From positions 673,001 through 737,000 of the forward strand of contig NZ_AP024907.1 of NCBI RefSeq assembly GCF_024347135.1: a stretch of DNA of 64,000 bases, given 5' to 3'. Shown here in pieces: positions 1 through 64,000 of this stretch. Under the pieces are notes generated by a model. It was not told the origin of the DNA. It did not search any database and saw only the letters and a program-made list of their open reading frames with translations. The stretch comes from Vibrio spartinae (GTDB lineage: Bacteria; Pseudomonadota; Gammaproteobacteria; Enterobacterales; Vibrionaceae). Each line of letters begins with the position of its first letter. Positions within the stretch are counted from its first letter, which is position 1. A program made the translations under genes and the position numbers.

Positions 1-373
1 TATGATCGTGAGTGAGATGGATGCTGAAACGGCTCGGAAAGAATTGATGCAAAGTTATCACTCCCGCCAGTCTGAGCAAAATAACGCTTGGGGATGGTCT
101 TTGGTTGCCATGATGTTAGGGGAAGCCGATGATTCGGTGGTTTTCAAACAGCTCTTGCAAGAGACCAGTGATAATACGGTGCTCGCTCGTCGCTTAACGG
201 AAGCTTATTTTTATCTCGGAAAGCGTTATGAGATGCAAGCACATTATGCTGAGGCCATCGCCTTATACAAACTCGCAATCTCAATGAATGTTTACGAATA
301 TATTGAACATCGCTATGCTTTTTTAGAACTGGAACGGATATACCATACGATTAAGGACGATCATTCATCGTAA
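1..373 (+). CDS. nlpI: NlpI lipoprotein, C-terminal part (5' truncated)
   Basis: The reading frame is open from the window edge to the TAA at 371-373. About 123 residues remain, compared with about 295 in full-length NlpI, so the lipobox end lies outside. The segment YFYLGKRYEMQAHYAEAIAL is a TPR helix pair, and the following stretch ending IEHRYAFLELE closely resembles the C-terminus of E. coli NlpI. NlpI is an outer-membrane lipoprotein adaptor for murein endopeptidases and the protease Prc. The ATG at position 2 is internal, not the true start. Identity is by recalled family sequence. Confidence 0.85.
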   Translation, partial: MIVSEMDAETARKELMQSYHSRQSEQNNAWGWSLVAMMLGEADDSVVFKQLLQETSDNTVLARRLTEAYFYLGKRYEMQAHYAEAIALYKLAISMNVYEYIEHRYAFLELERIYHTIKDDHSS

Positions 374-445
374 CATTGATATTTTCTTAATTGAAATCAT
401 CACCTCAGGGGCTGAATTGATCGTCCCGAGGTTTGGTTTGTGGTG

Positions 446-483
446 AACAGCCTGCATTGATTTTTGCAGGCTGTTTGTATTTC
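446..483 (+). terminator. Rho-independent terminator after nlpI
   Basis: A perfect 11-bp stem (AACAGCCTGCA, 446-456, against TGCAGGCTGTT, 465-475) encloses an 8-nt loop and is followed by TGTATTT. It lies 73 bp past the nlpI stop and just ahead of the MATE gene, so it should separate the two units. Confidence 0.8.
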
Positions 484-500
484 AGGTTTAGGTTGAATCT

Positions 501-1826
501 ATGCAGCAGTCTATTTATTCACAGTATTTTCGCTATACCGTTCCAACCGTTGCGGCAATGTTGGTCAATGGCTTATATCAGCTCATTGATGGTATTTTCA
601 TTGGTCAGTATCTTGGTGTTGATGGATTAGCCGGCATTAATATCTCTTGGTCCATGATTGCTGTACTGGTTGGTATTGGTTTGATGGTGGGGGTCGGGAC
701 TGGTGCGATTACCTCCATTTATAAAGGGCAGAAGAATTTATCCGCAGCCCGGCAGACGATCAGTACCGGGCTGATCTTGTTGATCTTGTTATCGCTATTG
801 TTGTCTTTGGGACTGCGGTTCTTTATGGCGGATATTCTGGCTTGGCAAACACAAGATCCGAATGTCTTTCATCTAGCGATGCAGTATATGCAAGTGGTGG
901 TGTTTACCTCTTGCTTTACCCTCTCTGCGACGGCATTACCATTTCTGATGAGAAACGATGACAGCCCGGCATTTGCGACGTATTTGATGATTATCGGTGG
1001 GGGGCTGAATATTGTTTTTGATTATCTGTTTATTGTGGTCTGGGATATGGCATTGCAGGGGGCAGCGATTGCGACCGCAATATCGCAGGCTGTGGTCACC
1101 ATTATCGGACTCAGTTACTTCTTTTCTCCTGCGGCATCTTTACGTTTAAGACGCGCTGATCTGCTGTTTTTCCGGTGGCAGGATATTCGTCAGGTTGTTT
1201 TGGTCGGCCTTTCAAGCTTTTTCATGTATTTCTATTGGAGCGTGATGGTTGCTTTGCATAACAGTCAGTTTGCAGTCTACGGTGGGACGACTGCTTTGGG
1301 GGCATACACCATTCTTGGCTATGTGGTGACGTTCTATTATTTGACGGTTGAAGGGTTTGCGAATGGGATGCAACCGTTAGTGAGTTTTAACTACGGCGCC
1401 AATCAGTTAGCGAATATCAAAAAACTGTTGTTGATGGCGATGGGTTTATCTGTGACGTTTGGGCTGATTGTTACTACGATTATGAATCTTTATCCGCATG
1501 AGATTATTGCTATTTTTAGTCGTAATCACTCGGAATTGAGCGATTTCGCCACCACAGGGATACATTTGCACTTGATTGCACTGTGTTTGGATGGCTTCAT
1601 TGTGGTTGCATCTTCATTTTATCAATCGATTCACCGGGGTAAAAAAGCGGTGAGTATTTCACTGGGTAACATTTTCATTCAGCCCCCATTTCTATTTTTG
1701 CTGCCGTTGGGATGGGGGCTGACCGGCGTATGGCTGGCATTTCCGATCTCGAATATTGTCTTGTCGTTAGTGGTTTCAGCGATCTTGTATAAAGATATCA
1801 GGCGGTTATTTCATTCAGCCGCCTGA
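501..1826 (+). CDS. MATE family multidrug/toxin efflux transporter
   Basis: 441 residues, almost entirely hydrophobic helices. Length and pattern fit a 12-TM MATE antiporter with two MatE halves. The N-terminus (YFRYTVPTVAAMLVNGLYQL) is the typical first helix with a proline, and the conserved segment VEGFANGMQPLVSFNYGA begins the second half. Family members export cationic drugs or metabolites using Na+ or H+ gradients; the substrate cannot be read from sequence. It stands alone between the nlpI terminator and the convergent ubiV gene. The ATG at 501 gives a normal start; no strong alternative is seen. Confidence 0.88.
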   Translation: MQQSIYSQYFRYTVPTVAAMLVNGLYQLIDGIFIGQYLGVDGLAGINISWSMIAVLVGIGLMVGVGTGAITSIYKGQKNLSAARQTISTGLILLILLSLLLSLGLRFFMADILAWQTQDPNVFHLAMQYMQVVVFTSCFTLSATALPFLMRNDDSPAFATYLMIIGGGLNIVFDYLFIVVWDMALQGAAIATAISQAVVTIIGLSYFFSPAASLRLRRADLLFFRWQDIRQVVLVGLSSFFMYFYWSVMVALHNSQFAVYGGTTALGAYTILGYVVTFYYLTVEGFANGMQPLVSFNYGANQLANIKKLLLMAMGLSVTFGLIVTTIMNLYPHEIIAIFSRNHSELSDFATTGIHLHLIALCLDGFIVVASSFYQSIHRGKKAVSISLGNIFIQPPFLFLLPLGWGLTGVWLAFPISNIVLSLVVSAILYKDIRRLFHSAA

Positions 1827-1869
1827 TAGGGTTGGTTGTGGTTTTGTCATGGCTGTGCAGTGGCGCCAT

Positions 1870-2757
1870 TCACTGGGTATTTGAGGTCACGTTCTCTAGT
1901 CCCGCGACGCGGTGCCAGTAACCATTACATTGGTGGTTGTCTAACGGATAGGACTGCGCCGCAGTCTCATTACCGCGGAATGCTTGTATGGTTGTCAGGG
2001 TTTCCGCGTTTGTGGGGCTGAGACGAACGACATCAACGCTATCGGTCATACCGGGGAGTTCGTTAATCAAGTTATAGCAGTAGCCTGACTGTGTCTGAAT
2101 CCCGTTCAGGTTGAAGACTTCTTGTCCTTCCTGACTTTGGACGCGGATACCATCGGGATAATGGATACAACATGTTTTACATTCATCTTTCGGGCGGTTT
2201 TCAGCCCGGGCCGTGAAACAGCGGGCGGAGTAGGCGAGCGGGAGATAACCATAGCCGAATATTTCAACTTCAAATGCGTGACGAATCCCCAACGTTTCAC
2301 ATTGTTGCAGCACTTGTTGCAGCCACGAGTGGGACAGCTCGACAGGCATACACCACCGGATCATGCCTTGGCGAAGAAAATATTTCAGGGTATGCGCGTT
2401 GTAACAGTTGATCGCCGGTCCGACAACAAATGGTACCCGCTGTTCGTTGGCGAGATGAACGGCTGAAACATCGTTGGCTTCAATAATAAAATCACCGTTA
2501 TCAATGTATTTTTTCATCACGGTTAGCTCACTCCGTGACTCAAGCAGCGCCATGGTTGACAGAACAACCTGTTTACCGCTCCGGGCGATTTCCTGTGCGA
2601 TTGCCAGCCAGTCGTGTGCTTTTAACTCCCGACGCTTGGAACAAACGGTTTCTCCCAGATAAATGATATCAGCGCTGGATGTCTGCGCTTGCTGATAGAA
2701 TTGTTCAACCTCTGTTCTGGGCCAGAAATAGAGTAATGGGCCTAATGCATATTTCAT
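1870..2757 (-). CDS. ubiV: UbiV, O2-independent ubiquinone hydroxylation factor (U32 family)
   Basis: 295 residues. The start at 2757 (MKYALGPLLYFW) was chosen over in-frame upstream codons because AGGGAG lies 8 bp before it and it matches known UbiV N-termini. Cys39 and a C-x12-C-x2-CC cluster around residues 180-197 correspond to the 4Fe-4S ligands of E. coli UbiV. With UbiU it forms a heterodimer needed for the three ring hydroxylations of ubiquinone synthesis without oxygen. It sits 13 bp downstream of ubiU and is clearly co-transcribed with it. Confidence 0.92.
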   Translation of the reverse strand: MKYALGPLLYFWPRTEVEQFYQQAQTSSADIIYLGETVCSKRRELKAHDWLAIAQEIARSGKQVVLSTMALLESRSELTVMKKYIDNGDFIIEANDVSAVHLANEQRVPFVVGPAINCYNAHTLKYFLRQGMIRWCMPVELSHSWLQQVLQQCETLGIRHAFEVEIFGYGYLPLAYSARCFTARAENRPKDECKTCCIHYPDGIRVQSQEGQEVFNLNGIQTQSGYCYNLINELPGMTDSVDVVRLSPTNAETLTTIQAFRGNETAAQSYPLDNHQCNGYWHRVAGLENVTSNTQ

Positions 2758-2770
2758 CTGTGAACTCCCT

Positions 2771-3784
2771 TTATTGCCACTTTCTGTGATAGGCACCGAG
2801 TGTTGTCTGAGTGCCTTCGGAAACGTTGGCAAGAGTTCGGTTCCATGTTTCATCGACCTGATAACTTTGCGGGGCAGACAAATAATGGTCAATCGCTGCC
2901 CGCCATGTCTTGGTGACTTGCTCCACATAGGCAGGACTGCGCTGGCGGCCCTCAATTTTGACTGAGGCGACATTCGCAGCGAAGAGCGCCGGTAAGAGCG
3001 ATAGTGTATTGAGACTCGTGGGTTCTTCCAAGGCGTGATAACACTGCTGTTGGCCGTTCAACGCAGTGACAAAGCGGCCCTTACATAAAGTCGGATAGCC
3101 AGCATTCTCCCCGGGTTTGTATTGATCAATCAGAATGTTATTCAGTCGGGTTTCCATTCCATCTGGTGTTTCTTGCCAGCGGACAAACTTTGCGGGTGAA
3201 CAGGCACCGACAGTATTGGGCGATTCTCCCGTCATATATGAAGAGAGATAGCAGCGACCTTCCGACATAATACAGAGACTCCCAAAAGCAAACACTTCCA
3301 AGTCAATCTCCTCATCAATGGATTGAGAGAGTTGTTTGACTTGATGAATCGATAGCACCCGGGGGAGAACAACCCGTTTGATGTGGAAGTTTTGGTGATA
3401 AAACGCAATGGCTGCGCTATTGGTAGCGGAAGCCTGAACGGAAAGATGAATTTCCTGATGCGGATAGCGATTAGAGATGTACTCCAGCAGCGCAATATCG
3501 GCAACAATCAACGCATCGACGCCCAGATCAACGGCTTTATCTGCGGCTTCCGTCCAGCGGCTAAACCGATCTGGATGGGCAAATGTGTTGAGAGCGATAT
3601 GAATTTTTTTGTGATGTTCATGAACGAACCGAACAGCACTTTCCAGTTTTTTTCCTGAGAAATTTAAGCCGGCAAAATGGCGGGCATTGGTGTCGTCTTT
3701 AAAACCGATATACACCGCATCGGCACCATTGGTGATTGCCGTCTTTAGGGCAGGAAGGTTTCCCGCAGGACAAAGCAGTTCCAT
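2771..3784 (-). CDS. ubiU: UbiU, O2-independent ubiquinone hydroxylation factor (U32 family)
   Basis: 337 residues (E. coli UbiU is 331). It begins MELLCPAGNLPALKTAI, the U32 peptidase-family signature. Cysteines at C-x6-C-x16-C (FGSLCIMSEGRCYL then GACSPAK) plus one in PTLCKGRF match the 4Fe-4S ligand pattern of UbiU. It partners UbiV and works with UbiT in anaerobic ubiquinone synthesis. In E. coli ubiT is divergent and adjacent; here a GGDEF/EAL gene lies between ubiU and ubiT, as I recall for V. cholerae. No convincing FNR box was seen nearby. Confidence 0.92.
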   Translation of the reverse strand: MELLCPAGNLPALKTAITNGADAVYIGFKDDTNARHFAGLNFSGKKLESAVRFVHEHHKKIHIALNTFAHPDRFSRWTEAADKAVDLGVDALIVADIALLEYISNRYPHQEIHLSVQASATNSAAIAFYHQNFHIKRVVLPRVLSIHQVKQLSQSIDEEIDLEVFAFGSLCIMSEGRCYLSSYMTGESPNTVGACSPAKFVRWQETPDGMETRLNNILIDQYKPGENAGYPTLCKGRFVTALNGQQQCYHALEEPTSLNTLSLLPALFAANVASVKIEGRQRSPAYVEQVTKTWRAAIDHYLSAPQSYQVDETWNRTLANVSEGTQTTLGAYHRKWQ

Positions 3785-3887
3785 AGTAACTTAATTTCAT
3801 TGGTGGCTCTTGAAGTGTTTGTATTGTATGGAAACGTGCGACAGAATGAATTGATGTGAGGCAGGTTTGACCTTGATTTCTCGTGAT

Positions 3888-5924
3888 TTATGAAGCGGAG
3901 TGGCGACGGTTTTGGGCGAATAAAGCTTCGACTTCCTGCTTGGGTTGCGGACGATGGAAATGAAACCCTTGGATAGAATGACAGTGAAGATTGGCAAGTA
4001 AAATGGCTTGTTGCTGAGTCTCCACACCTTCTGCCACGACCTTTAACTGTAAAGATTGGCCGAGATTGATAATGTTTTCGATGACGGTCAACTGTTTGGG
4101 TAATTGATCAATCTCCGTAATAAATGCTCGGTCAATTTTGAGCTCATCAATCGGAAAGCGGGCGAGATAAGAGAGAGATGAGTAACCTGTGCCGAAATCA
4201 TCAATCGATAGGGTAAAGCCAAGTTTCTTGATGGCATTCAACATTTGCACGGTGTGTTCACTGTTACTCATGACCGCACTTTCGGTCAGCTCGAAAGTAA
4301 TACAGCTCGGATCAAGCTGCGTCGAGCGCAGAAGTTTTTCCATGAAATCGATCAGTTTCGGGTTACCAAACTGCTCCGGAGACAGATTGATCGCGACAGG
4401 GCCGGGGAGGATCCCTTGCTGTTTCCAACGCTTAACCGTCGTAAAGACCTCCCGCATTACTGCCCGGCCCAAATGCTCGATTAACCCAGCTTTTTCTGCG
4501 ACGGGAATAAATGTGCCGGGGCTGATATACCCTTCGACCGGATGTTTCCATCGCACCAATGCTTCTGCACCGTTGATACTAAAATCTCTCGCACCGACTT
4601 TCGGTTGATACCAGACTTCCAGACCACTATTTTGCAGCGCTTTTTGCAGTTCGATCTCCAGCCATAACCGGGTTCTTGCTTCTTTATTCATCTGCGAACT
4701 GAAGCGAATCATCCGGTTACGTCCTCTTGCTTTGGCTTCATACATCGCGGTATCGGCATTTTGCAGTAAGATTCGGGCATCGCTGCCATCACCGGGGTAA
4801 GTCACACTGCCAATAGAGCAAGCAAGCCTTTTCGTAAAATAGTTCAAATCAAAAGGTTGATTGACCAACGCAATAATCCGTTCTGACAGCATTTCTGCGG
4901 AACGGGGTTCCGGCTCTGGCAAGAGTAAACCAAACTCGTCAGCGCCCAAATGACCTAAAATTGCATTTTGAGGGAGTAGCCGTTTGAGTCGGGCTGCAAC
5001 CTCTCGGATCACTTTATCACCGATATGATGCCCCAGAGAGTCATTGATGTTTTTAAAGTTATCAATGTCGAGGTAGAGCATCACCAACGGGATGTTATCG
5101 GCAATGAACATATCGAGTCGTTTGGTAAAACCCGATCGGTTATACAAGCCGGTCAACGGGTCAATGTGGACATCAATCGATGGGTGATGTAATAATTCAG
5201 GCGTCTTTTTTTCTTGAGGTTGGATGAGAACAAAAAATGCCTGACTACCAAAAACCTTGGTGGTTTCAATCCGAAGTGTCACCGGCTGTCCTTCACCGTA
5301 GGCTTGCGTCGTATGACAAGAGATAGGATGTTGAATGGCCGGGGAGGGATTGAGAATAAAAGGTCTTTGCGTTGATGTCTGAATAAAAATCTCCGAGAGC
5401 TGCTCTCCGTAAAGCTCATCAGCAGTATTCAGTCCCAGCGAATGAGCCGCCGCAGGATTGCAGGAAATGACGGTGTTTTCTTCAACAATGAGTACCGATT
5501 CTTTCAACATATAAACTAAAGTGGAAAATTTTTTTTCTGACTCCTCAATGGTATCGAGTAACATCTGCTTTTCTGAAACATCGACTGCCTGAAAGATGAT
5601 TCTTGGGGGATGACTATCGAATTGCAGTCGCGAGATGGATATCAGTAATGTTGTCGCGAGCTGCATGTTGTTGAGCGTCAGCTCGGTTTCAATGGTTTCT
5701 CCGTCAAACGCGCGATGATAATAGGGACGAATCGCTTGATAGAACGATTCCCCAAAGACAGCCGGATCATTGGAGCCGATGAGTTGCTCGCTTGTGAGGC
5801 CTGATATTTCACAATAGCGTTCATTTACCATCGTATAGTTGTGCTGGGCATCGAGAATGGCAAAAAAGAAAGGGCTGTGTGACGTTAGCTGTTTAAACCA
5901 GCGTTGAAATTCTTGTGAAATCAT
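3888..5924 (-). CDS. rocS: RocS-like PAS-PAS-GGDEF-EAL c-di-GMP protein
   Basis: 678 residues, cytoplasmic, with no TM segments. Two PAS-like regions (about 10-125 and 130-240) precede a GGDEF domain (about 250-410) and an EAL domain (about 425-670). The GGDEF signature reads HLGADEF at 325-331, so the second glycine is alanine and the usual preceding Arg is His; cyclase activity is doubtful. The EAL domain keeps EAL at 454-456, NLSPEQF, ELTES, IDDFGTGYSS, KID and AEGVE, so it should hydrolyse c-di-GMP. Position between ubiU and ubiT matches V. cholerae rocS (VC0653, from memory), which affects the rugose/smooth switch. The symbol rests on synteny plus architecture. Confidence 0.8.
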   Translation of the reverse strand: MISQEFQRWFKQLTSHSPFFFAILDAQHNYTMVNERYCEISGLTSEQLIGSNDPAVFGESFYQAIRPYYHRAFDGETIETELTLNNMQLATTLLISISRLQFDSHPPRIIFQAVDVSEKQMLLDTIEESEKKFSTLVYMLKESVLIVEENTVISCNPAAAHSLGLNTADELYGEQLSEIFIQTSTQRPFILNPSPAIQHPISCHTTQAYGEGQPVTLRIETTKVFGSQAFFVLIQPQEKKTPELLHHPSIDVHIDPLTGLYNRSGFTKRLDMFIADNIPLVMLYLDIDNFKNINDSLGHHIGDKVIREVAARLKRLLPQNAILGHLGADEFGLLLPEPEPRSAEMLSERIIALVNQPFDLNYFTKRLACSIGSVTYPGDGSDARILLQNADTAMYEAKARGRNRMIRFSSQMNKEARTRLWLEIELQKALQNSGLEVWYQPKVGARDFSINGAEALVRWKHPVEGYISPGTFIPVAEKAGLIEHLGRAVMREVFTTVKRWKQQGILPGPVAINLSPEQFGNPKLIDFMEKLLRSTQLDPSCITFELTESAVMSNSEHTVQMLNAIKKLGFTLSIDDFGTGYSSLSYLARFPIDELKIDRAFITEIDQLPKQLTVIENIINLGQSLQLKVVAEGVETQQQAILLANLHCHSIQGFHFHRPQPKQEVEALFAQNRRHSAS

Positions 5925-6117
5925 GCCAACTATTCATTGCTTCGACACCAAATTGGTACTCAGCATTTATCAATCGATACAGAGTACGCCACTATAACCG
6001 TCTTTGTAACATTAGTGAAGCGCATGACGGTCTTGGATTTTTTGATTCACAACAGCAATTCAAGTTCAATCTTTCAGTATGATAACACCATTCATATCAA
6101 CTTAATGGATAACGAGT

Positions 6118-6648
6118 GTGTTAAACAAGATTCAGTTCTACATGGTGCAAAATGCCGCTTCATTGTTGAAAAAACCTGCCCGCTTTTTGCCAAATTTTGT
6201 GCAAAACAAAATTTTGTTAGAGGCTTTGAATGCCATTTTTAAAGAGGCGCTGGCGGAAGGAGAGTTTGAATTCCTTGAGCGTCAGTGTTTGAAAGTTGAG
6301 GTAAAAGATTTAGGGCTCTCTTGGCACCTCACCTGCCGTAAAGCGCAGTTGGTCATCGCTGACCCCGCGGTTGAACCGGATGCTTGTTTTAGTGGCTCTC
6401 TGAATGATTTTGTGCTGATTGCAGGACGAAAAGAAGATCCGGACACCCTCTTTTTTCAGCGACGGCTTTCGATTGAAGGAGATACTGAGCTGGGACTTGA
6501 AGTGAAGAATATGATGGATAGTGTGGATCTGGATACATTTCCGGCACCAATTAAATATTCTTTGAATCAGCTCTCTGATTTTGTGTATAAAGGTATGCAG
6601 TCAGAACACTCAAATCATAGAGGAATGGTGAATGCTCATTCGCACTGA
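6118..6648 (+). CDS. ubiT: UbiT, SCP2-domain ubiquinone biosynthesis accessory factor
   Basis: 176 residues starting at GTG 6118 (MLNKIQFYMVQNA), which lines up with the E. coli UbiT start; GGATAACGA lies upstream. A single SCP2 lipid-binding domain covers roughly residues 40-140. The segment RKEDPDTLFFQRRLSIEGDT is nearly invariant in UbiT. It binds ubiquinone intermediates and supports UbiUV hydroxylation without oxygen. It is transcribed divergently from rocS and overlaps the next gene by 17 bp. Confidence 0.92.
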   Translation: MLNKIQFYMVQNAASLLKKPARFLPNFVQNKILLEALNAIFKEALAEGEFEFLERQCLKVEVKDLGLSWHLTCRKAQLVIADPAVEPDACFSGSLNDFVLIAGRKEDPDTLFFQRRLSIEGDTELGLEVKNMMDSVDLDTFPAPIKYSLNQLSDFVYKGMQSEHSNHRGMVNAHSH

Positions 6649-7132
6649 AGCACCCGCAGATATTTTACCCATTGATCAGTTACTACGTTCATCGCTGAAG
6701 AGCGAGGAAACCGCTGATCTGGTCATGGCTTACCGGGAAAGTAGTCGTATCACATTGTCTCTGGTGGCCTGTGATGATGAAGGACAGATTTTGGGATATA
6801 TTCTGTTCACACCGATTGCTCATGATGGCCAGTTTCATAACTGGCAGCATCTGCGTTGGTTGCTTGCTGACCCACAAGCTCAGGACGATATTAAGCAACA
6901 GTTAGTGAGCGAAGGGCTGAATTCGCTGTATGAGTTTGGTTACCCTGTATGTTCGGTGTTTGGCGTCTATGAAGACTATCAGTCACTGAGCTTTCAGCCG
7001 GGGAAAAATTTTGGCTTCAATGCTGTGCATTCTTTGTCACCACCGAATCAATTACTCATTTGTGAAATGGTTCAGGGGGCGGTGGATGAAATCGGTGAGC
7101 ATCAGATTGATTTTGACCCCTCACTCCTTTGA
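6632..7132 (+). CDS. YhbS-like GNAT-fold protein with degenerate acetyl-CoA loop
   Basis: 166 residues, same length and N-terminus (MLIRTEAPAD, DEGQILGYILFTPI) as E. coli YhbS, which also follows ubiT. In GNAT enzymes the pyrophosphate-binding loop is R/Q-x-x-G-x-G/A before the helix. Here the corresponding stretch reads DPQAQDDIKQQLVSEGLNSL and both glycines are gone. The fold is probably kept while acetyl-CoA binding is lost or altered. It overlaps ubiT by 17 bp and is translationally coupled to it. It may be a repurposed or decaying acetyltransferase. Confidence 0.75.
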   Translation: MLIRTEAPADILPIDQLLRSSLKSEETADLVMAYRESSRITLSLVACDDEGQILGYILFTPIAHDGQFHNWQHLRWLLADPQAQDDIKQQLVSEGLNSLYEFGYPVCSVFGVYEDYQSLSFQPGKNFGFNAVHSLSPPNQLLICEMVQGAVDEIGEHQIDFDPSLL

Positions 7133-7209
7133 GTCTTCTCCGGCTTCTGCTTCAAAGGGAAATTTGTTAGTATACCGCCTTCTTTTATTGGTTCATCGGG
7201 CTGACATTC

Positions 7210-7614
7210 ATGCAAGAGCGTCAACAATATTATTTACAGGAAATGGGGATTCAGAGCTGGCAGCTCATTCATCCTGAGCGAATTCCGGGTGTGGTCCACA
7301 CACCGTATGATTTGCCATCATCCTGTAAATTATTATTTGTCAGTCCGGTTTTACCTGAAGGAACTCAGGCGGTGATGTTTGAGAAAGTGTTGAAGAGTTT
7401 TGATGTTTCTCTTGAAGAAGCACGACATGTCTATCCTCATTCGCTTGATTTGGTTGCTCTGACTCATATTGAATGGATCTGGTTTGCCGGTTGTTCTGTA
7501 CCGGAGGGGATAACAGCAAAACTGCTCACGTCACCTTTGTTGAGCCAGATTGACGGTCATCCTTTACATCGTCGCGAGCTCTGGCGTCAAATTTGTTCTT
7601 ATCAGGCCTCATGA
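7210..7614 (+). CDS. holD: DNA polymerase III psi subunit HolD
   Basis: 134 residues. The start MQERQQYYLQEMGIQSW and the C-terminal IEWIWFAGC segment are typical of HolD. Psi joins chi (HolC) to the clamp-loader tau/gamma subunits and links the holoenzyme to SSB. The stop codon overlaps the rimI start, the usual holD-rimI arrangement in gammaproteobacteria. Confidence 0.9.
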   Translation: MQERQQYYLQEMGIQSWQLIHPERIPGVVHTPYDLPSSCKLLFVSPVLPEGTQAVMFEKVLKSFDVSLEEARHVYPHSLDLVALTHIEWIWFAGCSVPEGITAKLLTSPLLSQIDGHPLHRRELWRQICSYQAS

Positions 7615-8054
7615 ATATTTCAATTATCCCAATGTCCTCTGACCATCTGGATCAGATCTATCAAATAGAGTGTCGGGCTCACTCGTTTCCTTGGAAAGCG
7701 TCGATCATCCGTGCTCTGGATAGTCGCGGCGCTTGTCATCATACTTTGTTAATTGATGGGCGTGTTGGTGGCTATTTTTATGCTCAGAATATTGTCGGTG
7801 AAGTCTCGTTGCTCAACATTGCCGTTGATCCGGTGCATCAAGGCAAAGGGATTGGCCGACAGCTGCTCACGTTTTTTCTCGATTTTTGTGAACAGCATGC
7901 TGTAGAAAGCGTGTGGTTAGAGGTGAGAGCGAGTAATCTGCCAGCATATCAGCTGTATCTCAATGCGGGGTTCAATGAAGTTGATCATCGTTTTGGCTAC
8001 TATCCGACTGAAAATGGTCGTGAAGATGCAATTATCATGAGCTATTTTCTATAA
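7611..8054 (+). CDS. rimI: RimI, N-alpha-acetyltransferase of ribosomal protein S18
   Basis: 147 residues from ATG 7611, which overlaps the holD stop (ATGA). GNAT motif A is intact: LLNIAVDPVHQGKGIGRQLL carries the Q-G-x-G-x-G acetyl-CoA loop, followed by WLEVRASNLPAYQLYLNAGF as in RimI. It acetylates the N-terminus of S18 and possibly other proteins. Its 3' end marks the left border of the EPS locus; AT-rich intergenic DNA follows. Confidence 0.92.
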   Translation: MNISIIPMSSDHLDQIYQIECRAHSFPWKASIIRALDSRGACHHTLLIDGRVGGYFYAQNIVGEVSLLNIAVDPVHQGKGIGRQLLTFFLDFCEQHAVESVWLEVRASNLPAYQLYLNAGFNEVDHRFGYYPTENGREDAIIMSYFL

Positions 8055-8302
8055 TCACATCCCTGATTACATTTCGTCTGACACGTCGTTCTCCATCCCT
8101 TTTCGTTATCATCTGTCCGTTCATTTGTTTTCAAAAAAATGACGGATTCAGATGTCATGAACGATTGAATTAAAATAACTGAAGTATCTATCATTTTAAA
8201 TAAATACTTTTGAGCAGATTGTCTCATTGTTGATATTTTGACAGTAAAATAACATTCCTATGTATCTAACTTGATGTTAATTCGATTTTTTATCGATATA
8301 AC

Positions 8303-8318
8303 TTGACTGTACAGTCAA
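8303..8318. promoter_or_regulatory. 16-bp perfect palindrome, TetR-type operator-like
   Basis: TTGACTGTACAGTCAA reads the same on both strands. Size and symmetry resemble operators of TetR-family repressors. It is not a LexA box: CTGT and ACAG abut with no 8-bp spacer. It lies 366 bp upstream of the first EPS gene. A related imperfect element, TTGAC-N4-GTCAA, is at 8470-8483. No TetR gene is in the window. Confidence 0.5.
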
Positions 8319-8387
8319 TAAAAACAACCCCACCAATGATGTTGTTCTAACGTATTTTATCATAATTAATTATTGTGTGAATTTAAT

Positions 8388-8409
8388 GTCTCATTTTTAA
8401 GAATGAGAG
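8388..8409. promoter_or_regulatory. Putative VpsR box upstream of the EPS operon
   Basis: TCTCA (8389-8393), 10 bp, then TGAGA (8404-8408). The outer dyad is extended to TCTCATT/AATGAGA. As I recall, V. cholerae VpsR sites follow TTCTCA-N10-TGAGAA; this element matches 10 of those 12 bases with exact spacing. A vpsR gene is present at 41099-42430. Binding is inferred, not shown. Confidence 0.6.
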
Positions 8410-8482
8410 GGATATAAGTGTTATTTGCCTTTATTAAGATTGAAATAATAGTGACTGATGTCGCATACTTTGACTCTGGTCA

Positions 8483-8511
8483 ACTTCACATTTTGACAAA
8501 TAAAGTGAAGT
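8483..8511. repeat. Inverted repeat ACTTCAC/GTGAAGT in EPS leader region
   Basis: A 7-bp perfect inverted repeat (8483-8489 and 8505-8511) flanks a TTGACA hexamer at 8493-8498. It follows directly after the TTGAC-N4-GTCAA dyad, so three symmetric elements crowd this AT-rich region. Function unknown; an operator or mRNA hairpin are both possible. Confidence 0.35.
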
Positions 8512-8625
8512 CGCTCATGTGAACTTGGTAAGTGGATGATAACTTTTTATTTAAAAAAATAAATATAAACAATAGGTTATGTTGTTTTTAGCCGTTGTGC
8601 CATAGCGTCGTTTCTTCAGTTCGTG

Positions 8626-8653
8626 GGGTGCTTCACCCAAGGGCGGTAGCATA
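8626..8653 (+). promoter_or_regulatory. JUMPstart/ops element (RfaH recruitment) with upstream hairpin
   Basis: GGCGGTAGCATA at 8642-8653 keeps the invariant GGCGGTAG core of the ops pause element, which recruits the antiterminator RfaH to long surface-polysaccharide operons. It is preceded by a small hairpin (GGGTG, CTT, CACCC; 8626-8638). It lies 32 bp before the first EPS start codon, consistent with the 15-kb run of same-strand genes that follows. Confidence 0.75.
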
Positions 8654-8684
8654 CTAAATTTATATTGGTTAGGTGGGATGTCAG

Positions 8685-10088
8685 ATGGGATATGGTAGTC
8701 GAATTAAATATTATGGAGAAGAGTCATCAGTCGGATTTAAGATTGTTGATATTTTTGTTATTTCAATGATTTTATTTTTAGTGTCAGATCTGTATTTAGA
8801 CGGATTTACAACTATTTATCAACTAATATTGAGTCTTTTTGCTGTTGTCTATTTTGTTGTTTCTGATGTCGCAGGTGTGTATCGACCATATAAATATCTT
8901 TCATTTAAACAAAATTTCTTTGCGATAGTGATGACTTGGAGTATTTGTGTCGCATTATCTCTTATTGTTGGCTTTTTCCTTAAAATCAGCGAAGACTATT
9001 CTCGTCTGGTGATTGGTTTATGGTTCGCTCTAACCCCGTTATGTTTGGTGGGATGGCGCTGGCTGGTTCACGGCATGTTCCGTGTGATCTTCCCCGGAGA
9101 TAAACATCGCAGCAAAGCCATCATCATCGGAGCGACAGGGTCCGGTCTCCAACTGGCTCAGGAGCTCAAGCAGCACCGTTCAAGTCGGGAAGTGTTGGTC
9201 GGCTTCTATGATGACCGCAGTCTGGATCGAATCGGCTTACATCGCCTCTCTTCTCCCCTACGCGGAAAAATCGATGATGCACTGATGCTGGCGAAAAGCC
9301 ACAGTGTACAGAAAGTTTATATTGCATTGCCGATGGAAGCTGCCAAACGAATCAAACAAATCTTAAATGCCTTTGCTGACTCGAATGCCCATGTCTACGT
9401 TGTTCCTGATTTCTTTACCTTTGATCTGATGCAATCGCGGCTGAAAAATATTGGTAAAGTTGTCACATTGAGTGTTTATGACACACCTTTCTACGGTTTT
9501 GCTTCTTTGATCAAACGTATCGAAGACATCATCCTCGCCTCAATCATTATCACGCTGATTAGTCCCGTGCTGTTATTTGTTGCCATTGGCGTGAAACTGT
9601 CGTCCCCGGGACCCGTCATTTTCAAACAGGAGCGCTATGGTCTCGATGGCAAACCGATCAAAGTCTGGAAATTCAGATCAATGCGGGCCATGGATAATGG
9701 TTCGGTGGTGAAACAGGCAACCAAAAATGACCCTCGCGTGACCCAATTCGGAGCTTTCATTCGCCGCACCTCTTTAGATGAGTTACCGCAGTTTATCAAT
9801 GTGATTACCGGACAGATGTCGATTGTCGGCCCACGTCCGCACGCGGTTGCGCACAATGAGGAATATCGTGGGCAGATCGATAAGTATATGCTCCGACATC
9901 ATGTCAAACCCGGCATTACTGGCTGGGCTCAAATTAACGGCTACCGAGGAGAAACTGACACACTCGATAAGATGGAAAAGAGAGTTGAGTTTGATTTGAG
10001 CTATATCCAGACATGGTCTCTATGGCTCGATTTAAAAATTATATTCTTGACGGTATTGAAAGGATTTGTCGGGAAAACAGCATATTAA
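8685..10088 (+). CDS. Undecaprenyl-phosphate sugar-1-phosphate transferase (VpsL/WcaJ-like)
   Basis: 467 residues from ATG 8685 (AGGTGGG 7 bp upstream; a GTG at 8673 is in frame but less likely). Several N-terminal TM helices (about 15-125) are followed by a Rossmann-like region (about 145-260) and a C-terminal bacterial sugar transferase domain. Hallmarks of that domain are SSPGPVIFKQERYG, KFRSMR, RRTSLDELPQF and MSIVGPRPHA. The enzyme attaches the first sugar phosphate to undecaprenyl phosphate at the inner membrane and so starts EPS repeat-unit assembly. It resembles V. cholerae VpsL, the first vps-II gene. The first 100 codons are notably AT-richer than the rest. Confidence 0.9.
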   Translation: MGYGSRIKYYGEESSVGFKIVDIFVISMILFLVSDLYLDGFTTIYQLILSLFAVVYFVVSDVAGVYRPYKYLSFKQNFFAIVMTWSICVALSLIVGFFLKISEDYSRLVIGLWFALTPLCLVGWRWLVHGMFRVIFPGDKHRSKAIIIGATGSGLQLAQELKQHRSSREVLVGFYDDRSLDRIGLHRLSSPLRGKIDDALMLAKSHSVQKVYIALPMEAAKRIKQILNAFADSNAHVYVVPDFFTFDLMQSRLKNIGKVVTLSVYDTPFYGFASLIKRIEDIILASIIITLISPVLLFVAIGVKLSSPGPVIFKQERYGLDGKPIKVWKFRSMRAMDNGSVVKQATKNDPRVTQFGAFIRRTSLDELPQFINVITGQMSIVGPRPHAVAHNEEYRGQIDKYMLRHHVKPGITGWAQINGYRGETDTLDKMEKRVEFDLSYIQTWSLWLDLKIIFLTVLKGFVGKTAY

Positions 10089-10134
10089 TCCACTGTTTTC
10101 CGAGAGTTGGGTTTAGAGTTCTGATAGGTAAGTG

Positions 10135-10698
10135 ATGTTGAAAATAATATTAAAAGGCATGGTTTTATGCTGCATATTCTTTTCTGTTTTTTCCAGTGCA
10201 ACTGAATATAGATTAGGTGCTGGGGATACAATCAGAATTTCTGTATATGGGGAGCCCGATTTATCGTATGAGCAGTATCTCATCGATAGTGGTGGAACAA
10301 TGGATTACCCTTATTTAGGTAATCTGGAACTAAAACATAAAACGCTTCGTGAACTGCGAGCTATGATTGTCGGCGGTTTGAAAGGTCAGTATTTAGTCGA
10401 TCCGAAAGTGACAATCAACATTGTGAAATATCGAAATATCTATGTGAATGGTGTGGTTAATTCTCCGGGCGGATATGAATATCAACCGGGACTGACTGTT
10501 CAGAAAGCGATTGCTCTGGCTGGCGGATTTCTCGCGAAATACCGCAAAACGCGTGGTATCTATTTGACCAAAGATGAAGAAATCGAAGGATTATCCCAGG
10601 ATCAGATTGAGGAATTACTGAAAGGTAAACATGAAGTTGAACTGAATGAAACTGTACATCCCGGTGATACGATTTATGTGGTGAGTTCTTTTTGGTAA
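10135..10698 (+). CDS. Wza-like polysaccharide export protein (VpsN-like, short)
   Basis: 187 residues from ATG 10135; an in-frame GTG directly precedes it. A signal peptide (residues about 1-22, ending FSSA) leads to a poly-export domain (YRLGAGDTIRISVYGEPDL) and one SLBB domain (IYVNGVVNSPGGYEY). There is no lipobox cysteine. Full Wza (about 380 residues) has a C-terminal membrane-spanning helix; this protein lacks that region and belongs to the short class. It probably forms the periplasmic/outer-membrane part of the export channel with the Wzc-like partner 37 bp downstream. Confidence 0.85.
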   Translation: MLKIILKGMVLCCIFFSVFSSATEYRLGAGDTIRISVYGEPDLSYEQYLIDSGGTMDYPYLGNLELKHKTLRELRAMIVGGLKGQYLVDPKVTINIVKYRNIYVNGVVNSPGGYEYQPGLTVQKAIALAGGFLAKYRKTRGIYLTKDEEIEGLSQDQIEELLKGKHEVELNETVHPGDTIYVVSSFW

Positions 10699-10735
10699 GT
10701 CTGAAAATATAAAATAGATTAAGGCAAGGTAAACA

Positions 10736-12928
10736 ATGCAAGAGCACTTTGAAGATAATGCCAATCAACAGAATGATATGATTGATCTGACACATTATCT
10801 GAATTTAATCAAGAGAAACTGGATCTCAATATTATTATTCTCAATATTGGTGACCGGGCTGTCAGTATTTATTGCACTGTCTTTAAAGTCGAAATATACC
10901 GCAACGGCTACCTTACTGATTGAATCAAAAGAAAGACAGGCGATTTCAATTGAAGAGGTTGTCGGTATCGAACCCAATCAAAAAGAATACTATCAGACAC
11001 AGTTTGAAATATTGAAATCCAATCAGATTGCTGAAAAAGTGATTCATAAATTGGCTTTGGATCAGAAGGAAGAATTTAATCCATTGCTGAGCCAGGAGAA
11101 AGGGATTATCGAGACGATAAAATCTTACCCTGTGATTGCTGGATTGCTTGGTTCGACGAACGAAGAGGAAGCGCCGGATCCTGAATATGTTCGTCAGAAA
11201 GTGTTAAATGCATTTAAGAAAAGCCTTGAGATTACACCGATTTTAAAGACCCAGTTGGTCAGCATCAGCTTTACCTCGGAGGATCCGCAACTGGCAGCCA
11301 AAATCGCCAATGAAGTTGGTTACGCTTATATTGAAAATAATCTCGAATCGAAGCTCTCCGTAACGCAGTACGCATCAAGCTGGATATCATCGCGTTTGTC
11401 TGAGTTAAGGGATCAATTAGCCGATTCTGAAAAAGCCCTCTCTGACTTTTTGATCAAAGAGAAATTGATTGACGACAGCGGCATTGAATCTCTTGCCAGC
11501 AAACAATTGGCAAGTTTGACTGAGCGATTGGCACAAGTTCGCGATGAGCGAATAGAAACAGAATCAGCCTACAAGGCGTTAACGACGGGAAATGTGAAAG
11601 ATATTGCTTCTTTGTCTGCGATCCCTTCGATCTCCCAGCATCCTCAGGTGATTGATATCCGAAATGCGGAGCTGGAAGCCCAGAATGAAGTCAATGAATT
11701 AAGCAAACGCTATGGGCCGAAGCATGACAAAATGATCGCCGCTCAAGCGAAACTAAAGTCGATTGAAGATCAGGCCCAACGAGTCACTCAGAAATTGATT
11801 CGGGGCATCGGCAAAGAGCTACAGGCAACAAAAGAGCAAGAAGCGCTGTTGGTGCAGGAAGTCACACGCGAGAAGAATGATTTTCAGGCGTTGACGGTCA
11901 AGAAAAGCAAATATGATTCATTGCAGCGTGAAGTTGAAACCAATCGGGAGATTCTCAACCTCTTTTTGACGCGACAAAAAGAAACCACAGCGACCAGTGA
12001 TTTTGACTCGACGAGTGCCCGATTTACTGATCTGGCTTTGATTCCCCAGTTACCCAGTGCACCGAAACGAAAACTGATAGTCATTGCTGCATTTATTTTC
12101 AGTATCGGAATGGCGATTGGCTTTCTTATCATGCTTGATCTCCTGAAAAATACCATTGAATCCGCGGGTGATTTTGAAGACAAGTTCGGCTTAATTCCGA
12201 TGGGTGGAATTCCGGTGGTGAAATCCAAACGATTCCGCAAGCAACCGATCGATAGCAGTATCTTTACGGATGAGAATGAGGTGGGTTTTAGTGAGTCGAT
12301 TCGTTCAATCAGAACCTCTTTGCTGGTCAATCATATTGATAGGCAACACCGGAAGATTGCGGTGACGTCATCGCTACCCGAAGAAGGTAAGACCACGGTT
12401 GCTCTCAATTTGGCGGTTTCATTTGCCAAAGTTGAGCAAGTTTTATTTATTGATCTCGATTTACGTAAACCAGCGGTTGCCGAACGTTTTGGCTACAAGA
12501 AATATCAGCAAGGGCTCACGAATCATTTGTTGATGAATACACCATTAAGTGAGTGCATCTTTAAAGATGAAGCATCCGGTTTATCGGTTTTACCTGCCGG
12601 CATGTTAGCGGCGAATCCTCAAGAGTTGTTGAGTTCTCACCAGTTGAAAGCGTTACTGACAGAGCTGGAAGCCAGTTATGATCGGATTATTATTGATACG
12701 CCGCCAACGCTACCGGTTAGCGATTCTTTAATCATCGGACAGCTAGTCGATTCTATTGTGCTGGTGGTGAAAGCGAATGCGACCAAGCAGACATTAGTGA
12801 AAAAAGCGATGACCAAACTCATCAGTCATCAAAGTACGCTTGCCGGTGTGGTCATCAATCAGATCAGTCAGAAAGCTGGTGCGCCTGAGAATGAGTACGG
12901 TCAGTATTACGGCTATGCGGAAAACTGA
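10736..12928 (+). CDS. Wzc-like chain-length determinant and tyrosine autokinase (VpsO-like)
   Basis: 730 residues. A Wzz domain with TM1 near residues 33-52 leads into a long periplasmic coiled coil (about 200-420), TM2 near 440-462, and a cytosolic BY-kinase domain. The kinase has Walker A SSLPEEGKTTVALNL, Walker A' VLFIDLDLRKPAV and Walker B RIIIDTPPTLPVSD. The tail is tyrosine-rich (EYGQYYGYAEN, four Tyr), the usual autophosphorylation cluster. Cycles of phosphorylation control EPS polymerisation and export; the Wzb-like phosphatase at 27938 is the likely antagonist. Confidence 0.92.
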   Translation: MQEHFEDNANQQNDMIDLTHYLNLIKRNWISILLFSILVTGLSVFIALSLKSKYTATATLLIESKERQAISIEEVVGIEPNQKEYYQTQFEILKSNQIAEKVIHKLALDQKEEFNPLLSQEKGIIETIKSYPVIAGLLGSTNEEEAPDPEYVRQKVLNAFKKSLEITPILKTQLVSISFTSEDPQLAAKIANEVGYAYIENNLESKLSVTQYASSWISSRLSELRDQLADSEKALSDFLIKEKLIDDSGIESLASKQLASLTERLAQVRDERIETESAYKALTTGNVKDIASLSAIPSISQHPQVIDIRNAELEAQNEVNELSKRYGPKHDKMIAAQAKLKSIEDQAQRVTQKLIRGIGKELQATKEQEALLVQEVTREKNDFQALTVKKSKYDSLQREVETNREILNLFLTRQKETTATSDFDSTSARFTDLALIPQLPSAPKRKLIVIAAFIFSIGMAIGFLIMLDLLKNTIESAGDFEDKFGLIPMGGIPVVKSKRFRKQPIDSSIFTDENEVGFSESIRSIRTSLLVNHIDRQHRKIAVTSSLPEEGKTTVALNLAVSFAKVEQVLFIDLDLRKPAVAERFGYKKYQQGLTNHLLMNTPLSECIFKDEASGLSVLPAGMLAANPQELLSSHQLKALLTELEASYDRIIIDTPPTLPVSDSLIIGQLVDSIVLVVKANATKQTLVKKAMTKLISHQSTLAGVVINQISQKAGAPENEYGQYYGYAEN

Positions 12929-12959
12929 AATCTGGCAATGTAACTCAGGGATGATGGGA

Positions 12960-13673
12960 ATGAATTGCTCGAAAATTTCACAGTATGCGCTGATTGCGAT
13001 CTCCGTATGGATGATCATTTTCTCGGGACAGGCATTGATGGGGAGTTTGTACAGCAATGTTGTCCATCTGGAAATTGAGCGTCTCGACCAATCAGATCAT
13101 CAGATAACCGATGATGCACTTGCGCAGTTGAATCAATTCAAAGATAGAATGTTGTCATGGGATGACGGCAATCCGGAAAATCTGTCAATGGCTGCTTATA
13201 CCGCGTTACTGAATAGTTTTGCTGCAAAGGGATTTGCCAGAGAGCAGTATTTGCAGCAAAGCGATCATTATAACTGGCAATCGATCCGGCGCAGACCTTT
13301 GTTTCCTGACGGCTATACTCAGGAAACGGAACTGCTTGCCTTATGGGAAAAGCCATTTGATGAAGTTGTCCGGGTCTTGAATATGGCTGAGACATTCGGA
13401 CCTTATGAAAAATATACGGCCGAAACCGCGCTGAATGTGTTGTTTAAGTATTGGGCGCAGCTATCTCAGCAACAGCGTCTGAATGCGATTCATTATATGA
13501 CTGCGCATGAAAAATATGGTCTGAAACGGTGGCGGTTGAATGAAATATTCAAAGTTTCCCCTTACAAACAACAGTTTTGCAGTCTGGCTATATTTATTCG
13601 TTTGCCTTTGTGGACGTGTGGCAATTTATCGGATGCGGCACGCAATGCGCCTCGTTCTCAGAAGGGCGTCTGA
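12960..13673 (+). CDS. VpsP-like membrane-anchored EPS protein of unknown function
   Basis: 237 residues from ATG 12960 (AGGG 9 bp upstream; ATGs at 12951 and 12954 are also possible). One N-terminal TM helix (about 6-25: YALIAISVWMIIFSGQALMG) is followed by a soluble, probably periplasmic domain rich in Trp, Leu and Tyr. I recognise no catalytic motif. Its place between the Wzc-like gene and a VanZ-like gene equals that of vpsP in the V. cholerae vps-II operon. Homology to VpsP is inferred from position and architecture. Confidence 0.55.
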   Translation: MNCSKISQYALIAISVWMIIFSGQALMGSLYSNVVHLEIERLDQSDHQITDDALAQLNQFKDRMLSWDDGNPENLSMAAYTALLNSFAAKGFAREQYLQQSDHYNWQSIRRRPLFPDGYTQETELLALWEKPFDEVVRVLNMAETFGPYEKYTAETALNVLFKYWAQLSQQQRLNAIHYMTAHEKYGLKRWRLNEIFKVSPYKQQFCSLAIFIRLPLWTCGNLSDAARNAPRSQKGV

Positions 13674-14072
13674 ATGAAGCGATACTGGATACTGATTTTG
13701 GCTGTCATGGTGGTTTGCTCTCTTTCGCTGAGTAAAAGTAGCGGTTTTGGGGCGCAACACGTGATTGCTCTGGAACAGATCTTAGGCGGAGATAAATACC
13801 TGCATTTCTTGTGTGCTTTTGTTCTGACTTGCCTGTCGATCTGGGTGACCCGATCCCGTGTGCGCAACCATAAGACCAAGTGTTTGATCGGTTGGCCGAC
13901 CTTGATTGTTGTTGTACTCATGATGCTGGATGAGTCCTCTCAGTTTTGGCTGCAGAGGCGTGAATTTTCAGTCGATGACATGATGACGAATCTGTTTGGT
14001 GTTGCGATGGCATTGTGTGTTGCAACCTGTGTGAATTACATCCTGTCAAACAAAGCGCGTTTTGATGACTAA
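13674..14072 (+). CDS. VanZ-like small membrane protein (VpsQ-like)
   Basis: 132 residues with four predicted TM helices. The pattern GGDKYLHFLCAFVLTCL, then MMLDESSQFWLQRREFSVDD, is the VanZ-like signature (conserved K-x-x-H-F and a DExxQ acidic motif followed by D-x-x-x-N). It starts directly after the preceding stop codon. VpsQ occupies this position in vps-II. The role in EPS synthesis is unknown. Confidence 0.7.
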   Translation: MKRYWILILAVMVVCSLSLSKSSGFGAQHVIALEQILGGDKYLHFLCAFVLTCLSIWVTRSRVRNHKTKCLIGWPTLIVVVLMMLDESSQFWLQRREFSVDDMMTNLFGVAMALCVATCVNYILSNKARFDD

Positions 14073-14102
14073 ATCCTGACTATCACCGATTCAGGCAGAT
14101 GC

Positions 14103-14136
14103 AATTTTAGACAGATAGAAATTTTAGACAGATAGC
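14103..14136 (+). repeat. 17-bp direct tandem repeat, two copies
   Basis: AATTTTAGACAGATAG plus one base occurs at 14103-14119 and again at 14120-14136, identical except for the last base. It sits in the 87-bp gap before the polymerase gene, between its start codon and the preceding stop. Confidence 0.85.
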
Positions 14137-14159
14137 AATCGAACACAGAAGTGAGCTCA

Positions 14160-15395
14160 ATGAGATTCCACAAAAACACATTATATAGTCTTTTAATTTC
14201 GTCTAATTTGTTATTTTTGACGCTGTCTAATGGTTTGTTCAAACGCCCGATTTTGACTTTATACCTACTGATTTTTCTGTCGTTATCATTGCGGCCATCG
14301 GTCATTAAACAGATGGTTTCATTATGCCGGCGTTGTTATCCACTTATGATTGTTTTTGCATGGTGTGCAGTGACAGGCCAATGGTCGCCATGGCCGAAAG
14401 TGACTTACTATGAATTGCTCTGGCAATTGATCTTATTTGGTTATGTGATGCTGTTTGTGATCCATTTTTATGCGATCAATGCCCGGCGAGTCGTTTACTA
14501 CACCTTCTGTGTCTGGTTATTTTTAACTTATTTCCTCGTGTTTAAAAATGATCTATTGGCCGGGCGCTTGCTGGAAATATCAGGCGCGTTTGCCAATAAA
14601 AATAATTTAGGGCCGATTATCAGTGTCTTTTTGTTTTTTTATCTCTACTCGGTCCAGCGATGGAATGTATTGAGAGTGGGGATGTTGCTGGCGACTCTTT
14701 TACTGCTGTTGGCGACGGTATCCAAAACATCCATTGCACTTTTTGTACTGGTCACTTTGCTTGCCCGGAGTATTTTTTACTGGGACAAACAACTGGTTAA
14801 CCGTTTCCGGCGGCTTTATTACGGGAGCGGTCGCGTTGTCGGGTTTGGTATCTCGGTCGCCTTAATGGTGATGCTGGTGCTCTATTACCAGGATATGGTG
14901 GACTGGCTGTTGATGCATGTTCGGGATGAATGGTTGACCGGCCGCGGTAAGCTGTGGTTGGTGATGTTGAATCAATCTTACGAAAAGCTGTTTTTGGGCG
15001 TAGGTTACTCCGCGGTTTGGGGATTGGGCGACAACAACCTGATCCAAGGGACAGAACTCGCAAAATATGCGCCGGAGTGGGTGGAAAAGCTGGCTGCATC
15101 GGATGGCGGTTATGTCGATATGCTTATTTCTATCGGTGCTATCGGGACCGCGCTTTTCGTCTATACCATTTGTGATTTTTTTATGACCTTTTATACATCA
15201 CTGCGAACTCAGAAAAATGTCGCAATCACGAAGTTATGTTTTTGTGTCGGCACGTTTGTTGTTTTGAATAATGTCACGGAGACGAAGTTTTTATTGGGTT
15301 CCGGCTTTAGCTGGTTTTGTTTTCTCTTCTGCTATGTGTTGTTGAAATACATCACAGGTAAAGAGTATTTTTTAAAAAATAAAGTGTCGTCATGA
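14160..15395 (+). CDS. Wzy/O-antigen ligase family polysaccharide polymerase
   Basis: 411 residues from ATG 14160 (a GTG at 14151 is in frame). About 11-12 hydrophobic helices surround a large periplasmic loop near residues 255-330. The segment FANKNNLGPIISVFLFF is the O-antigen ligase/Wzy motif, and RGKLWLVMLNQSYEKLFLGVGY begins the usual periplasmic loop. In a Wzx/Wzy pathway this protein joins lipid-linked repeat units at the periplasmic face. It overlaps the flippase gene by 4 bp. A second protein of this family is at 24488. Confidence 0.8.
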   Translation: MRFHKNTLYSLLISSNLLFLTLSNGLFKRPILTLYLLIFLSLSLRPSVIKQMVSLCRRCYPLMIVFAWCAVTGQWSPWPKVTYYELLWQLILFGYVMLFVIHFYAINARRVVYYTFCVWLFLTYFLVFKNDLLAGRLLEISGAFANKNNLGPIISVFLFFYLYSVQRWNVLRVGMLLATLLLLLATVSKTSIALFVLVTLLARSIFYWDKQLVNRFRRLYYGSGRVVGFGISVALMVMLVLYYQDMVDWLLMHVRDEWLTGRGKLWLVMLNQSYEKLFLGVGYSAVWGLGDNNLIQGTELAKYAPEWVEKLAASDGGYVDMLISIGAIGTALFVYTICDFFMTFYTSLRTQKNVAITKLCFCVGTFVVLNNVTETKFLLGSGFSWFCFLFCYVLLKYITGKEYFLKNKVSS

Positions 15396-16723
15396 GTAAT
15401 ATTCGAAAATTGATTTGGTTCAGTCTGGACAATCTTGGTGGGGTAGTGTTCGGATTGTTCAGTATCGTCTTTATTGCCAGAATATATGGGCCGACGAATA
15501 TGGGATATCTCTCTTATATTCAAGCGTTGGCGAGTATTCTCTCTTGCGTGTTTATTCTGGGAATGGATAACGTCGTGATGAAAGAATATGTGCAGCATCG
15601 TGAGAAAAAGCGGGTGTTTTATGCGGTTTCTTTGGTGCGCTTGGTTGGTGGTATTGTCTTCTTTAGTGCGGTGTTTTGTTGGGCTTATTTTTTCAGTAAG
15701 ACACCGGATGAATTGGTGTTGACGCTGGCATTCACCGCTTGTGTCACTACTTATTTCGGGAAGTCTTCTGCATTTCGGCTCTATTTTCAAGCGACCGAAC
15801 AGCCCCGGGTTCTGTCAATTTCTACCGTGGCATCGCGGGTGGCAGCCATCGTTTATATTCTGGGCGTCATTTACTTTCAGCTGAGTTTTGTCTGGGCAAT
15901 TTTCTATCTGGTGGTGTACTCGGTGGTTGCTCAGGTGATTTTACTGTGTGAATTTTATCGCGAGACCAAAGATGAGTTGTTCCCTGCGATTGCCGATAGT
16001 CTTCGATATGGTAAACAGCTGCTGAGCGAGTCGAAGTTTGTCTTTTTCTCTTCCATTCTGTTTCCGATCTTTATGTACTTTGATGTGGTGATCATCGAAA
16101 AATTCCTCTCTCCTGAAGCGGTTGGGTTATACGGTGTCGCAACAAAGTTAGTCATGCAGTTACTGTTCGTCGGCCATATTTTTGTCTTTGCATTTTTTAC
16201 CCGTCTCAATCAAGAGCTCAATGAACAGAAGTTGGATGGGTATATTTTCCGAAATATTGTCCGACTGATGATTTACTGTTCTGTCGGCGGCGGTATTTTT
16301 GTCAGTTTAACCGGGGACTATATCGTTCATCTGCTTTATGGGGAACAGTATCAAGGCGCAGGAATTATTCTCAAGATCCTGATTTGGAAACTGGTGTTTT
16401 CTTACTTTGGGGCGCTGTTTTCCCGGGTGCTGATCATCCGACAGTGGACCAGTATTGAACTGATTAAAACGGTGATTGCATCGACGGTTTCTCTGTGTGC
16501 ATCGATCATGGCCGTGCAGATCTGGGGAGCAACCGGTGTGGCGACGGTGTCAGTGGTTTCTTATGCGATTGCTGATTTATTCGCTTATCTGTTGTTTGCC
16601 CGGACACGTATTTTTTTCATGGTTGTTGTGCAAGAGTTGGCGCGTATTGTTATCCGGCCAGTCGAGGCGTTCAGACAGAGTGTGGCATTTCTGGTAGAGG
16701 GGCGTCAGCGTTATGGGCATTAG
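15392..16723 (+). CDS. Wzx-type polysaccharide flippase
   Basis: 443 residues, about 12-14 TM helices, in the MOP/polysaccharide synthase superfamily (SLDNLGGVVFGLFSIVFIAR at the start, MFYFDVVII-like helix near residue 230). It moves undecaprenyl-linked repeat units across the inner membrane. The start overlaps the polymerase stop (ATGA) and the end overlaps the next glycosyltransferase by 11 bp, so translation is probably coupled. Wzx proteins diverge strongly, so substrate cannot be inferred. Confidence 0.85.
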   Translation: MSNIRKLIWFSLDNLGGVVFGLFSIVFIARIYGPTNMGYLSYIQALASILSCVFILGMDNVVMKEYVQHREKKRVFYAVSLVRLVGGIVFFSAVFCWAYFFSKTPDELVLTLAFTACVTTYFGKSSAFRLYFQATEQPRVLSISTVASRVAAIVYILGVIYFQLSFVWAIFYLVVYSVVAQVILLCEFYRETKDELFPAIADSLRYGKQLLSESKFVFFSSILFPIFMYFDVVIIEKFLSPEAVGLYGVATKLVMQLLFVGHIFVFAFFTRLNQELNEQKLDGYIFRNIVRLMIYCSVGGGIFVSLTGDYIVHLLYGEQYQGAGIILKILIWKLVFSYFGALFSRVLIIRQWTSIELIKTVIASTVSLCASIMAVQIWGATGVATVSVVSYAIADLFAYLLFARTRIFFMVVVQELARIVIRPVEAFRQSVAFLVEGRQRYGH

Positions 16724-17735
16724 TATGATGGACATTAGTATGATAGACATGAGTATCATTATCCCTGCATACAATGCAGCCGAAACGTTGCCTGATACGC
16801 TCAGGTCTATTTTTGCCAGTTGCCCGCAAGATGACTGTCGCTTTGAAGTGATCGTCATTGATGATGGTTCAAGTGATGCAACCCAAGCACAATTAGAAGC
16901 GCATTTTGCTCAGCAACTCAGTACCGGCCGCTTGTGCTATCACTACCAGCAAAATGCCGGGGTCAGCGTGGCTCGGAATACCGGACTGAATCTGGCACAA
17001 GGGCGTTATATTACATTTGTCGATGCAGATGATGCGGTTCAGCATGACTACCTCATTCGTCTTTATGAACTGATACAACAGCACCCGGATGTTGATATCT
17101 TCGAGTTTGGCTATCAGACTTTTCGCTATCAGGTTGACACCGTGCTGGGGCGCGGGCATGTGACACGCTGTCGGGGATTCAATACCAAACAACCCGCATT
17201 TGAAGGCGCCGTCTCATCATTTGTCTGGCTGGTCATGTGTCGCTTGATTAAAGCTGATGTGGCAAAGCGAGCTACTTTTCCGGCCGGGGTGAAATACTGT
17301 GAAGATTTAATGTACTTGTGTGCCGTGTATGCGCAGGCGCAAACATGTTATGCCAGTGAGCTGGCGTTATATCGGTATCGGATTGGTGAAACCAGTGCGA
17401 TTTCCCGGGTCACGATGGCGCAGTGTCAGCAGGTCCGTGAGTTTCTTCATACGCATGTGTTTCAGGAACGTCGGGTCAATGGTGAACAACCCAATGGGAC
17501 TGACCAAACCGATATTGCGCACCTGAAAAAGATTGTCGATGCGAATTTGTATTATATGTGTCACTCGGCTGGTAAACGCACCATGTCATTCTTTGAATTT
17601 TGCCGTCAGGTGCAACGTCTGCCGGTGCTGACAATATGCCGACTCTATACTCACGGTTTGTTATCCCGTCGCAAGACGATGATCTGTCTCTTTCCCTCGA
17701 TTTATTTTTTCGGTCATAGGATGAAACGGCGATGA
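16713..17735 (+). CDS. Glycosyltransferase family 2
   Basis: 340 residues from ATG 16713. The GT-A fold is clear: MSIIIPAYNAAETL, VIDDGSSDAT, AGVSVARNTGL and TFVDADDAV supply the nucleotide-sugar and DXD-type metal sites, and KYCEDLMYLC carries the likely catalytic ED. It transfers a sugar to the lipid-linked repeat unit in the cytosol. The N-terminus is encoded by three 15-bp repeats (16716-16760), each with in-frame ATGs, so the true start could be 16713, 16725, 16728, 16740 or 16749. The end overlaps the next gene by 4 bp. Confidence 0.88.
   Translation: MGISMMDISMIDMSIIIPAYNAAETLPDTLRSIFASCPQDDCRFEVIVIDDGSSDATQAQLEAHFAQQLSTGRLCYHYQQNAGVSVARNTGLNLAQGRYITFVDADDAVQHDYLIRLYELIQQHPDVDIFEFGYQTFRYQVDTVLGRGHVTRCRGFNTKQPAFEGAVSSFVWLVMCRLIKADVAKRATFPAGVKYCEDLMYLCAVYAQAQTCYASELALYRYRIGETSAISRVTMAQCQQVREFLHTHVFQERRVNGEQPNGTDQTDIAHLKKIVDANLYYMCHSAGKRTMSFFEFCRQVQRLPVLTICRLYTHGLLSRRKTMICLFPSIYFFGHRMKRR
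16716..16760 (+). repeat. 15-bp tandem repeat at the 5' end of a glycosyltransferase
   Basis: Three consecutive 15-bp units begin at 16716, 16731 and 16746. The first two differ at only two positions; the third is more diverged. They encode GISMM, DISMI and DMSII. The unit is a multiple of three, so gain or loss of copies would keep the frame. Confidence 0.8.
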
Positions 17736-18898
17736 GAATTATTTTTCGTATTTCTTATATGGGATTTGGCGGGGCAGAGCAGGTGTTTTTGTCTGTCGCC
17801 AGAACACTGATGCAGGAGCATGACGTGTTATTCGTCACGGATAGCGCAGAGGGGGCGAGTTACACCACATTGTTGAATGAAAATATTCCAGTGCGCAGTC
17901 TGAATGTGAAGCGAACGTTTATGAGTCTGTTGCGTTTTAAGCGTGTGATTGATGCGTTTAAACCTGACGTGATACTTTCGGCTTATCCGGATACCAATGC
18001 TGCCTGTCTTTTGTCCGCAGCGATGGCACGGCATCAGGCCAAAGTCGTGGTCAGTGAACACGCCTCAATCGTTGAACATTTTCAGCATAAATCCGCATTG
18101 ACTCGTTTGAAAGTTCGTCTGATTGTGCAGTGTCTCTATCGTCTGGCTGATCAGGTCGTGGCTGTGTCTGAAGGGGTGATGAACGATATCGTACCGCTCA
18201 TCAAACGTGCCGATAAATGCTGTTTCATTCACAATCCGGTGCGCTTTGATCAGACAGCCCCTGCGTTCGATGCGCGATCGATTCACCAAACGACCGATGC
18301 TCAGCCTTCCGTTATTGCTCAAACCGACGATGATGCTGGCGCGGTGAAAAAGGGCGGCTCTAAAACCATTTTGGCTGTCGGGCGAGTCACGCCGCAAAAA
18401 GATTACATGACTTTACTTCGGGCTGTCCGTTACCTGATAGAGACACAACACCAAGATGATATACAAGTCATGATTGTCGGTGGCACACATGATAAGGCCG
18501 AGATGGCCCGATTAACCGAGTATATCGAACGGCATCAATTACAGCCTTACATCACCTTTGTCGGATTTTCGGATCAGGTTGAGCGTTATTACGCCCAAGC
18601 GGATCTGTTTGTCCTGTCTTCAGCGTGGGAAGGGTTTGGCAATGTGATTGTTGAGGCACTTGCGTTTGGCGTGCCGGTCGTATCCACCGATTGTCGCAGT
18701 GGACCGGCTGAAATTTTACAAGATGGTCAGTTTGGCCGTTTGGTTACCGTCGGTGATAGTACCACGCTGGCAATGTCGATGATTGATGAACTCGATACAC
18801 CGTCTTGTACCCGTGCAGCACGTTTAGAACGCGCTGCACAGTTTTCTGAACGTGAAATCAGTCAACGTTATAAAACACTGTTTGAAGCATTAGTTTAA
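17732..18898 (+). CDS. Glycosyltransferase family 4
   Basis: 388 residues, GT-B fold. The N-terminal half begins RISYMGFGGAEQVFLSVAR (the glycine-rich acceptor loop) and the C-terminal half carries ILAVGRVTPQKDY, the E-x7-E region (SSAWEGFGNVIVEALAFGVP) and STDCRSGPAEIL. It uses an NDP-sugar with retention of configuration. The region around residues 175-210 is a polar, low-conservation linker. It overlaps the GT2 gene by 4 bp. Confidence 0.88.
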   Translation: MRIIFRISYMGFGGAEQVFLSVARTLMQEHDVLFVTDSAEGASYTTLLNENIPVRSLNVKRTFMSLLRFKRVIDAFKPDVILSAYPDTNAACLLSAAMARHQAKVVVSEHASIVEHFQHKSALTRLKVRLIVQCLYRLADQVVAVSEGVMNDIVPLIKRADKCCFIHNPVRFDQTAPAFDARSIHQTTDAQPSVIAQTDDDAGAVKKGGSKTILAVGRVTPQKDYMTLLRAVRYLIETQHQDDIQVMIVGGTHDKAEMARLTEYIERHQLQPYITFVGFSDQVERYYAQADLFVLSSAWEGFGNVIVEALAFGVPVVSTDCRSGPAEILQDGQFGRLVTVGDSTTLAMSMIDELDTPSCTRAARLERAAQFSEREISQRYKTLFEALV

Positions 18899-18902
18899 AA
18901 AA

Positions 18903-18966
18903 CTGTTTTAAAACCTTGTCTTAAAGGATTGTCTTAAAAGATTTGTTTAAAAGATTGATTGAAAGC
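18903..18966 (+). repeat. Degenerate 13-bp tandem repeat in EPS operon gap
   Basis: About five 13-bp units (18903, 18916, 18929, 18942, 18955) of the type TTGTCTTAAARGA follow the GT4 stop codon within the largest gap (185 bp) of the operon. Units two and three differ at one base. No hairpin or terminator is evident. Confidence 0.75.
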
Positions 18967-19083
18967 TTGGTGATGTCACGAGTCGGTGCACGATGCCGGA
19001 TTTCAAATCATGTTGCAAATGTGGTGCACTTTCAAATTCAGTGGGCTTTTTAAAATAATGAGTAAGCTTAAAGGTTTTCGGAG

Positions 19084-19626
19084 ATGTTGAATAATATCAG
19101 GGCGGATGTATTTCGCTGGTATGGAAAATACAGCAGGTTGCTGTTGGTTAAGGCCTTTCTTAGCCAGAAGGGATTCCGTTTTGTGTTGCTCATGCGTTTG
19201 GCGAAGCATAGTCGGCGCATTCCGGGACTCAATGTATTGTTTATCTTCCTCTATAAGGTATCCAAGATTATTTATACCAGTGATGTCAATTATCGCGCCT
19301 CAATAGGGCCGGGACTGAGAATGCACCATGTATTCGGCACCACTTGGGGGGAACATGTCACGATCGGGCGGAATGCGACGATTGTACATAATGTCACCAT
19401 CGCCGGTAAAGACGGTGCGTGGCCGAGCATTGGTGACAACGTCTATCTCGGTACCGGCTGTTGCATTCTCGGCGGGATTCGCATTGGCAATAACGTGGTT
19501 GTCGGTGCCAATGCTGTCGTGACCAAAGATGTCCCCGACAATGCCATTGTTGCCGGCATCCCGGCTAAAGTCGTGTCAGAGAAAGGTTCTGCCGATTTTA
19601 TCGTTAACCCATGGAGTGATGACTGA
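19084..19626 (+). CDS. Serine acetyltransferase-like hexapeptide O-acetyltransferase
   Basis: 180 residues. An N-terminal helical part is followed by a left-handed beta-helix of hexapeptide repeats (IGPGLRMHHVFGTTWGEHVT through VVVGANAVVTKDVPDNAIV). GIPAKVV is the usual cap. The family resembles CysE and the colanic-acid enzyme WcaB/EPS acetyltransferases. In this operon it most likely acetylates a sugar of the repeat unit rather than serine (inference from context). It is separated from the preceding gene by a 185-bp repeat-bearing gap. Confidence 0.83.
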   Translation: MLNNIRADVFRWYGKYSRLLLVKAFLSQKGFRFVLLMRLAKHSRRIPGLNVLFIFLYKVSKIIYTSDVNYRASIGPGLRMHHVFGTTWGEHVTIGRNATIVHNVTIAGKDGAWPSIGDNVYLGTGCCILGGIRIGNNVVVGANAVVTKDVPDNAIVAGIPAKVVSEKGSADFIVNPWSDD

Positions 19627-19628
19627 GT

Positions 19629-20654
19629 ATGGATATTATCGTATTAGGAACTGGTCAGAATGGCGGGATTGATGCTGTGATTCACAATCTGAAGCTCAAT
19701 TTGAATCAGCAGTTTCGCTATCGTCGGTTTATCAGCCATAAAGGGGGCAATAAACTATTCGACCTGATGTTGGCGCTGTGGGGATTGTGGGTTGTTTTCT
19801 GGCTATCGCTGCTTCCCGGAGAGCGTATTTTTCACCTGCATATGTCTTATCGCGGTAGTTTCTGGCGTAAAAGAATCTACCAGAAGGTGGCGCAGTTTTT
19901 CGGTCGTAAGGTGCTGATCCATTTACACGGTTCAGAATTTAAAAAATTCTATCAGGCCAGTGATGCCAACGTGCAGCAGAAGATCCGGCAACTGATCTGT
20001 CGCGCGGATGCCTTTATCGTCCTCTCCGAATCATGGCGTGAGTATATTGAGTCGATCCTTGAGTCGCCACAGCAAGCCAATCTAGTGGTATTACCCAATT
20101 TTGCTGTTGTCGCACCGTCTCCGGAATCCGAAGGGCGGCAGAATCATGTGTTGTTTTTGGGTGCATTGATCGAGCGGAAAGGTATTTTTGATCTGTTGCG
20201 TGCTTTACGCGATTTGCCGGATGTGATTTTACATGTGGGTGGTGGCGGTGATGTGGCGCGTTTTCAGCAAGCGGTCACTGAGTTCGGGGTTGAAAAACAG
20301 TTGGTATTTCATGGCTGGATTGATCATGAGAAGAAAGCACAGTTGATGGCCGAAACGCAGCTATTGGTTTTGCCATCTTATAACGAAGGATTGCCGGTCG
20401 TGATTCTGGAAGCAATGGCTTCGGGGCTGCCCGTATTGTCAACACCGGTCGGTGGTATTCCCGAGGTGATGATTCCCGGACAAACCGGTTATCTGGTGGA
20501 ACCGGGCAATGTTGAACAGTTAACCGCGATGATCCGTCAGGCGCTTGCTGACGATGCCCGGTTAAGTCTGGCCGATAATGCGAGAGCGCTTTATCAACAA
20601 AATTACGATGTGTCGGTTGTCATGCCGCGCTTAGAAAAACTATATGTCAGTTAA
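19629..20654 (+). CDS. Glycosyltransferase family 4
   Basis: 341 residues, GT-B fold. The N-terminus (IIVLGTGQNGGIDAVIHNL) has the glycine-rich acceptor loop. The C-terminal domain has VLFLGALIERKGIFDLLRAL, the E-x7-E motif in PSYNEGLPVVILEAMASGLP and STPVGGIPEV. It is predicted to extend the lipid-linked repeat unit. It starts 3 bp after the acetyltransferase stop. Confidence 0.88.
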   Translation: MDIIVLGTGQNGGIDAVIHNLKLNLNQQFRYRRFISHKGGNKLFDLMLALWGLWVVFWLSLLPGERIFHLHMSYRGSFWRKRIYQKVAQFFGRKVLIHLHGSEFKKFYQASDANVQQKIRQLICRADAFIVLSESWREYIESILESPQQANLVVLPNFAVVAPSPESEGRQNHVLFLGALIERKGIFDLLRALRDLPDVILHVGGGGDVARFQQAVTEFGVEKQLVFHGWIDHEKKAQLMAETQLLVLPSYNEGLPVVILEAMASGLPVLSTPVGGIPEVMIPGQTGYLVEPGNVEQLTAMIRQALADDARLSLADNARALYQQNYDVSVVMPRLEKLYVS

Positions 20655-20663
20655 GGTTAGGTT

Positions 20664-21416
20664 ATGATCATGAGGAAAATTCTATATCTATGTCTCTTTG
20701 GGGGGCTGGGGAGTTATTCAGCAATGGCTGCGGCCTGTTGCAGTGAAGCGCAGAAGTCTGCCGAGCTGAAACAAGTGCTTGAGTATAATCAACCCGCCGA
20801 ACAATTCTTTTTTGAAGCCAGTGATAAAGCCATCGCGCTGAAAGATGATGGGGTACAGTTTATTCTGACGGGGAATAATTCTTATATCTTTAACGGTGAA
20901 CGTTCGGAAGTGAGTGTTCAGAGCCCGTATGACGTTGGTGATACGGTGCGTTATCAGTTCTCTTTTAAGCTACTGGACTCGCCAGTCTTTTCTCAAGGAT
21001 GGGATGGGGTTTGGGTCATTGTCGCTCAGTGGCATGATCAACCTGATCCGAGAAAAGGGGAGACTTGGTCAAATTATAAGAGTAGCTCTCCGCCGCTTTC
21101 CTATCAGCTCGAATATGATGATCAACTCTATCTGGTGCTGCATACGGATAATCATGATGAAAGAATTCCTGTCCGGCCCGAGCAGCAAATTACCTGTCGT
21201 ACTCAGGTGCACTGGCTCTATAAGACTGATGGCCGGGTGTCAGGCTGGTGTGATGTGGACGGTGTTCGGCATCCGTTTGACTTTGCCGATGACATCATGA
21301 TTAACGATTACTACCACTATTTTAAGTTTGGTTTATACCGTGACAAAAATATCGATGCGTTGATGGGCATCGAATATAACGCGCTGACGATCAATGAGGT
21401 AAACGATGAAGAATAA
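20664..21416 (+). CDS. Secreted polysaccharide lyase (heparin lyase I-like jelly roll)
   Basis: 250 residues with a signal peptide (about 1-24, ending SAMAAA). The motifs VWVIVAQWHDQPDP and YYHYFKFGLYRDK fit the polysaccharide lyase jelly-roll family related to heparin lyase I (Pfam-type PF14099, by recall). Such enzymes cleave uronic-acid-containing polymers by beta-elimination. Inside an EPS operon it probably trims or releases the polymer in the periplasm, comparable in role to RbmB of V. cholerae although not clearly homologous. Its end overlaps the PssD-like gene by 11 bp. Confidence 0.72.
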   Translation: MIMRKILYLCLFGGLGSYSAMAAACCSEAQKSAELKQVLEYNQPAEQFFFEASDKAIALKDDGVQFILTGNNSYIFNGERSEVSVQSPYDVGDTVRYQFSFKLLDSPVFSQGWDGVWVIVAQWHDQPDPRKGETWSNYKSSSPPLSYQLEYDDQLYLVLHTDNHDERIPVRPEQQITCRTQVHWLYKTDGRVSGWCDVDGVRHPFDFADDIMINDYYHYFKFGLYRDKNIDALMGIEYNALTINEVNDEE

Positions 21417-21855
21417 GATATTGTTGGTGGCTTCTCCTGGCGGGCACTTTGTTCAGTTGAGTCTGCTCTCTGAAAAGCTCGATTGCTGTGAAAGAATTGT
21501 CGCGGGGACTTATGATAAGCAGCCCGGATTTATGGCGGGAGAGCGCTATTATCAAATTTCTGACTTTAGCCGCGATACTGCTTATCTGGCGATTAAAGTT
21601 GTATTCCAGTGTCTGAAAATCCTCAAGAAAGAACGTCCGTCGTTGGTGGTAACCACCGGGGCTGCTCCCGGGTTGGTGATGGCATTACTGAGTAAAATGA
21701 GTGGGATAAAAACAGTCTGGGTTGACAGTATCGCCAACTCGAAAAAACTATCGTTGTCGGGGCGGTTGGCTGCGAAGTGTCGTATCCATGTTATCTCGCA
21801 ATGGCGAGAGGTCGCTGAATCTCATCAGGTGACTTATCAAGGAAGAGTCATATGA
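21406..21855 (+). CDS. PssD/Alg14-like glycosyltransferase subunit
   Basis: 149 residues. LLVASPGGHFVQL and VVTTGAAPGLVMALL plus WVDSIANSKKLSLSGRLA match the Alg14/PssD/CpsF family, the membrane-anchoring N-terminal half of a split GT-B enzyme. It acts with the downstream Alg13-like subunit, which overlaps by 4 bp. In rhizobia, PssD/PssE adds glucuronic acid to the repeat unit (recalled), which would suit the lyase encoded just upstream. Confidence 0.88.
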   Translation: MKNKILLVASPGGHFVQLSLLSEKLDCCERIVAGTYDKQPGFMAGERYYQISDFSRDTAYLAIKVVFQCLKILKKERPSLVVTTGAAPGLVMALLSKMSGIKTVWVDSIANSKKLSLSGRLAAKCRIHVISQWREVAESHQVTYQGRVI

Positions 21856-22325
21856 TTTTTTTAACCGTAGGTACACAATTACCGTTTGATCGCTTGATCC
21901 AAACGGTGGATCAATTGGCCGAAAAATATCATCTGGATGTTTGTAGCCAGATTGGGGAGTCTGACTATCAGGCCAAATCAATTCAGTGTGCGAAGTTTTT
22001 TGCGCCCGATGAACTCGATGAGCAGTTCCGCCAGTCTGAATTGATCATCTCTCACGCAGGAATGGGGACGATTATCAATTGCTTGCGAATCCGCAAGCCG
22101 TTAATTATTTTCCCCCGGTTAGCTCAGTATCAGGAACACCGCAATGATCATCAGTTGGATACACTGAATTCATTTTCTAATGTGAAAGGCATTTATACCG
22201 CCCGGGATGAACAAGAGCTTGAAGCGTTGCTGAGCAACTATCAGGCATTACAAGCGCCCGATGGATTGGATACGCCAGAACGTGATCAATTGGCGCAATA
22301 TATCCTGTCACTGGCAGGTGCCTGA
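21852..22325 (+). CDS. PssE/Alg13-like glycosyltransferase catalytic subunit
   Basis: 157 residues. MIFLTVGTQLPFDRLIQTVD, LIISHAGMGTI and FPRLAQYQEHRNDHQ are family 28 C-terminal/Alg13 signatures that bind the nucleotide sugar. The ATGA overlap with the PssD-like gene supports a two-subunit enzyme. Predicted to work at the cytosolic face of the inner membrane. Confidence 0.88.
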   Translation: MIFLTVGTQLPFDRLIQTVDQLAEKYHLDVCSQIGESDYQAKSIQCAKFFAPDELDEQFRQSELIISHAGMGTIINCLRIRKPLIIFPRLAQYQEHRNDHQLDTLNSFSNVKGIYTARDEQELEALLSNYQALQAPDGLDTPERDQLAQYILSLAGA

Positions 22326-22351
22326 TTGTCTAGCCTAGAGTTGATAGAACG

Positions 22352-22810
22352 ATGATGAAAAAAATTAAAGACTTTATACAAATTCAGGTCCGACAACGTC
22401 TGCTTTCTTTGAATGTGTGGTACCTCAACCGCTTTTTCGGGACACACATCGATGCAACGGCAAGAATTTCTTTAAAAGCCAAAATCGATAAACGCAATGG
22501 TGACGGGATTTATATTGACGAAGGGACATACGTCGCGTTTGGCGTGGCTATTTTGGCACATGATATGTGTCGCCACCTCAAAGCGGATGTCCGGATTGGT
22601 AAAAATTGTCATATCGGCTGCAATTCTCTGATCCTACCGGGTGTCACGATCGGTGATTCATGCATTGTGGCTGCGGGAGCTGTTGTGACCAAAGATGTCC
22701 CGTCAAACACGTTAGTGGCTGGCAACCCTGCGATGGTCAAAAAAGAAGGGATTCAACTCAATCGGCTAGGGATCTTTCCGAAAGACTCGGGCTCAAAAAC
22801 GGAAGAATAA
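22352..22810 (+). CDS. Hexapeptide-repeat acyltransferase
   Basis: 152 residues. Left-handed beta-helix repeats run from IDATARISLKAKIDKRNGDG to IVAAGAVVTKDVPSNTLV, with catalytic-type His in HDMCRH and GNPA near the end, as in NodL/LacA/WcaF-type O-acetyltransferases. It is the second acyltransferase of the operon and likely decorates another sugar. An ATG at 22355 is an equally good start. Confidence 0.83.
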   Translation: MMKKIKDFIQIQVRQRLLSLNVWYLNRFFGTHIDATARISLKAKIDKRNGDGIYIDEGTYVAFGVAILAHDMCRHLKADVRIGKNCHIGCNSLILPGVTIGDSCIVAAGAVVTKDVPSNTLVAGNPAMVKKEGIQLNRLGIFPKDSGSKTEE

Positions 22811-22813
22811 TCG

Positions 22814-23629
22814 ATGATAGAGATAAACAATTTATATGCGAATCATCTAAAGTTAAAATTCGGCTGTTTTTTTACCGGATTGATTTTAGTTTTAATGACA
22901 CCTTTTCAAGTGAGTGCTGACACGATTACATATCCGAATGGGGCGCATGTTGCGGTTCATCTGTCGTATGATGATGCATTATCATCTCAGTTGGATCATG
23001 CGGTTCCCACCCTCGATCAATACAATATCAAAGGCTCTTTTTATCTGTTACCGGGCTCAGCAACGCTCAATAATGAGCAACAAGTTGAGGCGTGGAAGAA
23101 AGTGGCGCAGAACGGCCACGAACTGGGTAACCATACCGTGTTTCATCCCTGCTCTTCTAAAGGACCCAATCGGGGTTGGGTCAAACCCTATGCCTCTCTG
23201 GAGCAGCGGACACCCGAATGGATGGCAGCGGAAGTCAAAATGGCAAATACGTTCCTGTTTTTACTCGACGGGCAAAAAAGTCGGACGTTAACACCACCGT
23301 GCTTTGAGACAATGACGGGGAGCGGTGATTATTTGTCGGCTGTCCGGCCATTGGTCGCCGGGGTATATGGACACACACTCCCCAAGCCGGAAGAGGTTTT
23401 CTGGTCTGCCCATAATGTATCTGGTCAACAGCTCATCAATTACATTAAACGCTCGGCTGCGAATCCTCAGACTAAAATTATCGGCATCAAATTTCATGGG
23501 GTTGGTGGTGATTATTTATCTACAAGCAATAAGGCGCATAAAAAATTGGTGCGATATCTGGCGAAGCATCATGATCAATATTGGGTCACAACCTATAAAA
23601 ATATTGTCGATTATATCAAGCAACAATAA
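22814..23629 (+). CDS. Secreted polysaccharide deacetylase (NodB family)
   Basis: 271 residues. After a polar N-terminus, a hydrophobic segment (about 19-36, ending FQVSA) suggests export. NodB motif 1 appears as SYDDA (usually TFDDG), and motif 2 as GHELGNHTVFH, keeping the H-T-x-x-H zinc ligands. It should remove N- or O-acetyl groups from the polymer in the periplasm. It starts 4 bp after the acyltransferase and is the last gene of the main EPS run. Confidence 0.85.
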   Translation: MIEINNLYANHLKLKFGCFFTGLILVLMTPFQVSADTITYPNGAHVAVHLSYDDALSSQLDHAVPTLDQYNIKGSFYLLPGSATLNNEQQVEAWKKVAQNGHELGNHTVFHPCSSKGPNRGWVKPYASLEQRTPEWMAAEVKMANTFLFLLDGQKSRTLTPPCFETMTGSGDYLSAVRPLVAGVYGHTLPKPEEVFWSAHNVSGQQLINYIKRSAANPQTKIIGIKFHGVGGDYLSTSNKAHKKLVRYLAKHHDQYWVTTYKNIVDYIKQQ

Positions 23630-23906
23630 TCCTTTCCCCGAGATGTATTATTTCTCGTCTGCTACGAAGACTCATTGATCTGGCTATTGTGCGATTGATG
23701 GGTCTTACTTATGGCTATTTCAGCTTACATTTGTCTCATTATTGATACTTGGATCAGTTACTAATTCAATCGTCTTGTTTTACACCGCCCCCTAATCCTA
23801 TAGTTTGCACCATCGAATGAATGTAATAGTCATCAACATTGAATTGTTATGTTTATTATCGGATGAGATCGCCATGATTAAATTGGCATAACGACGGGGA
23901 ATTGTG

Positions 23907-24401
23907 ATGAAACGCAAAGGATTGGTAGTGAATATTTTATGGAGTGTCGGATTGACATTCTCCGTAATGGCCGCACCGGATAACGGGACTCAAACTGATA
24001 CCGTTTCAGCGGCAGCCGCCCCTAATGAACAAGCACAAGTCGAGCAACGGGTTGAACAGTTGTTTGCTGTTCATTCTCCGCTCGACGTTGTTGCTATGAT
24101 AGCTGGGGAAAATCCACTTGATGCACCGATGGTACTTCAGGCCGTGTATCGCAAAGCGCCGAATGTTTCTCTTGAGAGCCTGGTGTTAGCTGCGTTTAAT
24201 GCGGCGCCAGAAGCCGCGTTGGCGATTGCATCAATGGCACTCGATTTGGGGTTAGATGCAACGCTTTTACCGCAACTTGCCATTACTGCTAATATTGACC
24301 CGACGACCGTTGCCCAAGCAACCGCAGCGGGTCCTGCCGAAACACAACAAGCACCGCTCATCAGACGCCACCCCCGGGGAAGCGGTATCTCTCCAAGTTA
24401 A
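23907..24401 (+). CDS. Secreted Ala-rich hypothetical protein
   Basis: 164 residues from ATG 23907 (a GTG directly precedes it; GGGGA upstream). A signal peptide (about 1-23, ending VMAA) leads to a low-complexity, alanine-rich, mostly helical domain (EQRVEQLFAVHSPLDVVAMI, then repeated AAF/AAP/ALAIASMA stretches) and a basic tail (RRHPRGSG). I do not recognise the family. It lies between the main EPS operon and the second polymerase-like gene and may be a periplasmic EPS accessory. Confidence 0.6.
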   Translation: MKRKGLVVNILWSVGLTFSVMAAPDNGTQTDTVSAAAAPNEQAQVEQRVEQLFAVHSPLDVVAMIAGENPLDAPMVLQAVYRKAPNVSLESLVLAAFNAAPEAALAIASMALDLGLDATLLPQLAITANIDPTTVAQATAAGPAETQQAPLIRRHPRGSGISPS

Positions 24402-24487
24402 TAGCTAGGTCATGATGTGCAGCCGTAACTTCCTTACTTACCGTCAGAATACAGAATGAAGGACGTGGATCTTGAGAGAGGAAGACC

Positions 24488-25933
24488 GTGACTCATAGTG
24501 AACGTTGGTGCTGGTATTCTTTATTGCTCATGTTGATCTGGCTGCCGATTCCACTGGGTAGCCACAGGATGTGGTCATGGTCGATATTTGAAATCTGGAT
24601 ATCCTGTCAGACAGTATTGCTCAGTGTGTCTTTATGGCACCGGTTCCCTTGGCAGAAAATAAGAAAATTTGTCTGGCTGCTGGCACCGCTGAGTCTCTTT
24701 CAGTGTTGGGTAGCCATTCAGGCGATACCGTTACCGGTTGAGATGCTCGGTGTGATTGCACCGGATGTGGCTCAAATTTATCGTCAGGTCGGCGCAGATG
24801 TCGGAAGTCTTTCCTATGACCGCTATGCGACATTGACAGGATTGATGAAAGGGATCGCCTATACACTGTTTGCGCTCAATGCGGTGATGTTGATCCATTC
24901 CGTTAAGCGTGTGAAAGCCGTGCTGTATGCGTTGGTGATCAGCGGGACTTTCCAATCATTTTATGGGGGCTTGACCGTATTATTAAATAGCCATCAAAGC
25001 TGGTTATTTGGTTTGCCGCAAGGCCATCGGGCGACGGGAACCTTCGTGTATTTCAACCATTTTGCCAATTATCTGGTGATGTGTTTGTGTCTGGGGATCG
25101 GCCTGATTGTCTCACAATTACATCAGACTGAATCCGGGTCTTGGCATGTGCGTATCCGTAGGTGGTTCAGTGCACTGATGTCCGCCAAAATGATGATCCG
25201 TTTATGTCTGATTGTGATGGTGATTGCTTTGATCATGACACGTTCCCGGATGGGCAATGCGGTTTTCTTCTCCGTGATCGCGTGTGGCGGTGTCATTGCG
25301 CTCTGCTTTTATAAGAGAAGACCGAGAGCGTTGACGGCATTAATCATCTCTATGATGATCATTGATACATTTCTGGTGGGGACGTTGTTTGGTATTGATA
25401 AGGTCAAGCAGCGTATCGAAGCCACTTCCATTGAAACGGAGACTCGCGATCAGGCAGTGCAGTGGAGTCTGGATATTATTCGGGATTATCCGTTGACTGG
25501 CACGGGATTAGGGAGCTTTTATTCCACCTTTCCTCACTACACACACTACAATATCGGCTATTACAACTATGCCCATAATGACTATGTTCAATTCGCTGCA
25601 GAGGCAGGAATCCCGGCAGTTGTACTTCTCAGTTTACCGATACTGGTCGCACTGTGGTTTTGTTTCAACGTGATCAGAACCAGACATAGCAAGACGTTGA
25701 AAGGAACCGCATTAGGATGCCTGATGGGGATTTTGGCGATGATAGCGCAGATTAGTGTCGATTTTCATCTCCAGGCGCCCGCGAATGCGGTGACATTTAT
25801 TTTGATGCTCGTGTTGTCTGGCTGTGTGAGACAGATTCAAGTCCGTTCGGACAATCATCAGCTTTCGGTTGAAAAGCTTTCAGTTGATAAGTTTTCAGTT
25901 GAAAAACTTTCCGTTGAAAAACTGACTGTGTGA
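24488..25933 (+). CDS. Second Wzy/O-antigen ligase-like membrane protein
   Basis: 481 residues from GTG 24488 (GAGGAAGACC upstream). About 11 TM helices and a large periplasmic loop. RATGTFVYFNHFANYLVMCL, TRSRMGNAVFF and TGTGLGSFYSTFPHY with a following YAHNDYVQFAAEAG are classic O-antigen ligase/Wzy motifs. These match the ligase family better than the protein at 14160. It may be a second polymerase or may ligate chains to an acceptor. The C-terminus ends in five LSVEK-type repeats (see repeat at 25862). Confidence 0.85.
   Translation: MTHSERWCWYSLLLMLIWLPIPLGSHRMWSWSIFEIWISCQTVLLSVSLWHRFPWQKIRKFVWLLAPLSLFQCWVAIQAIPLPVEMLGVIAPDVAQIYRQVGADVGSLSYDRYATLTGLMKGIAYTLFALNAVMLIHSVKRVKAVLYALVISGTFQSFYGGLTVLLNSHQSWLFGLPQGHRATGTFVYFNHFANYLVMCLCLGIGLIVSQLHQTESGSWHVRIRRWFSALMSAKMMIRLCLIVMVIALIMTRSRMGNAVFFSVIACGGVIALCFYKRRPRALTALIISMMIIDTFLVGTLFGIDKVKQRIEATSIETETRDQAVQWSLDIIRDYPLTGTGLGSFYSTFPHYTHYNIGYYNYAHNDYVQFAAEAGIPAVVLLSLPILVALWFCFNVIRTRHSKTLKGTALGCLMGILAMIAQISVDFHLQAPANAVTFILMLVLSGCVRQIQVRSDNHQLSVEKLSVDKFSVEKLSVEKLTV
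25862..25930 (+). repeat. 15-bp coding tandem repeat (LSVEK)n at a C-terminus
   Basis: Units start at 25862, 25877, 25892 and 25907, with a partial fifth at 25922. They encode LSVEK, LSVDK, FSVEK, LSVEK and LTV, right up to the stop codon. Copy changes would lengthen or shorten the cytosolic tail in frame. Confidence 0.9.
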
Positions 25934-25995
25934 ACGTCATCGTTTTATTTGATGGCGGTGAATTTAGCTGAGAACTTGTTTTATTTATAAGAATG

Positions 25996-26109
25996 ATACG
26001 ATAAATATTTTTATTTATTTAGCGCTGAACAAGAACTTTCATGAAATTGACGTCTGCGCGCTCAATCTATGGATTAATCCTGCAAGTCGTTCAGAATACG
26101 ATAAATATT
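25996..26109 (+). repeat. 14-bp direct repeat spaced exactly 100 bp, upstream of porin gene
   Basis: ATACGATAAATATT occurs at 25996-26009 and 26096-26109 in the promoter region of the porin-like gene. The identity over 14 bp in a short intergenic region suggests paired regulator sites, although AT-rich composition makes chance possible. Confidence 0.5.
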
Positions 26110-26196
26110 ACGCCTGACCTGTGGCGTAAATCGTTTTTCTGAGATTGCTCGTAGGCGTGAGAGGGCGTCAGTACGATTAAAATATCGGGGAATAAA

Positions 26197-27159
26197 ATGA
26201 AAAAAACATTAATTGCTTTAGCAGTGGTCAGCAGCGCTTCGGTAGCTCATGCTGCGGAAATATATTCACTGGATGGTGTCACCGTTAATTTATCCGGTGA
26301 AGTCGATGTGCAGTATTATAAATCTCAGGATGAAAGTCAGCATTCTGAATGGAATGTGAACGAAGCGAAGTTTGGCTTTGATATGACTTATGAGATGACT
26401 GAGGATCTGGTGGTTGGCTCACATATGGATGTTGATGCCAATGATGAAGAAGACAACAGTTCGGTCAGACGCGGTGATGTGTATGGCAAGATCATCTACC
26501 TTCAGTCACACACGATTAGTTTTGGTGCGCAACCGACTATTCTGGATGACTCCGGTATCGGGGATGACTATGAGTTTGGTTTTACTTCCTTCGTTGAAAG
26601 TGCGAAAAATGAAGGGGATCAGGTCATTAAATATAAATATGACGGCGGCGAAATGTTTTATGGCGGGCTGGCATATTTAGAGAATAAGAATAATACCAGT
26701 ACGCCGGGCAGTAACGATGATTATCAGCTCGACGGCAATTTAGGTGCAAGAGTAGAAGATTTTGACTTTACCATTTTCCTTGCACGTGCCCAGAAAAATA
26801 AGATTGATATCAGTACCTACGATCTGGAAGTCCGTTATCTGTATGGTGACTGGCAGTTTGCCACAACATACGGTATCTCTTCGACGGAACAGGAAAGTGC
26901 ATCGGATCGGGATAAATCAACGTATGGTCTGACGGTGAGCTATAGCGATGGAGGCCGGTTGGAGTATGCTGCCGGGTGGGCGGTTGTCGAGACGGATCAT
27001 AGCATCAGTAATGCTGTGCCAAACGGTGATGTCAATGATTTCTATATCAATGTGACTTATGCTTTGTCAAATGATGTCGCGCTCTATGCCGAAGTTGGTT
27101 TGACGGATGAAAATGATCAAGAAACGGGTTATGTCATCGGTATGGATACGACGTTCTGA
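26197..27159 (+). CDS. Outer-membrane porin-like beta-barrel protein
   Basis: 320 residues. A clear signal peptide (MKKTLIALAVVSSASVAHAA) is followed by alternating amphipathic strands beginning YSLDGVTVNLSGEVDVQYY, as in Gram-negative trimeric porins. The protein ends TGYVIGMDTTF, with the C-terminal Phe needed for BAM recognition. It is rich in Asp and Glu. Strong SD-like GGGGAATAAA precedes the ATG. In the EPS locus it could serve solute entry or envelope adaptation; no direct link to export is visible. Confidence 0.82.
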   Translation: MKKTLIALAVVSSASVAHAAEIYSLDGVTVNLSGEVDVQYYKSQDESQHSEWNVNEAKFGFDMTYEMTEDLVVGSHMDVDANDEEDNSSVRRGDVYGKIIYLQSHTISFGAQPTILDDSGIGDDYEFGFTSFVESAKNEGDQVIKYKYDGGEMFYGGLAYLENKNNTSTPGSNDDYQLDGNLGARVEDFDFTIFLARAQKNKIDISTYDLEVRYLYGDWQFATTYGISSTEQESASDRDKSTYGLTVSYSDGGRLEYAAGWAVVETDHSISNAVPNGDVNDFYINVTYALSNDVALYAEVGLTDENDQETGYVIGMDTTF

Positions 27160-27168
27160 TGTCGTCGG

Positions 27169-27198
27169 TGCGGCGGCTTGATTGGTCGAGCTGCCGCA
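27169..27198 (+). terminator. Hairpin after porin gene, terminator-like
   Basis: TGCGGCGGCT (27169-27178) can pair with AGCTGCCGCA (27189-27198) with one mismatch around a 10-nt loop, 10 bp after the porin stop. No T-run follows, so it may be an mRNA 3' stabiliser or weak terminator. Confidence 0.45.
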
Positions 27199-27240
27199 GA
27201 TTCATGAATGCATAAACAAACATCATTTAAGGGAATCATT

Positions 27241-27918
27241 TTGAAACGCACTCTATCTATTTTAGGCGTGTTCGCCGGGAGTTTTTCTTGCCTAACACTT
27301 GCAGCAGAGTTGACCTTACCGAGGAGTGTCGAGTTATTGGCTCTTGATGGTCAGAAAGTTGAGCATACCGAGGTGCTTGAGCTGCCGAAAGGGAAGCATC
27401 AGTTCGTATTTCGGTATGAAGAATCACTGCGTTTCGGCTCTCGTAAGAAGAAATATCAGTCAACGCCTTTAATTGTTTCAATCCCATTTTCTGAGTCGGC
27501 GCAGGTGGCGTTACGCCATTCTCATCTTCGTGACTATTCAGCGGCAGCGTCAGCATTTAAGAATGGAACCGTCGCATGGCAACTCGTCGATCCGCAAGGC
27601 AAGTTCACAGATCTTCAGCCGGTTGAATTGCCCGGTAATCCCGGCTTTCTGCCTTATCAGGATATTGAAGCTGCTATTGGACGCTATAATCGCCAGCATG
27701 GGATACCACTGTCATCTGGCGGCACGTCGGTGCGAGCCGAGCAGGTACCTGCGACAACCAAACCACAACAACCGATGAATTCCCGCCAAGCCGTTATTCC
27801 TGAGTCAACAGATGCTCAATATTCAGGTGATTTTGTGCCCCAGATTCAGGCTTGGTATTTACAAGCGACGGATGCAGAACGGAAAGCCTTGCTTAAATGG
27901 ATGATTGAGCAGCAATAA
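27241..27918 (+). CDS. DUF2057 (YccT-like) periplasmic protein
   Basis: 225 residues from TTG 27241, chosen because AAGGG lies 7 bp upstream and the protein then opens with a compact signal peptide (KRTLSILGVFAGSFSCLTLAA). An ATG at 27208 is in frame but has no good SD. The mature N-terminus (LTLPRSVELLALDGQKVE, then LPKGKHQFVFRYEE) matches the DUF2057 family. YccT has been linked to curli/biofilm regulation in enterobacteria (recalled). It lies between the porin and phosphatase genes. Confidence 0.75.
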   Translation: MKRTLSILGVFAGSFSCLTLAAELTLPRSVELLALDGQKVEHTEVLELPKGKHQFVFRYEESLRFGSRKKKYQSTPLIVSIPFSESAQVALRHSHLRDYSAAASAFKNGTVAWQLVDPQGKFTDLQPVELPGNPGFLPYQDIEAAIGRYNRQHGIPLSSGGTSVRAEQVPATTKPQQPMNSRQAVIPESTDAQYSGDFVPQIQAWYLQATDAERKALLKWMIEQQ

Positions 27919-27937
27919 CAGTATGAAGAGAGGCCTC

Positions 27938-28384
27938 ATGTTTGAAAACATTCTCGTGATTTGTGCTGGGAATATCTGCCGTTCTCCTTATGCCGCCGGG
28001 CGACTTCAACGTCTTATGCCATCTCATACGGTGCACTCTGCCGGATTACTCACCGAGAAAAGCGGGCTTGTCGGTGCTTCGGCATCTCCCGAGGGGCAAG
28101 CCATCGCCCGCTCATTGGGGATCGATCTGACGGATCATCAGGCTCAGCAAATTAACCCGGCGATGGTCGATGCTTGTGACTTAATTTTAGCAATGAACCA
28201 GAATCAGATTGATATGCTGAGCCGAATGTTTCCGAAAGCACGCCATAAAACGATGCTTTTCGGTCATTGGATCGGTATTAGTCAGATTGACGATCCTTAT
28301 CAAAAATCCTCCGCAATTTTTCAACAAGTTTATGCTGTTCTTGATCGGGCTGCGAAAGCTTGGTCCGATAAGATCGGTCAGTAA
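27938..28384 (+). CDS. Low-molecular-weight protein tyrosine phosphatase (Wzb/VpsU-like)
   Basis: 148 residues from ATG 27938 (AGAGAGG 4-5 bp upstream). The P-loop CAGNICRS (C-x5-R) near residue 9 and the general-acid loop DDPYQKS near residue 117 are intact. This class dephosphorylates Wzc-type tyrosine kinases, here most likely the protein at 10736-12928. It lies 15 kb from its substrate gene, not beside it as in wza-wzb-wzc operons. Confidence 0.9.
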   Translation: MFENILVICAGNICRSPYAAGRLQRLMPSHTVHSAGLLTEKSGLVGASASPEGQAIARSLGIDLTDHQAQQINPAMVDACDLILAMNQNQIDMLSRMFPKARHKTMLFGHWIGISQIDDPYQKSSAIFQQVYAVLDRAAKAWSDKIGQ

Positions 28385-28738
28385 ACGATCTCCCTCCTAA
28401 CGACACAGATTGATTATTTTTTAGTCTACTTGGTCAGTCTGTGCCATATTTATAAACATGTATCATAATAAAATCCCTCTACCTTTTGTCATGTATCCCA
28501 AAATAACAAGGTTAAACATACACATACAGCAACCTTACTTTTCTCTGTTATTTCAAATTGTTTTGCCATGCATGATCGCGCCTGATAAATGAACGAAGTT
28601 ACTTATTGAAATTAAATGGATTTGTCTTGGTGTTTTTATTCAGTCATTTTCGCTGAAACGACACCTGAGGTAACTTGGGGATTTCCCCTTAGTTCATGAT
28701 AAATAAAATCGCCTGTTTAATAATGAGGAGAGAGAAAT
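28385..28738. other. 354-bp intergenic region, phosphatase to NodB-like gene
   Basis: No gene seen. CACAGATTGA (28404-28413) and TCAGTCTGTG (28434-28443) form a loose inverted repeat with one mismatch, perhaps a weak terminator. A second dyad, GGGG-ATTT-CCCC (28677-28688) flanked by AACT/AGTT, lies about 50 bp before the next start codon and could be an operator. The next gene has a strong GAGGAG ribosome site. Confidence 0.45.
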
Positions 28739-30304
28739 ATGAAGTTAGTTAGGTGGCTTTTATCTTCACATCACCGATTACTCGGTGGTTTGTTCATGGT
28801 GTGTTTGTCCGTGGTTGCGGCCATGGCTCAGGTCAGTGAGGCCGACTCAACGAATCTGCCCACGCCTAAACTACTGGAAAGTTTCGATTCGATGGCGGGA
28901 TGGTCCGTCAATCGCGGGGGCGTTTTCCGACAGGTCTGTCCGGTGACGGAAGGTCAGGGAGCTATGGCAGTGCTGGGCAAGGGGGAAGAACTATCCCATG
29001 CCATTGCCCAGAAGGTATTACCGGAGTCGATCAATTCGAATGATATGGGCGTGATTACTTTTGCTGTGCGTAAGGTATTACCTCGCGTGACGAGCAATCT
29101 GAATGTCAGGTTTAGCACGGCTGGTGGTTCGTACACCGGTGTGAATTATAATCTCAATGTGGCCAACCTGAACTCGAATGCACCGTTGAAAACGTATTGG
29201 GTTGCATTTCACCAATCTGAAGATCCATTGTTGGCACAATCGGTTGATGTGACAAAAGTTCGGGTCAGTTCGCCGTCTCGCAATCCCCCTTATATGATCA
29301 ACAATACCATTGATTCACTTTATGCCAATGCGAAAGGTCAACCCACGGTCGTGATCGGGTTTGATGATGGGGAAGATACGATAGAAAGCATTGCCCATCC
29401 CTATATGGCCCAGTATGGGTTGGTCGGCACTGTCTATGTTCCGACGCAGCAGGTTGGTTGGGTGAATCGACTGACTTGGGAGCAAATTTCGATACTGTCG
29501 GACGCCGGCTGGGCGATTAGTGTGGATGGTTCACCGGATGATACACCGATGACTGATGCCGCAGATGTTGACACGGCGGTTACCAATGCGATTTCCGCGT
29601 GGGATGAATTGAAACAGCATGGGCTTGATTCTGAAGCGATGTTTCATCTCTGCTATCCCGGAGGGAAATTTTTCGATACATCCGTTCGACCGATTCAGGT
29701 GACATCGATGATGTCGGATGGTTCAAACGTGGTGACGTTGGATGATAATTATCCGATCCATGTCGGGATGCGCGTCTATGGCTCGAATATTCCCAAGAAT
29801 ACCTATGTGATTAACGGCGGTGGGGAGTCCGTTGCTGCGGTCACTTTGTCTCAAAAAATTCCGCCACAAAATTTACCGGTCATGTTTAATGATGAATCCG
29901 GGGCGTTTTATTTAGATAAACTTCCGGCAGCGTTACATAAAGCAGGATTTAAATCAGGACGCATTACCGTCGGCGGCGATATGTATACCCGGTTTGGTTT
30001 TGGTGGCAGAGAGATGACGACCATTGGTCAAGGTGTCTCTTACATGACATTTAACCAGTTTTCTCCATTGCTCGAACAAGTCATTTTGCGCGGCACCACG
30101 ATGGAAACTTATTTTCATCGGATTGTACCTGATCCGGAGGAAGGCTGGACGCCGGATACACCGAATCCGGGGATCGACGTTTATGAGTCATTTTTCAAAG
30201 CTTATATTGATGCCGTTGCTGAAAAGGTTCAGGCCGGAGAGCTGGTCGTGCTGACCAAACCACAGTGGTATGAGCGGGATATTGATAAAACGGTTCCCGA
30301 ATGA
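28739..30304 (+). CDS. NodB-like secreted protein with degenerate metal site and inserted beta module
   Basis: 521 residues. A signal peptide (cleavage near residue 30, AMAQ) is followed by a carbohydrate-binding-like beta domain (about 45-190) and a NodB domain from about 205. Motif 1 is present (VVIGFDDGEDTI), but where active enzymes have H-S/T-x-x-H this protein reads AISVDGSPDD, so both zinc-ligand histidines are missing. HLCYPGGKFF resembles a late NodB motif. About 70 residues (VTSMMSDGSNVVTLDDNYPI through VTLSQKIP) look like a GMxVxGxxIPxxTYV beta module inserted in the NodB domain. It may bind polymer rather than deacetylate it. Confidence 0.72.
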   Translation: MKLVRWLLSSHHRLLGGLFMVCLSVVAAMAQVSEADSTNLPTPKLLESFDSMAGWSVNRGGVFRQVCPVTEGQGAMAVLGKGEELSHAIAQKVLPESINSNDMGVITFAVRKVLPRVTSNLNVRFSTAGGSYTGVNYNLNVANLNSNAPLKTYWVAFHQSEDPLLAQSVDVTKVRVSSPSRNPPYMINNTIDSLYANAKGQPTVVIGFDDGEDTIESIAHPYMAQYGLVGTVYVPTQQVGWVNRLTWEQISILSDAGWAISVDGSPDDTPMTDAADVDTAVTNAISAWDELKQHGLDSEAMFHLCYPGGKFFDTSVRPIQVTSMMSDGSNVVTLDDNYPIHVGMRVYGSNIPKNTYVINGGGESVAAVTLSQKIPPQNLPVMFNDESGAFYLDKLPAALHKAGFKSGRITVGGDMYTRFGFGGREMTTIGQGVSYMTFNQFSPLLEQVILRGTTMETYFHRIVPDPEEGWTPDTPNPGIDVYESFFKAYIDAVAEKVQAGELVVLTKPQWYERDIDKTVPE

Positions 30305-30334
30305 TAATTGAGGCGGAAGTCCACGGCTTCGCAA

Positions 30335-30473
30335 GATATGATTTGCGAGGATCATATCATTTTCGGAGATCGGATTGATGTCGGTCAGCATTCCCTTTTC
30401 GTGCTCACCAAATGGTGACAAAGCCGTCGCGGAAAGGGAATGGCTGGTTGCTGCCCATTCAGTACCGAATGGG
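30335..30473. repeat. Cluster of three inverted repeats before the response regulator gene
   Basis: GATATGAT/ATCATATC (30335-30342, 30351-30358). CATTCCCTTT/AAAGGGAATG (30389-30398, 30433-30442) encloses a nested TCACC-AAAT-GGTGA hairpin (30405-30418). CCCATTC/GAATGGG (30454-30460, 30467-30473). All stems are perfect. The region ends about 90 bp before the regulator start. Confidence 0.75.
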
Positions 30474-30562
30474 TTGATTTGATACAAACTGCTACATTCT
30501 TTTTGGCTGAATTTCGCTACACTGGTTGCAAAAGTCGTTTTATTTTGTGGAGCCAGAAATCA

Positions 30563-31285
30563 ATGACCCCCTTGCCGAATTACAATAAACGGATTCTTTT
30601 AGTTGAAGATGACACTGAGCTTGCTGGCCTGATCGCGGATTTTCTGTCTCGTTACGGTTTTGAAGTGATAACGGTGAACAACGGGACGGATGCCGTGAAA
30701 CAAGTGGCTGATCTTCAGCCGGATTTGGTGATTCTTGATGTGATGTTACCGGGAATGAACGGCATGGAAGTCTGTCAAACGATACGCAGTTTCTATACCG
30801 GCTATATCTTGATGCAAACGGCTCTGGACGATGATGCTGATCAGATGAGGGGGTTGGAAATTGGTGCCGATGATTATGTGATCAAGCAGGTGCAACCCCA
30901 TTTATTACTTTCCCGGATTTATGCTTTACTACGACGTTCAGAACGAAGATCACCGCCTGCCAGTACGACGATAGAACCCAATACTCTGATGTGTGGGCCA
31001 TTGGTAATTGATTTAAGTAATCGGACGGTTGTATTGAATCAGCTCCCCGTTGAGACAACCACCGCAGAGTTTGAACTGTTGGTCTTACTGGCGAGTACGG
31101 TTGGTCAAGTGGTGAGTCGGGATGAGATTTTACAGAAAATACGCGGTTTTGAGTACGATGGTTTAGATCGGTCGATTGATCGCAGAATATCTCGATTGCG
31201 GCAAAAACTGGTGTTGGACAATGGTAAAGAACTGATCAAAACGGTCAGAGGCGTCGGTTACCAACTCTGTGTTTATTCCGATTGA
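30563..31285 (+). CDS. OmpR-family response regulator (orphan)
   Basis: 240 residues from ATG 30563 (GGAG about 10 bp upstream); an upstream in-frame extension is not protein-like. The receiver domain (about 8-122) has the acidic pair VEDD, the phospho-accepting Asp in VILDVMLPG, the conserved Thr in MQTALDD and Lys in DDYVIKQ, where the usual K-P is K-Q. A winged-helix DNA-binding domain follows (about 140-238, ending LIKTVRGVGYQL), RstA-like in style. No histidine kinase is adjacent. It probably regulates part of the EPS locus or the neighbouring outer-membrane gene (inference). Confidence 0.85.
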   Translation: MTPLPNYNKRILLVEDDTELAGLIADFLSRYGFEVITVNNGTDAVKQVADLQPDLVILDVMLPGMNGMEVCQTIRSFYTGYILMQTALDDDADQMRGLEIGADDYVIKQVQPHLLLSRIYALLRRSERRSPPASTTIEPNTLMCGPLVIDLSNRTVVLNQLPVETTTAEFELLVLLASTVGQVVSRDEILQKIRGFEYDGLDRSIDRRISRLRQKLVLDNGKELIKTVRGVGYQLCVYSD

Positions 31286-31558
31286 ACTGACCCGAAACCT
31301 AACCTTAAACCCACCGGGAGCCGTGAGCGTTTCGTCTACGTCGTAAATAGGATTTGTCTTCACCAGATAAACCGTTTCTTTTGCCAGTGTATAGCAGTTG
31401 GAACGACCAACGACCCATTGTGCTGTACTGAGCCCTCTGTACGCTGTTACAGACTGTCACACAGCGTCACCATAAGCCTCTCAAATCTCAGCCTTTGTTC
31501 AATGATAATGACGTTGTGATGCATTTTGTCCATTTTCATTGTAGTCAGAGGAAAAGTA

Positions 31559-32101
31559 ATGAAAAAAATCATAAGTCTGTTAGGTGCTGCTGGTGTATTA
31601 CTCGCATCAACGAGTGAGGCGGCAACATGGGTTGGAATTGAAACAGGGATCGGTTCGTCTGATTATGAATCTGCATCGGACAGTATTGATGCTTCATGGA
31701 CAGGGGCGATTCAGGCCGGTGTGGATTTGAATCAGAATTGGAGTGTATTGGTCGGTGCACATATGGGTGGGGGAAGTAGCATACCACGCAAAGAAATCGG
31801 TGTGATCACCGAGTCAGAAGAGGAGCTTGATTACCGCGCGCTATCGCTGAGTCTCAACCGGAACTTTTACCTCACGGAACGCCAGTTTCTTTATGCGTCT
31901 GTGGGGATGAATTATAACCAGACAGAGGTTGAGCTGCATGGCGTCAAAACCATTGATGACGATGGAATTGGCTACAATTTACGAGCGGGATGGTTATTTC
32001 GTTTAAATCAACGCTTTTCGGTCAACGTCGGTCTGCAACGGTTAGGGATGAGTGATGTGGATGTTAACTCCGCCAATGTTGGGTTGATGTATCGTTTTTA
32101 G
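31559..32101 (+). CDS. Small outer-membrane beta-barrel protein
   Basis: 180 residues from ATG 31559 (AGAGG 7 bp upstream). Signal peptide about 1-21 (MKKIISLLGAAGVLLASTSEA) then ATWVGIETGIGSSDY, with about eight amphipathic strands and the terminal ANVGLMYRF, ending in Phe. This pattern fits an OmpA-like/OmpX-type eight-strand barrel without a periplasmic domain. It follows the orphan regulator gene and might be its target. Specific function unknown. Confidence 0.72.
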   Translation: MKKIISLLGAAGVLLASTSEAATWVGIETGIGSSDYESASDSIDASWTGAIQAGVDLNQNWSVLVGAHMGGGSSIPRKEIGVITESEEELDYRALSLSLNRNFYLTERQFLYASVGMNYNQTEVELHGVKTIDDDGIGYNLRAGWLFRLNQRFSVNVGLQRLGMSDVDVNSANVGLMYRF

Positions 32102-32126
32102 CCCCAGCCTGCTCCGTATAGAAGAT

Positions 32127-32159
32127 GGCGGCACTTTTCATTTGGTGAAAAGTGCCGCC
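32127..32159. terminator. Perfect 14-bp stem hairpin, probable terminator
   Basis: GGCGGCACTTTTCA (32127-32140), loop TTTGG, TGAAAAGTGCCGCC (32146-32159). It lies 26 bp after the outer-membrane protein gene. No T-run follows, but the stem is very stable. It marks the right border of the accessory locus before prfC. Confidence 0.6.
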
Positions 32160-32398
32160 GTGGGTCAATTCGTTGCTTACGTGCTCAGAACGGCGTGACG
32201 GACGCGGATTTTATCGACGGGTCAATCTTAGCTGATTCTAGTCACTGTGATTGTTGCACAACCAGATTGTTTAAACAGCCAAGATCAGCGAGAATAGCAG
32301 CCTCTTACGATTCACATGACGGATTTGATCTGTGGCGCGCCTGAAAGGCAGCTTGAAACATGTGTACAAATCCGTTGTACAGATAAAAGATTTTATTC

Positions 32399-33988
32399 AT
32401 GGCTGACCAGAATTTTCTTAACGAAGTTAATAAGCGAAGAACCTTTGCTATCATTTCCCACCCGGATGCGGGTAAAACCACCATTACTGAAAAAGTGCTG
32501 TTGTTCGGACGTGCGATTCAACAAGCCGGTACCGTAAAGGGACGTGGCTCGAATCAACATGCGAAATCAGACTGGATGGATATGGAAAAAGAGCGGGGAA
32601 TCTCGATTACCACATCAGTCATGCAGTTCCCTTACAATGATTGTCTGGTCAACCTGCTCGATACCCCCGGACACGAAGACTTTTCTGAAGATACGTATCG
32701 GACACTGACGGCGGTTGACTCTTGTCTGATGGTGATCGATGCCGCAAAAGGGGTCGAGGATCGGACGCGTAAGCTGATGGAAGTGACCCGGCTGCGAGAT
32801 ACACCGATTGTGACCTTTATGAACAAGTTGGACCGGGATATCCGCGATCCGATGGAGTTGCTGGATGAAGTTGAGAGTGAGCTGAATATTCTCTGTGCGC
32901 CGATCACTTGGCCAATCGGCTGCGGTAAAAACTTTAAAGGTGTTTATCACCTCCACCGCGACGAGACCATTTTGTATTCTACCGGTCAGGGGCATACCAT
33001 CCAAGAGTTGCGGATCGTGAAAGGTCTCGATAATCCGGAACTCGACCAAGCGGTCGGTGATGATCTGGCAATGCAGTTGAGAGAGGAACTGGAACTGGTC
33101 GTCGGGGCATCCAATGATTTTGATCTGGAGTTGTTTCTTCAGGGTGAGCTGACACCGGTATTCTTCGGTACTGCGTTGGGGAACTTCGGAGTCGATCATG
33201 TGCTTGATGGGTTGACTGAGTGGGCCCCGGCACCGTTGCCGCGTGAAACGGTTGAACGTTCAGTTGATGCAACCGAAGAAAAATTCTCTGGATTTGTGTT
33301 TAAAATTCAGGCGAATATGGATCCCAAACATCGCGACCGGGTCGCCTTTATGCGGATTGTATCCGGCTCTTATCAGCAGGGCATGAAAATCAATCATGTC
33401 CGGATCGGTAAACAGGTGAGCATTTCTGATGCGGTGACGTTTATGGCCGGTGACCGAGCGCGGGCTGAAGAGGCATTTGCCGGGGATATTATCGGCTTAC
33501 ACAATCACGGCACGATTCAGATTGGTGATACTTTTACGCAGGGCGAAACCATGAAGTTTTCCGGAATCCCTAATTTTGCACCGGAACTGTTTCGTCGTAT
33601 TCGCCTCAAAGACCCATTGAAGCAAAAACAACTGCTGAAAGGATTGGTGCAGTTATCTGAAGAAGGTGCAGTACAGGTCTTCCGTCCGATGCAAAATAAC
33701 GATCTAATCGTCGGTGCGGTCGGGGTGCTGCAGTTCGATGTGGTGGTTGCACGTCTGAAATCCGAGTACAACGTTGAAGCGATTTATGAGAGTGTTAACG
33801 TTGCAACCGCGCGCTGGGTTGAGTGTGATGATGCCAAGAAGTTAGATGAATTCGAACGTAAGAGCCAAGCGAATCTGGCTTTAGACGGTGGGGATAATCT
33901 CGCTTATATTGCGCCGACGATGGTCAACCTCAATCTGGCAAAAGAGCGTTTCCCGGACATCGATTTTCGTGCGACTCGCGAGCATTAA
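32399..33988 (+). CDS. prfC: Peptide chain release factor 3 (RF3)
   Basis: 529 residues, the normal length. It begins [20 protein letters not shown] followed by the P-loop [20 protein letters not shown] and MNKLDRD are the G3 and G4 motifs. RF3 is a GTPase that removes RF1/RF2 from the ribosome after termination. The gene is monocistronic, closed by a terminator at 34030. Confidence 0.97.
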
Positions 33989-34029
33989 TCGCGGCATTGT
34001 ATCGCTATCGCTCATAAGATGATCGATAC

Positions 34030-34057
34030 AAAAAAGCTCCCTGAGGGAGCTTTTTTT
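34030..34057. terminator. Bidirectional terminator between prfC and srmB
   Basis: AAAAAAGCTCCC, TGA, GGGAGCTTTTTTT forms a stable stem with A-run and T-run on either side, serving the convergent prfC and srmB transcripts. Confidence 0.92.
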
Positions 34058-34080
34058 GCTCACGACGTTTAAAACCGATG

Positions 34081-35325
34081 TTACTTCTTCTTTTTGCCGG
34101 TTTTCTTGTTCACGACTTTTTTATCTTTGGTGGCCGATTTCTTTTTCTCCGGAGACTTTTTCTTTTTGAAGATCGGCTTTTTATGTTTGGGGCGTAACCC
34201 GTCAATGAACCGTTCTTTAATCTCTTCGTTCATATAACGCTGAATCCGTTCGATCATCGGTTGATCATGTGCTTCTACCAGAGAAATCGCGATCCCTTTT
34301 TTACCCGCTCGCGCGGTTCGGCCAATTCTGTGCAGGAACACGTCTGCTGTGCGGGGCATATCGTAATTGATGACATGGCTGATATCAGAAATATCTAAGC
34401 CACGGGCAGCGACATCGGTTGCCAGTAAAATATTGATGTCACCCTCACGAAAACGGGTAATGGCATTGTTACGACGCTCTTGAGGCATTTCTCCCTGAAT
34501 CCAGGCACAGGGAACCTGACTGCGTTCTAACTCTGTGCGTAAATCTGCCAGCCGCTCACGGGTTTTCACGAATACGATCGCTCGCTGAGATTGCGTGGTC
34601 AGAATCTCTTTGAGCAGCGTATTCTTATGCGCTAAGCTATCCGCCCGGTGATACCACTGGGTGATTTTCTTTCTTTCTCGGCGCGGCGGCTCCGCACGGA
34701 CTTCGGCCGGTTCGTTCAACAGATCTGCAGCGAACCCATCAACCCCTTTGCCTTCCAGTGTGGCAGAGAACAGTAAAGTCTGTTTACGCCAGCGACATTC
34801 AGAGGAAAGGCGGTTGACGGTTGGTGCAAAGCCCATGTCGAGCATCCGATCCGCTTCATCCAGAATCAGCCATTCGATGGCCCGACAATCGAAACGTTCG
34901 GCTTCAATGTATTCCATTAATCGACCGGGAGTTGCGACCACAATATCCTGTGTCGCATTGAGCATGTCGGCATGTTGCTGATATTGAACGCCCCCGGTAA
35001 TCGTAACGATTTTCAGGTGAGTGAACTGAGCCAGTGTCTGGATCTGTTCCGAGACCTGAGCGGCCAGTTCACGAGTCGGCGTGAGGATCAGCATTCGGGC
35101 CGGTCCCGGTCTTTTACGGGGAAAGTCAATTAAGTACTGAATCGCGGGCAGGCCAAACGCGGCGGTTTTTCCTGTGCCTGTCGGGGCAGAAGCCATGACA
35201 TCCCGACCGTCTAAAGCGTAGGGGATGGACTCGGCCTGGACTTGTGTTGGGCGAGTAAATCCTGCTTTTTCAATGGCTTCAAGAAGACAGGGATCGAGTT
35301 CTAAGTCTGAAAAATTTTTAATCAC
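34081..35325 (-). CDS. srmB: DEAD-box RNA helicase SrmB
   Basis: 414 residues from GTG 35325 (VIKNFSDLELDPCLLEAIE), which lines up with E. coli SrmB; an ATG at 35373 is an in-frame alternative with no better ribosome site. Motifs: FTRPTQVQ (Q), APTGTGKT (I), PTRELA (Ia), DEAD in LILDEADRMLD (II), SAT (III), HRIGRTAR (VI). The C-terminus is a lysine-rich tail for RNA binding. SrmB acts early in 50S subunit assembly. Confidence 0.93.
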   Translation of the reverse strand: MIKNFSDLELDPCLLEAIEKAGFTRPTQVQAESIPYALDGRDVMASAPTGTGKTAAFGLPAIQYLIDFPRKRPGPARMLILTPTRELAAQVSEQIQTLAQFTHLKIVTITGGVQYQQHADMLNATQDIVVATPGRLMEYIEAERFDCRAIEWLILDEADRMLDMGFAPTVNRLSSECRWRKQTLLFSATLEGKGVDGFAADLLNEPAEVRAEPPRRERKKITQWYHRADSLAHKNTLLKEILTTQSQRAIVFVKTRERLADLRTELERSQVPCAWIQGEMPQERRNNAITRFREGDINILLATDVAARGLDISDISHVINYDMPRTADVFLHRIGRTARAGKKGIAISLVEAHDQPMIERIQRYMNEEIKERFIDGLRPKHKKPIFKKKKSPEKKKSATKDKKVVNKKTGKKKK

Positions 35326-35477
35326 GGCTATTTCTCTGCTTGTCGAACGCTCTGCATCAAAACGCTCATTCATCAAACTATCTGTTAAGCTATCCGTTAT
35401 CAGTGACCTGTGCAATCGGGATGGCAAAACTAAAGGTCGGCATTATAGAGACTTCCATCACGATCTTACATCCTTTT

Positions 35478-36200
35478 TTACATCTTCAGATAAAACGCTT
35501 GGGTAAGTTCGGTAAATGCGGCGGTATAGCGATTTTGTGCGCGGATGGTGAGGTTGGTGACTGTACAAGTATCGTGTGCCGATCGGCTGAGTGAGAATAG
35601 CAATCGCGTCGGTGGCTTTGTTGTTGTCGGTGAAACAAGACAATATCGGGTTAAGAACCAACCTTGTTGTTTGGCCTGCTCAATTAACGTATTTCCTTCC
35701 TGACAAGGCAGAATCAAGCTGATTTGCCCTGACGGAGAGAGCAAGTGTTGGCAGTGATGTAAGAGTTGTTGGTGAGAAAAACCGGCAACATGGCGGGCAA
35801 GGGCTCGTGCAGGCGTCATTGAAACCTGTCCGGTGGTAAAATAAGGCGGGTTACAGATGATCGCATCATAGTTCGAGTGGGGCGTAAAGGTTAAGATATC
35901 TTGATGTTCTACCTCAATTCGTGAAGCCCACGGAGAATTGTCCCGGTTATGGATTGCGGTCTGAATCGCTTGTTCATCAATATCGAGTGCGGTGATGTGT
36001 GCTTCCGGGAAGCGTTGAGCACAAAATAAAGCTAATAAGCCAGTGCCGGTACCGATATCGAGAATCGAGCGGAGATTCTCACCATTCATCCAAGCGCCCA
36101 ATAACACGCCATCCGTGCTTACGGGCATCCCACATTCGCCACCGGATACTGAAAATTGTTTGAAATGGAATGTTTTGGGATGCTGTGATTTTTTCTTCAT
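35478..36200 (-). CDS. trmN6: tRNA1(Val) A37 N6-methyltransferase TrmN6 (YfiC)
   Basis: 240 residues. The SAM-binding motif LDIGTGTGLLALFCAQ and the catalytic NPPYF (N6-adenine methyltransferase signature) are intact, and FKQFSVSGGECGMPVSTDGV is typical of YfiC. It methylates A37 of tRNA-Val1. It lies just upstream of srmB on the same strand (srmB and yfiC are neighbours in E. coli too). Confidence 0.93.
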   Translation of the reverse strand: MKKKSQHPKTFHFKQFSVSGGECGMPVSTDGVLLGAWMNGENLRSILDIGTGTGLLALFCAQRFPEAHITALDIDEQAIQTAIHNRDNSPWASRIEVEHQDILTFTPHSNYDAIICNPPYFTTGQVSMTPARALARHVAGFSHQQLLHHCQHLLSPSGQISLILPCQEGNTLIEQAKQQGWFLTRYCLVSPTTTKPPTRLLFSLSRSAHDTCTVTNLTIRAQNRYTAAFTELTQAFYLKM

Positions 36201-36552
36201 AAATATTGTTTCACCAGTAACAGACTTTATCTCATTGAAGTCGTTTTTAAACGATTTTCAGCGCATAAGACGTATATTTTAGCGAGATGTTGGCAAGAAT
36301 AGCATGACCTTTCAAGGCCGCTTTGTTGTGCTGTTTTTGTGAATGTTTTGTACGAAATGATTTCTATTTTTGTATCAGTATTTTGCTTTTTTATTAGATT
36401 ATTGTTCTAGTAAATGTGAATTTACATGGATCGATTGACTAATTGTTTGTGTGTTATTGATTATTTCATCCTGTTTGTTCATGATCGCGCAAAAAATGAA
36501 GGCAGTCTACTGCCGCAGTTACAAACACAACATCCACATAAGAAGGTGATCT
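36201..36552. other. 352-bp divergent intergenic region, trmN6/brnQ
   Basis: No gene supported. It must contain promoters for both flanking genes. A dyad GTAAAT-GTGA-ATTTAC (36410-36425) lies about 130 bp before brnQ and could be an operator. The central part is very AT-rich. Confidence 0.4.
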
Positions 36553-37869
36553 GTGAAACAGACATTGAAATTAACCGATATTATGGCGGTCGGCTTTATG
36601 CTGTTCGCTTTTTTTCTTGGTGCCGGCAATATTATCTTTCCGCCGCTTGCCGGACAAATGGCCGGCGAAAACCTGTCATCTGCAATGAGTGGCTTTTTAC
36701 TGACGGCTGTCGGGCTCCCGCTGATTGCGATTATTGCTGTCGCCGTGGCTGGCGGAAGCTGGCAATACTTAACCAAAGATTTACCACTCAAAGTATCAAC
36801 GATTATGGCGGTCCTGATTTTTATCATTATCGGCCCCGCTTTTGCTGCGCCTCGTACAGGGCTCGTTGCTTTTGAGATGGCGTTTAAACCATTAGTCGGT
36901 GAAGGTAGCTTCTTTAATCTTACTTTTTTCTCTGTCCTATTTTTTGTGGTTGCTGCTTTCTTCTCTTGGTCTCAGGGAAAACTGATTAATTTGATTGGTA
37001 AGGTTTTAACCCCAACACTGTTTATCGGACTGATTATTGTGGCTGTTGGCGTGTTTATTCACCCACAAGGCCCCATTACTGCGGCGCAAGGCGCATATCT
37101 GGAAAAGCCTTTAACCACCGGTTTTCTTGAAGGTTATAACACCATGGATACCTTCGCTTCGTTGATGTTCGGTATGTTGATGGTTGATGTCTTACGCGGC
37201 AAAGGGATTACTGAGTCCCGAGCGACCACCAAATATCTGATTGCGGCCGCCTTTATCGCAGCTTCCGGACTCGCATTCGTCTATATTTCGTTGTTCTATC
37301 TGGGCGCGACCAGTTCAGCTATTGCTACCGGTGCTGATAATGGTGGGGTGATACTCAGTCTTTATGTGCAGGCGATGTTTGGTTACTTTGGTCAGTTTGT
37401 CTTATCGATCATTGTATTATTGGCTTGTCTGACGACTGCGATTGGGCTGGTTTCAGCATGTTCTGATTACTTTAGTTCACTAACGCGATTTAGTTATCAC
37501 CAGTGGGTTATTGCGAACAGTGTGGTTTGTGCAGTGATCGCGAATGTAGGGTTGAGTCAGTTAATTTCACTGTCGATTCCGGTCTTATTTGCATTGTATC
37601 CAGTGGCGATTACGCTGGTGGCACTGACATTTGTCCGCAATAAACTACCCAATCCTAAAGTTGCTTACCGAGTCGCTTTGCTGGTGTCTTTTTTGTTCGC
37701 GCTGATTGATGCCTTTAAGTTTGTGGGAGTGGATGTTTCCTCTTTTAGCTTCTTACCTCTGTTTGATATTGGCATGGGCTGGGTATTACCGACTGCGATT
37801 ATCTTTGTTGCGATGTTTGGCATGTCTCGCTCAGAACAATCCATGGAAATCAACGAAGCGACCAACTGA
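36553..37869 (+). CDS. brnQ: Branched-chain amino acid transporter BrnQ (LIVCS family)
   Basis: 438 residues from GTG 36553 (AGAAGGTGATCT upstream). Begins KQTLKLTDIMAVGFMLFAFF then LGAGNIIFPPLAGQMAGEN, the LIVCS-family signature; about 12 TM helices. It imports Leu, Ile and Val with Na+. Monocistronic. Confidence 0.93.
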   Translation: MKQTLKLTDIMAVGFMLFAFFLGAGNIIFPPLAGQMAGENLSSAMSGFLLTAVGLPLIAIIAVAVAGGSWQYLTKDLPLKVSTIMAVLIFIIIGPAFAAPRTGLVAFEMAFKPLVGEGSFFNLTFFSVLFFVVAAFFSWSQGKLINLIGKVLTPTLFIGLIIVAVGVFIHPQGPITAAQGAYLEKPLTTGFLEGYNTMDTFASLMFGMLMVDVLRGKGITESRATTKYLIAAAFIAASGLAFVYISLFYLGATSSAIATGADNGGVILSLYVQAMFGYFGQFVLSIIVLLACLTTAIGLVSACSDYFSSLTRFSYHQWVIANSVVCAVIANVGLSQLISLSIPVLFALYPVAITLVALTFVRNKLPNPKVAYRVALLVSFLFALIDAFKFVGVDVSSFSFLPLFDIGMGWVLPTAIIFVAMFGMSRSEQSMEINEATN

Positions 37870-38081
37870 TATATTGTGAGTGAGAATTTGCTTGCTATCC
37901 ATCAAAGCAATTCTTGTCCCCAAATCACTGAACGTGCATGATTCCTGAGAACATGGGCGTTCGGTTCGATGCTGTTGTGGCTGGAAACTGATGTGGAACC
38001 AGCAATTTTTCCTGTATCTTCATCACGTTTTTCAGTAGAATTCTTCGGTTAAATTCTACTCTAATAAACGATTGAGCAATC

Positions 38082-39180
38082 ATGTTTGAAATCAACCCGA
38101 TAAAAAACCGCCTACAGGACGTGTCTGAACGCACAAATGTCCTGAGGGGGTATCTTTGACTATGATGTAAAAAAAGAACGTCTCGAAGAAGTCAACGCAG
38201 AACTGGAACAACCCGAAGTATGGAACGAACCCGAACGAGCTCAGGCGCTGGGAAAAGAGCGAGCCACGTTAGAGGCTATCGTTGAAACGATCGATCTCTT
38301 GGATCGTGGTGTCGATGATGTCGAAGGTTTGCTTGAACTGGCGGTTGAGGCTGAAGATCAGGAAACGTTCGATGAGATCGGCCCTGAACTGGATGAGCTG
38401 GAAGTGAGTCTGGAGAAGCTGGAGTTCCGTCGCATGTTCTCAGGAGAACATGACTCATCCGATTGTTATATTGACCTTCAGGCCGGTTCTGGTGGAACAG
38501 AAGCACAAGACTGGACGTCGATGTTGTTGCGGATGTATCTACGCTGGGCTGAAGCGAAAGGCTTTAAGACGGAAGTGATTGAAGTCTCCGGGGGGGAAGT
38601 GGCTGGTCTGAAATCCGTCACGGTGCGGATTCTTGGCGAATATGCTTATGGATGGCTGCGGACCGAAACCGGTGTTCACCGTTTGGTGCGTAAATCTCCG
38701 TTTGATTCCGGTGGTCGTCGTCATACCTCTTTTGCATCTGCGTTCATCTATCCGGAAGTTGATGAAAACATTCATGTTGATATTAATCCTGCTGAGTTGC
38801 GTATCGACGTTTACCGGGCTTCAGGTGCGGGTGGACAGCACGTCAATACGACAGAGTCTGCGGTGCGGATTACGCATTTACCGACCAATACAGTTGTTCA
38901 GTGTCAGACGGACCGCTCCCAGCACAAAAACAAAGATCAAGCGATGAAGCAACTTCGTGCGAAGCTGTTTGAGCTTGAACTTCATAAACAGAATGCCGAG
39001 AAGCAAGCGAATGAAGATGCCAAATCTGATATTGGATGGGGCAGCCAGATTCGTTCTTACGTGCTTGATGACTCGCGGATCAAAGATTTGAGAACGGGGA
39101 TCGAAAACCGCAATACTCAGGCGGTTCTGGATGGGGACTTAGATAAATTCATTGAAGCAAGTCTGAAATCAGGCCTTTAA
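38082..39180 (+). CDS. prfB: Peptide chain release factor 2 with programmed +1 frameshift
   Basis: Translation starts at ATG 38082 ([14 protein letters not shown]) and meets an in-frame TGA at 38157-38159 after 25 codons. The context AGGGGG-TAT-CTT-TGA-C is the classic RF2 frameshift site: an internal Shine-Dalgarno, slippery CTT and a weak UGAC stop. Skipping one base (T38157) resumes at GAC and yields 365 residues, exactly the usual length. The downstream part contains [10 protein letters not shown] (stop recognition) and the catalytic [14 protein letters not shown] (GGQ). RF2 reads UAA and UGA and so autoregulates through this UGA. lysS follows after 30 bp, the conserved prfB-lysS operon. 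Confidence 0.97.
38145..38160 (+). promoter_or_regulatory. RF2 programmed frameshift signal
   Basis: AGGGGG followed by TAT CTT TGA C. The purine-rich stretch pairs with 16S rRNA three bases before CTT and stimulates +1 slippage when RF2 is scarce. Confidence 0.97.
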
Positions 39181-39210
39181 GCTTTTCACCGATATGACAG
39201 GTACATCGAA

Positions 39211-40743
39211 ATGACTGATGCGATTCAAAACGAAACGACTCAAGAAAGTAACAGACAAGAAGAGAATAAGCTTATCGCAGAACGACGCGGTAAGTTAGAT
39301 TATATCCGTCAGGATTGTAAGGCAAACGGTCATCCCAATGACTTTAGACGTGATAGTCAGGCCAGTGATTTGCAACAAATATTCGGTGAAAAGACAAAAG
39401 AAGAATTGGAAGCATTGAATCATATTGTGGCCGTTGCCGGACGAATTATGGCAAAACGGGGGCCTTTCTTGGTGATTCAAGAAACTTCAGGTCGGATTCA
39501 AGCCTATGCCAGTAAAGATGTGCAGAAAGATCTGAAAGCCAAATATCAAGGTTTGGATATCGGTGACATTATTGGTGTGAAAGGTGCGCTGCATAAATCC
39601 GGTAAAGGCGATCTGTATGTCAATATGGAATCCTACCAACTGCTGACGAAAGCGCTGCGTCCATTACCAGAGAAGTTTCATGGTCTGACGGATCAGGAAA
39701 TGCGCTATCGTCAACGTTATGTGGATCTGATTATGAATGAAGATTCGCGCCAAGCATTTATCGTCCGTTCCAAACTGATTAGTGCCATTCGTCACTTTAT
39801 GATTGGCAAAGGATACATTGAAGTTGAAACACCAATGATGCAGAGCATCCCCGGTGGTGCAACGGCGCGTCCGTTTATCACTCACCATAATGCGTTAGAT
39901 ATGGAAATGTATCTGCGGATTGCACCTGAGCTGTATTTGAAGCGTTTGGTCGTGGGTGGTTTTGACCGTGTATTCGAAATCAATCGTAACTTCAGAAACG
40001 AAGGGTTGTCTCCTCGGCATAATCCTGAATTCACGATGATGGAATTCTATCAGGCTTATTCTGACTATAACGATTTGATGGATTTGACTGAAGAGATGCT
40101 GAGTTCAGTTGCGCAGGAAGTGCTGGGTGCAACCGTCATGCCTTACGGGGATGAAATGGTTGAGTTTGGTGGCCGTTATACGCGTATGAGCATGTTAGAG
40201 GCGATTAAACACTACAATCCTGACCATGCTGATATTCAAAGCCTTGATAATGACAAGATTCAGGATCGTGACCTGATGGTCGCAATTGCTAAATCGTTGC
40301 ATATCGACGTTGAATCATTCTGGACATGTGGTCAGTTACTCGAGGAGATCTTTGGTGAAACGGCTGAACCAAAACTGATTCAACCGACGTTCATTACCGG
40401 TTATCCGGCTGATATCTCTCCATTGGCTCGCCGTAGTGACGATAATCCATTTATTACGGATCGCTTTGAGTTCTTTATCGGTGGCCGGGAAGTTGCCAAT
40501 GGTTTCTCCGAGTTGAATGACGCAGAAGATCAGGATGCACGCTTTAAAGCACAAGTGGATGCGAAAGATGCCGGTGATGATGAAGCGATGTTCTATGATG
40601 CAGATTATATTACTGCGCTAGAACATGGTTTACCACCGACTGCCGGACAGGGGATCGGTATTGATCGCTTGGCAATGTTGTTCACAAACACGCATACGAT
40701 TCGAGATGTAATTTTATTCCCAGCAATGCGTCATCAGGGATAA
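39211..40743 (+). CDS. lysS: Lysyl-tRNA synthetase, class II
   Basis: 510 residues. An N-terminal OB-fold anticodon-binding domain (about 60-180) precedes the class II catalytic core with motif 1 ([20 protein letters not shown]), motif 2 ([20 protein letters not shown]) and motif 3 ([12 protein letters not shown]). Ends HQG, close to the normal length. Co-transcribed with prfB and closed by a terminator at 40792. Confidence 0.97.
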
Positions 40744-41098
40744 TTGACTAAATTTATCACTAGTTACGGATTAAAGTGCTGATAAATACGGAAAGCCTTT
40801 CCTTCGGGAAAGGCTTTGTTTTATCTGAAAGAGAAGGTAGGATGATTAGACCAGTGATGATTTCACATATTAGAGGAGTCGAAAGGGGGAAATATATTTC
40901 AGGAGTTGTCATCGGATAAGGAAAACGGGTCGTAGTATTTTATCGCTTCTGTTCTTTTTATGTAATTTCTTATGTTAGTCTCATAATTAAGAATATGCGT
41001 TTTTTAATTCATACCTATGGTAGCGTAATTATCAATAATTAATACTATATAAGCCCCCAAATAACATAACAATATGAATAAATGATAAGGAATAGTTC
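40744..41098. other. 355-bp lysS-vpsR intergenic region
   Basis: Contains the lysS terminator (40792-40822) and the vpsR promoter region. TCTCA-TAATTAAGAA at 40979-40993 repeats the left half of the putative EPS VpsR box (8389-8403) with two differences, but the right half is degenerate. No coding sequence supported. Confidence 0.5.
40792..40822 (+). terminator. Rho-independent terminator after lysS
   Basis: AAAGCCTTTCC (40792-40802) pairs with GGAAAGGCTTT (40807-40817), followed by GTTTTA. Confidence 0.9.
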
Positions 41099-42430
41099 AT
41101 GGGTAATCAGTTCCGTATGGACTCTGTGCCAGGTTCTCTTATCGTGGTTGGTGGCACGTATGAACCATGGCTTTCGGTATTAGAACAAGTTGGTTGGCGA
41201 TGTTCTCAAGTCGGCGATTTAAGAAAGGCAGATGTTTTGTTTAATGAAGTCGGTCCTTGTATTGGTATTGTCGATTTAAGCCACGATGAGTTCAGTTTAA
41301 ATGGGGTTGCGAACTTAGTTAGTAGTCATAGACAAGTTCGATGGTTGGCATTCATTCGCGAGTCACAATTAAGCTCAGATACAATATGTCAATTTATTGT
41401 AAACTTTTGTATTGATTTCTTTACTGCGCCAATTCCTGATGCGCAGTTGTTGAGCACGATTGGACATCAGCTTGGAATGTTGAAGCTTGAGAAAAAAGTA
41501 TGGCCTCACTATGGGTTAAACGATCATTTTGGCTTGATTGGAGAGTCGGTTCCAATGAAACGACTCCGTGATCAGATCAAGCGAATTGGACCGACCGATG
41601 TGAGTATTTTGATTCATGGTGAAAGTGGTTCAGGGAAAGAGTTGGTTGCCAAAGCTGTCCATCATTCCTCTTCCCGTTCTAAAAAGCCATTTATCTCTGT
41701 GAATTGCCGAGCAATGTCCGAAAAACGTTTTGCGATGGAATTGTTTGGTATTGATGCTGATGATGATTTTGTTTCAATTCTGGAAAAAGCAGATGGGGGA
41801 ACGGTTCTTCTGAATGATATTTTATCGATTACAAAAGATCAGCAGTTGAATTTACTCCGTTTTTTCCAAGAAGGGACGGTAGAGACATCACGAGGATTCC
41901 AGGCTGCGGATGTCCGAATCTTGGCCGCAAATGCGACGGATATAGAGAAGGCTTTGATTGATGGTAATTTCAATGACGAGCTATATCACTATATTAATGT
42001 ACTGCGAATCAATGTACCGAGCTTAAAAGAACGTGTTTCCGATATTCCTTCAATTGCCCGTCATTATCTTCAGCAATTTTCCAAAGAATATAATGCTCAG
42101 GCCCGTGATTTTACCGAAGATGCACTTAAAATACTTTCCCGCTATCATTGGCCAGGGAACATTCGTGAGTTAATCAATCAGATAAAACGAATGGTTCTGA
42201 TGTCTGATACCGTGATGCTCGGTGAGAGTAATCTGGATTTGCCAAAATTTGGGGATGGAAAATTAAGTCTGAAAAGTATCCGTGAACGTTCTGAAAAAGA
42301 AGCGTTGATGTTGGTGCTTGAGTCTAATGCCGGGCAAATTACTCAGGCAGCAAAAGAGTTAGATATATCAAGAGCGACAATGTATCGTTTATTGAATAAA
42401 CATAATTTAATTTCTGAAGATATAAATTAA
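41099..42430 (+). CDS. vpsR: VpsR, c-di-GMP-responsive EPS/biofilm activator
   Basis: 443 residues, highly similar to V. cholerae VpsR as I recall it (MGNQFRMDSVPGSLIVVGG). The receiver-like domain keeps Asp59 (CIGIVDLSHDEF). The AAA+ domain has Walker A (GESGSGKELVAKAVH) and a Walker B reading VLLNDI rather than FLDEI. The sigma-54-contacting GAFTGA loop expected after ELFG is absent (ELFGIDADDDFVSILEKADG), consistent with the reported sigma-70 use of VpsR. A Fis-type HTH (ITQAAKELDISRATMYRLLN) ends the protein. It lies downstream of lysS as in V. cholerae and is the likely activator of the EPS locus at 8.7-23.6 kb. Confidence 0.95.
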   Translation: MGNQFRMDSVPGSLIVVGGTYEPWLSVLEQVGWRCSQVGDLRKADVLFNEVGPCIGIVDLSHDEFSLNGVANLVSSHRQVRWLAFIRESQLSSDTICQFIVNFCIDFFTAPIPDAQLLSTIGHQLGMLKLEKKVWPHYGLNDHFGLIGESVPMKRLRDQIKRIGPTDVSILIHGESGSGKELVAKAVHHSSSRSKKPFISVNCRAMSEKRFAMELFGIDADDDFVSILEKADGGTVLLNDILSITKDQQLNLLRFFQEGTVETSRGFQAADVRILAANATDIEKALIDGNFNDELYHYINVLRINVPSLKERVSDIPSIARHYLQQFSKEYNAQARDFTEDALKILSRYHWPGNIRELINQIKRMVLMSDTVMLGESNLDLPKFGDGKLSLKSIRERSEKEALMLVLESNAGQITQAAKELDISRATMYRLLNKHNLISEDIN

Positions 42431-42478
42431 TTATATTTTTGAATATCTTATTTTAGCAAAGTTGTATGGTACTGTTTG

Positions 42479-42510
42479 AAAGCCTTATGATTTCAGTAAG
42501 GCTTTTTTCA
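42479..42510 (+). terminator. Rho-independent terminator after vpsR
   Basis: AAAGCCTTA (42479-42487), 9-nt loop, TAAGGCTTT then TTTCA. Located 48 bp after the vpsR stop. Confidence 0.88.
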
Positions 42511-42527
42511 TTTCATAGGATATTCGC

Positions 42528-42578
42528 ATGACTAAAAATAGTATTAGTGAATTATTTCAACAAAATAATTTATTTTAG
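42528..42578 (+). CDS. Possible 16-residue ORF after the vpsR terminator
   Basis: ATG at 42528 with AGGATATTCGC upstream encodes MTKNSISELFQQNNLF. It is very short, AT-rich and resembles no protein I know. It is recorded only because the SD spacing is plausible; chance is the likelier explanation. Confidence 0.15.
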   Translation: MTKNSISELFQQNNLF

Positions 42579-42747
42579 TTGAATGTCATCATGAATACAT
42601 GAACGATTGTTAATTATTGAACTAATCTATTTTTTTACAGAATATTCATAGTTCATTGATTGATTTATTGGGAGATTACTATTAAATTATTGTCGTGGTT
42701 TCGACCATAAATATCAACTGGATTGTAACGACTAAAGGAGACACGCT

Positions 42748-42867
42748 ATGAAATCTATATTCCGCATTATTTCTGTTTGTGTGTTTTCATCTCACCCTAT
42801 TTGTGACTTGCTGACAAGCGTTACTACTTGCATGTCACGACAAATGAAACGAGATATTTTTAGTTAA
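42748..42867 (+). CDS. Small ORF of 39 residues with strong ribosome site
   Basis: ATG 42748 is preceded by AAAGGAGACACGCT, a near-ideal Shine-Dalgarno at 8-bp spacing. The product begins MKSIFRIISVCVFSSHPICD and ends SRQMKRDIFS: a short hydrophobic N-terminal segment, several cysteines and a basic tail. A hairpin (42885-42917) follows its stop. The downstream DUF1127 gene has a very similar leader (AGGAGATACTGCT-ATG), so the two may be related small-protein genes. Family not recognised. Confidence 0.5.
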   Translation: MKSIFRIISVCVFSSHPICDLLTSVTTCMSRQMKRDIFS

Positions 42868-42884
42868 TCAATCCGTAAGCTTTT

Positions 42885-42917
42885 TTATTAGGCTGCGGAA
42901 ATGTAGCAGCTTAATAA
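42885..42917 (+). terminator. 12-bp stem hairpin after the small ORF
   Basis: TTATTAGGCTGC (42885-42896) pairs with GCAGCTTAATAA (42906-42917) with one wobble around a 9-nt loop. No long T-run follows; it could be an attenuator ahead of the DUF1127 gene. Confidence 0.45.
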
Positions 42918-43000
42918 GTCAAAGAATTCAATTTCCTATTCTGCATTCTGTTAAGTGTAGCTAGATTTCCTCCGGCCATGATCCTTTAGGAGATACTGCT

Positions 43001-43252
43001 ATGCGTCATTCATTCTACTTATCACTCGCAGCATGGCTCATTCGAGCTGATTTACGTCGTGAAGAACGGGTATGGAGAAGAAAAGTAAGTCGGAGTGCTT
43101 ACGATATTCCATGGAATAACCCATATTTATTGCGTGATATCGGTCTGGAAGCAGATGGTCGCGCCATTGGTCGTTCAATCAATGAAGATCAGCATGTGAC
43201 TCGTCGTATGCACCTGCTCAGGCAGTTTATATCGTTGCGAATACCGACATAA
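43001..43252 (+). CDS. DUF1127 small basic protein
   Basis: 83 residues, strongly basic. The sequence SAYDIPWNNPYLLRDIGLEA carries the DUF1127 core (x-L-L-R-D-I-G-L), preceded by an arginine-rich helix (ADLRREERVWRRKV). DUF1127 proteins are small, often RNA-linked regulators of metabolism in alphaproteobacteria; in Vibrio the role is unknown. Good SD TTTAGGAGATACTGCT. Followed by a perfect 12-bp hairpin (43259-43290). Confidence 0.8.
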   Translation: MRHSFYLSLAAWLIRADLRREERVWRRKVSRSAYDIPWNNPYLLRDIGLEADGRAIGRSINEDQHVTRRMHLLRQFISLRIPT

Positions 43253-43258
43253 CTGAAC

Positions 43259-43290
43259 CAGGCCAAAAGGGGAGTAATCCTTTTGGCCTG
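43259..43290. terminator. Hairpin between DUF1127 and tas genes
   Basis: CAGGCCAAAAGG (43259-43270), 8-nt loop, CCTTTTGGCCTG (43279-43290). Perfect stem between convergent genes; lacks a T-run but probably terminates or stabilises both transcripts. Confidence 0.65.
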
Positions 43291-43351
43291 ATGCTCACTT
43301 AGCCCATAGATGACCTTCGATGTGGTTTAGGGCAGTCAATATCAGTAAAAA

Positions 43352-44401
43352 TTACGGACAAGGGTTGGAGTAGGTCATGGCAATGTCATTGATTTTGCCA
43401 ATGAGCTCATCCGACAATGTGACATCAATACTATCGATATTACTTTTTAATTGATCTAATGTCGTTGCACCGATGATGTTGGAACCGACAAAAGAGCGCT
43501 GGTTGACGAAAGCCAGCGCCATTTGTGCCGGATCGAGTTGATAATCTCGGGCAAGTTGAATATAAGCTTCGGTTGCTTTGATTCCCTGAGGCGTGAAGTA
43601 GCGTTTAAAACGTTCGAAGCGTGTACAGCGTGCTCCTTCCGGTTTGGCGCCATCGAGATATTTCCCGCTGAGAATGCCAAATGCGAGTGGGGAGTAAGCC
43701 AGTAATTTCACCCCTTCAAAATGACTGATTTCTGAAAGGCCGATCTCAAAGCTACGGTTTAGCAGATTATATGGATTCTGAATCGTGACAATCCGAGGTA
43801 AATCATGTTTTTCGGCTAAGCGAAGATAGGTCATCACGCCCCAGGGCGTCTCATTCGAAACGCCGATATAGCGAATCTTTCCTGCCCGGACAAGGTCGGT
43901 CATCGCTTCAAGTGTTTCAATCAGCGTTACTTCTTCCTGTTCAGGAAGTTCGGGATAGTTGAGTGTGCCGAAACAGTTTGTCTGGCGTTGTGGCCAATGG
44001 AGTTGGTATAAATCGAGATAATCGGTTTTCAATCGCGCGAGACTATCGTCAATGGCTTGGTGGATATTACGATGATCCAGAGCCATATTTTCCCGGATCT
44101 GAAGTGGGTTTCTTGGTCCTGCGTTTACAGGGCCGGCAACTTTGCTTGCCAGAACGATCTTCTCTCTTTTGCCTGATTTCTCAAGCCAGTGGCCAATAAA
44201 TTCTTCTGTTCTTCCCTGAGTCTCCGGAGAAGGGGGAATTGGATAGACTTCTGCCGTATCGATGAAATTCACGCCTCGTTCGAGGGCGTAGTCAAGTTGG
44301 CTGCAAGCATCATCACATGTATTTTGTTGACCGAAGGTCATGGTACCAAGGCAGATTTTACTGACTTCTAATGTTGAGTGAGGCAGCTTTGTATAATGCA
44401 T
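43352..44401 (-). CDS. tas: Tas-like NADP(H)-dependent aldo/keto reductase
   Basis: 349 residues from ATG 44401 (AAAGGAAG upstream); an upstream in-frame extension to 44497 lacks family similarity. The AKR tetrad is visible: Asp in FIDTAEVYPIPP with its Tyr, Lys in LASKVAGP and His in LYQLHWPQ. NPYNLLNRSFEIGLSEISHF is shared with E. coli Tas. The physiological substrate is unknown. Lies near mutH as in E. coli. Confidence 0.9.
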   Translation of the reverse strand: MHYTKLPHSTLEVSKICLGTMTFGQQNTCDDACSQLDYALERGVNFIDTAEVYPIPPSPETQGRTEEFIGHWLEKSGKREKIVLASKVAGPVNAGPRNPLQIRENMALDHRNIHQAIDDSLARLKTDYLDLYQLHWPQRQTNCFGTLNYPELPEQEEVTLIETLEAMTDLVRAGKIRYIGVSNETPWGVMTYLRLAEKHDLPRIVTIQNPYNLLNRSFEIGLSEISHFEGVKLLAYSPLAFGILSGKYLDGAKPEGARCTRFERFKRYFTPQGIKATEAYIQLARDYQLDPAQMALAFVNQRSFVGSNIIGATTLDQLKSNIDSIDVTLSDELIGKINDIAMTYSNPCP

Positions 44402-44636
44402 ATGACTTCCTTTCTTGTTAGAGAACCAATTATCCAGTAGATCCGACTGCATATCTTCATTAGGTTTGAGCGTGGTTATATATGCTTCGTCATTCACTAT
44501 AAGCGAAATTCCTACCGAAAAGGAAATAGAAATTCATCATAAAAAGTCGGTGACGAGTGACAGCATCGCACTGAATAGATCAAGGCTGGGACGATATTCG
44601 TTGTGGTGTGATTGTCAGCGGTAAATGATGCCGTAT

Positions 44637-45302
44637 CTATATGAAGTGATGAGCGAGGATCTGCGCGGTAAATTGTGTCCGTAGATAAAATCCCCGGGGA
44701 CGTGTCCGAATTATTTTTCCGTGATAACCATAAGCTTCCGTTTTGACACGGCCATTGGCTGCTTTAGGGCGTAATTGAAGGATCTCACCATGTCTGGCGG
44801 TTACTTGTTCGATCTGGCCGAGTACAATGAACTCCATGAGTTCTTCCCAGTCATTTTTGAGTTGTGCCTCTTGTTCTGGTGAGGGGCTCCATAATAGCGG
44901 TGCACCGACTTTTCTGTCCGAGAGCGGAATATCTCGTTCTCCTTCAACGGGGATCCAGAGGACTCGTGACAATTTGTTCCTGACATGACTGTTTTCCCAA
45001 GTCAAACCATGGATGCCGGTTAATGGTGCCACGGAGACAAATGTGGTTTCGAGTGGTTTGCCAACATAGCTGATAGGGATACTTTTCAGCTCAATGCCTA
45101 GTTTTTCAAAATCCTGTTGCGGTTTGCTTCCTGCGGTTGCACCCAAATGCCATTCGAGAAGTTGCCCGACCCAACCTTTATCTTTTTTCAAATCCATCGG
45201 GACTTTTATCTGGGCAATGTCTGCCAGTTCAGCAAAACTGAGTCCGGCTATCTCCCAAGCTCTTTCAATTAATTCACGCTCTGTCTTTGGTTCTGGTCTC
45301 AT
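44637..45302 (-). CDS. mutH: DNA mismatch repair endonuclease MutH
   Basis: 221 residues from ATG 45302 ([15 protein letters not shown]); a TTG at 45335 is in frame but unlikely. Catalytic elements are visible: [14 protein letters not shown], the acidic Asp in [15 protein letters not shown] (D-x(n)-E-x-K nuclease motif) and [18 protein letters not shown]. MutH nicks the unmethylated strand at hemimethylated GATC sites when activated by MutS/MutL. Divergent from rppH across a 627-bp intergenic region. Confidence 0.95.
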
Positions 45303-45428
45303 AAGATCTTTCGGATGTTCGTGGTAGAAGCGCAACCGTTTAGGATGTAATGCGCGCTAGTTTAACAGATGAAATGAGAGGTCGTCATGGTTTGTCTGAA
45401 AGTACTGTTCTTTGATAATGTCCTCAAC

Positions 45429-45766
45429 TTATCCACAGGATGCTTGTGTGTGATGATTTATTGCTTCACCATATGGATAAATATACAGGTTTTTTCGCCG
45501 GGTTCTGTTATTTTTCCAGCAAAATCGCGATTGTTGTGTGGATAAAAATGGTGGTGGTTGATCTTTGTTCGATGTGGTGAGGCCGTTGATCCTTGTGAAT
45601 TAAATTGGGAGCATGAGTATTGTGTTTTCTGACTTAATATGTTGATAAATAAGTATTAGATTGATTATTTTGGTGGCTATTGAAAGATTTATTGCGAGAG
45701 GAGAATCTAAATATTGTGAGTAATCTATCACTTTTTCACATAGTTACTCACAGAAAAGGTGAATAA
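45429..45766. promoter_or_regulatory. DnaA-box cluster, candidate DARS2 equivalent
   Basis: Perfect boxes: TTATCCACA (45429-45437, +) and TGTGGATAA (45537-45545, -). TTTTTCACA (45732-45740, +) fits the relaxed consensus TTWTNCACA. One-mismatch boxes: 45472-45480 (-), 45594-45602 (-), 45640-45648 (-), 45715-45723 (-), 45744-45752 (+), 45758-45766 (-). The region between divergent mutH and rppH (45303-45929) holds no gene. In E. coli the DnaA-reactivating site DARS2 lies, as I recall, in the mutH-ygdP (rppH) intergenic region, the same position. Confidence 0.65.
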
Positions 45767-45929
45767 GATCGGCTAAATTTGTCATCTTGTGTTAATAAGT
45801 TAGTTGTCTGAGATGAAATATCAAATTTAGTCCACTGGGTATTTTTGTTTTTATTGTCAATGGATATTTGCTACATCTGGGGATCTATGAAAAAATCAGG
45901 AGAAGTTAAATTTTATTAGAGGTTTGCCA

Positions 45930-46448
45930 GTGATAGATGGCGATGGTTATCGGCTGAATGTCGGAATTGTAATCTGCAACAACCATGGTCAGGTATTCTG
46001 GGCGAAACGATACGGACAACACTCTTGGCAATTCCCTCAGGGCGGAATTGATCATGGTGAAACTCCAGAACAGGCAATGTTCAGAGAGTTATACGAAGAG
46101 GTTGGTTTAACAAAAACGGATGTGAAGGTCATTGGTTCCAGTCGTCATTGGTTAAAGTACAAACTTCCCAAACGATTGGTACGCTGGGATTCACAACCTG
46201 TCTGTATTGGACAAAAACAGAAATGGTTTCTTCTGCGTTTAGAGTGTCATGAGTCTAAAATCAACATGCAGCGTGGAGTAACCCCTGAATTTGATGGTTG
46301 GCGTTGGGTGAGTTATTGGTATCCGGTAAGGCAGGTTGTTTCCTTTAAACGCGATGTTTATCGGCGAACAATGAAAGAGTTTGCCTCGATTGCGATGCCA
46401 TTTAAAGCACGGAAAGTAAAAGGTAAACGGAAAGGGAAAAGAGGATAA
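45930..46448 (+). CDS. rppH: RNA pyrophosphohydrolase RppH (NudH)
   Basis: 172 residues from GTG 45930 ([22 protein letters not shown] 7 bp upstream). The Nudix box is intact within [20 protein letters not shown] followed by VGL. The C-terminus is strongly basic ([14 protein letters not shown]). RppH removes pyrophosphate from mRNA 5' ends to start RNase E decay. It starts the rppH-ptsP operon. Confidence 0.96.
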
Positions 46449-46450
46449 GC

Positions 46451-48697
46451 ATGCTCTCTCAGCTTCGGGACATTATGGAACAGGTTTCAAAAGTTGAAGA
46501 TGTTCATCAGGCCTTTGATATCCTGGTGAAACAAACCTGTGAAGCGATGAATACTGAATGCTGCACGATTTATCTCGCCAATGAAGAAAAACTACGCCTT
46601 GAACTGATTGCGACTCAAGGGTTGAAATTTAAAGGTAATAAAATTCATATCGGCTTTGACGAGGGATTGGTCGGGTTAGTCAAACGTTCTGCTGAACCGC
46701 TCAATCTGGCCGAAGCCTCTAAGCATCCTAGTTTCAAATATTTCAGACAACTTGGTGAAGAGGTGTACCAAAGCTTTTTAGGTACACCCATTATTTACCG
46801 CAAACAAGTGCTGGGTGTTTTGGTTGTCCAGCAACGCTCTCCTCGCCAGTTTAGTGAAATCGAAGAATCATTTATTGTGACGCTTTCGGCTCAGTTGGCT
46901 GTTTTGGTTGCACATTCGCAGTCTCAGGGGCTATGGTCACTTGTCAAACAACAGCCTGTTGTACGTGGCATTGGGGTCTCTCCGGGAGTCGCCATTGGTG
47001 AGTTTTGGTGGGATAATTCTCAGCCGGAGCTAGAGAATGTTTTGCCTGCGTCGACGCTTGACGTCAAAAAAGAACAGGAGTGGTTATCCAGAGCCGTTGA
47101 AAATGCACTGGGTGATTTTCGGCGAATGCGTAAGAAGTTGGATGGTGACATCCATAAAGAAACGCTGGCTATTTTTGATTTGTTTACCCATTTACTCAAT
47201 GATCCGATGTTACGCAAGGATCTGAAAGAACAGATCCTGAAAGGTGACCGGGCCGATTGGGCCTTGCGTCAGGTGGTTGAAGCATATGTCGAACGCTTTT
47301 CCCAAATGTCGGATGTTTACTTGCGAGAAAGAGCACAGGATATCCGGGAACTCGGGCAGCGAATGTTGTACTTTTTGTATAACAGTGAACAGGAAGAGTT
47401 GGCGCTGGAAAAGCCGATTATTCTTGTCGTCAGAGAGTTAACCGCTTCAATTCTGGCCAGTATTCCCAAAGATAAACTCTTGGCGGTTGTTTCACTCGAA
47501 GGCGCAGCTAACTCCCATGCTGCGATTCTATCTCGGGCCTTGGGGATTCCCGCCATTATGGGGGTTTCCTTAAATTTCAAAGAAATTAATAGTCAATTAG
47601 CGATTGTCGATGGTTACAGTGGCTTCATTCATATTTCACCGGATTCTGAAGTTCTGGCCGAATACCAAGAGCTGATGGAAGAAGAAGGTGAATTGTCAGA
47701 AATGGTCAATCAAAGCCTTGCCGAGAAAGCGATTACAATTGATGGATATCCGGTCAATATTTTGCTGAATGCAGGGCTGAGTACCGAGAACAATATTGCA
47801 GTGAATCAAGGGGTGGATGGTGTCGGTTTGTATCGGACCGAAATCTCGTTCTTATTACAGAATCGTTTCCCTTCTGAAGAAGAGCAGACTCAAATTTATC
47901 GTCAGGTTCTATGCGCGCATCCCGACAAGACGGTTGTGATGAGAACATTAGATGTCGGTGGTGATAAGCCTTTACCTTATTTGCCGATTGAAGAGGATAA
48001 TCCATTTTTAGGATGGCGGGGGATTCGTTTCACACTTGATCACCCGGATATTTTTTTGATTCAACTTCGGGCAATGCTCAAAGCCAGTATAAACACGAGT
48101 AATCTGGGCATTCTGTTACCGATGATTTCTGGCATGAAAGAACTTGATGATGCGCTTGCTTTTATTGAACAAGCATTTATGGAAGTTTCGGCAGTGGATG
48201 AACGAGTAAAAATGCCTGCAATCGGGATTATGCTCGAAGTGCCATCGATGATTTACCTTTTACCTCAGATGGCCGACCGGGTTGACTTTATCTCCGTGGG
48301 AACAAACGATCTGACGCAATATTTATTAGCAGTTGATCGGAACAATGCCCGGGTTGCTGATGTCTACGAATCCATGCATCCGTCAGTCTTGATGGCGTTA
48401 AAGCATATTTCTGATGTGTGCCATCAGCATCAGATTAATGTGTGTGTGTGTGGCGAGCTTGCCGGTGATCCGATCGGGGCGTTGCTTCTGATCGGCATGG
48501 GGTATCAGACATTGAGTATGAACACAGCGAATGTTGCGAAAGTGAAATACCTCATTCGTCATTCAGAAGTCAAAATGCTGAAAAAACTTGCATCGCAAGC
48601 GCTGATGCAAACTTATGGTCATGATATTTATAGTATGATGCGGACTTATTTTGAAGAGTTCGGTTTTGCTGGCTTTATCCGCGCCGGCAAACATTAA
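46451..48697 (+). CDS. ptsP: Phosphoenolpyruvate phosphotransferase PtsP (EI-Ntr)
   Basis: 748 residues. An N-terminal GAF domain (about 15-160) precedes the enzyme I part with the phosphorylated His in EGAANSHAAILSRALGIP and the PEP-binding barrel (GLYRTEISFLLQNRFPSEEE, RTLDVGGDKPLPYL, GTNDLTQYLLAVDR, CVCGELAGDP). It starts the nitrogen PTS phosphorelay (PtsP to NPr to PtsN). It begins 2 bp after rppH. Confidence 0.96.
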   Translation: MLSQLRDIMEQVSKVEDVHQAFDILVKQTCEAMNTECCTIYLANEEKLRLELIATQGLKFKGNKIHIGFDEGLVGLVKRSAEPLNLAEASKHPSFKYFRQLGEEVYQSFLGTPIIYRKQVLGVLVVQQRSPRQFSEIEESFIVTLSAQLAVLVAHSQSQGLWSLVKQQPVVRGIGVSPGVAIGEFWWDNSQPELENVLPASTLDVKKEQEWLSRAVENALGDFRRMRKKLDGDIHKETLAIFDLFTHLLNDPMLRKDLKEQILKGDRADWALRQVVEAYVERFSQMSDVYLRERAQDIRELGQRMLYFLYNSEQEELALEKPIILVVRELTASILASIPKDKLLAVVSLEGAANSHAAILSRALGIPAIMGVSLNFKEINSQLAIVDGYSGFIHISPDSEVLAEYQELMEEEGELSEMVNQSLAEKAITIDGYPVNILLNAGLSTENNIAVNQGVDGVGLYRTEISFLLQNRFPSEEEQTQIYRQVLCAHPDKTVVMRTLDVGGDKPLPYLPIEEDNPFLGWRGIRFTLDHPDIFLIQLRAMLKASINTSNLGILLPMISGMKELDDALAFIEQAFMEVSAVDERVKMPAIGIMLEVPSMIYLLPQMADRVDFISVGTNDLTQYLLAVDRNNARVADVYESMHPSVLMALKHISDVCHQHQINVCVCGELAGDPIGALLLIGMGYQTLSMNTANVAKVKYLIRHSEVKMLKKLASQALMQTYGHDIYSMMRTYFEEFGFAGFIRAGKH

Positions 48698-48716
48698 GTT
48701 AATCTAAGGAACGAGC

Positions 48717-49511
48717 GTGACCATCACTTTTGTCTTGTTGTTGATTGTGTTAGGTGCTTTTGTCGGTGTTATGGCTGGCTTATTAGGCATTGGGGGTGGT
48801 TTAATTATTGTTCCGGCCCTGTTATTTTTATTTCCCTATATCGGCATCGCACCTGATATTGCGATGCAAGTGGCTTTGGCAACCTCTCTCTCCTGTATCA
48901 TTCTGACCTCTGGCTCTTCTGCATTGAATCATTTACGTTATGGCAATATTGATTTATTAGCCGTGAAATGGCTGACGCCCGGCATTATTGCCGGTGGGTT
49001 GACAGGGGCGACGCTTGCTGACTGGATGCCGAGCGGATATCTGCCCAAAGTCTTTGGGATGATTGTTTTTTTTCTGGCGATACAAATGTTTCTTTCGATT
49101 CGCCAGCAGATTGCAAAACCGATGCCCGGACAAGGTGCAATGTTATTGAGTGGATGCTTCATTGGTATGATTGCCAGTTTGGCTGGCATCGGCGGCGGGG
49201 CGTTGTCGGTGCCTTATCTCAACAAACACGGTGTAGAAATGCGTAAGGCTGTTGGCACATCATCACTGTGTGGCTGTGTGATTGCATTGTCTGGCATGGT
49301 GGGATTTATTTGGCATGGTTTTTCAGTAAAAAGCCTGCCTGAATTTAGTCTGGGGTACGTTTATTTACCCGCGTTGCTGTTTGTTGCCTGCTCGTCGATA
49401 TTTACGACAAAAGTGGGAGCAAAGTTAGCGACTGAGTTACCGACATCAGTATTGAAAAAGGTGTTTTCTGTTTTTCTGATGTTTATATCCGTTTATATGT
49501 TGCTGCGCTGA
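48717..49511 (+). CDS. TauE/SafE (TSUP) family membrane transporter
   Basis: 264 residues from GTG 48717 (AAGGAAC upstream). Eight or so TM helices in two repeats, each beginning with a glycine-rich loop: MAGLLGIGGGLIIVPALL and IASLAGIGGGALSVPYL. Family members move sulfur-containing anions or sulfite/sulfonates; the substrate here is unknown. Lies between ptsP and lgt in the same direction. Confidence 0.88.
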   Translation: MTITFVLLLIVLGAFVGVMAGLLGIGGGLIIVPALLFLFPYIGIAPDIAMQVALATSLSCIILTSGSSALNHLRYGNIDLLAVKWLTPGIIAGGLTGATLADWMPSGYLPKVFGMIVFFLAIQMFLSIRQQIAKPMPGQGAMLLSGCFIGMIASLAGIGGGALSVPYLNKHGVEMRKAVGTSSLCGCVIALSGMVGFIWHGFSVKSLPEFSLGYVYLPALLFVACSSIFTTKVGAKLATELPTSVLKKVFSVFLMFISVYMLLR

Positions 49512-49559
49512 GCGTGGTATGTCATAAACCATTTAATATTGAATAAAGAGTAATGATTT

Positions 49560-50366
49560 ATGTCTCAGGAATTCTTGCAGTTTCCGAATATTGATCCTGT
49601 CTTAGTCTCCATCGGGCCACTGTCGATCCGTTGGTATGGTGTTATGTATCTGCTCGGGTTCCTCTTTGCAACTTGGCTTGCGAACCGAAGGGCGGATAAG
49701 GAAGGCAGCGGATGGACGAGAGAGCAGGTTTCTGATCTGTTGTTTGCCGGATTTGTTGGTGTGGTGATTGGCGGACGTGTAGGCTATGTCCTGTTTTATG
49801 GATTTGAGTATTTTCTGGCCGATCCGTTATATCTGTTTAAGGTCTGGACCGGCGGGATGTCTTTCCATGGTGGTTTACTCGGTGTGATTACGGCAATGTT
49901 CTGGTATGCAAAACGCAATCATCGCCAGTTTTTTGCCGTTGCTGACTTCGTCGCACCACTGGTTCCATTTGGACTCGCGATGGGGCGTTTAGGGAATTTT
50001 ATGAATGGGGAGTTGTGGGGAAGAGTGACACATGTGCCTTGGGGAATGGTATTTCCCGGTGCGGGGCCACTGCCACGCCATCCTTCCCAGTTGTATGAGT
50101 TCTTTTTGGAAGGCGTCCTCTTGTTTATCATCCTGAACCTCTTCATTCGCAAACCTCGTCCCGCGGGCTCGGTTGCCGGACTATTTCTGATTGGTTACGG
50201 TGCTTGCCGTACATTTGTTGAGTATTTCCGAGAGCCGGATGCACAACTGGGCTTGTTTGCCGGGTTTATCTCGATGGGGCAAATTCTTTCTCTGCCGATG
50301 ATTTTAGCGGGTGCGTTACTGATGTTCTGGGCTTATCGTCGTCATTCAGGTGTATCAGCACAATAA
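49560..50366 (+). CDS. lgt: Prolipoprotein diacylglyceryl transferase Lgt
   Basis: 268 residues, seven TM helices. Motifs [10 protein letters not shown] (with the essential H-G-G-L), [14 protein letters not shown] and [12 protein letters not shown] are diagnostic. It transfers diacylglycerol from phosphatidylglycerol to the lipobox cysteine, the first lipoprotein maturation step. In E. coli thyA follows in the same direction; here the next gene is a thyA on the opposite strand. Confidence 0.96.
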
Positions 50367-50490
50367 ATCTACATCTTAGAATAATGATTATCAGGCTGGC
50401 TCAATGGCTTTAAACGCATTAAAGACGAAGTTATCGAGACATATGACTGGGGATGCGAGAGCCCCGTTTGAGACTTGTCGATATCAAGAA

Positions 50491-50516
50491 TCCCCGATGA
50501 AGTGATTCGTCGGGGA
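50491..50516. terminator. Hairpin between convergent lgt and thyA
   Basis: TCCCCGATGAA (50491-50501), loop GTGA, TTCGTCGGGGA (50506-50516), one wobble pair. No strong T-run on either side (TTCTTG on the thyA strand), so termination strength is uncertain. Confidence 0.55.
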
Positions 50517-50528
50517 AAGATAACGTCG

Positions 50529-51362
50529 TTATATTGCCACTGGCGCTTTTATCGATGGATGCGGGTCATAGCCAACGATTTCAAAATCTTCAAAACGATA
50601 GTCATAAATTGATTCAGGGGTGCGCAAAATACGTAATTCCGGTAGCTGTCGTGGCTCTCGGGTGAGCTGGGTTTTAATTTGTTCCATATGGTTCGAATAC
50701 GCGTGTAAGTCACCAAAACTGACCACAATTTCATGAGGTATCAGATTGCATTGTTGGGCGAGCATATGGGTGAGCAACGCCAATGAGGCAATGTTATAAG
50801 GTAACCCGAGGAAGCTATCTGAACTACGAATGTATAATTGTGCAGAGAGCTTGCCGTTTGAGACATAAAACTGATACAGCAAATGACAGGGGGGGAGTGC
50901 CATTTTCCCTTGACTGGCATTGTCTCGAGGTGCCATGGACTCGTCCGGTAAATACTCAACATTCCAGCCATGAAAGAGTATACGGCGACTGTTGGGATTA
51001 TTTTTTAAAGCATCCACGACATAATCGATTTGATTGATGCTCTCACCTGATTGCGTTGGCCATGCTGTCCACTGCTTACCATAAATCGGGCCCAAGTCAC
51101 CATTTTCCGTCGCCCATTCATCCCAGATCGAAACACCATTCGCTTTGAGCCAAGTGGTATTGGTATCCCCACTCAGGAACCAGATCAGTTCATTTGCGAT
51201 ACTTTTGAAATGGAGCTTCTTGGTTGTCGTGAGAGGAAACCCCTCTTGGAGGTTGTGACGAATTTGACGGCCAAACACCGAAAGTGTACCGGTGCCGGTG
51301 CGATCACCTTTGACATCACCGTTTTCCAGAATATCTTCCAATAATGCAATGTACTGCTTCAT
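50529..51362 (-). CDS. thyA: Thymidylate synthase ThyA (E. coli-like class, inverted)
   Basis: 277 residues from ATG 51362 ([21 protein letters not shown] upstream). The catalytic Cys is in [14 protein letters not shown], with [31 protein letters not shown] and [17 protein letters not shown] as substrate and folate motifs. It methylates dUMP using methylene-THF. An insertion of about 16 residues precedes the catalytic Cys ([17 protein letters not shown]). It is oriented opposite to lgt. From memory, V. cholerae ThyA is a different, divergent class, so this gene may be a replacement. Confidence 0.94.
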
Positions 51363-51551
51363 AACTTGCCTATTCATGAATTTTTTATCAGTTTAATGAA
51401 TTTCCCAGAGACTTGTAAGGGGCAGTATCGAAGATATTTCTATGTTCGGATATATCGATGCGACACATTGAAAACTACGATTATTTCGATCATGCTGATG
51501 ATAGAATACGCCGTACTGGTATGAATTGAATCTGACTGATGGTCTGGGTAT

Positions 51552-52442
51552 ATGTCTCATTTGAATTACAATCACTTATATTATTTTTGGATGGTTTGTA
51601 AACAAGGCTCGGTTACCAAAGCCGCTCAAGCTTTATTCCTGACACCGCAAACGGTGACCGGGCAAATTAAAGCGCTTGAAGCACGTATGGATGGTCAGTT
51701 GATGAAACGTGCTGGGCGACGGGTTGAACCGACAGAGCTGGGACAGTTGGTTTATAAATATGCCGATCGTATGTATGGCTTGAGCTATGAGATGCTCGAT
51801 ATCGTCAACTATAGTCAGCGGGCAAACTTATTACTGGATGTGGGGGTTGCAGATGCCATCTCCAAACAGATTGTCAGTAAGATTTTGTCATGTGCCGTTC
51901 CTGAAGATGAACATATTCATTTACGTTGTTTTGAATCGACCCATGAACTGCTGTTTGAGCAGCTTTCTCAGCATAAACTGGATATGATTTTGTCTGATTG
52001 CCCGGTTGACTCTGCTCGAAGTCCCGGCTTGTTTAGTAAAAAGCTGGGAGAAAATCAAATGTGCTTTTTTTCATATACGATGCCTCAAGAGAGCTCACTC
52101 ATCGACTGTTTGTCTGGTGGGCAAATACTGATCCCGGGGAGTCGGACCGCCATGGGAAGAAGTGTGATGCACTGGTTTGATAGCCAAGGTATTCAACCCA
52201 ATATCATGGGGGAGTTTGATGATGTTGCGCTGATGAAAGCTTTTGCCAGAGAAAATCGAGAGGCTATTTTTTTAGCACCGTCTCTCTATACCGAAGGGGT
52301 GAATGGTGATTTGCCGATACATTTAATCGATAGAATCGATGATTTAAAGGAAGAATATTTCGTTATTTTTGCTGAGCGGATGATCCAGCACCCAGCCGTG
52401 AAACGTATATGTAGTGAAGATTTTAGTTATTTATCAGTATAA
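51552..52442 (+). CDS. nhaR: NhaR-like LysR-family transcriptional activator
   Basis: 296 residues. N-terminal winged HTH ([20 protein letters not shown], then [20 protein letters not shown]) matches NhaR; the substrate-binding domain follows (about 95-296). NhaR senses Na+ and activates the nhaA antiporter gene; in E. coli it also affects biofilm matrix genes (pgaABCD). No nhaA is adjacent. Position before hlyU matches V. cholerae. Confidence 0.9.
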
Positions 52443-52622
52443 TTGGTTCTTTTTCATGGGTAATTGCTTTAATATCTAGCACTTGCTTATTATATAAGTA
52501 CAAGTTTCGAAAATAATAACCATAAATCGCGATGAATGAACAGAAAGTAAAGTGATTTGTAAGGCTGCAAGGTTGTAGTCGCTATATGTATGAAATGAAC
52601 CTGTCCATAAAGGGAGCCTTTC

Positions 52623-52916
52623 GTGAATCTTCAGGAAATGGAACAAAAGTCAGCGAAAGCCGTTGTATTGCTCAAAGCAATGGCGAATGAGAGACGCCTT
52701 CAGATATTATGTTTACTGTTAGCGCAGGAATTTTCAGTCGGTGAGCTGAGTGAGAAACTTGAGTTGAGTCAATCTGCATTATCGCAACATTTGGCGTTAT
52801 TACGTCGGGAGCAATTGGTTGCGACACGGAAAGAAGCGCAGACGGTTTACTATTCGCTCAGTAGTCATGAAGTGAAAGAAATGATTGAATTGCTGTATCG
52901 TCTTTATTGTTCGTAA
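52623..52916 (+). CDS. hlyU: HlyU, ArsR-family winged-helix regulator
   Basis: 97 residues. The sequence NLQEMEQKSAKAVVLLKAMA continues as NERRLQILCLLLAQEFSVGE and then LSQSALSQHLALLRREQLV, very close to V. cholerae HlyU. HlyU activates haemolysin/toxin genes by relieving H-NS silencing and is a redox-sensitive ArsR/SmtB-type dimer. Only Cys30 (ILCLL) and the near-terminal Cys (RLYCS) are visible as candidate redox thiols. Convergent with rpsT. Confidence 0.92.
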   Translation: MNLQEMEQKSAKAVVLLKAMANERRLQILCLLLAQEFSVGELSEKLELSQSALSQHLALLRREQLVATRKEAQTVYYSLSSHEVKEMIELLYRLYCS

Positions 52917-52944
52917 AATGAGCGTTGACTGGCATCAGAGAAAT

Positions 52945-52974
52945 AAAAAAACCGACAAAATGTCGGTTTTTTAT
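52945..52974. terminator. Bidirectional terminator, hlyU/rpsT
   Basis: AAAAAACCGACA, AAA, TGTCGGTTTTTT: perfect stem with A- and T-runs between convergent genes. Confidence 0.93.
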
Positions 52975-52995
52975 TTGTATGAAGCAATTAATGCA

Positions 52996-53256
52996 TTACA
53001 GCGCTTTGATTGCAGCAACAAAACGAGCTTTATGACGAGCTGCTTTATTCTTGTGAATCAGGCCTTTTGTTGCCATACGGTCAAGAAGTGGTGTTGCTTC
53101 AGCTAGTGCAGCAGTTGCAGCTTCTTTGTCGCCAGCGTTAATAGCAGCGACAGTTTTTTTCATATAAGTGCGCATCATTGAGCGGCGGCTCGCGTTGTGT
53201 TGACGATTTTTTTCCGCCTGAATAGCGCGCTTCTTAGCAGATTTACTATTTGCCAA
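52996..53256 (-). CDS. rpsT: 30S ribosomal protein S20
   Basis: 86 residues, [20 protein letters not shown], entirely typical. The start codon is TTG (complement of 53254-53256), with GGGAG 6-7 bp upstream. E. coli rpsT also uses UUG, which is linked to its autogenous translational control. Promoter identified at 53304-53332. Confidence 0.97.
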
Positions 53257-53303
53257 GGGTCTACTCCCAAAAACTTTAGTTCAGTGACATTTTAAGGGCG
53301 GGA

Positions 53304-53332
53304 ACTATCCCTTATTTACCTAAAAATGTCAA
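53304..53332 (-). promoter_or_regulatory. rpsT promoter
   Basis: On the minus strand TTGACA (complement of 53327-53332), a 17-bp spacer, then GATAGT (complement of 53304-53309; 4 of 6 to TATAAT). It lies about 50 bp before the rpsT start codon. Confidence 0.7.
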
Positions 53333-53350
53333 TTCATTTGTGCAAAAACA

Positions 53351-53380
53351 CAACGAACCAAAACATTTTTGGTATCGTTG
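53351..53380. repeat. 13-bp stem with one bulge upstream of rpsT promoter
   Basis: CAACGAACCAAAA (53351-53363), loop CAT, TTTTGGT-A-TCGTTG (53367-53380). Read on the minus strand it is followed by TGTTTTTGC, resembling a terminator that would block transcription entering rpsT. The remainder of this 449-bp region (53257-53705) shows no gene. Confidence 0.55.
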
Positions 53381-53705
53381 GACATTCGCGGTTAAGATGG
53401 CGGGGATTCTAACAGCATTCTTTTTTGAATGCTAATACTTAATCTGCTCTTTCAACGGTCGTCTTTTTTGTGTTTATCCGTATTTTAACGAGCGTGATGC
53501 TGTATCGCTCAGTTTGAATGAATAGACATATTGTTGACACAACTATGATTTGAAAAGCAGCGCATTCTACGTTAAAAAGCTGCACACAGGCAGAAAGTAT
53601 TCTCAGCACGCCGGATAAAGCCAGCGCGATGCTTTTCATCCTGCTATATCAGTAAAGTCACCGGGATTCTCTCGGATGCGATTTGACATATAAATAGAGG
53701 TTACG

Positions 53706-55262
53706 GTGAGTCAACGTCTTCTCAGGTCTGGTCTGATTGTCAGTACCATGACACTGCTCTCGCGCGTTTTAGGATTATTTCGAGACATTGTGGTTGCGAA
53801 TCTTATGGGGGCCGGTGCGAGCGCCGATGTGTTTTTCTTTGCCAATAAGATCCCCAATTTTTTACGTCGCTTATTTGCTGAAGGCGCTTTTTCACAGGCT
53901 TTTGTCCCCGTACTGACCGAATATCACGCTCAGGGCGATATGGACAAAACACGGTTGTTAATTGCCAGGGCCTCGGGGACGTTGGGCGTTCTTGTTTCGA
54001 TCGTAACACTATTGGGAATTCTTGGCTCTAGTGTTGTGACGGCTGTTTTCGGGGCAGGTTGGTTCCTCGATTGGTTACATGGCGGTCCGTCGGCCGCAAA
54101 ATTTGAGTTGGCCAGTTTACTTCTCAAAATCACGTTTCCTTATTTATGGTTTATTACCTTTGTTGCGCTGTCCGGCGCGATTTTAAATACATTGGGTAAA
54201 TTTGCTGTTTCTTCATTTACGCCTGTATTTCTGAACGTGATGATTATCGGTTCAGCACTCTTGATTGCCCCCCGACTGGCACAGCCAGAGATTGGGTTAG
54301 CTTTTGGTGTATTTCTCGGTGGACTGGTTCAATTTCTGTTTCAGTTACCTTTTTTGATGAAAGCCGGGGTTTTTGTCTGGCCGAAATGGGGATGGGATGA
54401 TCCCGGGGTACGAAAAATCAGAACGTTGATGATCCCGGCTCTATTCGGTGTTTCCGTCAGTCAGATCAACTTATTGTTCGATACCTTTATTGCCAGCTTT
54501 TTGCAAACAGGGTCGATTAGCTGGCTTTATTATTCCGATCGTTTGTTAGAATTTCCGCTCGGATTATTTGGTATCGCAATTGCCACCGTGATTTTGCCTG
54601 CATTATCAAGAAAGCATGTGGATGCCGAACCCATCGGGTTTGCTAATACAATGGATTGGGGGGTACGGATGGTCTGTCTGTTGGGAATTCCTGCCACGCT
54701 TGGTTTGATTGTATTAGCCCAACCGATGATTATGGTCTTGTTTATGCGCGGTGAGTTTACTTTAGTTGATGTACAGCAAGCTGCGCTTTCGTTACAGGCT
54801 TACGCTTCCGGTCTTCTGTGTTTCATGCTGATCAAAATATTGGCACCGGGATACTACTCTCGTCAAGATACCAAAACGCCTGTCAAATATGGGATTGTTG
54901 CGATGATCACCAATATGTTTTTTAACACGGTATTTGCTTGGTTTTTCGGTTATGTCGGTTTGGCAATGGCGACTGCATTGTCGGCATTTATCAATATGGC
55001 CTTATTATATCGAGGGCTCCATTTAGCCGCCGTATATCGGATGCAGCGTTCGACCATCCTATTTATTGTCCGGATTTTTGTTGCCAGTCTGATTATGAGT
55101 GTATGTCTTGCTTTGGGAGCTGACCATCTGGCAACTTGGGCTGAGTGGGGCACGTTAAAACGAGCTCTTATGTTGTCTGGATTAATCGTGTCCGGGGGCT
55201 GTATTTATGGGGGAGTCAGCTTCATCTGCGGAATTCGGTTGAAAGATATCCGAGTGACCTAA
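53706..55262 (+). CDS. murJ: Lipid II flippase MurJ (MviN)
   Basis: 518 residues from GTG 53706. Fourteen TM helices in the MOP superfamily. The N-terminus (RSGLIVSTMTLLSRVLGLFR, DIVVANLMGAG) and FFFANKIPNFLRRLFAEGAF are MurJ signatures, including the essential arginines. It flips lipid II to the periplasm for peptidoglycan synthesis. Confidence 0.96.
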   Translation: MSQRLLRSGLIVSTMTLLSRVLGLFRDIVVANLMGAGASADVFFFANKIPNFLRRLFAEGAFSQAFVPVLTEYHAQGDMDKTRLLIARASGTLGVLVSIVTLLGILGSSVVTAVFGAGWFLDWLHGGPSAAKFELASLLLKITFPYLWFITFVALSGAILNTLGKFAVSSFTPVFLNVMIIGSALLIAPRLAQPEIGLAFGVFLGGLVQFLFQLPFLMKAGVFVWPKWGWDDPGVRKIRTLMIPALFGVSVSQINLLFDTFIASFLQTGSISWLYYSDRLLEFPLGLFGIAIATVILPALSRKHVDAEPIGFANTMDWGVRMVCLLGIPATLGLIVLAQPMIMVLFMRGEFTLVDVQQAALSLQAYASGLLCFMLIKILAPGYYSRQDTKTPVKYGIVAMITNMFFNTVFAWFFGYVGLAMATALSAFINMALLYRGLHLAAVYRMQRSTILFIVRIFVASLIMSVCLALGADHLATWAEWGTLKRALMLSGLIVSGGCIYGGVSFICGIRLKDIRVT

Positions 55263-55444
55263 TCGGAGTCGTCTCCCGTGTTTATATTGGGGAAAAGTTG
55301 GTCTTTCAGTGCGGCTAGCACATCACTAAAGCAGGATGTGGAACGCATTTGTTGGCTTGATTGACTTTCTTCTCCTGAGCTGAGGTTATATAATCCGTCG
55401 GTTTCATCACCAGAGAATTGAATCATAGGTTTTAAACGTCCGAT

Positions 55445-56380
55445 ATGGAATTAATCCGAGGTATTCATAACATACGTACTCAGCACCATGGTTGTGCGCT
55501 GACGATCGGGAATTTTGATGGTGTCCACCTCGGACATCAGCAGGTACTGCGGTTGGTGTCGGAACAAGCCCGTGCACTGGGTGTTCCATCGATGGTGATG
55601 ACCTTTGAACCACAGCCGATGGAGCTATTTAATCAACATCATGCTCCGGCTCGCCTGACACGTCTGCGTGATAAATTTGTGCAGTTGAGTCGACTCGACA
55701 TTGATCGCCTGCTTTGTGTTAATTTTGATCATCAATTTGCCCAGTTAGATGCAGAAACCTTTATTCATGACTTGTTGGTCAAGCACTTGGGTGTTAAGTT
55801 TCTTGTCATTGGCGATGATTTTTGTTTTGGTCGGCAACGGCGCGGTAATTTTGCGATGTTGCAACAAGCTGGAGAAAAATTCGGTTTCGACGTTGTCAGT
55901 ACACAAAGTTTTTGTGTCGATCGTCTGCGAGTCAGTAGCACTGCGATTCGAGAAGCATTGGCGCGTGATGAGCTTGCCGCTGCCACAGAGATGCTTGGGC
56001 GTCATTACAGTATCAGTGGCCGAGTGTCTCATGGGCGAAAGCTGGGGCGAACCATTGGTTTTCCGACTGCAAATATCCCGTTGAAACGATGTGTGTCTCC
56101 TGTTTCCGGGGTGTATGCCGTGCAGGTTTCCGGCCTGACAGAAACACCGATCAATGGTGTTGCAAATATCGGCCACCGGCCAACGGTTAATGGTGTCCGT
56201 CAGCAACTGGAAGTTCATTTATTTGACTTTCATGGCAATATTTACGGTAAACAGTTAGAAGTCGCACTTTTACATAAACTTCGAGGGGAGCATAAGTTTG
56301 ATTCCTTTGAAGCATTGAAACAACAAATAAAATTGGATGCTGAAGCTGCAAGGGTGTGGTTGCTTCAGTATGAGGGTTAG
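55445..56380 (+). CDS. ribF: Bifunctional riboflavin kinase/FAD synthetase RibF
   Basis: 311 residues. N-terminal FAD synthetase with LTIGNFDGVHLGHQ (nucleotidyl-transferase motif) and SSTAIREALARD; C-terminal riboflavin kinase with GRTIGFPTANI (P-T-A-N). Makes FMN then FAD. First gene of the conserved ribF-ileS-lspA-fkpB-ispH run. Confidence 0.96.
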   Translation: MELIRGIHNIRTQHHGCALTIGNFDGVHLGHQQVLRLVSEQARALGVPSMVMTFEPQPMELFNQHHAPARLTRLRDKFVQLSRLDIDRLLCVNFDHQFAQLDAETFIHDLLVKHLGVKFLVIGDDFCFGRQRRGNFAMLQQAGEKFGFDVVSTQSFCVDRLRVSSTAIREALARDELAAATEMLGRHYSISGRVSHGRKLGRTIGFPTANIPLKRCVSPVSGVYAVQVSGLTETPINGVANIGHRPTVNGVRQQLEVHLFDFHGNIYGKQLEVALLHKLRGEHKFDSFEALKQQIKLDAEAARVWLLQYEG

Positions 56381-56441
56381 CCGAGACATGTTCGGCTGAC
56401 ATAATGTCTAACTTCGCCCAGTATAACGGAATTAAGAATCG

Positions 56442-59303
56442 ATGAGTGAATATAAAGATACCCTGAATTTACCTGAAACAGGGTTTCCAATGCGTGGCAA
56501 CCTGGCGCAACGCGAGCCGGATATGCTGCAACGTTGGTATCAAGAGGACCTTTACGGTGCTATCCGTAAAGCTAAAAAAGGCAAAAAATCTTTCGTATTA
56601 CATGATGGCCCTCCTTACGCCAACGGTGATATTCATATTGGTCACGCTCTGAATAAGATTCTTAAAGACATTATTATCAAATCCAAAACGCTTTCAGGTT
56701 TTGACTCACCTTATATTCCGGGGTGGGACTGTCACGGATTACCGATCGAGTTGATGGTTGAAAAGAAAGTCGGCAAACCGGGACAGAAAGTCACGGCTGC
56801 TGAATTTCGTGAAAAATGTCGTGAATATGCTGCCGGCCAAGTTGAAGGACAAAAAGAGAGTTTTAAACGTCTGGGAATTCTTGGTGAGTGGGATAAACCC
56901 TATCTCACGATGGATTTTGCCACTGAAGCGAACATTATCCGTGCTTTAGGCAAAATTGCCGATAACGGGCATCTGCTCAAAGGCTTTAAGCCGGTTCACT
57001 GGTGTACCGATTGTGGTAGTGCCCTTGCTGAAGCGGAAGTTGAATATAAAGATAAAAAATCGCCATCGATTGATGTGCGTTTCAAAGCGGTTGATGTACC
57101 GGCGCTATTGTCTAAATTCACTTTAAGTCAGGGGCATGAAGGCGACGGTCACCTCTCTATCGTTATCTGGACGACAACGCCATGGACCTTACCGGCAAAC
57201 CGTGCCGTCTGTTTACGCGATGATCTGGAATATGTTTTGATTCAGATTGAAGCGGATGAAGCGACAGAGCGTCAGGCTGAGCGGATTATTGTTGCTTCCG
57301 AACTGGCCAACGATGTTATGGATCGCGCCGGTATTGAACATTTCCACAATTTAGGGTTTGCAAGCGGCGCTGATTTAGAATTAACCCGGTTTCATCACCC
57401 GTTCTATGATTTCACTGTACCTGCCGTTTTAGGCGACCATGTGACGACTGATTCAGGGACTGGAGTCGTGCATACTGCTCCCGGCCACGGTCAGGAAGAC
57501 TTCGTTGTTGGTCAGGCATATCAATTGGAAGTTGCAAACCCAGTGGGTTCAAATGGTGTTTATCTGCCGGATACTGAATTGTTTGCGGGTCAGCATGTAT
57601 TTAAAGCAAATGATTCGGTGATTGAAGTCCTGAAAGAAAAAGGCGCGCTGTTACACCATCATGCCTATGAACATAGCTATCCTCATTGTTGGCGACACAA
57701 GACGCCGATTATTTTCCGCGCGACACCACAGTGGTTTGTGTCGATGGAGCAGGCGGGACTGCGTCACAAAGCGCTGGAAGCGATCAAAGGTATCAAATGG
57801 ATGCCAGACTGGGGTGAAGGCCGTATTCAAAGTATGGTTGAAGGCCGTCCGGAATGGTGTATTTCCCGTCAAAGAACCTGGGGTACACCGATTGCGTTGT
57901 TTGTGCATAAAGAGACGTCTGAATTACATCCGAATTCTTCTGCGCTGATCGAGCAGGTTGCTCAACGGGTAGAGCAGCAAGGTATTCAGGCATGGTGGGA
58001 TCTGGATATCGCTGAACTACTGGGTGATGATGCGCAGCAATATGAAAAAGTATTGGATACGCTGGATGTTTGGTTTGATTCTGGCGTGACTCATTATTCA
58101 GTCGTTGATTCCCGTGAAGAGTTCCACGGTGCACAGGCTGATATGTATCTGGAAGGGTCTGATCAACATCGTGGCTGGTTCCAGTCTTCTCTGATCTCAT
58201 CGATTGCGATGAAAGATAAAGCACCATACCGAGAAGTGTTGACGCATGGTTTCACGGTGGATGGACAAGGTCGTAAGATGTCTAAATCGATCGGTAATAC
58301 CATCGCCCCGAAGGATGTCGTCAATAAATTGGGTGCAGATATTTTACGGTTGTGGGTCGCATCTACAGACTACACCGGTGAAGTTGCCGTTTCTGATGAG
58401 ATTTTGAAGCGTTCTGCGGATGCATATCGTCGGATTCGTAATACATCCCGCTTTTTCCTGGCGAACTTGAACGGCTTTAATCCGGCAACCGATATTGTGC
58501 CGATGGAAGAGATGGTTGCACTGGATCGTTGGGCTGTCGCTCGTGCACTCGCAACCCAGCAAGAAATTATCAAGGCTTATGATGCTTATAACACGCATGC
58601 AGTTGTTCAGCGTTTAATGCATTTCTGCTCGATTGAAATGGGGTCTTTCTATCTCGATGTGATTAAAGACCGTCAATACACTGCAAAGTGTGGCGGACAT
58701 GCACAAAGAAGTTGTCAGACAGCACTGTTTTACATTGTTGAAGCTTTGGTGCGCTGGATGGCACCGATTATGTCGTTCACTGCGGATGAAATCTGGCGTG
58801 AAATGCCAGAATTACAAGCAAACGGTGCAACCCGTAATCCGTTTGTCTTTGCTGAAGAATGGTATGAAGGCCTTTTCGATTTACAAGATGGCGAGCCTTT
58901 AGATCACGCATTCTGGAGTCATATTCAAGATGTGCGTGGTGTGGTGAATAAGCTACTGGAAGCTGCGCGTGGTGAGAAGATCATCGGTGGTTCATTACAA
59001 GCTGAAGTGACGCTGTACGTTGATGGTGAACTGGCAGGTAAACTGAATCGACTTGAAGATGAACTCCGTTTTGTGCTGTTGACCTCGAAAGCCGTTGTTC
59101 AACCAGTTTCGCAGAAAACGGAACAAGCTCAGAGTACCGAGATTGATGGTTTGTTTGTCATGGTTTCAGCGACTGAAGCAGAGAAATGTGAACGTTGCTG
59201 GCACCATACGGATGATGTCGGTACGATTGCCGGACATGAACATATTTGTGGTCGCTGTGTATCGAACATCGAAGGTGCTGGCGAAGTCCGTAAATTTGCA
59301 TAA
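56442..59303 (+). CDS. ileS: Isoleucyl-tRNA synthetase
   Basis: 953 residues. Class I motifs are intact: [12 protein letters not shown] (HIGH) and KMSKSIGN (KMSKS). The CP1 editing domain contains [16 protein letters not shown] and [16 protein letters not shown]. The C-terminal zinc site CERCWHH...ICGRC marks the eubacterial, mupirocin-sensitive type. 61 bp after ribF and 23 bp before lspA. Confidence 0.97.
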
Positions 59304-59326
59304 ATCAGTTGACTGACGGAATCAAT

Positions 59327-59827
59327 ATGACAGAACTGACACTTAAGCGTTCAGGGATCCGCTGGTTATGGCTGGCGGTTCTGGTTTTCGCGCTTGATAT
59401 TATCATCAAACTGGTCGTCATGAATCATATGGATTATGGATGGCAACACCGTATTGAGGTGCTGCCGTTTTTTAATCTGTTGTATGTCCATAATTATGGC
59501 GCTGCATTCAGTTTTCTGAGTGATCAGACTGGGTGGCAGCGTTGGCTATTTACCGGTATTGCGTTGATCGTCGTTCTGTTACTGATGTACTGGATGCGCA
59601 AGCAACCCGCATCAGAGCGATGGACAAGCAGTGCTTATGCGATGATTATTGGCGGTGCTGTGGGCAATGTCTTTGATCGCGTTGTGCATGGATTTGTGGT
59701 TGATTACCTCGATTTCTATTGGGGAGGACACCATTGGCCAGCTTTCAATCTGGCTGACAGTGCGATCTGCATTGGCGCGGTCATGCTGATTCTTGATGGC
59801 TTCCGTCGTAAAGATGAACCCAAATAG
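59327..59827 (+). CDS. lspA: Lipoprotein signal peptidase II
   Basis: 166 residues from ATG 59327 (GGAATCAAT upstream; a TTG at 59309 is in frame but unneeded). Four TM helices. The catalytic aspartates lie in [20 protein letters not shown] and [11 protein letters not shown], with [11 protein letters not shown] as further signature. It removes signal peptides from diacylated prolipoproteins after Lgt. Confidence 0.96.
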
Positions 59828-59857
59828 TTTATCCAGATTCATTGAATGAATCACCCG

Positions 59858-59890
59858 AAGCGCTGTCTGTTAAACCGGATAGCGCTTTTT
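59858..59890 (+). terminator. Intra-operon terminator-like hairpin, lspA/fkpB
   Basis: AAGCGCT (59858-59864), 16-nt loop, AGCGCTT then TTT (59881-59890). It lies within the conserved gene run and may attenuate or end part of the transcripts before fkpB. Confidence 0.65.
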
Positions 59891-59917
59891 GCATCAAAGC
59901 AGGGGAAAGTAAATTAC

Positions 59918-60376
59918 ATGACAAATACAAACGAAGCTCAATTGATACAGAAAGGGAGTGCTGTCACTTTTCATTTTACAATTAAACTGAAAGATGGCTC
60001 GATTGCTGACAGTACGCATCAGATGGGGAAACCCGCGAAATTAGTCATCGGAGATGGCAGCTTAAGCGACAACTTTGAGCAATGTCTGTTCGGGTTGCAG
60101 GCGGGCGATCAACGCACGATCGAACTAAAAGCAACCGATGCATTCGGTCTACCAAACCCTGATAATATTCACCATATGGATCGAACGAAGTTTGCTGGAG
60201 ATACAGAACTTGACGTTGGTGTGATCATGGGGTTTAGCGGCCCCGATGGCATGGAGATTCCCGGTATCGTGACTGCCATTGAAGGTGAATCAGTGACAGT
60301 TGATTTTAATCACCCGCTGGCAGGTCAAGATGTCACGTTTGATGTTGAAATTTTAGCTGTTGAATCGGGTGAATAA
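59918..60376 (+). CDS. fkpB: FKBP-type peptidyl-prolyl isomerase FkpB (SlpA)
   Basis: 152 residues from ATG 59918. Short FKBP with IF-domain insertion, as in SlpA: VTFHFTIKLKDGSIADSTHQ, then DAFGLPNPDNIHHMDRTKF and GPDGMEIPGIVTAIEGESVT. Assists proline isomerisation and acts as a chaperone. Position between lspA and ispH is conserved. Confidence 0.95.
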   Translation: MTNTNEAQLIQKGSAVTFHFTIKLKDGSIADSTHQMGKPAKLVIGDGSLSDNFEQCLFGLQAGDQRTIELKATDAFGLPNPDNIHHMDRTKFAGDTELDVGVIMGFSGPDGMEIPGIVTAIEGESVTVDFNHPLAGQDVTFDVEILAVESGE

Positions 60377-60405
60377 CGGCGTACGTCGTGAGTTGAGTAA
60401 AAACC

Positions 60406-61368
60406 ATGAGCAATGATATGAAAATACTACTAGCAAACCCTCGCGGCTTTTGTGCTGGGGTTGACCGGGCCATCAGTATTGTCGAGCGCGCTTTGGAGAT
60501 GTATCAGCCCCCGATTTATGTTCGTCATGAAGTCGTCCATAACCGGTTTGTTGTTGAAGATTTGAAGCGACGCGGCGCTATTTTCGTTGAAGAGTTGCAT
60601 GAAGTTCCTGACAACCACATTGTGATATTTTCTGCGCATGGTGTCTCTCAGGCGGTCCGAAACGAAGCAAAATCCAGAGCATTGACTATTTTTGATGCGA
60701 CCTGTCCACTCGTGACCAAAGTTCACATGGAAGTCGCCAGAGCGAGTAGAAAGCATATGGAAGTCGTTTTAATTGGACATGCCGGACACCCTGAAGTCGA
60801 AGGAACAATGGGGCAGTATGCCAGTCAGACGGGCGGTATGTATTTGGTTGAAAAACCAGACGATGTTGTCGGGCTCAAAGAGAGAGTCAAACATCCGGAT
60901 GAGCTTCACTATGTCAGTCAGACCACGCTTTCAGTTGATGAAACAGCCGATGTGATTGATGAATTGCGCCGCGTCTTTCCTGATATTCAGGGGCCGCGTA
61001 AAGATGATATTTGTTATGCCACGCAGAATCGGCAGGATGCGGTTCGGATTCTGGCTCAGCAAGTGGATGTGATGATCGTCGTCGGCTCTAAGAATTCGTC
61101 GAATTCAACGCGGCTGAAAGAGTTAGCTGAAAAACTGGGAACTGCTGCATTTCTCACGGACAGACCGGAAGATATTCATCCGGAGTGGTTATCCGATGCC
61201 CACCTTGTCGGCGTGACAGCAGGGGCCTCGGCACCGGAAGCGCTGGTCAATCAGATTCTTGAGCGAATCAAAGAATTGGGCGCTGTCTCCGTCGAAGAAG
61301 TGTTGGGACGGGAAGAAAATATGTTTTTTGAAGTCCCGAAAGAATTGCAAATGAAAATGGTCGATTGA
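60406..61368 (+). CDS. ispH: 4-hydroxy-3-methylbut-2-enyl diphosphate reductase IspH
   Basis: 320 residues. The three 4Fe-4S cysteines are visible: [24 protein letters not shown] and [30 protein letters not shown] and [10 protein letters not shown] are substrate-binding signatures. It performs the last step of the MEP isoprenoid pathway. An ATG at 60418 is a possible alternative start. Confidence 0.97.
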
Positions 61369-61398
61369 CCCGTATTCTTTTTAGCGATGATCGAATCA

Positions 61399-61421
61399 GG
61401 GCTCCCTCAGGGAGCCCTTTT
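61399..61421. terminator. Terminator between convergent ispH and CstA-family gene
   Basis: GGGCTCCC, TCA, GGGAGCCC followed by TTTTC. Short and very stable stem 30 bp after the ispH stop. Confidence 0.9.
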
Positions 61422-61453
61422 CATATCAAGCATTGCCAGAAAACAACATGAAG

Positions 61454-62941
61454 TTACGCGGTTTTCGTCTGCTTGTCCGATGCGTTTTTCGGATTTGCAA
61501 GTGTCGTATCATCATGACTTTTTGCCACTTTGAGTACGTAGGCTAGCATAGCGATAGAAGCAAGGAAGCCGAGGATTGTTGAAATCTGCATGGGTAAACC
61601 TAATCCCAGCGTACTACTGTTGAGAATAAAGCTGACACAGACGGTTGTCATGAACAGTGCTGGTACGGTTGTGATCCAGTGGAATTTCTGGTGACGTAAG
61701 AGGTAAGCAGAAGCAGTCCACAGCATGACAACTGCGGTCGTTTGGTTGGCAAAACCAAAGTAACGCCAGATGATCGCGAAATCTACTTGAGTCAGAATAC
61801 CACCGATGACAAAGAGTGGCATTGCCATCAATAACCGGTTGCGCAGGGTTTTCTGCTCGACATTAAAATACTCCGCTAAGATCAGGCGGCTGGAACGGAA
61901 AGCGGTATCACCGGAAGTAATGGGCAGAATGACAACACCAAGGAAAGCCAGCACACCGCCGAACACACCCAGTAATCCGAACGAAGAGCTGTAAACCACA
62001 CTCCCCGGACCACCTTGATCAATCGCTTCAGAAAGTCCGTCCAGCGAGCCGAAGTAGGTCAAAGCAATCGTACACCAGATTAAAGCAATGACACCTTCAC
62101 CAATCATGGCACCATAGAATACAAAACGACCATTTTTTTCATTTTCCATGCAACGTGCCATCAGCGGTGACTGCGTGGCATGAAACCCTGAAATTGCACC
62201 GCAGGCAATGGTAATAAAGAGAGCCGGCCATAGTGGCATGTCGCGTGGATTCAGGTTGCTGAACAGATCACTGATGGCGAAACCACCCATGACGGTGTGC
62301 TTGTCGGAGACAAGGATGGCAGTGATTAACCCAACAGACATAAAAATAAGCAGGGCACCGAATAACGGATATAGACGTCCGATGATTTTATCGACTGGAA
62401 CGATTGTTGCCAAAATGTAGTAAGCAAAAATGATGATGACCATCAGACCAGTACCGATATGGAGTGAGAATTGCTCATTGACCAAGTTGGTAATCATACC
62501 GGCAGGCGCAGAAACAAACACAACCCCAACAAGCAGTAAGAGAATAATCGCAAAGGCATTCATGAAATGTTTTGCGCCATTGCCAAGGTATTTGCCGCTG
62601 ATATTCGGGACCGAGGCTCCCCCGTTTCTGACGGAGAGCATACCCGAGAAATAATCATGTACCGCGCCGGCAAAAATACAGCCAATGACAATCCACAATA
62701 ATGCCGCCGGGCCGTATAGCGCACCCATAATCGGGCCGAATATCGGGCCGACACCGGCAATGTTCAGTAACTGAACAAGGTAGACTTTCGGGGTTGATAT
62801 CGGGACATAATCAACCCCATCCCTCATACTGTAGGCTGGTGTCTGGCGTTTCTCATTAATGCCAAATATTTTTTCGACAAGTGTACCGTAAATAAAGTAA
62901 CCACCGATTAAAGCGATCAAGGAGACGAAGAACCACGACAT
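61454..62941 (-). CDS. CstA/BtsT-family peptide or pyruvate transporter (short form)
   Basis: 495 residues, about 14 TM helices. PISTPKVYLVQLLNIAGVGP, then IFGPIMGALYGPAALLWIVI and GAVHDYFSGMLSVRNGGASV are CstA-family signatures. E. coli CstA and BtsT are about 700 residues; this is the shorter class found in Vibrio. Family members import peptides or pyruvate during carbon limitation. The upstream region has phased ACCACT repeats like those bound by the LytTR regulator BtsR at btsT, which favours a pyruvate-related role (inference). Confidence 0.88.
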   Translation of the reverse strand: MSWFFVSLIALIGGYFIYGTLVEKIFGINEKRQTPAYSMRDGVDYVPISTPKVYLVQLLNIAGVGPIFGPIMGALYGPAALLWIVIGCIFAGAVHDYFSGMLSVRNGGASVPNISGKYLGNGAKHFMNAFAIILLLLVGVVFVSAPAGMITNLVNEQFSLHIGTGLMVIIIFAYYILATIVPVDKIIGRLYPLFGALLIFMSVGLITAILVSDKHTVMGGFAISDLFSNLNPRDMPLWPALFITIACGAISGFHATQSPLMARCMENEKNGRFVFYGAMIGEGVIALIWCTIALTYFGSLDGLSEAIDQGGPGSVVYSSSFGLLGVFGGVLAFLGVVILPITSGDTAFRSSRLILAEYFNVEQKTLRNRLLMAMPLFVIGGILTQVDFAIIWRYFGFANQTTAVVMLWTASAYLLRHQKFHWITTVPALFMTTVCVSFILNSSTLGLGLPMQISTILGFLASIAMLAYVLKVAKSHDDTTLANPKNASDKQTKTA

Positions 62942-63023
62942 ATTATTTTCCTTCTGTTGGTGGACAGAGATGTTCTATCAATAGACTAGTCTGACCAGAA
63001 GCGTTATGCATGACAAAGTCAGT

Positions 63024-63090
63024 TGAGTGGTCCTATGAAGAATTAAGTGGTCTTCTATCCGCAGGAAGTGGTTTTGATTTGAGGGGTGGT
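63024..63090 (-). promoter_or_regulatory. Putative BtsR/LytTR operator upstream of the CstA-family gene
   Basis: On the minus strand: ACCACTTC (63072-63065), 13 bp, ACCACTTA (63051-63044), 12 bp, ACCACTCA (63031-63024); a weaker ACCACCCC lies at 63090-63083. Spacing of 20-21 bp places the repeats on one DNA face. E. coli BtsR binds ACC(G/A)CT(C/T)A repeats separated by 13 bp (recalled). The proximal site is 83 bp before the start codon. Confidence 0.7.
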
Positions 63091-63237
63091 TTGGATGACT
63101 CATAAATATAACCCGTGTAAATATTAATGCGCTATCGCTATACAGGGAAATAGGAAACTGGGCATTGCTGTTTGGTGTTTTACGTCGAATGCGTATATGG
63201 TTGAAGTAATATAAGTTTAAAACAAGGTGTTGATGTC

Positions 63238-63594
63238 GTGATAAATTTTCGTAATTGGCTCGGTGGAATCGTGATTTCTTTGCTGCTGTTAGGGTGTGCT
63301 GCGTCGGAGCAATCACTGGCTACACAAGGAGATTGGTATCAAATTGGTTATCGTGATGGGATTGCGGGGCATCAACAGCGATCCTATCGAGCTCTTCATC
63401 AGTTGGGCGGTGTCCAAATGGCCGATTATGATGAAGGATACGATGATGGTATGACCCAATATTGTAATCCAGATTTTGCCTATCAAATCGGGTTGTCCGG
63501 TCAATACTATGATGGGGTTTGTGCCGGAACGCCAACGGGAAATCAGTTCCGTATGGAGTGGCAACGCGGTTGGGATCAATATACCAGTCACTGA
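63238..63594 (+). CDS. DUF2799 lipoprotein
   Basis: 118 residues from GTG 63238 (AAGGTG upstream). A lipoprotein signal peptide ends LLLLGCAAS, with the lipobox Cys near residue 20. The mature part has the repeated YxxGYxDG pattern of DUF2799 (YQIGYRDGIAGHQQR, YDEGYDDGMTQYC, YQIGLSGQYYDGVC). Residues after the Cys do not include Asp at +2, so outer-membrane sorting is expected. Function unknown. Confidence 0.82.
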   Translation: MINFRNWLGGIVISLLLLGCAASEQSLATQGDWYQIGYRDGIAGHQQRSYRALHQLGGVQMADYDEGYDDGMTQYCNPDFAYQIGLSGQYYDGVCAGTPTGNQFRMEWQRGWDQYTSH

Positions 63595-63675
63595 GCGATG
63601 GTTTGTGTGTCCGTATCTCAGTGACCGGGTATTGAAATGGGCTTATAGGCCTTCAATGAATCTAGTGCCGGGTCT

Positions 63676-64000
<325 letters not shown>

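Follow-up and report, generated by a model that had tools for sequence, protein, structure and literature searches.

The closest described relative of the locus analysed here is DARS2 of E. coli, a DnaA-recharging site whose parts follow in the order core, IHF sites, and Fis sites with box V; the passages of PMC4245941 and PMC8682772 that describe this order also report that half-turn displacement of the sites harms activity. DARS1 of E. coli, in the bioD-uvrB interval, shares its core geometry with our locus but lies in a different place, upstream of uvrB, and published descriptions give it no IHF or Fis requirement. The E. coli datA site, described as lying between glyVXY and queG and promoting ATP hydrolysis, has DnaA boxes and an IHF site outside the origin in common with our locus, but is without the DARS core geometry. 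On Vibrio chromosome 1, crtS is like DARS2 a site that acts on an initiator, although that initiator is RctB and not DnaA; a passage of PMC6139311 likens crtS to DARS2, and PMC3937223 also uses DARS as a comparison for crtS. Within Vibrio, DARS2 is an already known kind of site, judging from two published accounts: PMC8682772 (2021) sets side by side the core, the Fis sites and box V of DARS2 from eight strains, E. coli and V. cholerae N16961 among them, and PMC6090056 names Fujimitsu et al. 2009 as the source of DARS-like sequences found at the corresponding location in V. cholerae. By these descriptions (PMC8682772 figure 8 legend; PMC6090056), the V. cholerae DARS2 comes from the same family of organisms and the same locus as ours.

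Our analysis covered a stretch of 64,000 nucleotides from Vibrio spartinae, referred to as the window. A first-pass annotation of its sequence had noted a DnaA-box cluster between mutH and rppH, the interval occupied by E. coli DARS2, and comparison of gene order bears out this location. The flanking genes are:

44640..45302, minus strand: mutH, DNA mismatch repair endonuclease, left flank (NCBIfam equivalog NF003458, 367.9 bits against a cut-off of 243)
45930..46448, plus strand: rppH, RNA pyrophosphohydrolase, right flank (NCBIfam equivalog NF001934, 327.9 bits against a cut-off of 241)

With the mutH ATG ending at 45302 and the rppH GTG at 45930, the gene-free region between them is 627 bp long (45303-45929), as had been stated. 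Further named neighbours in the window are ptsP and, beyond mutH, a Tas-type aldo-keto reductase; the E. coli order around the same interval is tas, ygdR, ygdQ, mutH, rppH, ptsP. The closest RppH among the loci listed is that of Vibrio furnissii (91%). When contigs are assumed to be circular, rppH lies at 0.338 of the half chromosome from dnaA in this genome and at 0.285-0.391 in the 12 Vibrionaceae computed; the corresponding value for E. coli, measured from oriC, is 0.412. At the gathering threshold, Rfam gave 0 matches within the 64-kb window.

The list of boxes in the first-pass annotation proved exact. Counting mismatches to the consensus TTWTNCACA, the stretch 45429-45766 holds two perfect TTATCCACA boxes (45429, plus strand; 45537, minus strand), one TTTTTCACA box (45732, plus strand) and six one-mismatch boxes starting at 45472, 45594, 45640, 45715, 45744 and 45758, in both orientations. 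The elements of the candidate DARS2 that are conserved, or that correspond to described parts of the E. coli site, are as follows:

45429..45437, plus strand: outer DnaA box TTATCCACA on the mutH side, 0 mismatches; at most one mismatch in 57/57 relatives
45534..45566, no strand assigned: box V TTATCCACA (45537-45545, minus strand) with a Fis-type block; 27/33 identical to the E. coli interval
45635..45647, plus strand: perfect match to the IHF consensus TAAnnnnTTGATW, 0 mismatches
45732..45740, plus strand: core DnaA box III, TTTTTCACA; at most one mismatch in 57/57 relatives
45744..45752, plus strand: core DnaA box II, TTACTCACA; at most one mismatch in 57/57 relatives
45758..45766, minus strand: core DnaA box I, TTATTCACC, identical to E. 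coli; one mismatch to consensus in 57/57
45790..45798, minus strand: conserved box TTATTAACA, outside the range first annotated; aligns with E. coli TTATAAACA; at most one mismatch in 52/57
45886..45894, minus strand: box TTTTTCATA in the rppH leader, one mismatch in the window; in relatives, 0 mismatches in 51/57 and 1 in 6/57

The core (45732-45766) has the arrangement box III, 3 bp, box II, 5 bp, inverted box I, and matches E. coli in orientation and spacers. When up to 2, 1 and 1 mismatches were tolerated in the three boxes, the window, the E. coli DARS2 region and the E. coli DARS1 region each contained this geometry a single time, and the E. coli datA region did not contain it; scanning the window with the two spacers varied over 0-7 and 0-10 bp yielded one more match, at 1 and 5 bp. 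The perfect IHF consensus lies 110 bp ahead of the core pattern, compared with about 100 bp in E. coli, and is accompanied by two one-mismatch matches at 45650 and 45654. At the level of sequence, the IHF motifs sit between the core and the Fis-type block, as in E. coli DARS2. Box V lies 207 bp ahead of the core pattern and 197 bp in E. coli, that is, about one helical turn less; these distances were used for the window and E. coli only, because the loose finder returned odd values elsewhere (e.g. 282-285 and 104 bp). We infer from published descriptions that 45534-45566 would correspond to the E. coli box V/FBS cluster. Since the Fis motif in this block is found at one mismatch, and such matches are common in the window and E. 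coli intervals alike, the case for a Fis-type block rests on homology and conservation: it is conserved as TGGT.GATCTTTG among the 57 of 61 Vibrionaceae genomes aligned. Two further stretches of the interval stood out, namely a conserved TG..T.TATATACAG at 45474-45488, between the outer box and box V, and positions 45767-45783 directly after the core, which read GATCGGCTAAATTTGTC in the window and ATGTGG..TA.GTCTCA in most relatives.

Two blocks of the interval align with the mutH-rppH interval of E. coli MG1655, and they do so colinearly: the core block (45719-45798) is identical at 54/80 positions, gapless, with E 6e-8, and the box V/Fis block listed above reaches E 6e-5. Primers published for deleting boxes I-III of E. 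coli DARS2, as given in PMC4585315, bracket to within 3 bp, in a by-eye comparison, the E. coli boxes that align with 45732-45766. A blastn search with 45336-45924 against 20,395 E. coli records (E limit 10) returned matches in 5355/5426 genomes; the top-ranked match (81.8% over 44 bp, E 0.6), the sole one placed, lies inside the mutH-rppH interval of its genome, and in 4132 records the best piece was a 90-95% match. The locus resembles E. coli DARS2 in its interval, its core spacers, box I, and the order and approximate distances of the IHF and box V/Fis-type elements. It differs in that the core stands 10 bp farther from box V here, box II reads TTACTCACA and box III is a perfect consensus, identity is confined to the two blocks, and four further boxes are present that are unconserved in Vibrionaceae.

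The survey of conservation took in 61 genomes from 13 Vibrionaceae genera. In 58/61, a core differing from the window's 19-mer by no more than 3 mismatches lies 176-184 bp ahead of the rppH start used; the exceptions are G011 (6 mismatches), G002 (7 mismatches) and G001 (short interval only). Divergent mutH stands beside rppH in 59/61. In the small genomes G001 (2.6 Mb) and G002 (2.1 Mb), the DARS2 core is lost or eroded. Box by box, counts were made at no more than one mismatch in 57 relatives, which with the window's own genome make 58/61; G002 and G021 (no mutH found in the stretch examined) and one 135-bp interval, taken as G001, were omitted, and the alignment of blocks and leader left out G001, G002, G021 and G036. 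Five of the nine boxes are conserved (45429, 45732, 45744 and 45758 in 57/57; 45537 in 52/57), and four are not (45472 in 3/57; 45594, 45640 and 45715 in 0/57), the unconserved box at 45640 overlapping the IHF motif. Additionally, two conserved boxes lie beyond the range first annotated, at 45790 (52/57) and 45886 (57/57). The IHF motif is weaker in many relatives: at its position 8 of the 57 have 0 mismatches, 21 have 1, 22 have 2 and 6 have 3 or more, so that at least 2 mismatches are found in 28/57.

In a set of named loci, the core was found within 2 of its 19 specified letters in 68/80, a set that is not independent of the 61 genomes because 12/61 of these match named loci. The 12 loci without the core comprise nine from Providencia, Photorhabdus, Xenorhabdus, Proteus and Morganella, together with Rheinheimera, Aliidiomarina and one of two Pseudoalteromonas. 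In the nine, mutH was not found near rppH; in their genomes a DARS2-type core lies beside mutH in 8/9, and a DARS1-type core beside uvrB in 9/9. Of 295 genomes across the order, 184 matched the core type at no more than 2 mismatches; the other 111 did not. The first-pass annotation had considered retention over this distance notable in a two-chromosome genus. Retention of core and site is upheld by the survey, but it is less notable than was supposed, because the V. cholerae DARS2 and DARS-like sequences are already covered in the published accounts cited above.

There are possible explanations other than DARS2 for a box cluster at this position. A chance accumulation in AT-rich DNA fits the four unconserved boxes (45472, 45594, 45640, 45715) out of nine. 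However, dinucleotide shuffles of the 338-bp stretch gave a mean of 1.2 boxes at no more than one mismatch and reached nine in 0/5000 cases, and the other 338-bp segments of the 64 kb (n=62,736) held five at most. The expectation that the count exceeds that of similar AT-rich regions also held, as 10,205 AT-matched segments (GC at most 0.42) had a mean of 0.97 and a maximum of five; with five boxes conserved besides, we regard chance as extremely improbable. The many boxes and the IHF motif also resemble datA, and the site could in principle be a passive DnaA-titration or datA-like cluster that lowers active DnaA rather than restoring it. Its core geometry is nevertheless of the DARS type, missing from the E. 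coli datA region; it sits between mutH and rppH and not between the glycine tRNA genes and queG. A distinct group of boxes occurs in this genome next to queG and the glycine tRNAs, the neighbourhood of datA. We regard a titrating or datA-like role of the window site as very unlikely.

A DnaA-responsive promoter region, in which bound DnaA would repress or activate mutH and/or rppH without nucleotide exchange, is slightly less remote and still quite unlikely. The two genes are divergent and the interval contains the upstream regions of both; the rppH leader is conserved, and the box at 45886, kept by all 57 relatives, lies 36 bp upstream of the start used for rppH. A promoter, on the other hand, would need neither three core boxes held at 3- and 5-bp spacing nor a match to E. 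coli DARS2, and in eight of the nine genomes where no mutH was found near rppH the core stays with mutH.

The site between mutH and rppH is, on sequence comparison, very probably the Vibrio ortholog of E. coli DARS2. This reading, which the first-pass annotation had put forward as likely, is supported by position and synteny, by homology and geometry of the core, by a motif layout that includes the IHF motif and the box V/Fis-type block, and by family-wide conservation.

Protein binding, ADP release and an effect on timing at the candidate DARS2 are predicted by analogy with E. coli, whose known function is the most likely one here. Core boxes III, II and I (45732-45766) would take up ADP-DnaA, and the molecules bound at II and I would face each other. 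IHF would bend the DNA at 45635-45647, so that the Fis/box V block (45534-45566) could reach the core; ADP would then leave DnaA, and the released apo-DnaA would take up ATP and might thereby restart chromosome 1.

In order to find other cores, the genome was scanned with the pattern TTWTNCACA-3-TTWTNCACA-5-inverted box, allowing up to 3 mismatches. The 5.19-Mb genome gave three matches, C1:718732 (the mutH-rppH site), C1:1140783 and C2:760409; a reversed control pattern gave one match in this genome and none in 17 other genomes. The core at C1:1140783-1140817 can be called DARS1-like because it lies about 440 bp upstream of uvrB; an IS3-family transposase gene is found nearby. A palindromic box pair with a DARS-like 5-bp spacer at C1:1770307-1770329 was rejected as a DARS core, as it is without box III. 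It lies near pgsA and an ABC permease gene, its counterparts stand beside the same permease gene in 6 Vibrio loci, and those in G012 and G035 reach 3 mismatches to the core pattern. Other box pairs were also seen: C1:3586104-3586131, in the queG-glycine tRNA interval, holds inverted perfect DnaA boxes 10 bp apart in an arrangement unlike E. coli datA, and three genomes (G012, G050, G054) have inverted DnaA boxes 21 bp apart around a GATC-containing stretch downstream of rpoH, with glpE beside the pair in G012.

The third match, C2:760409-760443 on chromosome 2, has three boxes in DARS orientation and spacing with 3 mismatches in total (box III 2, box II 1, box I 0), and its order of box quality differs, the perfect box being in position I. 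Its neighbours, loosely named, are an FAD-binding oxidoreductase-like gene and a gene for a small RNA-binding-type protein, the latter not found beside the site in the relatives examined. From the skew of 20 stretches that were sampled, ter2 is placed at roughly 600 kb and ori2 close to where the record begins; on this basis the site lies about 0.72 along its arm. We aligned 26 sites beside the oxidoreductase-like gene (11 genomes and 15 Vibrio loci; 25 distinct, as L286 and L329 are identical), leaving out sites of Photobacterium, Enterovibrio and others without that neighbour. Box III carries TTATCC in 26/26, though the searches specified boxes II and I only, and it has 1-2 mismatches to the consensus; the opposite side has no box (5-7 mismatches), and conservation is not strong in the flanks more than about 15 bp away. 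On the second large contig, a core-pattern match was found in 12/17 other genomes (G012, G025, G035, G007, G042, G047, G052, G057, G015, G005, G011, G001) and none in 5/17 (G009, G038, G055, G004 and G002, the last having one on C3). In G035 and G052, where dnaA was not located, that contig is assumed from its size to be chromosome 2, and the assignment is uncertain for G001. Outside the genus, the second-contig matches are different sequences, without the oxidoreductase neighbour where examined. In the open-licence literature searched, we found no report of a DARS-like core on chromosome 2, and the word DARS does not occur in PMC11711613 and PMC5854411.

One tentative hypothesis, which we hold to be somewhat less likely than not, is that Vibrionaceae carry a third DARS on chromosome 2, which would recharge DnaA as chromosome 2 is copied, so that the state of chromosome 2 would influence when chromosome 1 is next initiated. 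The chromosome-2 core data support such a site rather than show it.

For the family, these comparisons indicate that a group with two chromosomes has very probably retained the DnaA-recharging site of E. coli, including the spacing of its core and most of the arrangement, and the conserved boxes are now sorted from the four unconserved ones. The chromosome-2 core, if functional, would be a new part. It raises a directly testable question, whether chromosome 2 of vibrios carries a DnaA-recharging site that signals back to chromosome 1; if it does, there would be a signal from chromosome 2 to chromosome 1, the reverse of the known crtS link.
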